The notes under the pieces were generated by a model, which did no database searches, was not told the DNA's origin, and saw only the letters and a program-made list of their open reading frames with translations. This document shows positions 1 through 44,141 of a stretch of DNA of 44,141 nucleotides, piece by piece; position 1 is the first letter of the stretch; every line of letters starts with the position of its first letter. This DNA is from an uncultured bacterium (GTDB lineage: Bacteria; Bacteroidota; Bacteroidia; Bacteroidales; CAIXTV01): contig CAIXTV010000099.1 in assembly GCA_903922465.1 (NCBI GenBank), positions 1 through 44,141 on the forward strand, read 5' to 3'. Both the position numbers and the translations under genes were made by a program.

Positions 1-125
1 AGCACATCTCCGTTAGGGAAATTAAAGATTTAGGAGTAAAAAACCGAACTTTGAAACGCCTAATGAAAGAAAAATGCTTATGTTTGTTAATCCCATTTAT
101 CCTTAATTGAAGATAGATAGATTTT

Positions 126-158
126 AAACCTAACAGGTTTTGAAAACCTGGTAGGTTT
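126..158. repeat. 33-bp REP-like palindrome, copy 1
   Basis: The left arm AAACCTAACAGGTTTT and right arm AAAACCTGGTAGGTTT pair with a single mismatch around a central G. Each arm is itself an inverted repeat (AACCT…AGGTT), so one long hairpin or two small ones can form. The T-run on the right could aid transcription termination. Confidence 0.85.
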
Positions 159-251
159 TTCCAATTAACTAAAAGTCTAAATTGCTAAAGGTATAAAAGA
201 CTAAACAGCTAAACGCCCCTTTTTCTTCCATATTGAGGATGGGGCGAATTC

Positions 252-284
252 AAACCTACCAGGTTTTTAAAACCTGTTAGGTTT
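252..284. repeat. 33-bp REP-like palindrome, copy 2
   Basis: Same design as copy 1: left arm AAACCTACCAGGTTTT and right arm AAAACCTGTTAGGTTT, followed by a run of T. It starts exactly 126 bp after copy 1. Confidence 0.85.
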
Positions 285-377
285 TTTTAAAATACTAAAA
301 TACTAAATTGCTAAACAGCTAAAAGACTAAAAGTCTAATAGTCTCTTTTTATTCTTTAAAGAGGATAAAAAGATTTT

Positions 378-410
378 AAACCTATGAGGTTTCGAAAACC
401 TGCTAGGTTT
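378..410. repeat. 33-bp REP-like palindrome, copy 3
   Basis: Left arm AAACCTATGAGGTTTC and right arm AAAACCTGCTAGGTTT. The arms have drifted slightly more than in copies 1 and 2, but the outer AAACCT/AGGTTT pairing is kept. It starts exactly 126 bp after copy 2. Confidence 0.8.
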
Positions 411-473
411 TTCCTTTCACCTAAAAGACTAAATTGCTAAACAGCTAAATGCCTAAAAGACTCAACGCACAGC

Positions 474-1748
474 TTAATACCCATATTTATCTTTCCATCT
501 AAGCTTCAAAAACTTTCGCATTTCTTCTTCGCGTGCGTTTGGTTGTGGATCGTAGAAGCGCGTATTTTTTAGTTTTTCGGGTAAAAATTCCTGTAAGGCG
601 AAATTATCTTTAAAATCGTGAGCATATTTATAGTCTTTTCCGTAGCCGATGTCCTTCATAAGCTTAGTAGGGGCGTTGCGTAGGTGCAAAGGGACAGCTT
701 GAGTAGCATTTTGACTAATAGTTTGTTTCGCTTTAAGCAAAGCCATATAAGAAGCGTTACTTTTTGGAGAACAGGCCAGATAGACTGCTGTTTGAGCGAG
801 TATTAGTTCGCATTCGGGGTATCCAATTGCGTGCACGGCCTGAAAACAATTGTTTGCTAACAGCAGGGCATTAGGATTTGCGTTGCCTATGTCTTCGGAA
901 GCGAGTATGAGCATTCGACGAGCGATGAATTCTGGTTTTTCGCCTGCATCAGTCATTCGAGCGAGCCAATATACTGCTGCATTTGGGTCGCTTCCTCTAA
1001 GTGATTTGATGAATGCTGAAATGATATCGTAGTGCATTTCGCCCGATTTGTCGTAGAGTGCGATGTTTTGCTGAATGATTTTTAGGGTTAATTCATTATC
1101 TATAACGATTTCATCATCATTTGAAATCAAATTTTCGGCAACCAGTTCAAAAGCATTAATGAGCTTGCGGGCATCGCCACCTGAAATTTGCAATAAGGCT
1201 TCTTTTTCTTTAATTAAGATTGATTTTTTGAAAACTTCCTGAGCAAACGTCCGTGCTTTCTCCAAAATTGTAGTCAATTCGTCTTCAGATAAAGGTTTTA
1301 GGATGTATACCTGACAGCGCGACAGGAGAGGTGAGATTACTTCGAATGATGGATTCTCTGTTGTGGCACCAATAAGGCTTACAACGCCCTTCTCTACGGC
1401 TCCTAAGAGGGAGTCTTGCTGTGACTTGCTGAAGCGATGAATTTCATCGATAAACAAAATGGCATGATTGCCCGATTCTTTTACTTGTTCAAATACCGCC
1501 CTAACATCTTTTACACCAGAATTAACAGCGCTCAGGGTGAAAAAAGGAATTTTGAGCTGTTGCGAAATGATGAAGGCTAAAGTGGTTTTTCCAACACCAG
1601 GAGGGCCCCAAAGTATGATAGAAGGGATTTTTCCTGCCTCAATTGCCTTTCGCAAAATGGCATTAGGGCCAATAATATGTTGCTGGCCTATATATTCATC
1701 AAGCTTGGTCGGGCGGAGTTGTTCGGCAAGGGGGATGTTTTGTGTCAT
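474..1748 (-). CDS. rarA: Replication-associated recombination protein A (RarA/MgsA AAA+ ATPase)
   Basis: The 424-aa protein belongs to the RarA/MgsA/WRNIP1 family of clamp-loader-like AAA+ ATPases, which act at stalled replication forks. It has a Walker A motif GPPGVGKT at residues 48-55 and a Walker B/DEIH segment near 97-104. The SRC arginine-finger region and the C-terminal tetramerisation domain (residues ~240-420) follow. Length is normal for the family. The N-terminus (PLAEQLRPTKLDEYIGQ) matches the family start, so the annotated ATG is probably right. That start lies 50 bp inside the 3' end of the upstream gene on the same strand, in another frame. The two genes may therefore be translationally linked. 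Confidence 0.97.
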   Translation of the reverse strand: MTQNIPLAEQLRPTKLDEYIGQQHIIGPNAILRKAIEAGKIPSIILWGPPGVGKTTLAFIISQQLKIPFFTLSAVNSGVKDVRAVFEQVKESGNHAILFIDEIHRFSKSQQDSLLGAVEKGVVSLIGATTENPSFEVISPLLSRCQVYILKPLSEDELTTILEKARTFAQEVFKKSILIKEKEALLQISGGDARKLINAFELVAENLISNDDEIVIDNELTLKIIQQNIALYDKSGEMHYDIISAFIKSLRGSDPNAAVYWLARMTDAGEKPEFIARRMLILASEDIGNANPNALLLANNCFQAVHAIGYPECELILAQTAVYLACSPKSNASYMALLKAKQTISQNATQAVPLHLRNAPTKLMKDIGYGKDYKYAHDFKDNFALQEFLPEKLKNTRFYDPQPNAREEEMRKFLKLRWKDKYGY

Positions 1749-3159
1749 TAGTTTTGGTTTTATAGCCGAACAAATTTCGTTTTTTTATGCATTCTGAAAT
1801 ATATACAGGCACTTTTTTCTCCCAATTGTCGTCCTCAGCCTGAATAAGTTCCAGCACTTCATTAGAATGTATGTCTAGATATTGAATTTTATAGTCTTCC
1901 AAATCAATAATTCTTTTATTAACGAGCAGGAAATCGTAAAGAGAAATAACTTCATCGCTCAGGCGAATGTTTTCGGAGGTGAGCAAATCATCTTTGCCAT
2001 GATTAAGGGAAGGATAGATGTAAAGTTGAGTAGTATTGGCAAAAAGCTTGCCGAAAGCTTCCAAAATACCTCCCTTAAGATCAGCATAATAGCATTCATC
2101 CATAACTTTTTCGAGAGTATCGGCACCCATAATGATTCTTAAGTCAGCAAGCTGAAATAAAGAGAAGTATTCGACGAGTCGGAAGTATTCGCGGAAGTTA
2201 GAAATCATCACATTTTGGCCCATTCCGTTCAAAATATCAACTCTTTCGAGGAAATCTCTTTCGTCGAACTTACCATCTTCAAGCAAATTATTCAAAGTAA
2301 TTTCACATAAGGCAAGAGTGTTTTCTTTTGAATATAGCGCTTCCTTTTTACACATCGAATAGGAGGAGCGGAGTATGTCGAAACCTGTATAAGTGATAGG
2401 ACGGAAGCTACCTCTGAAAGCAAGCACATCTTTTTTGTAAAGCATATCGGAAGGTTGCTGCATAAGTCCGTGACGATCGAAAATAATAGCAGGGCATAAA
2501 TGATTCTTTACCAATTGCACGCCAAGGAGGCGATTATCAATGTAGTCTAATTCATTTCCATACATGGTAAGCATGGTAATTTCGATAGAATCTTTAGGAA
2601 TTGAGTCGGTGAGAGATTTAATAAAGGAAGTAGGATTATCGTAATAGTAATAAGAAGCATACAAAAGGTTAACGCCCAAAATTCCCAGGGTGGTCTGCTG
2701 CTGAATTCCTTCGCTTTCGAGCAAACGCACGTGCATAATCACTTCATTTGGCTTCCCCTCAGGGCTAAGTTGGAATTTACATCCCAGCCATCCATGCGAT
2801 TCGTTCGATTTTTGAAAGTTACGAATACTAACCGTGTTTGCAAAAGAAAAGAAACGAACATTGCTTTCTTTTTTTCCTGATAAAACCTGAGTAAGATTGT
2901 CAAACTCCACACTAAGCATCTTCTTTAAACGCTGCTGACTGACATAACGGTTACCGGAACTTTTACCATATAAGTTGTCGCTTAGGGCCATATCGTAAGC
3001 AGAGATGGTTTTTGCAATAGTATGAGATGCACCCCCTGCCTGAAAGAAGAAACGGGCAGTTTCTTGTCCACCTCCAATTTCAGCAAATGAGCCAAAAATA
3101 CTAGAATCCATATTAATGTTGAAAGATTTTCTTTCTGGGCCTAATTCTATGTAATTCAT
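1699..3159 (-). CDS. Conserved Bacteroidota protein of unknown function, 486 aa
   Basis: The N-terminus MNYIELGPERKSFNI and the following IGGGQETARFFFQAGGASHT segment are a signature I recall from a widespread Bacteroidota family. Members carry unreliable database names such as nicotinate-nucleotide adenylyltransferase. No signal peptide or membrane segment is visible, so it is probably cytoplasmic. I see no P-loop and none of the HxGH-type motif expected of a nucleotidyltransferase, so I assign no activity. It is upstream of rarA on the same strand. Its last ~16 residues (NDTKHPPCRTTPPDQA) are read from the first 50 bp of rarA in another frame, and look like an extension after loss of an earlier stop codon. 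Confidence 0.85.
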   Translation of the reverse strand: MNYIELGPERKSFNINMDSSIFGSFAEIGGGQETARFFFQAGGASHTIAKTISAYDMALSDNLYGKSSGNRYVSQQRLKKMLSVEFDNLTQVLSGKKESNVRFFSFANTVSIRNFQKSNESHGWLGCKFQLSPEGKPNEVIMHVRLLESEGIQQQTTLGILGVNLLYASYYYYDNPTSFIKSLTDSIPKDSIEITMLTMYGNELDYIDNRLLGVQLVKNHLCPAIIFDRHGLMQQPSDMLYKKDVLAFRGSFRPITYTGFDILRSSYSMCKKEALYSKENTLALCEITLNNLLEDGKFDERDFLERVDILNGMGQNVMISNFREYFRLVEYFSLFQLADLRIIMGADTLEKVMDECYYADLKGGILEAFGKLFANTTQLYIYPSLNHGKDDLLTSENIRLSDEVISLYDFLLVNKRIIDLEDYKIQYLDIHSNEVLELIQAEDDNWEKKVPVYISECIKKRNLFGYKTKTNDTKHPPCRTTPPDQA

Positions 3160-3244
3160 TTTAAATTATTGAGTTAGCGAATTTATTTTATATTGATTTT
3201 TATTGATGAAAATGTCATTTAATCTTTTTTAACAACATAAAAGA

Positions 3245-3274
3245 TTGATAATTAGATTAGTTTGTGTAATTTTG
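3245..3274 (+). promoter_or_regulatory. Bacteroidota-type promoter (TTG-N19-TAATTTTG)
   Basis: A TTG at 3245-3247 and TAATTTTG at 3267-3274 match the -33 and -7 elements used by the primary sigma factor of Bacteroidota, with a normal 19-bp spacer. Transcription would start around 3280, giving a leader of about 40 nt before the peptidase ATG at 3321. Confidence 0.6.
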
Positions 3275-3320
3275 GGATATCATAAATTAGAACAATTGAT
3301 AGTAGAAATAGTTTATTTAG

Positions 3321-4328
3321 ATGACAAAATTAAAGAAAGTTTTTGTATTAAAGTTATTGATGTGCAGTGTTTGTGGTTTATATGCAACTAATGGGTTTTC
3401 ACAGTTCAATAAATCCGATACAATAGCAATAAAAGCCCAAATTCAAGATACGAATGAGAACATATTGCATATTCCTGATGATATAACTCTTATTCCTGGG
3501 AACATTTTATCGAATCATAGCCTTAATAAAACCAAGCTGAACGCAGAACGTATCGGGTTAAAGCAAAAAGCAGATACGACCATTTTAACTCTAGTTAATG
3601 CTACCGATACATTTGCATTTCCATACAAAGGTAATATAATTTCGGGCTTTGGATATAGAGGGAGGCATCACCATACAGGTTTAGATATAAAATTGAAAAA
3701 AGGTGATCCAGTTTTTTCAGCTTTCAATGGAAAAATAAGCATGGCAAAGCGCTATTATGGCTATGGAAATATGGTGGTGGTTACAAATGATAATGGCATT
3801 GAGACTTATTATGCGCATTTATCTAAAATTAAAGTGGAAGTTAACCAAGTGGTTAAAGCTGGCGACCTTCTGGGCTTAGGTGGACGAACAGGCAGAGCCA
3901 CAACCGACCATTTGCACTTCGAAACACGATATTTGGGTGCTCCATTTAATCCTTTAAATATCTTGGATTTTAATCAATATCAACTTAAAGCCGATAGTTT
4001 GTTAATAACAAAAACACTATTTCATGATTTTGACCCTCAGAATAGGAAGGCTTCGAAAAAGAAGAAAAAAGGCAATAAAAATAAATTAGAACAACCTGAA
4101 CCTTCAATAATTAAAAACGATAGCATCGAAGCAAAACCAATAGCCACTGTAACTAAATCAACAAAGAAGATCACTTACGAAAGGAAGAAGTTATACACGG
4201 TTCGTTCAGGTGATACCTTGGGCAAAATTGCAAAAAGAAATGATATAGGCCTCGAAAAATTAATGCTGGCCAACGGATTAAACAGAAAGACTGTTTTAAG
4301 ATTAGGACAGAAAATTAAGATACCTTAG
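3321..4328 (+). CDS. Exported M23-family peptidase with C-terminal LysM domain
   Basis: The 335-aa protein has a hydrophobic N-terminus (residues ~5-27) that looks like a signal peptide, so it should act in the periplasm on peptidoglycan. The M23/LytM domain spans about residues 100-215. The zinc-binding pattern is visible: H118 and D122 in GRHHHTGLD, H166 in YYAHLS, and H197/H199 in DHLHFE. All the catalytic positions are therefore present, which argues for a true endopeptidase rather than an inactive activator. A lysine-rich linker (~240-285) leads to a LysM domain (~291-335, with YTVRSGDTLGKIAKR) for glycan binding. It has its own promoter. Its 3' end overlaps the convergent DUF5916 gene by 14 bp. 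Confidence 0.93.
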   Translation: MTKLKKVFVLKLLMCSVCGLYATNGFSQFNKSDTIAIKAQIQDTNENILHIPDDITLIPGNILSNHSLNKTKLNAERIGLKQKADTTILTLVNATDTFAFPYKGNIISGFGYRGRHHHTGLDIKLKKGDPVFSAFNGKISMAKRYYGYGNMVVVTNDNGIETYYAHLSKIKVEVNQVVKAGDLLGLGGRTGRATTDHLHFETRYLGAPFNPLNILDFNQYQLKADSLLITKTLFHDFDPQNRKASKKKKKGNKNKLEQPEPSIIKNDSIEAKPIATVTKSTKKITYERKKLYTVRSGDTLGKIAKRNDIGLEKLMLANGLNRKTVLRLGQKIKIP

Positions 4329-6798
4329 ACTTTTTCTTTTTCAGACTAATATAATCTAAGTAATAAAGCAGCTTTATTGATAAAGAGTTGAGTTGTGGCA
4401 AAGATAAAGTGTGCTGGAAATTTCTAGAAAAGTCCCATTCAATTTCTTTACTTTCATTAAGGATAGCATTTTTATAGGAAACGGAAAAACTGCTTCCAGG
4501 TAAAAACTCCCAATTGAAACCAATATCTACATTAATAGAATTGAACGAGAAATCATGGTTTTCATTGAAATCGGGATAAGGATACAAAACCCCTTTGTTT
4601 GATAAAGCGTAAAAATCTAAACACACTCCTTTTGACCAATAATGACGCAACCTGAAATTTATGGATAAATTGTTTCGAAACATGTAACGGTAGGAAATAA
4701 TATTTTCGATAGTTTCAATGTTTCTTCTTGCGAAAATAATATTGCTCAAAGTATCAGTCATAACATAGCCTTTCATATTAACTACATTGTCGGAGATAAA
4801 GGAATAGTTAATTAAAGTTTTATTTCCAAGTCGTATAATAGGGGAGATGTTGATTTTTAAATCGTTAAACCCGTCAATCCAGCTACTAGCAAATTCGATA
4901 TTTCCATCAATTGCAAGAGGTTTCCTATAATCAGAAGAAAACATACAATACATATATTGCCATTGAGGATATATAACATAGCGGCCAGGAGTTCGAGGTT
5001 CGTAATAGTCATAAGTTTCAAAAGGTGCAATTTGATATCCTACAAAAAGCGTAAGATATTTTGTTGTAGTTCCAATAAATTTATATTGAAGCGAAAAATC
5101 TTCTGTCTTTTCACTAAGATAATTGCTTGTATATGTTACTAAAATTTGATGTTGGAAGTCGCGAAGTATCCACTTCGTTTGAAAGTACTTATAAAATAAT
5201 GATAATTCGTTTTGAATACGATTGTTCATTAAAACAATTCCTAAATCATTACAATCATAATGATCATCAACTTGATTTCTTGATAAGCTAAACTGAAAGT
5301 TCCCTTTTATTTTCGCGATTGAAATTCCATATTTGTATCCTGAAGTTGCGGTTAGTTGATTAGAATTAGTATTTGAAATCTTTTGATCTATTTGACTAAA
5401 GGCACCTGATATTAATAATTTATAGTTGTTAGTTTTATCTCCTAAAGTTAAGCCTGTTGCAGTAACATTTGCATTATTAAACCTTTTGTCCCTAATTACA
5501 TTAGTATTTGTAAAATAAAAGGATGAATTATTTCTGAAAGTTTTATCCAGAACAATAATATTATAATTACTAAGAGGATTGGTAAGGATTTCTCTCTTAT
5601 TACCATTAGTATCTATCAACTTAGCGTAAGTATTCCCAGTAATTGCATTAAAAAATCCAATAGCAAGACCGGATTGATTTCTTCCGGAAATTTTTGTTGC
5701 ATTAATTAAACGGCTTGTTTCAGGATTTTTTTCAATTTGTTCTCCTGGCCTAAGTGAATCGCTAACACTGCCCTGCAATAATGGAGTACTCCCGATGCGG
5801 CGAGTATAAAATAAATCTCCTTTTGAAAATAAGTCAACGGCCTCTTGGAAGAAAGGACGTTTTTCATCATAAACGGTTTCAAACGCAGTAATATTCTTTA
5901 CTAAATTATCAGATTGTACTTGACTGAAATCGGGTAATAGCATCATATCAAGGGTGTATGCATTGTTAATTCCGTACTTTAAATCAAGTCCCCCGTTAAT
6001 TGAGTAAGAATAATTGCTTTTATTTTTAATATTATGAGGGAAATGTTCAACGAAAACTCCAAAATATGGAACAAACGATAAACGAACAGGAGATGTAATC
6101 TGATGGAAACCATTTAATTTCCCCCAATAAACTAAGTTGTTTTCAGCAGATTTATCCTCCAATGCCCATAAATCCTTTTCTCTGTTTCTTCTAATGGAAC
6201 GAAAGATTTGCATGCCCCAAATTTGATCTGCATTGGTTGGGAAACGTAAAGCAGACCATGGTATTTTAATTTCAACAGACCAACCATTTTTTGTAATTTT
6301 AACCTCACTTTGCCAAACAGCATTATATGAAAAATCTTGTATTCGATATTCAGATTGAACCCCTGAAGCAGAAACACTAAAAGTATATGCATCCTGTTGA
6401 TTATTATAAGTGTCAAACTGAATTCCGAAAAAATCAGCATTCAAATAATCATCATCCCTGTTAGCTATTTGCTTTTGAATACTATCTGGATGTGAATCAA
6501 CCATTATTGCACCAATATAAATAGCTTCATGTGTATAATAAAGTTTAACTGCAGTATTCTTTGTTGGGGAGGTGTTATAAACAGGGTCATACTGCTTAAA
6601 TTCAGTAATAATCGGAACATTTCCCCAAATACTATCATCGAGAAGTCCATCAATGACAACCGCATTAATTTTTTGAACTATGGTATAATAAGGAATTTCT
6701 TTTTGTGAATAAACATAAATGTTTTGAAAAAGGAATAAAATAAAAAGGATGTATTTATAAGCTATGGTACACTTTAAAAAAGGACTTGATTTATTCAT
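4315..6798 (-). CDS. DUF5916 outer-membrane protein with N-terminal CBM9-like domain
   Basis: A signal-peptide-like stretch (YILFILFLFQNIYVYSQ) precedes a CBM9-like domain carrying the characteristic IDGLLDDSIWGNV segment. The rest, from about residue 240, is rich in alternating aromatic/polar strands, as expected of an outer-membrane beta-barrel. It contains the family hallmark PFFQEAVDLFSKGDLFYTRRIG. Proteins of this layout are common in Bacteroidota and of unknown role; binding or uptake of a glycan or other ligand is inference. I chose the ATG at 6798 (827 aa) over the one at 6828 because it leaves a normal signal peptide and only an 8-bp overlap with the upstream gene. It is last in the ribD-led set. 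Confidence 0.85.
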   Translation of the reverse strand: MNKSSPFLKCTIAYKYILFILFLFQNIYVYSQKEIPYYTIVQKINAVVIDGLLDDSIWGNVPIITEFKQYDPVYNTSPTKNTAVKLYYTHEAIYIGAIMVDSHPDSIQKQIANRDDDYLNADFFGIQFDTYNNQQDAYTFSVSASGVQSEYRIQDFSYNAVWQSEVKITKNGWSVEIKIPWSALRFPTNADQIWGMQIFRSIRRNREKDLWALEDKSAENNLVYWGKLNGFHQITSPVRLSFVPYFGVFVEHFPHNIKNKSNYSYSINGGLDLKYGINNAYTLDMMLLPDFSQVQSDNLVKNITAFETVYDEKRPFFQEAVDLFSKGDLFYTRRIGSTPLLQGSVSDSLRPGEQIEKNPETSRLINATKISGRNQSGLAIGFFNAITGNTYAKLIDTNGNKREILTNPLSNYNIIVLDKTFRNNSSFYFTNTNVIRDKRFNNANVTATGLTLGDKTNNYKLLISGAFSQIDQKISNTNSNQLTATSGYKYGISIAKIKGNFQFSLSRNQVDDHYDCNDLGIVLMNNRIQNELSLFYKYFQTKWILRDFQHQILVTYTSNYLSEKTEDFSLQYKFIGTTTKYLTLFVGYQIAPFETYDYYEPRTPGRYVIYPQWQYMYCMFSSDYRKPLAIDGNIEFASSWIDGFNDLKINISPIIRLGNKTLINYSFISDNVVNMKGYVMTDTLSNIIFARRNIETIENIISYRYMFRNNLSINFRLRHYWSKGVCLDFYALSNKGVLYPYPDFNENHDFSFNSINVDIGFNWEFLPGSSFSVSYKNAILNESKEIEWDFSRNFQHTLSLPQLNSLSIKLLYYLDYISLKKKKSKVS

Positions 6799-7405
6799 TT
6801 CGAAGAAATAATAAATTAGAATTTTCAATTTTCTTCAAAGGTTCAATTGTTTGATCAGCCAAACTTTTTCTAATAGAAAAAACAATGCTGCAATCAGTTT
6901 CGAATCGGTTATACAAAATATTTGCTTGGCTCATTTTTAATTTATTCATTACAGGGCTCATCTGACTATAATCAAATTTTAATTCATAAACTTCTTTTAC
7001 AAAGCAGTTAATTATGGTTGAGTTTTCAATAGCTTCTTTGGAAGAAATTTTATACGCTTGAATCAAACCACTAACTCCTAGTTTTGTTCCTCCAAAATAG
7101 CGAGTAACCACAATAAGAATATTTGTAAGTTCGTTTGAAAGAATTTGTCCCATTATAGGACGTCCTGCAGTTCCTGAAGGTTCTCCGTCGTCATTATAGC
7201 GTTGAATGCTACCGTCAAAGCCAAGACGATAAGCAAAGCAATTATGTCGAGCATCATGGTATCTCTTTGCAATATTATTGATCTCTTCCTTTATCTGTTG
7301 TTCCTTCTGGATAGGGATAGCTGTAGCAATAAATTTACTGCCCTTTTCTCTGTAAATTCCTTCAGATTGACTTAATATAGTTTTATATGTATCGTCAAAA
7401 AGCAT
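6791..7405 (-). CDS. YigZ/IMPACT-family protein (UPF0029)
   Basis: The 204-aa protein has the IMPACT N-terminal domain signature: HDARHNCFAYRLG, then NDDGEPSGTAGRPI, then VVTRYFGGTKLGVSGL, within residues ~50-120. The C-terminal part (~135-200) fits the DUF1949 ferredoxin-like fold usually attached. Bacterial members are cytoplasmic, and their molecular role is not settled. The gene shares one base with the upstream EamA gene and overlaps the downstream DUF5916 gene, so the three are probably co-transcribed. The combination with an exporter and ribD does not suggest a shared pathway. Confidence 0.9.
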   Translation of the reverse strand: MLFDDTYKTILSQSEGIYREKGSKFIATAIPIQKEQQIKEEINNIAKRYHDARHNCFAYRLGFDGSIQRYNDDGEPSGTAGRPIMGQILSNELTNILIVVTRYFGGTKLGVSGLIQAYKISSKEAIENSTIINCFVKEVYELKFDYSQMSPVMNKLKMSQANILYNRFETDCSIVFSIRKSLADQTIEPLKKIENSNLLFLRNE

Positions 7406-8259
7406 TAACTTACTGCTATTAGAATAATTGAAAAAACAGCTATTACTATACCAACCAAATTTATTCTTCGTAATTTTTCATTGAAAAATAAATAACCAAT
7501 AATAGCAGCATTCGTAACAATGGAAGCATTAAATACAGGAATAAAAATAGAAACTTCCATTGAATTAAGTCCTTTAATGAAAAATAAAGTTGAAAACCAA
7601 TTCAATAAACCTAAAATAATTCCTCCAGCAATATTCTTTAATTGAATTATTTGATGTTTTCTCACCATTAAAATTAAAAGTACAACAGAACTTATTATTA
7701 AAGCTACTGAAAAAGCAATAACTAAAAATATTATTTCATCTCCTTTCACAAATTGTGTTTGACTCATTTTTTGAAGAGTATCAGCAGTACCTGTTCCAAT
7801 AAATAATAATAGAGGCAAGCATAGGTACTTTAAATTCGTTTTTGATTTTTGTTGAAAGGTAAAGTAAAAAGCAATAAGCGCCAAACAAATGCCAATTACT
7901 TTTTGAATATTCATTTGTTCCTTTAAGAGTAAAAGACCAAAGATAGCAGGTATTATTAAGGACATTTTACTTGAAACAGCTGTAATCGCAACGCCAGCTT
8001 TTTGAGCAGAATTTGCAAAAACAAAGAATATTAACACATATAAAGCCCCAACAGATAAAGCGAAAATAATCCAACCTTTATTTAAAAGTTCAATATAAGA
8101 ATATGAATGTTCAATACTTAACAAACCGCAAACTACAGTAATAATATAGTTTACGATAATTGATTGAATTAAATTAATATTGAATTGTTGAAAAATCTTA
8201 AAAGTAATAAAAATGCAAGATGAAAATCCAATCGCTAAAAGGAGAAAGCTCATTTGCAA
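7405..8259 (-). CDS. EamA/DMT-superfamily inner-membrane transporter
   Basis: The 284-aa protein consists almost entirely of hydrophobic helices, about ten in two five-helix halves. This is the layout of the drug/metabolite transporter superfamily. The first half ends near residue 135 (IGICLALIAFYFTF) and the second repeats the pattern up to the C-terminal VGIVIAVFSIILI. The substrate cannot be read from sequence. It overlaps ribD by 10 bp upstream and shares one base with the yigZ-like gene downstream. Export of a metabolite is the default expectation for the family. Confidence 0.85.
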   Translation of the reverse strand: MQMSFLLLAIGFSSCIFITFKIFQQFNINLIQSIIVNYIITVVCGLLSIEHSYSYIELLNKGWIIFALSVGALYVLIFFVFANSAQKAGVAITAVSSKMSLIIPAIFGLLLLKEQMNIQKVIGICLALIAFYFTFQQKSKTNLKYLCLPLLLFIGTGTADTLQKMSQTQFVKGDEIIFLVIAFSVALIISSVVLLILMVRKHQIIQLKNIAGGIILGLLNWFSTLFFIKGLNSMEVSIFIPVFNASIVTNAAIIGYLFFNEKLRRINLVGIVIAVFSIILIAVS

Positions 8260-9317
8260 AATGGTATTAGTGATTGAAGAGGGTTTTTGATGTGAATTAT
8301 TTTATCAGATTGTACATCTTCAATACAATGAGGATGATTTTCAATAATAGGAGCCAGGGTTCCGCTTCCAAAAGTTTTATTTCCTATTAAAATTCTTGCT
8401 TCATCCCATAAACCACTTTTTATTACCATTTCTAAGGTGTTTTTACCTCCTTCAATTATTATTGATTGTATGTGCTTTTTATATAGAACATCTAGGATGT
8501 TTGAAAAAATAATTGAAGAGGGGATTACTATCGTTTCATTTCCGGGTTTATTTTGATTTTGGTTTTCATGGCATATCACTAAGCAAGGGGAGGAGTTATC
8601 AAATAGATTCAATCCTATTGATAATTCATTATTAGGGTCAAATACCACTCGTAAAGGATTTTTACCTGTAACATTTCTTACATTTAAATTTGGATTATCA
8701 ATAAAAGCAGTATTATATCCCACTAATATGGATTGTTCTTGCGAACGCCAAAGATGAACCAAGCGTTTTAATGCACCATTACTAATCCATGAATTTTTTT
8801 CAGCAGAATTTTTTCTGTCAATATCTATATATCCATCAAGGGTTTGAGCCCATTTTAGGATAATATAAGGCCTCTTTTTAATATGATATGTGAAAAAACG
8901 TTTATTCAAACCTATGCAGTCATTTACTAATACATTTTCAGTTACCTTGCAGCCTGCATTTCGAAGTAATTCAATCCCTTTGCCTTTAACTAAGATATTC
9001 GGGTCAGAAGTTCCAATAATAACATTTGATATTTTATGTTTAATAATAAGTTCAGCACAAGGAGGTGTTTTACCATAATGTGAACAGGGTTCTAAATTAA
9101 CATATAACGATGAATTTTTTAGTAATTCAGCATCTTTTACAGAATTAATAGCATTTACTTCAGCATGTTTTTCTCCATAAATACGATGAAATCCTTCCCC
9201 TATTATCTTTCCTTTATTTACTATAACGCAGCCTACCATTGGGTTTGGAGCAACATCTCCAAATCCGGATCGAGCTAATTCAAGACATCTCTTTAAATAT
9301 TTCTCATGAAAATTCAT
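8250..9317 (-). CDS. ribD: Bifunctional riboflavin biosynthesis deaminase/reductase RibD
   Basis: RibD catalyses two successive steps of riboflavin synthesis: deamination of the diaminopyrimidine ribosyl phosphate, then NADPH-dependent reduction of the ribosyl side chain. The N-terminal deaminase (residues ~1-145) has the zinc site H51-A-E53 with C78 and C87 (EPCSHYGKTPPCAEL). The reductase follows from about residue 148 (RPYILLKWAQTLDG) to the end. At 355 aa the length is typical. It starts only 35 bp from the divergent prmC, and leads an overlapping minus-strand set with the EamA, YigZ-like and DUF5916 genes. No RFN/FMN riboswitch fits in that small gap. Confidence 0.96.
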   Translation of the reverse strand: MNFHEKYLKRCLELARSGFGDVAPNPMVGCVIVNKGKIIGEGFHRIYGEKHAEVNAINSVKDAELLKNSSLYVNLEPCSHYGKTPPCAELIIKHKISNVIIGTSDPNILVKGKGIELLRNAGCKVTENVLVNDCIGLNKRFFTYHIKKRPYIILKWAQTLDGYIDIDRKNSAEKNSWISNGALKRLVHLWRSQEQSILVGYNTAFIDNPNLNVRNVTGKNPLRVVFDPNNELSIGLNLFDNSSPCLVICHENQNQNKPGNETIVIPSSIIFSNILDVLYKKHIQSIIIEGGKNTLEMVIKSGLWDEARILIGNKTFGSGTLAPIIENHPHCIEDVQSDKIIHIKNPLQSLIPFCK

Positions 9318-9352
9318 GTTGCAAAAATATATTATTTTGCTACTTTAGCCAC

Positions 9353-10228
9353 ATGAAATTTCCATCCAACCGTCTTGACTCGATTATTAAAGTTTTCAGG
9401 AATCAACTTTCAGGCTTATATCCTGAAAATGAAATTACTTCTTTTATTGCAATATCATTTAAAAAAATATTGGATTTTTCAAGAATCGATTTGATATTGA
9501 ATGCCGAACAGAATATTAATGAGTCTGATCTTTTGAAAATTAATACCGTTATCAAAGAACTTAAACATTTTAAACCAATACAATATGTTTTTGGCCGCAC
9601 AATATTTATGGATTGTATAATTAATATTAACGCCTCTGTTTTAATCCCTCGCCCTGAAACCGAGGAATTGGTGAGTTTAGTTCTTAAGGAGAAAGTAGGA
9701 GGTGATGATTTGAAAATACTAGATATTGCGAGTGGGAGTGGTTGTATAGCAATAGCTTTAAAAAAACACTTGCAAAACGCAATAGTTTATGGGACGGATA
9801 TATCATCGGAAGCAATTGAAATTGCTAAAGAAAACGCATTAATTAACGATACAAATATCTCTTTTTATTTGCATGATATAACTTCAAATGAAAATATTTT
9901 CCAGGATTCTTTCTTTGATATAATCATTAGCAATCCACCTTATGTTTTAGAGAGTGAAAAATTAGAAATGCATCCTAACGTATTAAACTTTGAGCCGCAC
10001 ATAGCATTATTTGTGCCTAATGAAGACCCTCTTATCTTTTATCAATACATATTACAAAAGGGAATAAAATGGCTTAAACCTGGAGGAGCATTATATGTTG
10101 AATTGAATTCAAGCCAATTCAACAAATTGTATTCTGTTTTTAAGCAATTAGGATACATTTCCATTGTAAAACAAAAAGATATAAATGGGAAAATTCGGTT
10201 TATTAAAGGAGAAAAACCCTTAATTTAA
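9353..10228 (+). CDS. prmC: Release factor glutamine methyltransferase PrmC
   Basis: PrmC N5-methylates the glutamine of the GGQ motif in release factors RF1 and RF2, using S-adenosylmethionine. The SAM-binding segment LDIASGSGCIAIAL lies at residues ~123-136 and the glutamine-pocket motif NPPY at 194-197. The helical N-terminal domain that holds the release factor precedes them. I chose the ATG at 9353 (291 aa), not the longer frame from 9239. The longer start would run through the ribD start, and its extra residues do not resemble PrmC. The gene ends 9 bp inside the small convergent gene that follows. Confidence 0.94.
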   Translation: MKFPSNRLDSIIKVFRNQLSGLYPENEITSFIAISFKKILDFSRIDLILNAEQNINESDLLKINTVIKELKHFKPIQYVFGRTIFMDCIININASVLIPRPETEELVSLVLKEKVGGDDLKILDIASGSGCIAIALKKHLQNAIVYGTDISSEAIEIAKENALINDTNISFYLHDITSNENIFQDSFFDIIISNPPYVLESEKLEMHPNVLNFEPHIALFVPNEDPLIFYQYILQKGIKWLKPGGALYVELNSSQFNKLYSVFKQLGYISIVKQKDINGKIRFIKGEKPLI

Positions 10229-10396
10229 TACCCAACTTACAATCGGAATGCTTAATGATTTGCGAAATTCTACTGCTTTTGCATACCTAATAATTTGTTG
10301 AATTACAAATTCAGAAGGTAATTCGTTTTGCAAAATAGTTGTGTTTTTGGAATTATTATTTAAACGAACAATATTAAAAGAATAGTTTTTTTTCAT
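10220..10396 (-). CDS. Small conserved-looking protein, 58 aa
   Basis: This short frame lies between prmC and the sigma-factor gene and on the same strand as the latter. It reads MKKNYSFNIVRLNNNSKNTT, continues with ELPSEFVIQQIIRYAKAVEF, and ends with a short hydrophobic tail. I recall similarly sized Bacteroidota proteins with an FVIQQII-type helix, but cannot name a family. No signal peptide or metal motif is seen. The start at 10396 is preferred because the upstream Met-Pro codons look unlike coding sequence. If real, it overlaps the convergent prmC 3' end by 9 bp. Confidence 0.55.
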   Translation of the reverse strand: MKKNYSFNIVRLNNNSKNTTILQNELPSEFVIQQIIRYAKAVEFRKSLSIPIVSWVLN

Positions 10397-10465
10397 AGGC
10401 ACTGTAATGTGTTTTATAATGCCCTAACGATCAAAAATGAATATTATTGTATTAAATAAAAATAA

Positions 10466-11050
10466 TTAATGAGTTAAAACAATGTTTTTATCTTCAATTA
10501 TTTTTCTGAGATTAATCAGTGCATATCTCATTCTTCCAAGAGCAGTATTAATATTGACATTCAAATGTTCTGCAATTTCTTTAAAGCTCATATTATTGTA
10601 ATGACGCAAAATTAAAACTTCCTGTTGCTCTTTCGAAAGAAATAGTATTGATTTCCGTAATTCAACATAAATTTGTTCTGTAATGATGCAATCTTCAATA
10701 TTGGGTTCAACGAGAGCTACATATTTTAAAAAATCGAACTCTTCTTTGTTTTCAATTTTCGGACTTATCTTTTGTTTTCTAAAATAATCAATAGCAATAT
10801 TATGAGCAATACGAACTACCCAATTAATAAATTTACCTTGATCTTTGTATGTCCCTGATTGAAAAGTATTGATTACTTTAATAAATGTTTCTTGGAACAA
10901 GTCGTTAGCTAAATCGTAATCTTTGACTAAATTCATAAGATAGCCAAAGACCTTTTTTTGGTGACGACGAACTAAAATCTCTAAACCTACAGAATTTCCA
11001 GAAAGATATAAATGAATAAGTTCATTGTCTTCGAGTTTTTGCAAATGCAT
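10466..11050 (-). CDS. ECF-type sigma-70 family RNA polymerase sigma factor
   Basis: The 194-aa protein has a sigma-70 region 2 at about residues 20-95, including DLANDLFQETFIKV and the -10-binding WVVRIAHNIAIDYFR helix. Region 4 is at ~135-185, with the helix-turn-helix SFKEIAEHLNVNINTALGRM. Regions 1 and 3 are absent, which defines the ECF (group 4) class. No anti-sigma gene follows; downstream is only the 58-aa frame. This lone type is common in Bacteroidota and may be a general rather than stress-specific factor. The adjacent uvrA is transcribed divergently. Confidence 0.92.
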   Translation of the reverse strand: MHLQKLEDNELIHLYLSGNSVGLEILVRRHQKKVFGYLMNLVKDYDLANDLFQETFIKVINTFQSGTYKDQGKFINWVVRIAHNIAIDYFRKQKISPKIENKEEFDFLKYVALVEPNIEDCIITEQIYVELRKSILFLSKEQQEVLILRHYNNMSFKEIAEHLNVNINTALGRMRYALINLRKIIEDKNIVLTH

Positions 11051-11242
11051 AGCACACCTCCTTTTTATTAAAATGAAAATTAAGAATTAAAAAAAGTAGA
11101 TGTTTACTCTATAATGACCTCCGCAATGATTAATATTAAATTTGAGACCACAAAAATAATACAATTTTTCATCCAGTGCAAGTTTTATTTAATAATTTTG
11201 ACGAAAATCTTTTTTCATTTAAACTATAAAAATCTTAAAAGC

Positions 11243-14056
11243 ATGTCTAGTAGGGATTTACACGATATTGATCCGAAAAAATACATTATTATAAAAAATT
11301 CTAGAGTAAACAACCTTAAAGATATTAGTGTTGTTTTACCAAAAAATAATTTCATTGTAATTACAGGGCTTTCGGGGTCAGGAAAAACATCATTAGCATT
11401 TGACACTTTATTTGCTGAAGGCCAAAGAAGGTATGTTGAAAGTTTAAGCTCCTATGCCCGACAGTTTTTAGGAAGAATGCATAAGCCAGAAGTTGATTAT
11501 ATCAGAGGAATTTCGCCGGCTATTGCAATACAACAAAAGGTTATTTCTCGTAATCCTCGTTCGACTGTTGGAACTTCAACTGAAATTTATGAATATTTAA
11601 AATTGCTTTTTGCTCGGGTCGGAATAACCTATTCACCTATCTCAGGGAAGGAAGTTAAGCGGGATACCGTTACAGATGTTATTAACTTTATTACTTCTCA
11701 GGCAGTTGGAAGCATGATTATTGTTTCTGCCCCTCTTATGCTGAAAGGCAATCGTAAACCAAATGAGCAACTCAAAACCTTAAAATATCAAGGATTTACA
11801 AGATTATTAATTCAGAATGAAGTATGCAAGATTGAGGATCTTTTATCAAATAAATTTTCTTTTAAAAGTAAAGAGATATCTATTCTTATTGATCGCATTG
11901 AAGTGAATAAATCTGACGAAACACTTTCAAGAATAGGTGATTCAGTTCAGCTTGCATTTTATGAAGGTAATGGTTTTTGCAATATTCTTTTCCCTGACTC
12001 AAAAAAAATACATCATTTTTCTAATAGATTTGAATTAGATGGAATGAACTTCGAAGAACCTTCGGTAAACTTATTTAGTTTTAATAATCCTTTTGGAGCT
12101 TGCAAAAAATGTGAAGGATTCGGAAATATAATTGGTATTGATGAAGATTTGGTGATACCAAATAAGAATCTCTCAGTCTATGAAGAAGCTATTGTTTGTT
12201 GGAAGGGCGAAAAAATGAGTGAGTGGAAAAATGAGTTGGTTATGAACGCTTATAAATTTGATTTTCCTATCCATACCCCCATTTATGATTTAACTCAAAA
12301 ACATTATCAATTATTGTGGACAGGGAATTCATATTTTCAGGGATTAAACGACTTTTTTAAATATGTAGAAGAACAGACTTATAAAATTCAATATAGAGTA
12401 ATGCTTTCACGCTACAGAGGAAGAACTGTTTGTCCTGAATGTAAAGGGACCCGATTAAGAATTGATGCTTCTTATGTTCGCATTTCGGAAAAATCAATAC
12501 TTGATCTTGTTTTAATGAGTGTAGATAAATTAAAGTTATTTTTCGCAACATTAAAATTAAGTGATTACCAGCAGAAGATTGCTTTCCGTTTGCTATTGGA
12601 AATAAACAATAGGCTAGAGTTCTTGTCAGATGTAGGGTTGGGTTATTTAGCTCTTAATCGTCTGTCAAACAGTCTTTCGGGGGGGGAGTCACAGCGAATA
12701 AATCTTGCTACTTCATTAGGGAGCAATTTAGTTGGAGCTATGTATATTCTGGATGAACCAAGTATTGGATTGCATCCTCGCGATACTAAACGTTTGCTTG
12801 AAGTACTGAAATCGTTGAGAAATATTGGGAATACTGTGATTGTGGTGGAACATGATGAAGAGATTATTCGAAACGCTGATTACATTATAGATATTGGTCC
12901 ACTCGCTGGTAAAAATGGTGGAGAGGTGATGTTTGAAGGAACTTTCGATGAGCTAGCAAAAAGCAACATAAGTTTAACAGCTGATTATATTAATGGGAAA
13001 GAGGTAATTCCAGTTCCGGAACAAAGACGAAAATGGAAAGAATATATTGAAGTTATTGGTGCAAGGGAAAATAACCTTAAAAATATTGATGTTAAATTTC
13101 CTTTGCAAATTCTAACTGTTATAACAGGAGTTAGCGGTTCAGGGAAAACTTCTTTGATAAAGAAAGTACTGTATAGTGCACTTAAAAAGAATTTTGACGG
13201 ATTTAATGAAAAAAGTGGCTCATTTAGCAAAATAATAGGCGACATTGCAAGCATTTCGAACGTTGAACTGATTGATCAAAATCCGATTGGCCGCTCATCG
13301 AGATCAAATCCTGCGACTTATGTAAAAGCATGGGATGACATACGGACTTTATACTCCGAACAAACTTTAGCGAAAATGAGAGGTTATAAACCTGGGTTCT
13401 TTTCATTTAATACAACAGGTGGGAGATGTGAAGAATGTGAAGGGGGAGGATTTGTGAGTATTGAGATGCAATTCATGGCAGATGTTCAATTGGTATGTGA
13501 GACATGCAATGGTAAAAGGTTTAAGGATGAAATTCTTGATATTAGCTTTGATGGGAAGAATATCAATGAGTTGTTGAATCTTACTATAAATGAGTCTATT
13601 GACTTTTTTGCTGATGTTAAATCAAAATCAAATCTTCCTTTGAAAATAGTAGAGAAGCTTCGTCCTTTGCAAGATGTAGGATTAGGTTATTTGCGTATGG
13701 GACAATCTTCAAGTACACTTAGCGGAGGAGAGGCTCAGCGAATTAAACTTGCGTCCTTCCTTACCAAGGGTTCTTCCGACAAGCCGATGTTGTTTATTTT
13801 CGATGAACCAACTACAGGGCTTCATTTTCATGATATTAACAAGTTGTTAAACGCTTTTAATGCATTATTGAGAAAGGGGCATTCAATTATTGTGATTGAG
13901 CATAATCCTGAAATTGTTAAGTCGGCAGATTGGATTATTGACTTGGGACCAGAAGGAGGGGATGCAGGAGGATATATCGTTTTTGAAGGTGTTCCTGAAG
14001 ATTTACACAAGGCAAAGAAATCCTACACTGCAAAGTTTTTAAAGAATAAGTTTTGA
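11243..14056 (+). CDS. uvrA: UvrABC excinuclease subunit A
   Basis: UvrA finds bulky DNA lesions and loads UvrB in nucleotide excision repair. The first ATP site has GLSGSGKTSL near the N-terminus and the signature SLSGGESQRINLA. The second has GVSGSGKTSLIKK and TLSGGEAQRIKLA. Zinc modules appear as CKKCEGFG/CPECKGTR and CEECEGGG/CETCNGKR. I chose the ATG at 11243 (937 aa, normal for UvrA). The frame stays open to 11114, but that stretch reads as hydrophobic non-UvrA sequence. No SOS-type operator was recognised upstream. Confidence 0.97.
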   Translation: MSSRDLHDIDPKKYIIIKNSRVNNLKDISVVLPKNNFIVITGLSGSGKTSLAFDTLFAEGQRRYVESLSSYARQFLGRMHKPEVDYIRGISPAIAIQQKVISRNPRSTVGTSTEIYEYLKLLFARVGITYSPISGKEVKRDTVTDVINFITSQAVGSMIIVSAPLMLKGNRKPNEQLKTLKYQGFTRLLIQNEVCKIEDLLSNKFSFKSKEISILIDRIEVNKSDETLSRIGDSVQLAFYEGNGFCNILFPDSKKIHHFSNRFELDGMNFEEPSVNLFSFNNPFGACKKCEGFGNIIGIDEDLVIPNKNLSVYEEAIVCWKGEKMSEWKNELVMNAYKFDFPIHTPIYDLTQKHYQLLWTGNSYFQGLNDFFKYVEEQTYKIQYRVMLSRYRGRTVCPECKGTRLRIDASYVRISEKSILDLVLMSVDKLKLFFATLKLSDYQQKIAFRLLLEINNRLEFLSDVGLGYLALNRLSNSLSGGESQRINLATSLGSNLVGAMYILDEPSIGLHPRDTKRLLEVLKSLRNIGNTVIVVEHDEEIIRNADYIIDIGPLAGKNGGEVMFEGTFDELAKSNISLTADYINGKEVIPVPEQRRKWKEYIEVIGARENNLKNIDVKFPLQILTVITGVSGSGKTSLIKKVLYSALKKNFDGFNEKSGSFSKIIGDIASISNVELIDQNPIGRSSRSNPATYVKAWDDIRTLYSEQTLAKMRGYKPGFFSFNTTGGRCEECEGGGFVSIEMQFMADVQLVCETCNGKRFKDEILDISFDGKNINELLNLTINESIDFFADVKSKSNLPLKIVEKLRPLQDVGLGYLRMGQSSSTLSGGEAQRIKLASFLTKGSSDKPMLFIFDEPTTGLHFHDINKLLNAFNALLRKGHSIIVIEHNPEIVKSADWIIDLGPEGGDAGGYIVFEGVPEDLHKAKKSYTAKFLKNKF

Positions 14057-14235
14057 TGACCAAGATTGAATTAAAGGTGAGGCAGAATCACTAAATGCAA
14101 CTGAAACTTATCTGCTGTGGCTAAAATTACTTATTTTTATATTCTTCATAATCAGCATTTCTGTATCTATTTCTATGTGATTTCACATTTGTGTTTCGTT
14201 ATATCAAATAGTTTTTATAATTTCGCAGTCTTAAT

Positions 14236-14309
14236 GGCGAGGTAGCTCAGTTGGTTAGAGCGTCGGATTCATAACCCGGAGGTCACGAGTTCAATTCTCG
14301 TCCTCGCTA
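14236..14309 (+). tRNA. tRNA-Met (CAT anticodon, elongator type)
   Basis: The 74-nt cloverleaf folds fully. The acceptor stem is GGCGAGG/CCTCGCT with a G1-T72 wobble. The D arm is GCTC/GAGC with loop AGTTGGTTA. The anticodon loop is TTCATAA, and the T arm is ACGAG/CTCGT with loop TTCAATT. CCA is not encoded. The anticodon stem lacks the three consecutive G-C pairs of an initiator, so elongator Met is more likely than fMet. A lysidine-modified tRNA-Ile(CAT) is not strictly excluded. Confidence 0.95.
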
Positions 14310-14428
14310 CAAATTTTAATTTTATTTTGATTGGATTTCTATTCCATCAATTATATTTCATTTTCTATTACTTTTGTATACTTAACAGATTGATAAAATC
14401 GTTTTATTTATGCTAACTTTTATCTGAA

Positions 14429-16138
14429 ATGAAATTCATTAAATTCTTTTCTATTCTTATTTTTTTTGCAGTAAGCAATAACATTACTGCGCAAAATGCT
14501 TTTCATAAATACGTTGTCTACTTCAAAGATAAACATAATTCTCCTTATCATTTAAATGACGCAAGCAATTTTCTTTCGCAGGCAGCCCTTGACAGACGTA
14601 CGCGACAGAATATTGCGCTAGATTCAACAGACCTTCCTGTTAATCCTGCTTATCTGGATAGCATTGCTCAGAGTGGAGTCAGTTTGATTAACAATTCGAA
14701 ATGGTTTAATTCGGCAACGTTCTATACGGATGATAGTTTGGTTATTCAGAAAATATTTAGCTTCTCTTTTGTGAAAAACATGAAGTCGGTGGCTAAATAT
14801 AAAAAAGAGTATAAGGCTAATATTCAGAATGGTATTGATAAATCGACTTTTATTCCTCATGACAGAAATTCAGACTTACAGGGTTTTAATGCTGAGACTA
14901 ATAAAAGTTTAAGTGAAAGTATGTACGACTACGGCCTTGGTTTTCGTCAGATTAGCATGGCAGGAGGGAACTATTTGCATGACATCGGTTTTCAGGGGCA
15001 GGGGATGACAATTGCTGTGTTGGATGCTGGTTTTTGGGGTGTGGATACCTTGAGTGCTTTCGACAGTTTGTGGATGAATGCTCAGATTAAAGGCTGCAGA
15101 GATTTTGTTGAGCCTGGCGGGAGTGTATTCAACCAATCGACACATGGCATGATGGTGTTGTCCCTGATGGGTGCAAATCTTCCGGGGCGCTTAGTTGGAA
15201 CGGCTCCTAAAGCTTCTTATTGGTTAATTCGAACTGAGGAAGGGGCTGCTGAAAATCTAATCGAAGAATTCAATTGGGCGGCAGGAGCGGAGCTGGCTGA
15301 TAGTATTGGGGCCGACGTTATCAATTCTTCTCTGGGTTATACCCGTTTCGACGATACGACTCAGAATCACTCATATGCGCAAATGGATGGCAATACCACT
15401 CCTGTGACTATTGCTGCAGACATGGCTTCATCGAAAGGGATTCTAGTGGTGAACAGTGCTGGGAATTCGGGAACCAACGATTGGCATTATATTAGTGCAC
15501 CAGCCGATGCCGATAGTATTCTGACTGTTGGGGCAGTTGATAAAAACCGAAAATATGCCATTTTTAGCTCTAAGGGGCCAAGTGTTGATGGCAGAGTGAA
15601 GCCGAACGTTTGCACAATGGGCATGGCGGCCTTTGTGGCTAATTCGGTAGGAGGGGTAACTTCGGGCAATGGCACTTCTTTTTCGTCGCCCATAATGGCT
15701 GGCATGGCTGCATGCTTGTGGCAGGCACATCCAAATAGCAGTCACATGGACATCATCAGAGCGATTGAGCAAAGCAGCGACCTCTACACTTCACCCGATA
15801 CATTGATGGGCTATGGAATTCCAAATTTGGTGGTGGCTCATTTGATGTTGTCGGGCATTGCTATTTCGAACTTAGACATCGAAAATCAATTTAACATCTT
15901 TCCTAATCCTTTTATTTACGATTTGAATATAGTTTTTCGCTCTAACGACAGCGAAAAGGTAACTATTGAAATGTATGACATGAATGGGCGCCAAGTATAT
16001 AAAAGTCCTGATATTTTTCGCAGCTCAGGCATGAACTCTTATCATGTTATGGGTTTAGACGAATTGAGTAAGGGAATCTATTCGGTAGTGATTACTTCTG
16101 GAAATTTGAGATCGCTCAAGAAAGTTTTCAAACTCTGA
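14429..16138 (+). CDS. Secreted subtilisin-like serine protease (S8) with T9SS sorting domain
   Basis: The 569-aa protein carries a signal peptide (residues ~1-21), a pro-region (~25-175), and an S8 catalytic domain (~185-475). The triad is visible: D199 in VLDAGF, H239 in STHGM, and S417 in GTSFSSP, with oxyanion N346 in NSAGNSG. A C-terminal type A sorting domain (~482-569) contains FNIFPNPF and ends in LKKVFKL. It would cross the inner membrane by Sec and the outer membrane by the type IX system, and be surface-attached or released. The T9SS protein PorD is encoded elsewhere in the window. The gene stands alone, downstream of tRNA-Met. Confidence 0.95.
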   Translation: MKFIKFFSILIFFAVSNNITAQNAFHKYVVYFKDKHNSPYHLNDASNFLSQAALDRRTRQNIALDSTDLPVNPAYLDSIAQSGVSLINNSKWFNSATFYTDDSLVIQKIFSFSFVKNMKSVAKYKKEYKANIQNGIDKSTFIPHDRNSDLQGFNAETNKSLSESMYDYGLGFRQISMAGGNYLHDIGFQGQGMTIAVLDAGFWGVDTLSAFDSLWMNAQIKGCRDFVEPGGSVFNQSTHGMMVLSLMGANLPGRLVGTAPKASYWLIRTEEGAAENLIEEFNWAAGAELADSIGADVINSSLGYTRFDDTTQNHSYAQMDGNTTPVTIAADMASSKGILVVNSAGNSGTNDWHYISAPADADSILTVGAVDKNRKYAIFSSKGPSVDGRVKPNVCTMGMAAFVANSVGGVTSGNGTSFSSPIMAGMAACLWQAHPNSSHMDIIRAIEQSSDLYTSPDTLMGYGIPNLVVAHLMLSGIAISNLDIENQFNIFPNPFIYDLNIVFRSNDSEKVTIEMYDMNGRQVYKSPDIFRSSGMNSYHVMGLDELSKGIYSVVITSGNLRSLKKVFKL

Positions 16139-16381
16139 GTGATTTGTTGTCTTTGCCGACTTTGGCTTAGAGCTAGTTCTTTTTTTTGAAATGGAATGCC
16201 TCCTTTTTTAACCGTTTATTTAATTTTTGCTACCGTTAACTGATTTGCCCTTGACCTCAAATGTGGATTGAGCTACATTTACCCAAATACATTGAACCCT
16301 AGCAATTCAATATATGCACTTGTTGTTTTTATTTCATTGGCATGCAGGCGAATTTCATGATGTGTTATTAAATTAATTTGG

Positions 16382-16413
16382 AGAGCGCTCATCGAATAGA
16401 GCGCTCTTTTTTT
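16382..16413 (+). terminator. Rho-independent terminator
   Basis: A perfect 9-bp stem AGAGCGCTC/GAGCGCTCT encloses the loop ATCGAATA and is followed directly by a run of T. It is 244 bp past the protease stop. It therefore ends either a long 3' UTR or a separate short transcript. Confidence 0.8.
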
Positions 16414-16560
16414 GCCTGAGTAGGCTGGCAGAAAATCGCAAAAGAGGCTTTCATGCTTTCTTACATCGTTCAGATTTATCATGAATCGTGGAGTTTAATC
16501 TCATCTTAGGATTATATTACATCTGACAATATGTTCACATCTCATGAAAACATGTTTATA

Positions 16561-16686
16561 GCTCCGTTAGGCTAGCTTACTACTTCGTGTAGCTCGCTTA
16601 CTACTTCGTTAGGCTAGCTTGCTGCTTTGTTTGACTAGCTTACTGCTCCGTGTAGCTAGCTTACTGCTCCGTGTAGCTAGCTTACA
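16561..16686. repeat. 21-bp-period array A, six units
   Basis: Six units of exactly 21 bp begin at 16561, 16582, 16603, 16624, 16645 and 16666. The core is GCTCCGTGTAGCTAGCTTAC plus one base; the first four units differ at a few positions and the last two are almost identical. Each unit contains a GCTAGC-like palindrome. Both strands have stops in the unit, so it is not coding. Degenerate GCTTACTG-like copies follow to about 16720. Confidence 0.9.
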
Positions 16687-16849
16687 ATTCTGTTGAGTAA
16701 GCATTTGCTTACTGTTAGCATACTTTCAATCTTTGAGAGCAAGCACAGAGCCTTCAATAGTCAAAAGAACAATTTAAGGAACTACTGTAATATCCCCTCA
16801 GTTTATGGCAATATAATCTGCCTTAAGCGTTAAATACTGTTGAATTGCT

Positions 16850-17032
16850 TTACAATGCGAAATGCTTGAAAGCTGCATATACCAAGAAGACTGGCCAAAC
16901 CAATGCCTTTAGAAAACCTAGCAGTCCCATGCCAAAACTGCTGGCTAATGAGATGAAATAAATAGCAGCTCCGATGAGCCCCAAGCCATAAACGGCTCCT
17001 GATGATGCGTGATTGTTGTAATTTTTTGTCAT
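16850..17032 (-). CDS. Small two-helix membrane protein, 60 aa
   Basis: After a short polar N-terminus (MTKNYNNHASSG) come two hydrophobic helices: residues ~13-32 (AVYGLGLIGAAIYFISLASS) and ~36-56 (LLGFLKALVWPVFLVYAAF). I recall short proteins with the GAVYGLGLIGA and LKALVWP patterns in several bacterial phyla, usually without a name or function. A helical hairpin in the inner membrane is the simplest reading. It lies just left of miaA on the same strand, separated by about 100 bp. Confidence 0.75.
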   Translation of the reverse strand: MTKNYNNHASSGAVYGLGLIGAAIYFISLASSFGMGLLGFLKALVWPVFLVYAAFKHFAL

Positions 17033-17129
17033 GATACGGATGATTTATATTAATTAATTTGAGTTATGAATATCTATGCATAAGGCAATTATTAGCAAGA
17101 AGGTAATTTTCACCTCTATGTTGCATACA

Positions 17130-18035
17130 TTATTCGACCGTACAAATATAATCAAAAATATCTTTCAAATTTTCGGGTGTAAACCAACGAATTTCTTTGT
17201 CCTTAAGAAACCAAGTGAGTTGCCGTTTGGCATAGCGGCGAGAGTGGGTTTTAATGTCTTCGATAGCCTGAGGTAAGGTAATACTTCCTTCTAAATACGA
17301 AAACAATTCTTTATAACCCACCGTATTTAGTGCATTTAGATGACGGTTCGGGAAAAGTTGCTCGGCCTCATGTAGCAATCCGTTTTCCATCATTATATCC
17401 ACTCTGCGATTAATTAGGTCATACATTTGTTCTCTTTCACGCATCAATCCAATCTTGCAAACACGAAAGGGGCGAGGCTTTATTTGCCGTTTTCGAAGCT
17501 GTGAATAGGGAATTCCGGTCTGCAAAATCACTTCTAGAGCCCTCATAATTCGGTTGGGATTGGCCAAATCGACCTGAGCATAGTAATCAGGGTCTAAGGC
17601 TTTTAAATCTATTCTAAGTGATTCTATTCCCTGAAGTTGAAGTTTTTCCTTTAGATCAGTCCTAAGTTGAGCATCAGGGTCGGGCAAAACATCGATTCCA
17701 TTACAAAAAGCATCGATATATAAACCAGAGCCTCCCACAAGCACTAGTTTTTGATACCTTTCAAACAATGACTGTGCGCAAGCTAAGGCTTCTACTTCAT
17801 ATTTCGAGATGTTGTAATCGTCAGTAATATTCAGATTAGCAATAAAATGATGCTTGGCTTGACTAAGTTCGAAAGCGGAAGGTGTAGCGGTGCCAATTTG
17901 AAGTTGTTTATAGAATTGCCGAGAATCGGCCGAGATGATTTCAGTTTGAAATTGCTGTGCTATACGAATGGCAACATTGGTTTTGCCAACTGCTGTAGGT
18001 CCGACAACAACAATTACTAATGGAGATTGGGTCAA
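17130..18035 (-). CDS. miaA: tRNA dimethylallyltransferase MiaA
   Basis: MiaA transfers a dimethylallyl group to A37 of tRNAs that read UNN codons. The P-loop GPTAVGKT is at residues 12-19, followed by the conserved SADSRQFYKQLQIGTATPS stretch (~35-53) and LVGGSGLYIDA (~100-110). The C-terminal RYAKRQLTWF segment binds tRNA. At 301 aa it is of normal length. It begins 9 bp after the stop of the acidic pRiA4b-like gene on the same strand, so the two may share a transcript. Confidence 0.96.
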   Translation of the reverse strand: MTQSPLVIVVVGPTAVGKTNVAIRIAQQFQTEIISADSRQFYKQLQIGTATPSAFELSQAKHHFIANLNITDDYNISKYEVEALACAQSLFERYQKLVLVGGSGLYIDAFCNGIDVLPDPDAQLRTDLKEKLQLQGIESLRIDLKALDPDYYAQVDLANPNRIMRALEVILQTGIPYSQLRKRQIKPRPFRVCKIGLMREREQMYDLINRRVDIMMENGLLHEAEQLFPNRHLNALNTVGYKELFSYLEGSITLPQAIEDIKTHSRRYAKRQLTWFLKDKEIRWFTPENLKDIFDYICTVE

Positions 18036-18044
18036 TCGTGGAGC

Positions 18045-18668
18045 TTATGATTCGGGATTGGTTTTGAGCAGGCTGTTGCCGAATTCGTCGGTGTCCATGG
18101 TCAGGTCGTCAAATTCGTCCAATTCGAAGCCAGGTTCACGATCGTCATCTATGGCATAGCTATCCTCATACAAATCTTCAAACTCCTCAGGAATAAGCGA
18201 TATTTTAGAGATTTCTTTCGGATAATCACCAACCATTTTCGAACACACAGGATAAGTGCATTTTGGAAAAGCTGGTTGAATTTTAATCAGCTCAATGAAA
18301 AAGGTCTTAACATTAAGAAAATCATATTCGTAGATTAAGTGCTGATGAGGATCTTCAATCTGACTTAAAAGTGTGGTTTTGCTCATTTCGAACCGCTTCA
18401 TTCGTTCAGGTTTTTTAACTCTGATGTCGTCATCCTCCTCATCTTGTTCGTTTTGTTCTGCTTCGGTCATATCAAGCAGGGTAATCTCAGCTTTTCGATA
18501 CCATTTATCATTGCAAATGTAGAAAGAAGCAAGTTCGCTCCCGTCAAAATTAACACTTTTAAGTATAGACTTATGAAAAGCCTCAAAAGTTTGATTTGAG
18601 AGAACCTCTATTTCTCTAAGGAAATCATCACTCTCTTCGATGGTGACTTTAAATTTATAAACGTGCAT
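18045..18668 (-). CDS. pRiA4b ORF-3-like / IS1096 passenger (TnpR-like) family protein
   Basis: The N-terminal half (residues ~1-150, starting MHVYKFKVTIEESDDFLREI) fits the plasmid pRiA4b ORF-3-like fold, found both in transposon passenger genes and as stand-alone proteins. Its hallmark YEYDFLNVKTFFIEL-type segment is present. A strongly acidic low-complexity stretch (EQNEQDEEDDD, ~70-80) and an acidic tail (DLYEDSYAIDDDREPG…) stand out. I chose the ATG at 18668 (207 aa) because the eight residues before it are not family-like. No transposase lies nearby, so it is not part of an active element here. Function is unknown. It sits between cca and miaA. Confidence 0.75.
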   Translation of the reverse strand: MHVYKFKVTIEESDDFLREIEVLSNQTFEAFHKSILKSVNFDGSELASFYICNDKWYRKAEITLLDMTEAEQNEQDEEDDDIRVKKPERMKRFEMSKTTLLSQIEDPHQHLIYEYDFLNVKTFFIELIKIQPAFPKCTYPVCSKMVGDYPKEISKISLIPEEFEDLYEDSYAIDDDREPGFELDEFDDLTMDTDEFGNSLLKTNPES

Positions 18669-18726
18669 AGTAGTTTTGTATTTTCGATTCAAAAATAATT
18701 GTTTTAATAATACAAACAGAAAATTT

Positions 18727-20142
18727 TTAATCCTTTTTTTGCTTCGACAGTCCTAATTTCTCTCCTTCGATTATCATTAGCGAAAAAGCGTCATCGAAGG
18801 TGTTGGGAATCAGTCCGTCTAAGATAGCCTCCCGAATGGCATCTTTTATAAGTCCAACCTGCTTGCAGGGTGAAATATTAAAAGTTTCCATAATAATTTC
18901 GCCCGAAATGGGAGGTTGCCAATTGCGGAGTGAGTCTTTTTCGTCAATTTCAATCATTTTCTGGCGAACTAAATTGAAATTAGCCAAATGTTTTCTCACC
19001 TTTAAAGGATTTTTCGAAGTAATGTCGGCTTCGCAAAGCATCATTAAGTCATCAATATCGTCACCAGCATCCACTATGAGTCTTCTAACGGCCGAGTCGC
19101 TTACCTGATCTTCCGAAAGGGCAATAGGGCGAAGATGCAAGGAAATGAGTTTTTGCACATAAGAAAGTTTTTCGTTTAGAGGTAGACGAAGGTTCTTGAA
19201 AATCTGAGAGGCAACTTTTGCACCCACCACCTCATGCCCGTGAAAAGTCCATCCTTGGTCGGGTTGAAAACGTTTAGTCAGGGGTTTAGCAATGTCATGC
19301 AGCAGAGCAGCCCAACGTAGCCAAAGGTTATTAGAACGTTTCGAAAGATTATCGAGCACTTCCAGAGTGTGTAGGAAATTATCCTTATGACCTTTTCTTT
19401 CAACCACTTCGATGCCCTTTAAAGCAATGAGTTGAGGAAGAACCACGCCTAGCAAACCGGAAATATCCATCAGTTTAAATCCATATGAAGGAGTAGTAGA
19501 AAGGATAATCTTATTAATTTCCTCCACAACGCGTTCCATCGAAAGTATTTTGAGACGGTGGAGGTTTTGCGAAATAGCATCAAAAGTGATGTGATCAATA
19601 TCAAATTCAAGTTGGCTGGCAAAACGAACAGCCCTGAGCATGCGCAAAGGATCGTCAGAAAATGTGATGTTGGGGTCTAAAGGGGTGCGAATAATTTTGT
19701 GTTGAATATCTTCCAAACCATTAAAGGGATCAATCACGGTGCCATAATCTTCCGAATTCAGGCTAATGCTTAATGTGTTAATAGTGAAGTCTCTTCTGAG
19801 TTGGTCATCCTTAAGGCTTCCTGCAAAAACAGTAGGCTTACGCGATTCGGTTTGATATGATTCTTTACGTGCCCCCACAAATTCAATTTGCAGGCCTTTA
19901 TGATGTAGCATCGCGGTTCCGAAATTTTTAAAAACATTCACTTCGGTGTTGCCGCCAATGGCATTAGCCACCATTTGAGCAAAGCTTGGACCATCGCCTA
20001 AAACAACAATATCGATGTCGGTTGTAGGTCGCTTCATTATCATATCTCTCACATAGCCGCCTATAACCCATGCTGGAGTGCCTGTTATAACAGAGGTGTG
20101 ATTAATGATTTTAAAGATGGGCAGGTCAGGTAGAATTTTCAA
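18727..20142 (-). CDS. cca: CCA-adding tRNA nucleotidyltransferase with HD domain
   Basis: The 471-aa class II nucleotidyltransferase has the G-rich motif GGYVRD at residues 28-33 and the catalytic DID at 42-44 (RPTTDIDIVVLG). The RRDFTINTLS region and RMLRAVRFASQL, which bind the nucleotide and the tRNA acceptor, follow. An HD phosphohydrolase domain (HKDNFLHTLEVLDNL … ALLHDIAKP, ~255-330) is attached, as usual in Bacteroidota. The tRNA gene in this window does not encode CCA, so this activity is needed. CCA-adding is preferred over poly(A) polymerase, but sequence alone cannot fully separate them. Confidence 0.93.
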   Translation of the reverse strand: MKILPDLPIFKIINHTSVITGTPAWVIGGYVRDMIMKRPTTDIDIVVLGDGPSFAQMVANAIGGNTEVNVFKNFGTAMLHHKGLQIEFVGARKESYQTESRKPTVFAGSLKDDQLRRDFTINTLSISLNSEDYGTVIDPFNGLEDIQHKIIRTPLDPNITFSDDPLRMLRAVRFASQLEFDIDHITFDAISQNLHRLKILSMERVVEEINKIILSTTPSYGFKLMDISGLLGVVLPQLIALKGIEVVERKGHKDNFLHTLEVLDNLSKRSNNLWLRWAALLHDIAKPLTKRFQPDQGWTFHGHEVVGAKVASQIFKNLRLPLNEKLSYVQKLISLHLRPIALSEDQVSDSAVRRLIVDAGDDIDDLMMLCEADITSKNPLKVRKHLANFNLVRQKMIEIDEKDSLRNWQPPISGEIIMETFNISPCKQVGLIKDAIREAILDGLIPNTFDDAFSLMIIEGEKLGLSKQKKD

Positions 20143-20325
20143 AGGATTAGTTCGTATTGGTTATGTAGAAAAAAGGGTCAGAAATGGTGAGGTGATTTAT
20201 TGAATGCTTAAAAATGTAGTAAAGCCTGATAAAGCAGAGCTAAACCATGATTTGAAAACTTTTTTTGGTTTAGTTTCAAGCTCAAGAGTGATTAAATAAG
20301 GTGTTGAGGAGATTTTAAACATATA

Positions 20326-21840
20326 TTATTCAGGATTGATTATTCGGAAAATATCAAACCTATCGACAGGTCTTTTGCTGATTTGCCAGTTAAAATTCTT
20401 CAGTTTTTGTTCCTTCTGCGAAAGTTCGGTTGGAATGTATAAGGTTGCTTCAGGCTTCTCGAAGAAAACAATTGATTGAATTTTATTTTCGGCCAACCAA
20501 ATCGTCATTGAAATTGCAATAGCTTTATTAATGCCTAAATGGGCTCCATTATCTTCGTTGGCATAGTATATCGACTCGGCATTGCCCTGTACATTAATCT
20601 TATAAAGCTTGTTATTGCTAAGAAAACCATGCATAAACTTTCCTTTAAGCTGATTAAATTGTAAGCTATCGCTTTTCGAGATTATAAACGCTGATGAAAA
20701 CAATTTCAATTGGTCGAGCTGCTTGTTGCGCAGCAATACCACTATTGTATCAGCCGAAAGTTGGTTTTTATCGGCCCACAAAACAGGTGCGCTATACATT
20801 GTGATTAGGGTGTCGGTAGCATTATATACCAATGAATCGCAGCTGCCCTGCAAATCTTTACTGAAAAACCTTGCATGATTATAAGCAAACATATTGCGGG
20901 TTGTTTGCAAGGAATCGAACTCTACGGTAAGGACATCGGCATGGAGAAAAAGGGAATCGGTGTTTTTCGCCATAATGGCTGCAGCACTGTCGGTGATGAA
21001 GGAAAGTTTATCGTAGCGGTTATATTCTGCATAATTTCCCGTTAGGGTTATATTTTGAGTACTATCAAAAATAACTACATTTTGGTAAGCTTTACCGAAG
21101 TCGCGGACACGGTCGTAATAAAAACTATCGGCTTCAAGATATTGATTCTTGTTTTTCAGATGCGAATTGATGCCGAAGCTGGCAATATCGGTTTTGGTAT
21201 TATACCAACCATTTTCGCAATAAATAGTATTTTCTTTCGACACAATGTCGGTAGGACCAAAAAAATAGGCTACCTCGGTTTCGGTATTAAATAGGAGGGT
21301 GTCTGAATAAATAACGTATTGGGGGTTAATTAGTGCAACCTTATCTTTAAAAAAGAAGTTTTTCTCGCGGGTGAAATAGTAACCTTTGACACTGGTGAGG
21401 GTGTTTTCCTTATCAATAATTTTACCTCCTTCATTATAATAGGCAATTTCTGTTTTCCTATCGTAAAGGAGTTTATTGGTTGTGAGAGTAGTTTGTTTAT
21501 CAATAAGTTTAACGTTATCAATTAATTGGGCGGTTTTATCTGCACCATTATAGGTAAGCTTATCACTATATATATTGAGGGTATCGCTCATTTTTATATG
21601 CACGTTTCCGAATGCGTCAATAGCGTTTCTGTTGGTATAGAACCAAGCGCTATCGCAGTAGAGGAAAGAACCTTCGTGTTCAAAAACAACCTCGCCTAAT
21701 GCACGTTGAGCATCGGCTGCAATGGCTTTGTCGTACTCAATAGTCCGGGCTTTTACGAATTTAATTTGCCTGCTTTGTTGAGCTGAAGCACTTAAACTGA
21801 AAAAGAAAAGGAAGCATAATATAGTGCTGAAATATCTCAT
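20326..21840 (-). CDS. OstA/LptA-like envelope protein
   Basis: The 504-aa protein starts with a signal peptide (residues ~1-21, ending SASAQ). It then consists of repeated short beta-strand segments of the YDRKTEIAYYNEGG or YNTKTDIASFG type, as in the OstA/LptA jelly-roll that bridges LPS to the outer membrane. It is larger than enterobacterial LptA, as is common for Bacteroidota OstA-like proteins, and may hold two or more OstA domains. Periplasmic LPS transport is inferred from the family. The 183-bp gap to cca shows no other gene. Confidence 0.85.
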   Translation of the reverse strand: MRYFSTILCFLFFFSLSASAQQSRQIKFVKARTIEYDKAIAADAQRALGEVVFEHEGSFLYCDSAWFYTNRNAIDAFGNVHIKMSDTLNIYSDKLTYNGADKTAQLIDNVKLIDKQTTLTTNKLLYDRKTEIAYYNEGGKIIDKENTLTSVKGYYFTREKNFFFKDKVALINPQYVIYSDTLLFNTETEVAYFFGPTDIVSKENTIYCENGWYNTKTDIASFGINSHLKNKNQYLEADSFYYDRVRDFGKAYQNVVIFDSTQNITLTGNYAEYNRYDKLSFITDSAAAIMAKNTDSLFLHADVLTVEFDSLQTTRNMFAYNHARFFSKDLQGSCDSLVYNATDTLITMYSAPVLWADKNQLSADTIVVLLRNKQLDQLKLFSSAFIISKSDSLQFNQLKGKFMHGFLSNNKLYKINVQGNAESIYYANEDNGAHLGINKAIAISMTIWLAENKIQSIVFFEKPEATLYIPTELSQKEQKLKNFNWQISKRPVDRFDIFRIINPE

Positions 21841-22066
21841 ATTTATAGTGCAAAATTAAATGAAATTTTCCGTTTTGGCATCAAAACCTTTGTTCTTATG
21901 AAAAGTCACACTGAATAGGAGATGGATTTCTTTAACATTCACTGCTTTAAATGTTCTATCAAGAATAATATTTAAGAATATGGGGGAAATACAAGTCAGC
22001 ACTTTCCAATGCATGTCTAAAGGAATGTTTGCTTTGTCATTAGTGAGTTTGTCTTTCACTGCGGCC

Positions 22067-22327
22067 TCAAGAAATATTTTTATCAAAGTCAGTTGTGGTG
22101 AAAAACAGGGTAGGCGAGCATTCCAAATAACTGATAATTCTTGCCATAGTTTCCAATTTGATGTTTACTTTGCCCTGTTCGATACGGCTTAAATAAGACT
22201 CGCTAATGCCCGTTATAATTGAGATATGTTTCTGCTTAAGCCCCTTTCCTTCTCTTATTTCTTTCATTCTCCTTCCGAATTCGATGCTTAGCAATTGAAA
22301 CATAGATTGTTTATAAATACCTTCCAT
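22067..22327 (-). CDS. XRE-family helix-turn-helix regulator, 86 aa
   Basis: A single HTH_3 domain spans about residues 12-68: FGRRMKEIREGKGLKQKHIS, then ITGISESYLSRIEQGKVNIK, then LETMARIISYLECSP. The protein is only the DNA-binding domain plus a short tail (FFTTTDFDKNIS). Such small regulators control their own promoter or a neighbouring accessory gene; the target here is unknown. Divergent from it, a TATTTTTG -7-like element at 22401-22408 points toward array B and the 203-aa protein. Confidence 0.85.
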   Translation of the reverse strand: MEGIYKQSMFQLLSIEFGRRMKEIREGKGLKQKHISIITGISESYLSRIEQGKVNIKLETMARIISYLECSPTLFFTTTDFDKNIS

Positions 22328-22898
22328 TGTTTTGTTTTTTAGATTTCAAAAATGTAACTACAATGACATATTATTTTTCAAAAGATACGAAATATATCAT
22401 TATTTTTGTACGTTTTATTTCGGATGAAGTTACAGTAGGAAATTCTGTGATTAAAGGGTTCGAAAATCGTTCTTTGAAAAATTAGGTGAAAAAATAAAAA
22501 AAACCTACGAATATATGATCTAAAGCATTGAATATCTTCATGTATCAATTGAAGACCTTCATTTCTCCTTTGAAGATATTATCATCTTTTTTGAAGAGTG
22601 AAACTCCATTTTTGAAGACTTTCATTTCCTCCTTAAAGAGATAAATATTTTTTCGGAAGACTTTCATTCCATTTTAGAAGAGTTAAATTTCTTTTCTGAA
22701 GACCTTCATTTCACCTTTGAAGATATAAACTTCCTATTTTATGACCTTCATTTCACGTTTGAAGACATATTTTTCGGAAATTTTGGTCTTCAAAGAGAAT
22801 TTTCAAGTTTCAAAAACACATCACCTAATTGACATTTTGTTATTAACTATCAACGCATTAAAATTTAAAATAATAATTAACACTTAAAATATACAAAC
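22328..22898. other. 571-bp gene-free interval upstream of the 203-aa protein
   Basis: This interval separates the XRE gene from the 203-aa gene. It contains the twelve-unit 21-bp array B (22530-22781). A TATTTTTG at 22401-22408 resembles a Bacteroidota -7 element reading toward the array, but no good -33 partner is visible. No gene is recognised. Confidence 0.6.
22530..22781. repeat. 21-bp-period array B, twelve units
   Basis: Twelve consecutive units start every 21 bp, from 22530 to 22761, with no insertion or deletion despite many substitutions. The common pattern is GAAGACCTTCATTTC followed by about six T-rich bases. Units at 22551, 22614, 22656, 22698 and 22740 keep the TTCATT core, alternating loosely with A-rich GAAGATAT or GAAGAGT units. 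GAAGA…TTC gives each unit a weak dyad. Confidence 0.9.
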
Positions 22899-23510
22899 AT
22901 GAAAACAGTAAATATAAATTACCAAAGACTATCAAATCCTGAATATGTAGATAAAATTGAATTCATACATTTCAGTCTCGATAACAATGACAATTTCCCA
23001 AATTTAGCAGTAGCACTTAGCGTTATTCAAGACAAAAAAGGGATATTGGTGAATCAAATGAACAAAGCACATGCAGGCGACCATCAGGCTGTTAAAGAAG
23101 TTGCTGCCTCTCGGAAATCCATAGACAAGGATATTAAAAAGAATGGTAATTATATTAACGACACTGCAAATGGAGATGAGGTGAAGCTACTGTCGAGCGG
23201 CTACGATTTAAGCAAAGACAGAGAGCTAAAAGAAAAGGAAGATGTTAGGGTTGTGGCAACCAACGATCCAAACGTTGGAAAGGCACATATTAAAGTGATT
23301 GATGGGGCAGTGTCTTATTTGATAGAAATAGCCGATGAGCCCTCCGACCCAAACGACACACCTGTATATCATCGATTGCCCTTGACCACCAAAACATATT
23401 TTCTGGTCAATAATATCGTAAAACACAAACCTTATTTAATGCTCTATGTAGCCGCCACCACCAAAGGCGAATCGGAAACAAAAGGACCCTTTCAGTTTTT
23501 TATGGAATAG
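22899..23510 (+). CDS. Lineage-specific protein: helical N-terminus plus FN3-like C-terminus, 203 aa
   Basis: No signal peptide, membrane segment or catalytic motif is seen. Residues ~25-95 look helical (NFPNLAVALSVIQDKKGILV, then HQAVKEVAASRKSIDKDI). They are followed by LLSSGYDLSKD and a beta-rich half (~105-203) with the spacing of a fibronectin-III-like sandwich. I recall a broad Bacteroidota family of this build (NFP near the start of the helices, then SGFDL-type motif, then FN3-like domain) with no known function. The gene lies 117 bp after array B and 62 bp before a RAYT transposase. An alternative is a small surface or scaffold protein exported by a non-classical route. Confidence 0.8.
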   Translation: MKTVNINYQRLSNPEYVDKIEFIHFSLDNNDNFPNLAVALSVIQDKKGILVNQMNKAHAGDHQAVKEVAASRKSIDKDIKKNGNYINDTANGDEVKLLSSGYDLSKDRELKEKEDVRVVATNDPNVGKAHIKVIDGAVSYLIEIADEPSDPNDTPVYHRLPLTTKTYFLVNNIVKHKPYLMLYVAATTKGESETKGPFQFFME

Positions 23511-23515
23511 GTTTA

Positions 23516-23540
23516 TTTGTTGTGTGAATAAATCTTTTTT
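23516..23540. repeat. 25-bp direct repeat flanking the RAYT gene, left copy
   Basis: The sequence TTTGTTGTGTGAATAAATC followed by six T is repeated identically at 24199-24223 on the other side of the RAYT gene. In addition GTGAATAAAT here is inverted as ATTTATTCAC at about 23563-23572, immediately before the RAYT start. This permits a hairpin over the leader. Confidence 0.85.
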
Positions 23541-23572
23541 ATAAACTAGGAGAGATATTAATATTTATTCAC

Positions 23573-24181
23573 ATGAAATATAATCCGGAAAAACATCATC
23601 GACGATCCATACGCCTTCAAGGATATGATTATTCGAAGGAAGGAATGTATTTTATTACCCTCTGTTGCGATGGCAGATTAAACCGTTTTGGTAAAATTGA
23701 AAACAAACAAATGTTTTTGAATGAAAATGGAAAAATTGCATACGATGAATGGATGAAATTGCCCGAACGATTTCCCAATTTCGAATTGGATGTATTTCAA
23801 ATAATGCCAAATCATATACATGGGATTATTGTATTAACGCCCGCCGTAGGGGCGGGGTTCACCCCCGCCCATGATGATAACGACCAATCCATTGATAAAA
23901 GGGCAACCGCAAGGGTTGCCCCAACGGCCGCGCCAACGGCCGCGCCAACGGCCGCGCCAACGGTCGCCCCAACGATTGGCGATATTGTCGGGGCGTACAA
24001 ATCATTGGTTTCAAATGAATGTTTGAAAATATATAAATCGAATAATGAAAAAATGGGAAAATTGTGGCAACGCAATTTTTTCGAACACATCATACGCAAT
24101 GAACAATCATATCAAAAAATTTCAGATTATATCATCAATAATCCCGCGAATTGGAAAAATGACGGGTTTTATTATGGATAA
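23573..24181 (+). CDS. RAYT (REP-associated tyrosine transposase, Y1_Tnp/HUH family) with internal REP-like insert
   Basis: The 202-aa protein is a single-domain Y1 transposase. It has the N-terminal GMYFITLCCDGRLNRFG strands, the HUH metal motif H81-x-H83 in MPNHIHGII, and a C-terminal helix with candidate catalytic tyrosines Y180/Y186 (NEQSYQKISDYIINNP). RAYTs cut single-stranded DNA at REP hairpins. Between the HUH strand and the next helix (TIGDIVGAYKS), residues ~90-134 are an extra GC-rich segment that family members often lack. It encodes two strong hairpins and a 12-bp tandem repeat, and still preserves the frame. The gene is flanked by identical 25-bp direct repeats. It looks intact. 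Confidence 0.9.
   Translation: MKYNPEKHHRRSIRLQGYDYSKEGMYFITLCCDGRLNRFGKIENKQMFLNENGKIAYDEWMKLPERFPNFELDVFQIMPNHIHGIIVLTPAVGAGFTPAHDDNDQSIDKRATARVAPTAAPTAAPTAAPTVAPTIGDIVGAYKSLVSNECLKIYKSNNEKMGKLWQRNFFEHIIRNEQSYQKISDYIINNPANWKNDGFYYG
23846..23870 (+). repeat. GTAG-type REP-like hairpin inside the RAYT gene
   Basis: GTAG at 23846-23849 precedes a GC-rich hairpin with stem GGGCGGGG/CCCCGCCC and loop TTCAC. A GTAG tetranucleotide in front of an imperfect hairpin is the known format of REP elements recognised by RAYT proteins. The surrounding gene is AT-rich, so this looks inserted. Confidence 0.75.
23901..23921. repeat. Second GC-rich hairpin inside the RAYT gene
   Basis: The stem GGGCAACC/GGTTGCCC encloses a GCAAG loop. 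It is translated as part of RATARVAP without breaking the frame, and lies 30 bp after the GTAG hairpin. Confidence 0.75.
23918..23974 (+). repeat. 12-bp coding tandem repeat (Ala-Pro-Thr-Ala)
   Basis: Three exact copies of GCCGCGCCAACG, flanked by two partial copies, encode an Ala/Pro/Thr tract at residues ~116-134. As 12 is a multiple of 3, copy-number change would not shift the frame. This is probably slippage downstream of the hairpins. Confidence 0.85.
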
Positions 24182-24198
24182 AGAATAGAAATCGTGTT

Positions 24199-24223
24199 TT
24201 TGTTGTGTGAATAAATCTTTTTT
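24199..24223. repeat. 25-bp direct repeat flanking the RAYT gene, right copy
   Basis: Identical to 23516-23540 over 25 bp, beginning 17 bp past the RAYT stop. The two copies bracket the gene in the same orientation. Confidence 0.85.
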
Positions 24224-24364
24224 TAGTATTGGAAGGACATTAATTTTAGGGAAGATGAATTGAGAATAAAATCCGGAAAAAATAAAATAATGAAATATTT
24301 TGCACCTTTGTTGAAATATTAAAATTATGTCTGTAAGAACACTTAAACGAGAATATAACTGAAG

Positions 24365-24565
24365 TTGACGTTGCAGGATATCTTAGAACTTATCAAGGGT
24401 TTTACGATAGAGGACAAAGTACTTCTTGAAAAAGAGATAGAAAAAGAAACCCTTCTATACAGAGCAAAACAGCTCGATAACAAGGTGAAAACTAACTCAA
24501 TTTCGATGGAAGAAATAGTGGATGAAGTTAAAGCAGTGAGAAAATCGGGTGTCAATGGCAAATAG
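24365..24565 (+). CDS. Putative antitoxin of a PIN toxin-antitoxin pair, 66 aa
   Basis: The frame opens at a TTG (24365) and encodes a short, highly charged helical protein (LQDILELIKGFTIEDKVLLE, then SISMEEIVDEVKAVR). This composition and size are typical of antitoxins preceding PIN toxins. It overlaps the toxin start at 24555 by 11 bp. An ATG at 24327 opens an 11-codon frame (MSVRTLKREYN) that stops at 24362, two bases before this TTG and in another frame. The true N-terminus may therefore have been lost to a frameshift. No DNA-binding fold is obvious. Confidence 0.6.
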   Translation: MTLQDILELIKGFTIEDKVLLEKEIEKETLLYRAKQLDNKVKTNSISMEEIVDEVKAVRKSGVNGK

Positions 24566-24965
24566 AACTTTTGTTCTGGATTCAAATATTTGGATAAGCT
24601 TTGTAATTAAAAAGAAGCTTTCAACACTTGTCGGTATTATACAAAAACATGAGATTACCGTATTAAGTTGTAGCAAGTTGAAAGAAGAGATTTCGGTTGT
24701 GTTACATCGTCCGAAATTCAAAAAATACATTTCTAATAAAGATATAATTGAAGCTATAATACTGCACGATAAGTTATAAAATGCAATGGTTTTGGGCGAT
24801 ATAAAAAAACAAAACAGAGATAAAGATGACGATTATTAGTTTGCATTATGTAAAATTGGCAAAGCCGATTATTTGGTAAGTGGTGATAAAGATTTGTTGG
24901 ATTCCGGGATTGAGCCTCCTCCTGCATTATTGACTATGAATGAGTTTTTAGAAATGTGTCAGTAA
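24555..24965 (+). pseudogene. PIN-domain toxin, broken by two in-frame stops
   Basis: The frame begins MANRTFVLDSNIWIS, with the first acidic PIN residue in LDSN, and runs to TAA at 24777. The same frame then continues across this stop and a TAG at 24837 to a final TAA at 24963. It reads DKDDDY, then FALCKIGKADYLVSGDKDLL, then MNEFLEM. These are the remaining PIN acidic motifs and the usual C-terminal end. The second and third catalytic acids therefore lie beyond the stops, so the 74-residue product should have no RNase activity. The spacing between the halves also looks shortened. Read-through is possible but less likely than decay. Confidence 0.85.
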
Positions 24966-24997
24966 AAGAATATTTCTTCTTTATTCCCAAAATCACC

Positions 24998-25975
24998 CTA
25001 TAGGACTTGTTTATCTTTCACCATCAAATATTTATTGAATTTAACATCCGACATTTTTGCCGTGAAATAGGCAAATCCCCATGTGATTATGAAGGCGAAT
25101 ATAACTCTTATGAGTAGCACTCCGCTCCAATGTCCGCCCAACGACATCACTAAAATGGTGTCTTCAAACACACTATGACAAAGCCCCATCAGCAGCATAG
25201 CATGAAAGATTTCGCGTTTGGTAATTTCTGCTTTTTGCGACTCCTTAATTATCATTGCCCCTCCATAAGAAATGCCCAGCGTCAATCCAATAATGGTTAT
25301 GGTGATGGCATGTTCTCCAATGCCTAGCAATCGAAGGGGTTTCGACAATAACTTCGTCATTAAGTCGACTAAACCCAAACTCTTAAGCAATTTAATTAAT
25401 GCAACCAATGAAAGTATCATCACGAAAACGAAAAAATAATTCTTTAACTGCCCAACCGACCATTCCAAAATCGACTCGCTAGGGGGAACGACGAATTTGC
25501 TAGCAAATGCGTGGGTGGTGTTTTCGAGTAAATCGAAAGAGGAATAAATCAAATGCAATATCAAACCGACAATAAAAGCAAATCCAAAACGAAGAAGAAA
25601 CATAACCATAAGTTTAATACCCGATTTGCGAGCAATAACAAGCTCAATCAAAAAAGTATGAGCAATTAACATCATTGTGGTTAAAATCGTAATTTGAGCA
25701 ACCGTCAAACTTGCGGTCTCAGGAATTGAAAGCATGGCAATAATTCCTCCATATAAATTCGAAAGCATGCCCGTAGCCCAAACAATTCCCATTTCGCCAG
25801 GCAAACCAGTCAAATGCATAATAGGCGAAAGCCCAAGTCCAATGTAATAAATTAAACCCGTCGCTTGAATGATTTTGACAAATATAGAAACGGGAATCAT
25901 GATTTTAAACAACATCGCACTCAGATGAATGGCTTCTGTGAAAATTTCATGGAATAAATCCTTAATACGAAGCAC
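24998..25975 (-). CDS. Nucleoside-recognition (Gate) domain membrane protein
   Basis: The 325-aa protein is largely hydrophobic with about eight membrane segments. It matches the Gate/nucleoside-recognition superfamily (YjiH/SpmA/SpmB-like), with internal duplication. One half carries GLSPIMHLTGLPGEMGIVWATGM and the other GEHAITITIIGLTLGISYGGAMI. The HALLMGLCHSVFEDT-type motif near the end is characteristic. The transported substrate is unknown; nucleosides are only implied by the domain name. It lies 7 bp downstream of mtgA on the same strand and probably shares its transcript. Confidence 0.85.
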   Translation of the reverse strand: MLRIKDLFHEIFTEAIHLSAMLFKIMIPVSIFVKIIQATGLIYYIGLGLSPIMHLTGLPGEMGIVWATGMLSNLYGGIIAMLSIPETASLTVAQITILTTMMLIAHTFLIELVIARKSGIKLMVMFLLRFGFAFIVGLILHLIYSSFDLLENTTHAFASKFVVPPSESILEWSVGQLKNYFFVFVMILSLVALIKLLKSLGLVDLMTKLLSKPLRLLGIGEHAITITIIGLTLGISYGGAMIIKESQKAEITKREIFHAMLLMGLCHSVFEDTILVMSLGGHWSGVLLIRVIFAFIITWGFAYFTAKMSDVKFNKYLMVKDKQVL

Positions 25976-25982
25976 CTTCTGT

Positions 25983-26693
25983 TTATTTAAATTTGATTCT
26001 ACCTATTTGAGCCATACGATTAACAATCCATCTTTGATGATTTGCTAAACGAGCCGAAGGCTTCAACGGATCGAAAAGCCTTGGATTTGGTAATATGGAA
26101 GCAATAGCCGCAGCTTCATTAACACTTAATTTTGATGCCGACTTCTTATAATAGGCCATTGATGCTTGTTCAGCACCATAAATACCATCACCCATTTCAA
26201 TAATATTGAGGTAAACCTCCAGAATTCTCTTTTTGCTCCAGAGCAATTCTATCATAAAAGTAAAATAAGCTTCGAAGCCCTTCCTAATGTAAGATCGCGA
26301 AGGCCACAAAAAAACATTTTTAGCTGTCTGTTGTGAAATTGTGCTGGCGCCTTTTATCTTTTTCCCCTTTTGATTTGAGTCATAAGCTTTTTCGATGGCT
26401 TCGAAATCAAAACCGTGATGGTCTAAAAACTTATTATCTTCCGACGAAACAACTGCTACAATTAAATTGGGCGAGATATTCTCAAGTGAAACCCATTTCT
26501 TGTCAATTTGCATGGGTTTGCCATCAAACTTCTGTTCAACAGCCCTAATAATCATTAAAGGAGAAATAGGAGGGTTAACAAATCTGAAAAGCAGAACCGA
26601 TAAAAAGCTTACAATTAAGAAGCCTAAACCAATTCGAAGCATTATCCTGAACAGTCTCCCGAAGAATTTTTTGTTTAATTTAAATTTGCTCAT
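25983..26693 (-). CDS. mtgA: Monofunctional peptidoglycan glycosyltransferase MtgA
   Basis: A single N-terminal membrane anchor (residues ~15-38) precedes a GT51 domain, which polymerises lipid II into glycan strands at the periplasmic face. Catalytic E85 lies in SSEDNKFLDHHGFD, followed by the GASTISQQTAKNVFL motif, then RILEVYLNIIEMGDGIYGAE. No transpeptidase domain is attached, and 236 aa is the normal MtgA size. It is divergent from bamD, 78 bp away. Confidence 0.95.
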   Translation of the reverse strand: MSKFKLNKKFFGRLFRIMLRIGLGFLIVSFLSVLLFRFVNPPISPLMIIRAVEQKFDGKPMQIDKKWVSLENISPNLIVAVVSSEDNKFLDHHGFDFEAIEKAYDSNQKGKKIKGASTISQQTAKNVFLWPSRSYIRKGFEAYFTFMIELLWSKKRILEVYLNIIEMGDGIYGAEQASMAYYKKSASKLSVNEAAAIASILPNPRLFDPLKPSARLANHQRWIVNRMAQIGRIKFK

Positions 26694-26759
26694 ATATTGG
26701 TTTGCAAAGTAACATAAAATATCTGAAAAGATTTTTCGTTAAAGCAAGCATAATTTTTG

Positions 26760-26767
26760 TAATTTTG
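26760..26767 (+). promoter_or_regulatory. -7-like element just before bamD
   Basis: TAATTTTG ends 4 bp before the bamD ATG at 26772. If used, transcription would start at or just before the start codon, giving a leaderless or near-leaderless mRNA. No clear TTG at -33 is seen. Confidence 0.35.
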
Positions 26768-26771
26768 CCGC

Positions 26772-27578
26772 ATGAAAAAAAGAATCTTGATTTTTCTCAT
26801 TTTATTAGCAACTATTGGCGTTTCTTGCGATCGATATAAAAAGATTCTCAAGGGAACTGATAAGGAACTTAAATACGAAACGGCAGTAAAGCTTTATAAA
26901 CAGCAGAACTATTCATCTGCCCTACAATTTTTCGAAGAACTTATTACCCTTTTCAGGGGAACCGATAAAGCCGAAATGGTATTTTATTATTATGCCTATT
27001 CTTATTATGGTACAGGCGATAATATGATGGCCAGTTTTCATTTTAAGAATTTCAGCAAATTATTTCCTGGCAGTAAATATTCTGAAGAGTGTGCCTTTAT
27101 GGCAGCCTATTGCAAATATAATGATGCCCCCGGATATTCACTTGACCAAGGTGCAACTATTGAAGCTATTAATGAATTACAACTGTTTGCCAATCTTTAT
27201 CCCAAAAGCGAAAAAATGCAACGCTGCAATGAGTTAATAGATGAACTCAGAAATCGTTTAGCTAAGAAATATTTCGACCTTGCTACTTTATATTATAGAA
27301 TTTCAAGCTATAATGCGGCTATCATTTCTTTTAATAATCTATTGAAAGAATATCCCGAAACAACTTATAGAGAAGAATCAATGCTGTTTCTTCTCAAATC
27401 AAACTTTTACTATGCTCAAAATAGTATTGATGAAAAGAAATTAGAAAGATTCAACACGACTATTGATGCATATAACACTTTTACAGCTACTTTCCCTGTC
27501 ACCAAGTTTAAAAAAGAAGCAGAAAGTGTTTACAACAATTCGATTAAAGAGATTAATAAACTTAAAAAAAGTAATTAA
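26772..27578 (+). CDS. bamD: Outer-membrane assembly lipoprotein BamD
   Basis: A lipoprotein signal peptide ends in IGVSC with C19 as the lipidated cysteine, so the protein is anchored in the outer membrane facing the periplasm. TPR-like helical repeats fill the rest, for example YKQQNYSSALQFFEELITLF, YYAYSYYGTGDNMMASFHF and YNAAIISFNNLLKEYP. It works with BamA to insert beta-barrels. At 268 aa it is typical for Bacteroidota. It heads a tightly packed plus-strand run with rpoZ, coaBC, porD and recN. Confidence 0.93.
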   Translation: MKKRILIFLILLATIGVSCDRYKKILKGTDKELKYETAVKLYKQQNYSSALQFFEELITLFRGTDKAEMVFYYYAYSYYGTGDNMMASFHFKNFSKLFPGSKYSEECAFMAAYCKYNDAPGYSLDQGATIEAINELQLFANLYPKSEKMQRCNELIDELRNRLAKKYFDLATLYYRISSYNAAIISFNNLLKEYPETTYREESMLFLLKSNFYYAQNSIDEKKLERFNTTIDAYNTFTATFPVTKFKKEAESVYNNSIKEINKLKKSN

Positions 27579-27580
27579 GT

Positions 27581-27913
27581 ATGGACTATAAAAAGATTAA
27601 AACTGGTAACCTTGCAATAACAAGAAATCTAGGTGATTTATCCGCTAAGGTTGGCAATCTTTATGAAAGTGTTTCAATAATTTCAAAGAGAGCAAACCAA
27701 ATTTCTTTGACAATTAAGGAAGAGTTACATCAAAAGATAGCTGAATTTCAAACTTCTAATGATAATTTAGAAGAAATATTCGAAAACAGAGAACAAATTG
27801 AAATTGCACGCTATTTCGAACAACTTCCAAAACCAACCCTTCTTGCTATTCACGAATTTATGAATGATCAGGTCTATTTTCGTAATCCAGCTGGGGACGA
27901 TAACGCATTCTAA
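27581..27913 (+). CDS. rpoZ: RNA polymerase omega subunit (Rpb6-like)
   Basis: The 110-aa protein follows bamD after 2 bp. It shows the phylum's omega pattern: TRNLGDLSAKVGNLYESVSI, then ISKRANQISLTIKEEL, then ENREQIEIARYFEQLPKPTL. These correspond to the conserved omega helices that clamp the beta' C-terminus, with a longer C-terminal tail than the gammaproteobacterial protein. It aids RNA polymerase assembly. Position between bamD and coaBC is the usual Bacteroidota arrangement. Confidence 0.9.
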   Translation: MDYKKIKTGNLAITRNLGDLSAKVGNLYESVSIISKRANQISLTIKEELHQKIAEFQTSNDNLEEIFENREQIEIARYFEQLPKPTLLAIHEFMNDQVYFRNPAGDDNAF

Positions 27914-27939
27914 ATCACATACTGCCAAAACCTTTTTCT

Positions 27940-29151
27940 ATGCTGGCAGGAAAAAAAATATTATTAGGCATTAGTGGTGGAATAGCTGCTTATAAGTCCT
28001 TATTCTTAATTCGCTTACTTAAGAAAGCAGGTGCTGAAGTAAAAGTAATTGTTACTAAGAACGCGCTTGAATTTGTCACTAAAGTTAGCTTAGAGACACT
28101 ATCGCAGGAGAAAATTTATTGTGATGTATTTGCTCAGGATAATGATTATTCAACTGAGCATGTTGCATTGACCGATTGGGGTGATATTATGATAGTTGCT
28201 CCTGCAACAGGAAACATTATAGGTAAGTTTGCTCACGCCATTGCCGATGATGCCTTATCAACAGCATTTTTAGCTTTTGATAAAAAGGTATTTCTTGCCC
28301 CTGCAATGAATTCTAAGATGTATAGTAACCCAGCAATGCTTGATGCAATAGATATTCTTAAAAGTAGAAGCATTCATATTATAGAAGCTACCGAAGGAAT
28401 CCTTGCATGTGGATATGAAGGAAAGGGTAGGATGGAAGAACCTGAAACTATTTTTAATATTATTGAAGAACACTTCTCGAAAGAACAAAAATATATTGGA
28501 AAGAATGTGCTGATTACTGCCGGTCCTACTATTGAACCTCTCGATCCTGTGCGTTTTATAAGTAATCATTCTTCAGGAATAATGGGTTTTTCTATTGCTA
28601 ATGAATTTGCTTTGCAAGGCGCGAAAGTTACTTTGATTAGTGGTCCGCTAGCTAAACCTATTGCTATTGACCCTGAAATATCTTTAATAAACATAACTAC
28701 TGCTAGGGAAATGCATAACAAAGTAATTGAAGCGTTCGGAAAAGCAGATATTTGTGTTATGGCGGCAGCGGTTGCTGACTTTACTCCAGAGAAAATATCA
28801 ATAAAGAAAATAAAAAAGAGTTCTGATACAATCAATATCAAACTTGTTAGAACTACTGATATTCTGAAGGAATTAGGGACAAAGAAGAATCCAAAACAGA
28901 TATTAGTTGGGTTTGCCCTAGAAACTGACAATGAAATTTCTAATGCAACTGTAAAGTTGCATACTAAAAACCTCGATTGTATCGTTCTTAACTCATTAAA
29001 TGATAAAGGTGCTGGTTTTGGAACTTCTACTAATAAAATTTCTATTATAAAAAGAGACGGAACTTGTCGGAATTATCCTTTAAAAAATAAAAATGAAGTG
29101 GCTTTTGATATTGTGAACTTTATTTTTAGTAATTTTATCGAAGGTAAATAA
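27940..29151 (+). CDS. coaBC: Bifunctional phosphopantothenoylcysteine decarboxylase / phosphopantothenate–cysteine ligase
   Basis: CoaBC carries out two steps of coenzyme A synthesis. The N-terminal FMN-dependent CoaC half (residues ~1-180) has GGIAAYK, catalytic H74 in TEHVALTDW, PAMN at 121-124 and C157 in ILACGYEGKGRM. The C-terminal CoaB half (~187-403) has the Rossmann-like start NVLITAGPTIEPLDPVRFIS and a later KKNPKQILVGFALET segment. All key residues for both activities are visible. Spacing to the neighbours is small, consistent with an operon. Confidence 0.96.
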   Translation: MLAGKKILLGISGGIAAYKSLFLIRLLKKAGAEVKVIVTKNALEFVTKVSLETLSQEKIYCDVFAQDNDYSTEHVALTDWGDIMIVAPATGNIIGKFAHAIADDALSTAFLAFDKKVFLAPAMNSKMYSNPAMLDAIDILKSRSIHIIEATEGILACGYEGKGRMEEPETIFNIIEEHFSKEQKYIGKNVLITAGPTIEPLDPVRFISNHSSGIMGFSIANEFALQGAKVTLISGPLAKPIAIDPEISLINITTAREMHNKVIEAFGKADICVMAAAVADFTPEKISIKKIKKSSDTINIKLVRTTDILKELGTKKNPKQILVGFALETDNEISNATVKLHTKNLDCIVLNSLNDKGAGFGTSTNKISIIKRDGTCRNYPLKNKNEVAFDIVNFIFSNFIEGK

Positions 29152-29163
29152 ATTGATTTAGAT

Positions 29164-30078
29164 ATGAACTTTTATATGTATAAAAAAATATTTTCAACGG
29201 TAATTTTTGTGCTCCTTAGCGTAATTGCTTCAGCACAAGAATTTAATTGTAGCATAAGTGTTTCGTCTCCACAGGTTCAAGGGACAGATAAAGATGTGTA
29301 TGATAAAATGCAAAAAGCCCTTTACGAGTTTGTAAACAACCGTAAGTGGACTAATTACACTTTTAAAGTTGAAGAACGAATTGAATGCACGCTTCAAATT
29401 AACATAACGGAAAGAGTCTCTACCGACGAGTTTAAAGGAACATTGAATATTGCCCTTCGTCGGCCTGTTTTCAATGCTTCATACAACTCTACATTGTTTA
29501 ATCATATTGATAAAGACATTCAAATTAATTATATTGAATCGCAAGCTCTTGATTTTAGCGATAATGCTTACACTTCAAGTTTGACTTCATTGGTGGCTTA
29601 TTATTTATATTTCTTTTTAGGTATGGAGTTCGATACCTATTCGCCAAAAGGAGGAACAATATATTTTGATAAAGCTCAGAACATTGTGAATTTGGCTCAA
29701 AGTGCTAATGAAAAGGGTTGGAAGTCGTATGAAAACCAAAAGAACAGATATTGGCTCGTTGAGAATGCATTAAACAGTGCTTACGGCGATATGAGAATGG
29801 CAATGTATAAATATCATAGGCTTGGACTTGATGCAATGTATGATAATGTGGATGTTAGTCGCTCAGTAATTTTGGATGCATTGGAACTATTAAAGAAAAC
29901 CAATAACGAAAAATCAGGGCTTATCCTCATGACAACCATCATGTATTCGAAAGCTGACGAATTGGTTAATATTTTTTCTACAGGATCGGCAACCGATAAA
30001 ACAAGAGCTTATAACATTCTGAAAGAAATTGATCCGGGTAATTTAAGCAAATACTCCAAAATTACTGCTAATAACTAA
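29164..30078 (+). CDS. porD: PorD/DUF4835 protein linked to type IX secretion
   Basis: The 304-aa protein has a signal peptide (residues ~5-22, ending VIASAQ) and the DUF4835 body beginning EFNCSISVSSPQVQGTDKDV, with LQINITERVSTDEFKGTLNI and MEFDTYSPKGG further on. DUF4835 corresponds to PorD, reported to be needed for type IX secretion in Porphyromonas; its precise role is unclear. This agrees with the T9SS sorting domains on three other proteins in the window. It sits 12 bp after coaBC and 6 bp before recN. Confidence 0.88.
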   Translation: MNFYMYKKIFSTVIFVLLSVIASAQEFNCSISVSSPQVQGTDKDVYDKMQKALYEFVNNRKWTNYTFKVEERIECTLQINITERVSTDEFKGTLNIALRRPVFNASYNSTLFNHIDKDIQINYIESQALDFSDNAYTSSLTSLVAYYLYFFLGMEFDTYSPKGGTIYFDKAQNIVNLAQSANEKGWKSYENQKNRYWLVENALNSAYGDMRMAMYKYHRLGLDAMYDNVDVSRSVILDALELLKKTNNEKSGLILMTTIMYSKADELVNIFSTGSATDKTRAYNILKEIDPGNLSKYSKITANN

Positions 30079-30084
30079 TTTCTC

Positions 30085-31740
30085 ATGTTAAAGCATCTAT
30101 CTATTGAAAACTATGCATTGATAGACCAACTTGACATAGACTTTTTTGATGATTTTTCAGTTATTTCAGGGGAAACAGGTGCAGGGAAATCCATCCTTTT
30201 AGGCGCTTTATCTTTAATTTTAGGGCAACGTGCTGACGTTATGACCTTGCGCGATAAAAACAAAAAATGCATTATCGAAGGTACTTTTGATGTTTCTCAG
30301 TATGAGCTCGAAACATTTTTTAACGACAATGACCTCGATTACACCCAAAATTCAATTTTCAGAAGAGAAATTAACCCTCAAGGGAAATCAAGAGCATTTA
30401 TAAACGATACGCCGGTTAATTTAAACATCCTAAAAGAAATCAGCGAACAGTTAATTAATATTCATTCGCAAAACGAAATTCTTACGCTACATCAATCTGA
30501 TTTTCAGCTTTCGGTAATAGATAGTTTTGCAGGTATTTCTGATAAGGTGAAAGAATACGCTCTTGAATTTAAGTTTTACAAAAAGCTGTCATCTCAATTA
30601 GATGAGCTTTTGGAGCAAGAACGACAATCAAAAACCAACTTCGATTATTACCAGTTTCTTTTCACCGAACTTGAGAACTCTAACCTTAAACCAGGAGAGT
30701 ATCATGAAATTGAGAGTCTACTTCAGTTACAATTAAATATTTCCGATTTTAAGAGCAGTGTTTCGCAATGCACTCACTTACTTTCCGAATCGGATGAAAA
30801 TATTATCGAGCGAATTAATTTCGTTCGTAGCCTATTGCAGAAGCATAAATCATACTTCCCCGGCGATGTTTCACTTTTCGAAAGAATTGATTCGGTGTAT
30901 GTTGAAATTAAAGATATTTCTTCTGAGTTAAATTCGATTCAGGATAATATTGTTGCTAATCCTGAAGAAATTGACAAACTTTCAATGCGCATTGACTTGC
31001 TGAATCATTTGTTGCAAAAACATCATGTTGAAGAAGTTGAAAAACTAATTGATATTCAAAACGACTTATCTGATAAACTCCTTTTGACTTCTGATTTAAG
31101 TGAAGCTGTTGAGAAATTAAGAAAATCTACCCACAAACAGTTCGAAAAAATCAGCATCTTGGCCAATGCTTTAAGTAAACTTAGAGGAAAAGCCATTCCC
31201 TTGGTTGAAAAAGAACTGAAAAGTTTATTTGCTGAGTTGGCAATGCCTGATGCCCTAATACAAATCAGATTAACTGAAGCTGAAATCCTTAACAATACGG
31301 GTAAAGATTACATACGCTTTTATTTTTCTGCTAACAAAGGTTTTGAACCTCAGGAAATAAGCAAAGTAGCTTCTGGAGGTGAAACTTCGAGGGTATTGCT
31401 GGCAATTAAATCACTGATATCGAAAAGCAATTTGTTGCCTACGATTATTTTTGATGAAATTGACAATGGAGTATCGGGACAAGTTGCATCAAAAGTGGCT
31501 AACATTATGAAGAAATTGAGTGGAAATATGCAAGTGATTGCTATTACACATTTGCCTCAAATTGCTGCCATTGGCAAACAACATTATCTTGTGTTTAAAC
31601 AAAACAGGGGAGAAGTTGTTAATTCTACTATTAAACTGCTCAGCAAGGAGGAGCACATTCAGGAAGTTGCCCGAATGTTGAGTAGCGATAAAATTACCGA
31701 TACCTCTATTGAAGCTGCTAAACAACTAATTAATATTTAA
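30085..31740 (+). CDS. recN: DNA repair protein RecN
   Basis: RecN is an SMC-like ATPase in recombinational repair of double-strand breaks. Walker A GETGAGKS is at residues 29-36. The ABC signature (VASGGETSRVLLAIKSL) and Walker B (TIIFDEIDNGVSG) lie near the C-terminus, with two coiled-coil arms between (~150-370). Length (551 aa) is standard. It follows porD by 6 bp. No LexA-type site was recognised upstream, as expected if it is transcribed with the operon. Confidence 0.96.
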   Translation: MLKHLSIENYALIDQLDIDFFDDFSVISGETGAGKSILLGALSLILGQRADVMTLRDKNKKCIIEGTFDVSQYELETFFNDNDLDYTQNSIFRREINPQGKSRAFINDTPVNLNILKEISEQLINIHSQNEILTLHQSDFQLSVIDSFAGISDKVKEYALEFKFYKKLSSQLDELLEQERQSKTNFDYYQFLFTELENSNLKPGEYHEIESLLQLQLNISDFKSSVSQCTHLLSESDENIIERINFVRSLLQKHKSYFPGDVSLFERIDSVYVEIKDISSELNSIQDNIVANPEEIDKLSMRIDLLNHLLQKHHVEEVEKLIDIQNDLSDKLLLTSDLSEAVEKLRKSTHKQFEKISILANALSKLRGKAIPLVEKELKSLFAELAMPDALIQIRLTEAEILNNTGKDYIRFYFSANKGFEPQEISKVASGGETSRVLLAIKSLISKSNLLPTIIFDEIDNGVSGQVASKVANIMKKLSGNMQVIAITHLPQIAAIGKQHYLVFKQNRGEVVNSTIKLLSKEEHIQEVARMLSSDKITDTSIEAAKQLINI

Positions 31741-31842
31741 AGACCGAAGTTCAATTTTCCATTTCTCAAATTAAAAAGGAAGTAGATGGAATTTAATACT
31801 TGAAATTTTTCTTGCATTACATCAATAATTAATCAAAAAATC

Positions 31843-32679
31843 ATGGCATATAATTTACTGAATAACAAAAAAGGAATCATATTTGGTGCCTTAGACGAAA
31901 ACTCTATTGCTTGGCAAGTGGCTCTGAAGGCTCACGAAGAAGGTGCAAAGTTTGTTTTAACAAATAGTCCAGTTGCATTGCGCAAAGGGGATATATATAA
32001 GTTAGCAGAAATTTGTGGTAATGCACAGGTAATAGGTGCTGATGTTACAAGCATAGAGGATTTAACAGCGCTTTTCGGTAGTTCAATGGAGGTATTAGGG
32101 GGGAAGCTCGATTTTATTCTCCATTCGGTGGGAATGTCGCCCAATGTGAGAAAGGGCTTAGATTATATGGAATTAGATTATGATTATTTCATGAAGACCA
32201 TCGACATTTCGGCTATGTCGCTGCATAAAGTATTGGCGACGGCCAAAAAATTTGATGCCCTGAACGAATGGGGCTCAGTGGTTACTTTAAGTTACATTGC
32301 CTCACAGCGTACCTACGCTTCCTACAGCGATATGGCGCAAGCCAAAGCCATGCTAGAGTCTATCGTTAGAAGTTTCGGCTATCATTATGGCAGGTATAAC
32401 AACGTGAGAGTGAATAGTGTTTCACAATCGCCAACACTTACTACTGCAGGCACAGGAGTTACCGGTTTTAATGCTTTTTATTCATATGCACAATGCATGT
32501 CGCCATTGGGAAATGCAAGTTCTAAGGAATGTGCCGATTATTGCGTCACTCTCTTTTCTGATTTAACTCGCAAGGTTACCATGCAAAATCTCTTCCACGA
32601 TGGGGGATATTCAAATATGGGAATTAGCGAACGCCTTATTACCGATTGCTTTTCTTGCCAGGGAAATTGCCAAGAGTAG
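31843..32679 (+). CDS. fabI: Enoyl-[acyl-carrier-protein] reductase FabI
   Basis: FabI performs the last reduction of each fatty-acid elongation cycle. The 278-aa short-chain dehydrogenase fold starts with the FabI-type nucleotide site KKGIIFGALDENSIAW. It has Y151 in the LSYIASQ strand and the active-site pair Y161-x6-K168 (YSDMAQAK). The tail carries an unusual cysteine cluster (CFSCQGNCQE). It lies 102 bp after recN, so it may have its own promoter. Confidence 0.94.
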   Translation: MAYNLLNNKKGIIFGALDENSIAWQVALKAHEEGAKFVLTNSPVALRKGDIYKLAEICGNAQVIGADVTSIEDLTALFGSSMEVLGGKLDFILHSVGMSPNVRKGLDYMELDYDYFMKTIDISAMSLHKVLATAKKFDALNEWGSVVTLSYIASQRTYASYSDMAQAKAMLESIVRSFGYHYGRYNNVRVNSVSQSPTLTTAGTGVTGFNAFYSYAQCMSPLGNASSKECADYCVTLFSDLTRKVTMQNLFHDGGYSNMGISERLITDCFSCQGNCQE

Positions 32680-33659
32680 GAGAGGGCTCATCGCTACATT
32701 TCATTATTAAACCCTTAAAGAGGGCAATAGTATGCTGAAAAAATTGTAGGTCGAAATGAATGTTTTGACTGGAAGCATTTAATCTGAGGCTTACGCTCCA
32801 AAGGCAATTCATAGGTAGGCATCCAATTTATTGTGCTTATTGAAAAACATAAGTATAAAACTAAAGAGAATATTCCTTAAGGTGAATCTTATTACAATTA
32901 CTATATCGCATTGTAAAACAAGCTCTTAATTTGTAACTATAAGCTAAAAGGAGAAGCGTAACTTTTCTTCTTATTTCAGTAATTTCTTAAATAAGCTTGA
33001 AGGTTTAATTTCGAAAGGCTTGATTTTATTAAGGAGGAAGCTATTTTTAATTTCGGACGGCTAGAAACTTCCTTCGGACGGCTAGAAATTTCCTTCGGAC
33101 GGCTAGAATCTTCTTTCGGACTCTTAGAATTCGCTTCGGACGGCTAGAATTTTCTTTCGGACTCTTAGAATTCGCTTCGGATGGCTAGAATTTTCTTTCG
33201 GACGGCTAGAATCTTCTTTCGTACTCTTAGAATTCGCTTCGTAATGCTGGAAAATAGCTTAGGATTGTTATATCATTTCTACTCTATATTTGAATTAGGA
33301 AGATATTGGAAAAACTCTCCCAGAAAAGTAAAACAAAACATTTAAGTGCCACAGATTCACAGATTCTTTAATTGAGAATCAGAATTATCAGTGGAAATGT
33401 ATTTCACATAGTATTGGTATGGAAGTTACTACGAAATGATTTAAGAATAAGGATTATTCCTTTATAATTTAAACTTATGAGTAGGCTCGCCCTGGATAAG
33501 TATGGCTGATTTTAGATGTATCCACAAACCCAACGGATTAGGTTTGCAACATATATCTCTAATAAACATCCCTTATTCGAAGATTAAAGGAAAATTGAGT
33601 TTTATATAAGAAGCTTATTATATAAGATAAGAAGCTTTTTTAGAGTTGAATTTAACGTT
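32680..33659. other. 980-bp gene-free interval
   Basis: No coding sequence is supported. It holds array C (33052-33257) and two copies of ATAAGAAGCTT (33606-33616 and 33627-33637) that can pair through AAGCTT before six T, a weak terminator candidate on the plus strand. Around 33350 the phrase GCCACAGATTCACAGATTC resembles a motif I recall as dispersed in other Bacteroidota. Confidence 0.65.
33052..33257. repeat. 20/21-bp-period array C, ten units
   Basis: Ten units start at 33052, 33073, 33094, 33115, 33135, 33156, 33176, 33197, 33218 and 33238. Two subtypes occur: a 21-bp form beginning TTCGGACGGCTAGAA and a 20-bp form beginning TTCGGACTCTTAGAATTCGC. The order is L L L S L S L L S plus a degenerate end, where L is the long and S the short form. 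The single-base length changes break any reading frame, so it is not a coding repeat. Confidence 0.9.
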
Positions 33660-34391
33660 TTAAGAGGGGAGAGGGAGTGGTGGAGCCGTTTTTGGTTGAT
33701 AATTTAATTTTTTAATTGTTGTTGAGTATGAAAACTCGCTGCGTACGGCTTTGTCATCGTAATAAAATTTATACGCTATTTTGGCAATGCCAATAACTTG
33801 TTTGTAAATGGCATTGAGGGCTATAACACCATCCTGGGTTATTTCTTTAGCACCTCCTTTGAAGGTTTCCTGAGTTATGTTAGCATTTTTGAGCACTTCA
33901 GCATAAGCGGAAATGGAGGTAATGATGGGATCATCGGTACCTGCTGCAGTGATTTCTGCTATTAGAGCAGGAGTCATATTTTGCTTAAAAGTATAGAGAA
34001 GAGAAACCAAAGCTTCCTGATCTTTTTGTTGAGATTTTAGGTGGTAAGAAGAATAACCTAACTGAGTGAGTATTTCTTTTAGACGAACTTTGTTGGATTC
34101 GAAATCCACTTTTATTTGAACTTTAAGTTCGGCAAGATCTTTTAATGCATTTCTTTGAATTACGCGAAGGGTTTGTGTGGCCTGACGTCTTTCTTTTGCA
34201 TTATCGATGCCCAAAATATTTTGAAAAGCATCGTCGATAGTGGTTTTTATGCCTCCAAAAAATGGGTCGTCCCAAGCGGAGCGCTTTGAGATTAGAAATG
34301 CTTTGTGAACTATTGCTTGTTCGATGATTATAGCACATCCAGTAAGCATATCTTCGTCTTTACCTTTAAAAAATCTAACAATAAATATCAT
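33660..34391 (-). CDS. Bacteroidota protein of unknown function, helical, 243 aa
   Basis: The protein appears all-helical with no signal peptide. The N-terminal part has CAIIIEQAIVHKAFLISKRS and DPFFGGIKTTIDDAFQNILG. A middle coiled region follows (ERRQATQTLRVIQRNALKDL), and the C-terminal helix region contains NAIYKQVIGIAKIAYKFYYD. The tail is proline-rich (APPLPLPS). I do not recognise a named family, and no catalytic motif stands out. The start at 34391 is preferred because the 32 residues before it are low-complexity and end in ordinary leader-like sequence. Array C lies 400 bp beyond its 3' end. Confidence 0.75.
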   Translation of the reverse strand: MIFIVRFFKGKDEDMLTGCAIIIEQAIVHKAFLISKRSAWDDPFFGGIKTTIDDAFQNILGIDNAKERRQATQTLRVIQRNALKDLAELKVQIKVDFESNKVRLKEILTQLGYSSYHLKSQQKDQEALVSLLYTFKQNMTPALIAEITAAGTDDPIITSISAYAEVLKNANITQETFKGGAKEITQDGVIALNAIYKQVIGIAKIAYKFYYDDKAVRSEFSYSTTIKKLNYQPKTAPPLPLPS

Positions 34392-34538
34392 TTTGTTGGT
34401 TATTAGTGGTTTATATTTCTGCTTTTGTTGTAATATTAAGTATATTAATTTGGCTGTAAAAATAATATTAGTATTTGAATTGACCAAACATTTATTGAAT
34501 TATTTTTTATCTTTTTTTTTATTGAATGATAATTGTTT

Positions 34539-34546
34539 TACCTTTG
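34539..34546 (+). promoter_or_regulatory. -7 element TACCTTTG upstream of the ion channel
   Basis: This is an exact match to TAnnTTTG, 21 bp before the ATG at 34568. The nearest upstream TTG (34522-34524) is only 14 bp away, so the -33 element is uncertain. Confidence 0.45.
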
Positions 34547-34567
34547 AGGGCAAATTTATCATTGAAC

Positions 34568-35347
34568 ATGAAAAAATATTTTTTAAATGACTACTTTATT
34601 TTAGTTCTAATAATAGCAAACGCATTGCTTATTTTTATTCAAGAATTTGAATTAAAAGGCACTGTGCTTGATTATTTTGAACCCATATTCACCATTTTAT
34701 TTATGATGGAGTTGGCTATTAAAATATATGAATTTGGATTTTCAAAATATATTTCTAATGACTGGAATAAGTTCGATTTTATTCTGATAATAATTTCAAT
34801 TCCTTCGTTAGCAGCAATTTTTTACACTGATAGCATTCTGCAATTAAATATTTTCTTGGCACTAAGAGTATTTAGGGTTTTTAAATTCTTCAGGCTTTTT
34901 CGATTTTTCCCTAATGTAATTAAATTAATTACATCTATAAAAAGAGCTTTAAAAGCTTCATATCTTATAATAACAGGTTTTTTTGTTGCCGTTTTCATCG
35001 TCTCCTTAGTGACATGTTCCCTATATAAAAACATCGCACCAGAATATTTCAATAATCCTCTAAATTCCTTTTATTCGATATTTAGACTTTTCTCTATCGA
35101 AGGCTGGTACGAAATACCAGATTTAATAGCTTCGCGATCAAATAATTTGATTTCATTTTTCTCGAAATTATATTTTATTGTATTATTGCTGTGCGGAGGC
35201 ATTTTAGGACTATCTTTGGTGAACTCAATTTTTGTTGACGCTATGGTAAGTGATAATAATGATAATTTGCAAGAAGAAGTATTAGAACTCAGTAAAAAAA
35301 TCGAAACCTTAACTGAAAAAATTGATGAATTAAATAAACGCATATAA
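34568..35347 (+). CDS. Voltage-gated ion channel, bacterial sodium-channel-like (BacNav type)
   Basis: The 259-aa protein has six membrane helices. S4 (residues ~97-115, LALRVFRVFKFFRLFRFFP) carries five evenly spaced basic residues, marking a voltage sensor. The pore loop SIEGWYE (E178) aligns with the selectivity-filter ESW motif of NaChBac-like sodium channels. The C-terminal ~30 residues (LQEEVLELSKKIETLTEKID) form a heptad coiled coil, as in tetrameric BacNav channels. The ATG at 34568 is preferred to 34526 because it follows the -7 element. It lies 16 bp upstream of a nuclease-like gene. Confidence 0.85.
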   Translation: MKKYFLNDYFILVLIIANALLIFIQEFELKGTVLDYFEPIFTILFMMELAIKIYEFGFSKYISNDWNKFDFILIIISIPSLAAIFYTDSILQLNIFLALRVFRVFKFFRLFRFFPNVIKLITSIKRALKASYLIITGFFVAVFIVSLVTCSLYKNIAPEYFNNPLNSFYSIFRLFSIEGWYEIPDLIASRSNNLISFFSKLYFIVLLLCGGILGLSLVNSIFVDAMVSDNNDNLQEEVLELSKKIETLTEKIDELNKRI

Positions 35348-35363
35348 ACTTAAACTTAATATT

Positions 35364-36467
35364 ATGGACTTTAAAGATTTAATTAAACAACTTGGTGAAA
35401 GAACCAGTAACCTAAAGGATCAAATCCAAACAGAAGAAGCAACAAAAAATGCTTTTATTATGCCATTTATCCAGGCTCTTGGATATGATGTATTTAATCC
35501 ACTTGAAGTAATTCCAGAGTTTACTGCTGACATTGGAATCAAAAAAGGGGAAAAAGTAGATTATGCTATTATGAAAGATGGGCATCCTATTATTTTAATT
35601 GAATGTAAATGGTGGGGCGAAAATCTTGATGTACATAATTCGCAATTGTTTCGCTATTTCCATACAACAAAATCAAAATTCGGTCTATTAACAAATGGTA
35701 TTCAATTCAGATTTTATACTGATTTAATTGAAGTGAATAAAATGGATGAAAAGCCATTTTTAGAATTTGATATTACAAACATGAAGGAACAAGTGGTTTA
35801 TGAATTAAAGAAATTTCATAAATCTTATTTTGATTTAAATAGTATTGTCAACTCTGCATCAGAATTAAAATACGCAAATGAAATAAAGAATATATTATCT
35901 AATGAACTTAATGAACCTACATCGAATTTCGTTAAGTTTTTCTTACGACAAGTATATGCAGGGCAGGCTACAGAAAAGGTAATGATACAATTCACAAACA
36001 TTGTGAAAAAATCTTTGAATCAATTTATTAGTGATATCATTAGTGATAGATTAAAATCTGCATTAGTAAAAGAGACTGAAAAAGATTCAGAACAAGTTAA
36101 ATTGGACATAGAGCAATCTAAAGAAGAAGATAATAAAGTAGATACTACAGATGAAGAGATGGAAGGCTTTTTTATTGTAAAGTCGATATTGCGTGCTAAA
36201 TTTGATAGTAAAAGAATATTTTTCAGAGACTTTCAAAACTTCTTTAGTGTTTTATTAGATGACACTATTCGTCAAACTGTTTGCAAATTATATTTCAATA
36301 AAGATAAAAAATATATAGGTGTATTTGATGAAAATAAGAAAGAAACAAAACTTGAAATAACCACCCTAGACGATATTTATAAATATTCTGATCAAATGAT
36401 TAAGACAACAGAGAAGCTTATAAGTGGAGATAAAGGGAAGAAGGGGGAAGAAACTTTAACAGATTAG
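35364..36467 (+). CDS. Stand-alone HSDR_N-type nuclease (COG2810-like, type IV restriction endonuclease-like)
   Basis: The N-terminal domain (residues ~20-130) resembles the nuclease part of type I HsdR. The PD-(D/E)xK core D66…E80-C-K82 is visible in VDYAIMKDGHPIILIECKWW. A charged linker follows (~225-265), then a C-terminal domain (~268-360: GFFIVKSILRAKF, then FFRDFQNFFSVLLDD, then IYKYSDQMIKTTE) that I recall from the stand-alone COG2810 family. There is no helicase domain and no methylase or specificity subunit nearby, so it is not part of a classical type I system. A role in defence is inference. It starts 16 bp after the ion channel. Confidence 0.82.
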   Translation: MDFKDLIKQLGERTSNLKDQIQTEEATKNAFIMPFIQALGYDVFNPLEVIPEFTADIGIKKGEKVDYAIMKDGHPIILIECKWWGENLDVHNSQLFRYFHTTKSKFGLLTNGIQFRFYTDLIEVNKMDEKPFLEFDITNMKEQVVYELKKFHKSYFDLNSIVNSASELKYANEIKNILSNELNEPTSNFVKFFLRQVYAGQATEKVMIQFTNIVKKSLNQFISDIISDRLKSALVKETEKDSEQVKLDIEQSKEEDNKVDTTDEEMEGFFIVKSILRAKFDSKRIFFRDFQNFFSVLLDDTIRQTVCKLYFNKDKKYIGVFDENKKETKLEITTLDDIYKYSDQMIKTTEKLISGDKGKKGEETLTD

Positions 36468-36529
36468 GAAGTTTGTATACGCTTGGTGGCAAATGCCAAA
36501 TTAAGCAATGCTTTAAGGTTATTTGATTT

Positions 36530-36562
36530 AAACCTAACAGGTTTTTGAAACCTGCTAGGTTT
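36530..36562. repeat. 33-bp REP-like palindrome, copy 4
   Basis: Left arm AAACCTAACAGGTTTTT and right arm GAAACCTGCTAGGTTT, with T-run, begin 62 bp after the nuclease stop. It is the same element as at 126, 252 and 378. Here it lacks the octamer array. It borders the toxin-antitoxin segment on the left. Confidence 0.85.
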
Positions 36563-36669
36563 TTACTCCTTCGCATTTGATTGTTTTTTGTTAGGCGAAG
36601 ATTTCTAAGCCTACTCTAAGTGGTAAACATAAAATTAAGCGATTCAATTAAGGGGAAATAAATAATTTG

Positions 36670-36677
36670 TATTTTTG
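36670..36677 (+). promoter_or_regulatory. -7-like element TATTTTTG upstream of the RelE-type pair
   Basis: This matches TAnnTTTG and ends 20 bp before the antitoxin ATG at 36698. No clear TTG lies at -33. Confidence 0.4.
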
Positions 36678-36697
36678 TAAAATAATATTCAGACCAA

Positions 36698-36898
36698 ATG
36701 GAGACACTATTAATCAGAACGAAAAATAAAACAGAACTGCAGTTGATTTTTGATTTGCTAAAAAAAATGCGAATTGAAACTAAAGTTATTAGCACTGAAG
36801 AACAAGAGGATTTGGGTCTTATTAAAATGATGAAGGAAGCAGATAGAACACAAAAAGTGTCGCGGGAGAAAATCTTTGCTAAACTAAATAGCAAATGA
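36698..36898 (+). CDS. Putative antitoxin partner of the RelE/ParE-type toxin, 66 aa
   Basis: The short charged protein has a beta-strand-like start (METLLIRTKNKTELQLIFDL) and a helical, basic/acidic C-terminus (MMKEADRTQKVSREKIFAKL). This is the size and build of antitoxins found before RelE/ParE toxins in Bacteroidota. Its TGA overlaps the toxin ATG (ATGA), so the two are translationally coupled. I cannot see a classic ribbon-helix-helix motif, so autoregulation is only assumed. Confidence 0.75.
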   Translation: METLLIRTKNKTELQLIFDLLKKMRIETKVISTEEQEDLGLIKMMKEADRTQKVSREKIFAKLNSK

Positions 36899-37161
36899 AA
36901 ATCGATTTTTTAAGTCAATTCGATAAAGACTTAGATAAACTAACGCTCAGCAAGCTTAAAAATGATATTTTAAATACTATCATAAACATAGAAAAAGCTT
37001 CAGTTATAAGAGAAATAAAAGGTTTAAAAAAGCTAAAAGGATTCAAGCATGCTTACCGAATAAAAATGGGAGATTACAGAATTGGGTTATTTATCGAAAA
37101 CAACATAGTAGAACTTGCACGAATTGCTCATAGAAAAGACATTTATAAAGTTTTTCCATAA
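36895..37161 (+). CDS. RelE/ParE-family toxin
   Basis: The 88-aa protein follows the RelE/ParE pattern: a helical hairpin (FDKDLDKLTLSKLKNDILNT), then IKGLKKLKGFKHAYRIKMGDYRIGLF-like strands, then ARIAHRKDIYKVFP at the C-terminus. The GDYRI segment and the final H-R-K-D-I-Y pattern are hallmarks. Members either cleave mRNA at the ribosome or poison gyrase; sequence does not decide which here. No damage is visible, so this pair is probably the one intact toxin-antitoxin system in the window. Confidence 0.88.
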   Translation: MKIDFLSQFDKDLDKLTLSKLKNDILNTIINIEKASVIREIKGLKKLKGFKHAYRIKMGDYRIGLFIENNIVELARIAHRKDIYKVFP

Positions 37162-37293
37162 TTATAAACATTAATTTTAATCCTTTTCCCTGCTAACCGT
37201 AGATTGCTCTTAGCTTGGCAAAGGTTTCCCTTCGTCAAAATGTAAATGCTGAAGAATTATCTTCATTTGTGTTTAAATTATTATCGTTGTCCT

Positions 37294-37575
37294 ATGTTAA
37301 GTGCACAACAAGAAATATTAATTAAAGAAACCTTAAGGAAGTACGAACCATCCTTAGTTGGAATATTCGGTTCATATGCGAGAAACGAGCAAACATCCTT
37401 AAGTGATATTGATATTTTAGTTGATTTCCACCATCAGATTAATTTACTTGATTTGATAGGTTTAGAACAAGAACTTAGCGAACAACTTGGCATAAAAGTA
37501 GATTTGGTTACACTCAGATCGATAAATGAACAACTAAAACCATACATTCAACAAGACTTAATTAGAATTATGTAA
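37294..37575 (+). CDS. MNT-domain nucleotidyltransferase (MntA-type antitoxin)
   Basis: The 93-aa protein is a minimal nucleotidyltransferase with the active-site pattern GIFGSYARNEQTSLSDIDIL: a GS…R turn, then D-x-D. In MntA-HepT pairs this enzyme adds AMP to the HEPN RNase and silences it. The ATG at 37294 is preferred over 37246 because the preceding residues are not family-like. Its stop codon shares a base with the ATG of the damaged hepT. With HepT broken, this antitoxin is now without its usual target here. Confidence 0.85.
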   Translation: MLSAQQEILIKETLRKYEPSLVGIFGSYARNEQTSLSDIDILVDFHHQINLLDLIGLEQELSEQLGIKVDLVTLRSINEQLKPYIQQDLIRIM

Positions 37576-37815
37576 TGAAAAAAAGATGCTCTTATATATC
37601 TTAATCATATTCAAGACTGTATAGGCAAAATCAGTGAATATACTAAAGGATTTAATGAAGAAGAATTTCTTAAGAACTCCCTTGTTCAGGATGCCGTAAT
37701 TAGAAATTTCGAAATTATAGGAGAAGTCACCAAGCAAATAGATTCAGAATTTAAAGCCAAGTATACTAAAGTAGAATGGAAGAAAATTGCAGGAATGAGG
37801 GATAAATTAATTTAA
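37575..37815 (+). pseudogene. HepT-like HEPN toxin, frameshifted and truncated
   Basis: From the ATG at 37575 the frame passes through a run of seven A (37578-37584) and stops soon after. One base fewer in that run restores a HEPN reading: MKKDALIYLNHIQ, CIGKISEYTKGFNEEEFLKN, then VIRNFEIIGEVTKQID, VEWKKIAGMRDKLI. The gene stops there, at 37813-37815, on the first bases of a 33-bp palindrome. The Rx4-6H RNase motif, which normally follows in MRdKLIHxY, is lost. The toxin should be inactive even if the A-run slips. This is a clear remnant of an MntA-HepT pair. Confidence 0.85.
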
Positions 37816-37846
37816 ACATAAGAGGTTTTTGAAACCTGTCAGGTTT
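37814..37846. repeat. 33-bp REP-like palindrome, copy 5
   Basis: Left arm AAACATAAGAGGTTTTT is degenerate at the outer end, while right arm GAAACCTGTCAGGTTT keeps the pattern. It overlaps the last two bases of the hepT stop codon. It is in the same orientation as copy 4, 1,284 bp away. Confidence 0.75.
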
Positions 37847-37895
37847 TCTTGCAGCTTTCAACAATGAAGAAAAATAAAAATCAATTATTATTTTA

Positions 37896-37923
37896 TTGTA
37901 TTAGAAATTAATATGTACCTTTA
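37896..37923 (+). promoter_or_regulatory. Probable promoter of the choice-of-anchor-L gene
   Basis: TTG at 37896-37898 and TACCTTTA at 37916-37923 (one mismatch to TAnnTTTG) are 17 bp apart. The leader to the ATG at 37956 would be about 25 nt. Confidence 0.4.
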
Positions 37924-37955
37924 CTCATTATTTCAATAACTTAAATTTCAGCAAT

Positions 37956-39755
37956 ATGAAAAAAACAATCTTCTTTTTAATTGTTTTGAGTTTCAGTCTT
38001 TTTAGGGCTCAGGCTCAACTTATGGTTACCCAACCTACAAGTCTCGCACAGATGGTAAACGGTTTTATTTTAAGTGGCGTAACTGCTGCTAATATTACTT
38101 ATACCGGAAATACTAACGCCCTGGGAAGCTTTAACAATGGAAATACTACCAGCATTGGTCTTAATGATGGGATTATTCTTACCACAGGCACTGCTTCAGG
38201 AATTAGCAATCCATCATCTTATTTTCTAAATTTCTCCAATAACAATCCAGGAGATTCACTGTTAAATACCCTTATCACCCAACCAACTTATGATGCGGCA
38301 GTGCTTGAATTTGATTTGATCCCTGTTGGAAATGTACTAGAGTTTCAATATGTATTTGCTTCGGAAGAATATCCTGAATGGGTTGGCTCTGGTTTTAATG
38401 ATTTATTCGGGTTTTTTATTTCAGGTCCCGATTCAGCAGGTGGGAGCTTTATAAATAAGAATATTGCTATTGTTCCAAACACAACATCAACAGTTGTTTC
38501 AGTAAATAATATTAATAATGGGACTACTAATGCAGGTCCATGTATGAACTGTGCTTATTATGTCGATAACACTAATGATACAACTATCGCATTTGATGGG
38601 TTTACAACTGTCCTAGTGGCTCAGGTTTCAGTAATTCCTTTGGCTACCTATCATTTGAAAATGGCAATAGCTGATGCAAGTGATAATGTATATGATACAG
38701 GCATATTTTTAAAAGCACAAAGTATGAAAAGCTACTCAACTTCTACTCCTGTAATCCCTCAGTTGGTAATGAGTCCACCGGCCAGTCTTACTCAAATGGT
38801 GAACGATTTTATTTTAAGTGGAGTAACAGCAAACAATATGAGTTACACGGGTGATTCAAGTGCTGTGGGCGTTTTTTCGGATGGAAATTTAACCAACCTT
38901 GGTCTTACTAATGGCATCTTCCTAACAACTGGAGTCATCAATGGGACGCCTGCCATAGGGGATTCAGCAATGCTATTTGCTAATACCTTTAATAATACGG
39001 CAGGAGATGCACTTCTTCATTCGCTTATTCCTTCTTCACCTACTTTCGATGCTTCAGTACTCGAATTCGACTTGGTGCCTTCAGGGAATATTCTTGAGTT
39101 TCAGTATGTGTTTGCATCAGAAGAATATCCCGAGTTTGTTGGGTCTAACTTCAACGATGTGTTTGGATTTTTTATTAATGGACTTGATCCAGCCGGGGGA
39201 TATTATGTAGATAAAAACTTAGCAATCATTCCGGGGACAAGTTCTGTGGTTTGTGTCAATAATGTGAACGATACTACCAATGCGTCTTATTATGTGAATA
39301 ATCAGAATGGTGGGACATTGGTTTTCGATGGATTTACAACTGTTTTGTTGGCCCAGGCTAACGTAATTCCTTCAACAACTTATCATTTAAAGATGGCAAT
39401 TGCCGATGTGGCTGATGGTTCTTTCGATTCGGGCATATTCCTGAAAGCTCAAAGTATGAAAAGTTATTCCAACGTAAGTGTTAAAGAGAATCAAGGCCAG
39501 CATTTTTATATTGCACCCAATCCAGTAAATGCCGATTCAAAACTCACTGTTAATCTGCAAACTTCAGGGAAAGTAAAAATCAATATCACTGATATTTCGG
39601 GAAAGAAAGTATATAGCAATGAGATAAACTTTACGAGTGCTGGTATGCAACAGATTTCATTATCCGATTTCATGAATACCACCAAAGCTGGAATTTATAT
39701 GATAAGTATTGAAGCCAATAATTTCTCAGAAACACAGAAAATTATAAGATATTAA
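37956..39755 (+). CDS. Secreted protein with two choice-of-anchor-L domains and a T9SS sorting domain
   Basis: The 599-aa protein has a signal peptide (residues ~1-20, ending AQAQ) and two tandem copies of about 240 residues (~22-265 and ~270-510). Both copies contain LVxxFILSGVTAxNxxYTG, FQYVFASEEYPE, GFFI-type strands and TTYHLKMAIAD, typical of the choice-of-anchor L domain. The C-terminal ~80 residues (FYIAPNPVNADSKLTVNLQ … KIIRY) are a type A sorting domain, so it should be exported and surface-anchored or released by T9SS. The copies are similar at DNA level too, pointing to an internal duplication. A large hairpin terminator follows. Confidence 0.92.
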   Translation: MKKTIFFLIVLSFSLFRAQAQLMVTQPTSLAQMVNGFILSGVTAANITYTGNTNALGSFNNGNTTSIGLNDGIILTTGTASGISNPSSYFLNFSNNNPGDSLLNTLITQPTYDAAVLEFDLIPVGNVLEFQYVFASEEYPEWVGSGFNDLFGFFISGPDSAGGSFINKNIAIVPNTTSTVVSVNNINNGTTNAGPCMNCAYYVDNTNDTTIAFDGFTTVLVAQVSVIPLATYHLKMAIADASDNVYDTGIFLKAQSMKSYSTSTPVIPQLVMSPPASLTQMVNDFILSGVTANNMSYTGDSSAVGVFSDGNLTNLGLTNGIFLTTGVINGTPAIGDSAMLFANTFNNTAGDALLHSLIPSSPTFDASVLEFDLVPSGNILEFQYVFASEEYPEFVGSNFNDVFGFFINGLDPAGGYYVDKNLAIIPGTSSVVCVNNVNDTTNASYYVNNQNGGTLVFDGFTTVLLAQANVIPSTTYHLKMAIADVADGSFDSGIFLKAQSMKSYSNVSVKENQGQHFYIAPNPVNADSKLTVNLQTSGKVKINITDISGKKVYSNEINFTSAGMQQISLSDFMNTTKAGIYMISIEANNFSETQKIIRY

Positions 39756-39793
39756 AACAAGCCATCTCTTACTTTATTGAGATGTCATTAAAA

Positions 39794-39837
39794 AAACGAA
39801 GCAATCTTAAGATTAAAATCTTTCGATTGCTTCGTTT
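39794..39837. terminator. Bidirectional hairpin terminator
   Basis: A perfect 13-bp stem AAACGAAGCAATC/GATTGCTTCGTTT (39794-39806 with 39825-39837) encloses a second small hairpin AAGAT/ATCTT. A-rich and T-rich flanks let it serve the plus-strand gene ending at 39755 and the minus-strand rluD ending at 39904. Confidence 0.85.
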
Positions 39838-39903
39838 CAATTTAGGGCTTAATGAAATTATGTCGCTTGCAATAAGGCAATTAATTTTTAATGTCTTGGA
39901 AGC

Positions 39904-40962
39904 TTAAAGAAGTTCTGCTTCAGGTTTGTTTCTTGAATAGAGTCTCCATTTTTCCAGTACCTGATGTAAATCAGTTGGGACAGGACTTTCGAAATAGATT
40001 TTCTTGCCGCTTTCAGGATGAGTAAACCCAAGGGAATAGGCATGCAAGGCCTGACGTGGAATAATCTGAAAACAATTCTGTACAAATTGCTTGTACTTAG
40101 TAAAGGTAGTCCCTTTTAAAATAACATCACCTCCATAGGTTTCATCGTTGAAAATTGGATGTCCTGCATACTTCATGTGAGCACGAATTTGATGTGTTCT
40201 GCCTGTTTCGAGCTGACATTCGATTAGGGTTACATAACCAAATCGTTCCATTACTTTATAGTGGGTAACAGCATGTTTTCCATAACTTCCATCTTCAAAA
40301 ACAAACATCACTCTGCGATCTTTCAAACTTCTGCCAATATTTCCTTCAATGGTGCCTTCTGTTTCATCAAAATCGCCCCATACTAATGCTTTGTAGTTTC
40401 TTTTTATGGTATGATCGAAAAACTCTTTTGCCAGTTTGCTTTGAGCTAACTCAGTTTTAGCAACAACCAAGAGTCCTGAGGTGTTTTTATCAATACGGTG
40501 CACCAATAATGGAAACATATCAGGGTTTCCTGTTTTTTGAAAGTGAAACAACAAGGCGTTTAACAAAGTGCCTGTATAATTCGCATGTCCAGGATGCACA
40601 ACTAGGCCAGCTGGTTTATCTACAATAATAACATGCTCATCTTCAAAAACAATTGAAAGAGGAATGTCTTCAGCTGTGATTTCAATCTCGCGTGGGGGAT
40701 GTGGCAAAACCAGACTCACCACATCAAGAGGTTTTACTTTATAACTTTGTTTTTCTGCTTTGTCGTTTACAAGAATACAGTTGGCTTTAGCTGCTTGTTG
40801 TATTCTGTTTCTCGAGATTCCTTCAATTCGATTGATGAGGAACTTATCGATACGCAAGGGACCTTGTCCTTTATCAACGATTATTCGGTGGTGCTCATAC
40901 AATTCATTCTCTTCTTCCGGATTGTCCAGAGAAGCAATATCATTTTCGTTTTCGTTGATCAT
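39904..40962 (-). CDS. RluA-family pseudouridine synthase (RluD-like)
   Basis: An S4 RNA-binding domain (residues ~37-84) precedes the catalytic domain. The catalytic aspartate D158 lies in HRIDKNTSGLLVVAK, followed by ECQLETGRTHQIRAHM, the second family signature. RluD converts uridines of helix 69 in 23S rRNA, and its position with a PASTA-domain gene is usual in Bacteroidota; the exact target is inferred. It begins one base after the stop of the T9SS gene upstream, so the two are probably co-transcribed. Confidence 0.93.
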   Translation of the reverse strand: MINENENDIASLDNPEEENELYEHHRIIVDKGQGPLRIDKFLINRIEGISRNRIQQAAKANCILVNDKAEKQSYKVKPLDVVSLVLPHPPREIEITAEDIPLSIVFEDEHVIIVDKPAGLVVHPGHANYTGTLLNALLFHFQKTGNPDMFPLLVHRIDKNTSGLLVVAKTELAQSKLAKEFFDHTIKRNYKALVWGDFDETEGTIEGNIGRSLKDRRVMFVFEDGSYGKHAVTHYKVMERFGYVTLIECQLETGRTHQIRAHMKYAGHPIFNDETYGGDVILKGTTFTKYKQFVQNCFQIIPRQALHAYSLGFTHPESGKKIYFESPVPTDLHQVLEKWRLYSRNKPEAELL

Positions 40963-42906
40963 TTATCGTATTATAACTAATTTTTTCATGCTCCCACGTT
41001 TTGATTTATCATCGGTGATGTTAATAAAATATACACCCGAAGGGAGATGTTCAAGTGAAACAGTGCTCGAAAAAGCTTGATCCATAATAAGGCACTGCTG
41101 CGAATTATATAGTTGAAGTTTAATATTGTTCAGATTTGTTTGTTCAGGAAGTTGTAGATGTAACACCCCGGTGGTGAGAGGGTTTGGATAGATGTTTACA
41201 TCTATACTTTTAATGGAATTATCAGCAAGGCCCTCAATAGAAAAATATTTGCCCAGCATAGGACGTATCATGAGTGAACCCCTCACAAATGAATTGGCCC
41301 ACAGACCACCTGTATTATATAAGATATTGTTTTGAGAAGCAGTGTTTCTATCGAATCCAAGATTTAGATTGTCGGTAGTCACTTGTTGCCAACCTACATA
41401 AAATGTACCACTAACATAGATTGGGTTGTCCAATGCATAGGTATGATATTTATTTAGTTCATATTCATAAACAGGTCGTGTAATCAGTTTCTGATACAAT
41501 ACATTTCCAGGGACACCACCATTGTTACTCCAAATCACAAGATAAAACTGTTGCTGACTCACATTGCCGAGGGTTTGATTGAAATACATTTGAACAGCCC
41601 TTAATGTATCTGGCTGATTTAAGACAAAACGATAGGCCAGCTTCGCTCCAGCAGGGTTTAAGCCATATCCATTTTCTGCTGTTCCATCATCATAAGCAAA
41701 ATAATTGTAGAAATGTTGATTGAAAATATTGGTATCATTTTGGGGACGAGCATCATTATTGCTGTTATCTTTCCTCATAATATGAGTAATAGTGAAAGAA
41801 GCACTATCAGAAGCATTTGTTGGAAAGCTGAAATCCACTAATGGAGTGCTGTGATTTCCATATGAATGAAAGCCGTTAGGGAAATAAGGTAAAATGTTTT
41901 CGCTTCCGCCATCCCATGTATGAACCAAGGCATTTGTTTCATCTTTTACGAAATATTTATAGTTAATCAGTAGCAAGATATTATTGAGATTAACTTCTTT
42001 CATAAACAGCGTGTCTTTTAATTCTTGTGTCTGATTGTTTTTAAACTGATTCCATGGCATTTCACTGTATGTTTTTAGCATAGAAGGAGCGGGCTCAACA
42101 AAAGCAATATCATTAAGAAGAGTGTCGGATATTGTTCTGTGGGCGTTTATATACACATAATCGATGTTCCATTGGTCAACATTACCTGCCCAACTTGGGA
42201 TGGTGTTGTTTGACAAACTTGCATAATTATAAAATCGAAACTTAAAGCCATTGTTGAAATACAAGGCTGAATCTTTTATGGGAATCATAACCTTTTTAAA
42301 ATAGCAGTTGCTTGAATCGAAAAGAGTTTGTTGTGAAAGACCACTGCTAGCCCATACATGATTCCATGTGGCTGTTGTTGCTGAATAAAATTCGAGCACT
42401 AACGAATCGTCTTGTTCAGGAGCATCGCCAATAGCCTCCCATGCAGGGCCCATACCACCTGAAGGACTGAAATAGAAACTCAAATACAGTGAATCTTTAA
42501 CCAAAAGAGGGGCCACCGTAGGGCTATAAACAGAGTCGAGGCGTATGGTTTGTGAAGTAAGATAATCGGCTATGAATTGAAAGGCTGAAGCATCTGCATA
42601 AACACTTCCCGAATCGTTTATCGCATCGAGAGTTGCAAATCCTTTTGTAGGAGGGTTAATCCCATAAGTTGAATTGATGAAGGCATAGCGGTCTATCCAT
42701 AGCATGGAATCGGGGAGGATGCTTTGTCCCGAAAAGTCATCAACAAAGGGTAAAGTGAGGCTTATGTTCGTTTTTACAGGAGAAACGGTTTTCGACTTTT
42801 CTTTTACTAAAGCATTAAATTGCAAAGGAGTGATGATTTCCTGTGCCTGAAGTTGCATACAAAAAAAGAAAAGAAATATCCCCCATAGGGCTTTCGTAAT
42901 TTTCAT
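40963..42906 (-). CDS. Secreted T9SS-sorted protein of unknown function, 647 aa
   Basis: The signal peptide (ALWGIFLFFFCMQLQAQ) starts from the ATG at 42906; the earlier one at 42951 would put 15 polar residues in front. The middle has jelly-roll-like stretches (PFVDDFSGQS, then FYSATTATWNHVW, then FYNYASLSNN) suggesting beta-sandwich modules, but no catalytic motif is recognised. The C-terminal domain (IDVNIYPNPLTTGVLHLQLP … KKLVIIR) is a type A sorting signal. It lies between the PASTA and rluD genes with minimal spacing, a fixed Bacteroidota arrangement as far as I recall. Confidence 0.88.
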   Translation of the reverse strand: MKITKALWGIFLFFFCMQLQAQEIITPLQFNALVKEKSKTVSPVKTNISLTLPFVDDFSGQSILPDSMLWIDRYAFINSTYGINPPTKGFATLDAINDSGSVYADASAFQFIADYLTSQTIRLDSVYSPTVAPLLVKDSLYLSFYFSPSGGMGPAWEAIGDAPEQDDSLVLEFYSATTATWNHVWASSGLSQQTLFDSSNCYFKKVMIPIKDSALYFNNGFKFRFYNYASLSNNTIPSWAGNVDQWNIDYVYINAHRTISDTLLNDIAFVEPAPSMLKTYSEMPWNQFKNNQTQELKDTLFMKEVNLNNILLLINYKYFVKDETNALVHTWDGGSENILPYFPNGFHSYGNHSTPLVDFSFPTNASDSASFTITHIMRKDNSNNDARPQNDTNIFNQHFYNYFAYDDGTAENGYGLNPAGAKLAYRFVLNQPDTLRAVQMYFNQTLGNVSQQQFYLVIWSNNGGVPGNVLYQKLITRPVYEYELNKYHTYALDNPIYVSGTFYVGWQQVTTDNLNLGFDRNTASQNNILYNTGGLWANSFVRGSLMIRPMLGKYFSIEGLADNSIKSIDVNIYPNPLTTGVLHLQLPEQTNLNNIKLQLYNSQQCLIMDQAFSSTVSLEHLPSGVYFINITDDKSKRGSMKKLVIIR

Positions 42907-42919
42907 TTGAATTATGTTT

Positions 42920-43735
42920 TTAAGGTTCGTCGAATTGTTGTAAATATTCATCTAACAACTCTTTGAAATTTGTTTTTTTGTCGGAAGAATACCATAAATC
43001 GATTGTCTGACCTGAGTTTAAAACTGAGCCTTTTGTGAAGGCAGGGCTTTGTTTCGATACTCTTGCATGTGCAGTGTCGTTCCCATCTCTGAATATTTCT
43101 TCGCCAATATTAAGTCCTAGATCTGAAAGAATTTTATGTACTTCGCTTTGTTTTTTCCCAATTAATAAAGGAATATTCACCTTGGCATCGTTTGAGCCAC
43201 TGCTTAAAACCAATACAATGCTTGAACCTTTTTCGAGGCGGGTGTCGGGTTTAATTGACAAGCCTTTATACTTCTGAGCCAGCACTACATTTTTAAACTC
43301 GTTAGGGACATATTCGATGTTTTCGAGCTGCAGGCCAAACACTTCAAGCTGATTAATTGCCTGTCGTTGCGTAAGGTCTACTAAGTTAGGCATTAAAATA
43401 AATTCAGGAACTTGCGACACTATCGTGAGATAAATCGTTCGGTTTTTCTTAACCTTTGCGTTTGGAAGTGGGTCCTGATTCACTATGCTGCCTTTTGTTT
43501 TTTTAGGATCATGTATTGAATCAATAACAACGAACTGGAAATCTTTATATTGTTCTTTTCCACTTAAATCGTTAACTGATTGTCCTAAAATGTTGGGAAC
43601 CACCACGAAATTGCCATGACCGGTATAAAAACTCAATCCTTTTATCAAAAGGAAAAGAATGACTAAAGTTAGCCCTGTTGCTATAGCCAGGTGCTTGAAA
43701 AATACTTTCGAACTAATAAATTGCCAGAGATTCAT
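42920..43735 (-). CDS. Membrane-anchored PASTA-domain protein
   Basis: One transmembrane helix (residues ~15-35, ATGLTLVILFLLIKGLSFYT) is followed by three PASTA repeats: FVVVPNILGQSVNDL, then FILMPNLVDLTQRQAINQLE, then VNIPLLIGKKQSEVHKILSD. PASTA modules bind unlinked peptidoglycan stems in other systems. Here there is no kinase or penicillin-binding domain attached. A cell-wall or division role is inferred. It heads the minus-strand group with the T9SS protein and rluD. The 41-bp tandem array lies about 110 bp upstream of its start, a position where it could affect expression. Confidence 0.9.
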   Translation of the reverse strand: MNLWQFISSKVFFKHLAIATGLTLVILFLLIKGLSFYTGHGNFVVVPNILGQSVNDLSGKEQYKDFQFVVIDSIHDPKKTKGSIVNQDPLPNAKVKKNRTIYLTIVSQVPEFILMPNLVDLTQRQAINQLEVFGLQLENIEYVPNEFKNVVLAQKYKGLSIKPDTRLEKGSSIVLVLSSGSNDAKVNIPLLIGKKQSEVHKILSDLGLNIGEEIFRDGNDTAHARVSKQSPAFTKGSVLNSGQTIDLWYSSDKKTNFKELLDEYLQQFDEP

Positions 43736-44141
43736 GTGATAATATCCTATAAAAACTTCAACAAAGGTAGTCTTATTATGTGAATTTCAAAATTAGGCGG
43801 ATAATTCAACATAAGAATGCTGAGAATTAACACATAAACCCTTGTAGATGACAGGTGCAAGGAAAAGTCGACCGTTGTAGGTGAATTGATGTCCCGTGCA
43901 CGGATAAGTCGACCGAGGAAGGTGAATTGATGTCCCGTGCACGGATAGGTCGACCGAGGAAGGTGAATTGATGTCCCGTGCACGGATAGGTCGACCGAGG
44001 AAGATGAATTGATGTCCCGTGCACGGATAGGTCGACCGAGGAAGGTGAATTGATGTCCCGTGCACGGATAGGTCGACCGAGGAAGGTGAATTGATGTCCC
44101 GTGCACGGATAGGTCGACCGAGGAAGATGAATTGATGTCCC
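43736..44141. other. Intergenic region upstream of the PASTA gene, to window edge
   Basis: The first ~110 bp are AT-rich and should contain the PASTA operon promoter, though I cannot fix it. The rest is the 41-bp array. Open frames read from the array are a by-product of a stop-free unit and are not genes. Confidence 0.6.
43846..44141. repeat. 41-bp tandem repeat, over seven copies, running off the window
   Basis: One degenerate copy (from about 43846), then near-identical units starting at 43881, 43922, 43963, 44004, 44045 and 44086, and a partial one at 44127. Each unit contains the 10-bp palindrome CCGTGCACGG and the 8-bp palindrome GGTCGACC, four bases (ATA plus shared flank) apart. There is no variable spacer, so it is not a CRISPR array. 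The unit is much more GC-rich than its surroundings. Confidence 0.93.

Follow-up and report, generated by a model that had tools for sequence, protein, structure and literature searches.

The RAYT (TnpA_REP) gene at 23573-24181 on the plus strand of the 44,141-base stretch of DNA analyzed here (the window) carries, within its own reading frame, a head-to-head pair of REP hairpins in the layout of a REPIN. The explanation we consider best, with a probability of roughly 0.75, is that a REPIN-like pair of cognate REPs entered the gene of its own RAYT, most likely through repeated copying or pasting by the RAYT, filtered for an open frame.

The gene encodes 202 aa with H81 and H83 as its HUH motif, W165 and a candidate catalytic tyrosine, Y186, and the ORF is uninterrupted across the insert. 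Its match to the Pfam family Y1_Tnp is above the cut-off, and the match to NF047646 (REP_Tyr_transpos; E 3e-17) reaches 62.7 bits against a cut-off of 80 and is split around the insert. The top fold match in the PDB found by Foldseek is 4er8, a solved RAYT bound to a REP hairpin (E 1.2e-6), and in the alignment Y186 pairs with its residue 115. Among 54 aligned homologues H81, H83, Y186 and N190 are invariant and residues 89-134 form a gap-rich block. AlphaFold2 gives the core a pLDDT above 90 and residues ~89-134 values of ~49-66, and this hypervariable insert (residues 89-134; 23837-23974, plus strand) is predicted to be a disordered loop between the HUH strand (residues 81-88) and the helix of residues 135-156. 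The HUH motif, the C-terminal Tyr and the Y1 transposase fold are accompanied, as in other RAYTs, by GTAG-tagged hairpins, two of them in the gene and their kin in RAYT relics of the same genome. The motifs NHIH, WQ and YIINNP, the variable insertion between beta3 and alphaC, which corresponds to loop 89-134, and the presence of in-frame REPs within the gene are those of subclass 2.4 or RAYT group 4.

The GC content of ~0.30 in the surroundings rises to 0.58-0.64 across 23820-23999. The initial annotation of this DNA had placed a GC-rich segment at about residues 90-134 of the RAYT, and it was indeed found at residues 89-134 (GC ~0.6 against ~0.3); the GTAG hairpin, the second hairpin and the 12-bp repeat described there are all present, and the 202-aa ORF is intact. 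The first hairpin, REP 1 (23846-23870, plus strand), consists of GTAG followed by GGGCGGGG-TTCAC-CCCCGCCC, with a perfect stem of 8 bp and a loop of 5 nt, and encodes VGAGFTPA. The second, previously taken as just another GC-rich hairpin, turned out to be REP-like itself: REP 2 (23901-23925, minus strand; GTTGGGGCAACCCTTGCGGTTGCCC) is inverted and its tag has decayed from GTAG to GTTG, so that the plus strand reads GGGCAACC-GCAAG-GGTTGCCC and then the reversed tag CAAC, and the other strand GTTG-GGGCAACC onwards. The spacer between the two (~23871-23900) is AT-rich, an exception within the GC-rich insert, and its first 20 bases match the spacer of a 45-bp unit found in three copies in a RAYT relic on contig C64 of the same genome. 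From tag to tag (23846-23925) the head-to-head unit measures 80 bp, with the inverted REPs and outer tags of a REPIN, the second tag being GTTG and the two stems unlike in sequence. The decayed tag speaks against the explanation given above and suggests, by analogy with a group 3 enzyme for which GTTG abolishes cleavage (PMC8266576), that REP 2 is perhaps no longer cleavable. The 12-bp tandem repeat (CCAACGGCCGCG; 23921-23974, plus strand; 4.5 copies, 95% match), which encodes PTAA repeats, overlaps and resembles the 3' arm and foot of REP 2. As single-stranded DNA the insert folds at -40.7 kcal/mol (z = -2.77), and none of 200 shuffles was equally stable. REP 1 and REP 2 were the only GC-rich hairpins with a GT[AGT]G tag in a scan of all 44,141 bases, which found no flanking REP elsewhere in the window; an occurrence of GTAGGGGCG at 667 was set aside as unrelated sequence without a hairpin.

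Copies in the own genome (G000), a draft of 312 contigs that is 97% complete with ~4% contamination, were counted by pattern search. Besides the window, the REP 1 pattern occurs at only one place, C64:31503-31527, inside a decayed RAYT, and hairpins of the REP 2 type occur at C64:31267 and C226:4588, both with compensated stems GGGCGACC/GGTCGCCC. The RAYT relic on C64 (C64:30600-31551) lies at the contig end and its array is frameshifted; its loop contains the 45-bp REP-plus-spacer unit in three copies and a 15-bp half-REP unit in seven. The hairpin at C226:4588 is situated near the 3' end of a gene which, recognized by eye, we take to be a carbon-starvation transporter. Two places for REP 1 and three for the REP 2 type in a 5.02-Mb draft do not make a dispersed multi-copy REPIN population. 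The initial annotation had named two things to look for, further copies in the genome and the fate of the segment in relatives, and had reckoned with the case of one unrelated loop shared by all close homologues without any other copies; instead the segment is variable or absent in relatives and copies exist. The target-like element which it had suspected in a loop is of the RAYT's own cognate REP class, and the loop is predicted to be disordered.

To place this gene among its relatives we compiled 122 distinct RAYT ORFs, from 80 loci of named genomes and from 42 matching genomes among 149 of the same order. Taking a gene to have a loop hairpin when one or more GT[AGT]G-tagged hairpins occur between HUH and W, we found this in 88 of the 122 and detected no loop hairpin in 34. 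The window protein was the seed of the survey, and these figures may therefore somewhat overstate the share of genes with loops like its own. The tagged hairpins are confined almost entirely to the loop (121 of 130), with a density of 4.64 per kb against 0.09 and 0.36 per kb elsewhere. Loops with two hairpins are arranged +- in 20 cases and ++ in five, and the tail-to-tail arrangement (-+) was not seen. A close copy of the loop hairpin is present outside the gene, within 1.5 kb, in 32 of the 88 cases, compared with 3.3 in a control in which hairpins were swapped between loci. Matching REPs can also be genome-wide: the REP within the RAYT gene of genome G019 is a member of a REPIN family with 67 hits there, many of them as evenly spaced inverted pairs.

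By the base of the stem the loop hairpins fall into two classes, GGG (51 genes) and GAG (29). In a tree built from the core domain alone, with the loop left out (119 rows, few columns, many unresolved forks), this class changes once, while 300 label shuffles gave a mean of 23.9 changes and a minimum of 17, a signal that owes part of its strength to simple inheritance of the class. In the 25-mers the first two stem pairs are fixed in each class and pairs 5-8 swap among A-T, G-C, C-G and T-A; the GG base stays fixed while distal pairs covary, which indicates that the DNA hairpin is conserved as a structure. The own genome holds both classes. GGG-type hairpins were found in GGG-clade RAYTs or relics (C99, C64 and, with a further hairpin within a relic, C3) and at a few other sites, among them the starts of C24 and C182, outside RAYTs. 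The GAG-type was found in or near the GAG-clade RAYTs of C82 and C191, where palindromes beginning with GTAGAGACGC lie in the corresponding loop. Each clade therefore holds its own hairpin class within one genome and, as far as the sequences tell, the hairpin class goes with the enzyme.

These regularities could also be expected if the in-gene REPIN were under selection for a function in cis, the RAYT binding the hairpin in mRNA or single-stranded DNA and so limiting its own expression, or an internal source REP accompanying the gene in horizontal transfer. Such hairpins are present in the majority of the genes, their stems remain paired though their sequence varies, their class is nearly always that of the lineage, and RAYT genes or relics account for about half of the small number of such REPs in the own genome. 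We nevertheless regard this explanation as doubtful. Besides the 34 genes in which no loop hairpin was detected, the tree shows 30 changes in its presence; neither position nor number, frame or orientation is conserved, and recent insertion followed by decay yields the same picture without selection.

The same turnover makes it very improbable that a single ancient insertion was inherited vertically and diverged in place, even though the class changes only once on the tree and many genes carry the hairpin in frame +0 at a similar place (VGAGFTPA, VGATLAVA). Hairpins on the plus strand are read in two frames (58 and 11), the reading with TAG in frame being never used, and among 71 genes there are at least 17 changes of layout state, defined by reading frame and orientation. 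Among Flavobacterium RAYTs whose cores are 82-89% identical the hairpin is absent in L096 and differs in position between L099 on the one hand and L100 and L102 on the other. In the surveyed genes L050, L058 and L094 a like element lies at a secondary site near residue 45 (FGKI-D-VGAGFTPAQ-MILN in L050). The in-gene hairpin of G019, moreover, matches the current family of that genome. That the loop is a low-complexity linker rich in Ala, Pro and Thr, with hairpins as a chance product of its codons, is hardly credible despite a match to the Pfam PT disordered repeat below the cut-off, and it is refuted by the codon-shuffle control, in which the loops scanned alone gave 0.8 hairpins against 112 observed; the DNA hairpin also persists where the encoded peptides vary with frame and class, and related copies are present outside RAYT genes (C226, G019).

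Turnover of frame and position, together with the sites near residue 45, argues that insertion happened repeatedly and that only events leaving the frame open persisted, and enrichment in the loop, the match to the lineage and the copies close to the genes fit repeated insertion of a RAYT's own cognate REP. We attempted to reconstruct an exact empty site with target-sequence boundaries for the window insertion and obtained none, which counts against this reading. In E. coli and in group 3, RAYTs bind REPs in single-stranded form and cleave them at CT or CA, and GTAG is implicated in recognition and guides site choice in one enzyme (PMC8266576); the RAYT literature cited here, as far as its text was accessible, yielded no activity assay of a group 4 or subclass 2.4 RAYT. 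By analogy with the assayed enzymes, the substrates of the window RAYT would be its cognate hairpins, with frequent hits on DNA near the source of the enzyme. Most likely the enzyme, active on single strands in the neighbourhood of its own gene, repeatedly copies or pastes the cognate GTAG hairpin there, and the entry site is the one stretch in which in-frame additions are well tolerated, the disordered link from the HUH strand to the following helix. Selection would then retain only those insertions that leave the frame open. Units of half-stem and spacer could subsequently expand by tandem duplication, of 12 bp here and of 45 and 15 bp in the C64 relic, and expansion of a half-stem would account for both the 12-bp repeat and the PTAA peptide. 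We infer that the chemistry of the RAYT itself probably made the insertion, in cis, and that the loop is presumably neutral for function. A further possibility, speculative and in our estimate rather unlikely, is that the RAYTs of this branch have their own substrate built in as a self-contained cassette, the loop REPIN being continually renewed to match the specificity of the enzyme and serving as a seed copy or as a cis-regulator that links enzyme and element through horizontal transfer, even without flanking REPs.

The insert is less surprising than was assumed at first, since in-frame REPs had already been described in 2018 for this subclass of RAYTs. According to the accessible text of Quentin et al. 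(PMC6006769), subclass 2.4 (NH[IFV]H, WQ, YIxNNP; Cyanobacteria and Bacteroidetes) has REPs inserted in frame in its tnpA_REP genes, as a rule in the part between HuH and Y, and its loop contains short repeats. The window gene resembles that description in its HUH-Y core, the hypervariable beta3-alphaC insertion with in-frame REPs, the Bacteroidetes-type distribution, the motifs NHIH, WQ and YIxNNP and the presence of canonical and double-foot REP types, and differs from it in the head-to-head pair, the decayed second tag and the lack of a flanking REP in the window. Judged by its motifs, it adds one more case to a kind already described. With the REPINs or BIMEs associated with RAYTs, as described in the accessible part of PMC3116915, it shares two inverted REPs, GTAG outer ends and the RAYT association, but those are mostly dispersed, extragenic and high in copy number, while here the pair lies in frame in the transposase gene and has very few genomic copies. 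REPs inside many other genes are described in the accessible text of Di Nocera et al. 2013 (PMC3733652), and these intragenic GTAG REPs are likewise palindromes read through in frame; their hosts are diverse genes, whereas here the host is the cognate transposase. The Rickettsia palindromic elements (RPE) cited in that text are also short palindromes in frame in proteins, but they form a CGTC-tagged class outside RAYTs, unlike the GTAG-type pair of the window. The frequency of loop hairpins, their layout, lineage matching and turnover statistics are new here and show that the arrangement is widespread; layout statistics, a lineage test, a test of cognate flanks and two clades in a single genome were not found in the accessible texts of PMC6006769 and PMC3733652. 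The arrangement bears on what keeps REP families matched to their RAYTs and on how such families arise in a new genome. A gene with its own cognate element makes both questions testable: each RAYT sequence directly predicts its substrate, and a single gene moved to a naive laboratory strain could show whether the internal copy alone seeds new REPs. The high frequency of the arrangement and its lineage matching make this a useful test system.

Several minor observations accompany these results. On C82 of the own genome (L041:145-2853), 3' of the GAG-clade RAYT, lies a 902-aa type I restriction-modification ORF (N6_Mtase and Methylase_S) with three in-frame palindromes of the GTAGAGACGC type, which are read in two frames and encode RDAMHRVST, VETQCIASL and VETRCIASL. 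G093:C12:343674-343990 is a REP array with GTAGGGGCGAACAGCATTCGCCC hairpins every ~49 bp in a single orientation. The RAYT loops of L160 (G039:C22) and L155 (G131:C29) contain many tandem units (QNNHVTQNNDTNHQGQPQGVA; VAQNDM), through which the L160 protein reaches 310 aa with its frame kept. In the window, a 203-aa ORF without a Pfam match lies directly 5' of the RAYT (22899-23510), and on the 3' side 24185-24295 is a decayed copy of the RAYT upstream region and start, in which a 39-bp repeat (23502-23540 and 24185-24223, 85% identical) is followed by 24265-24281, matching 23577-23593. A target duplication was considered for these direct repeats flanking the ORF and rejected because the match to the gene start follows the downstream copy, which therefore looks like the relic of the 5' end of a second RAYT, a tandem copy.
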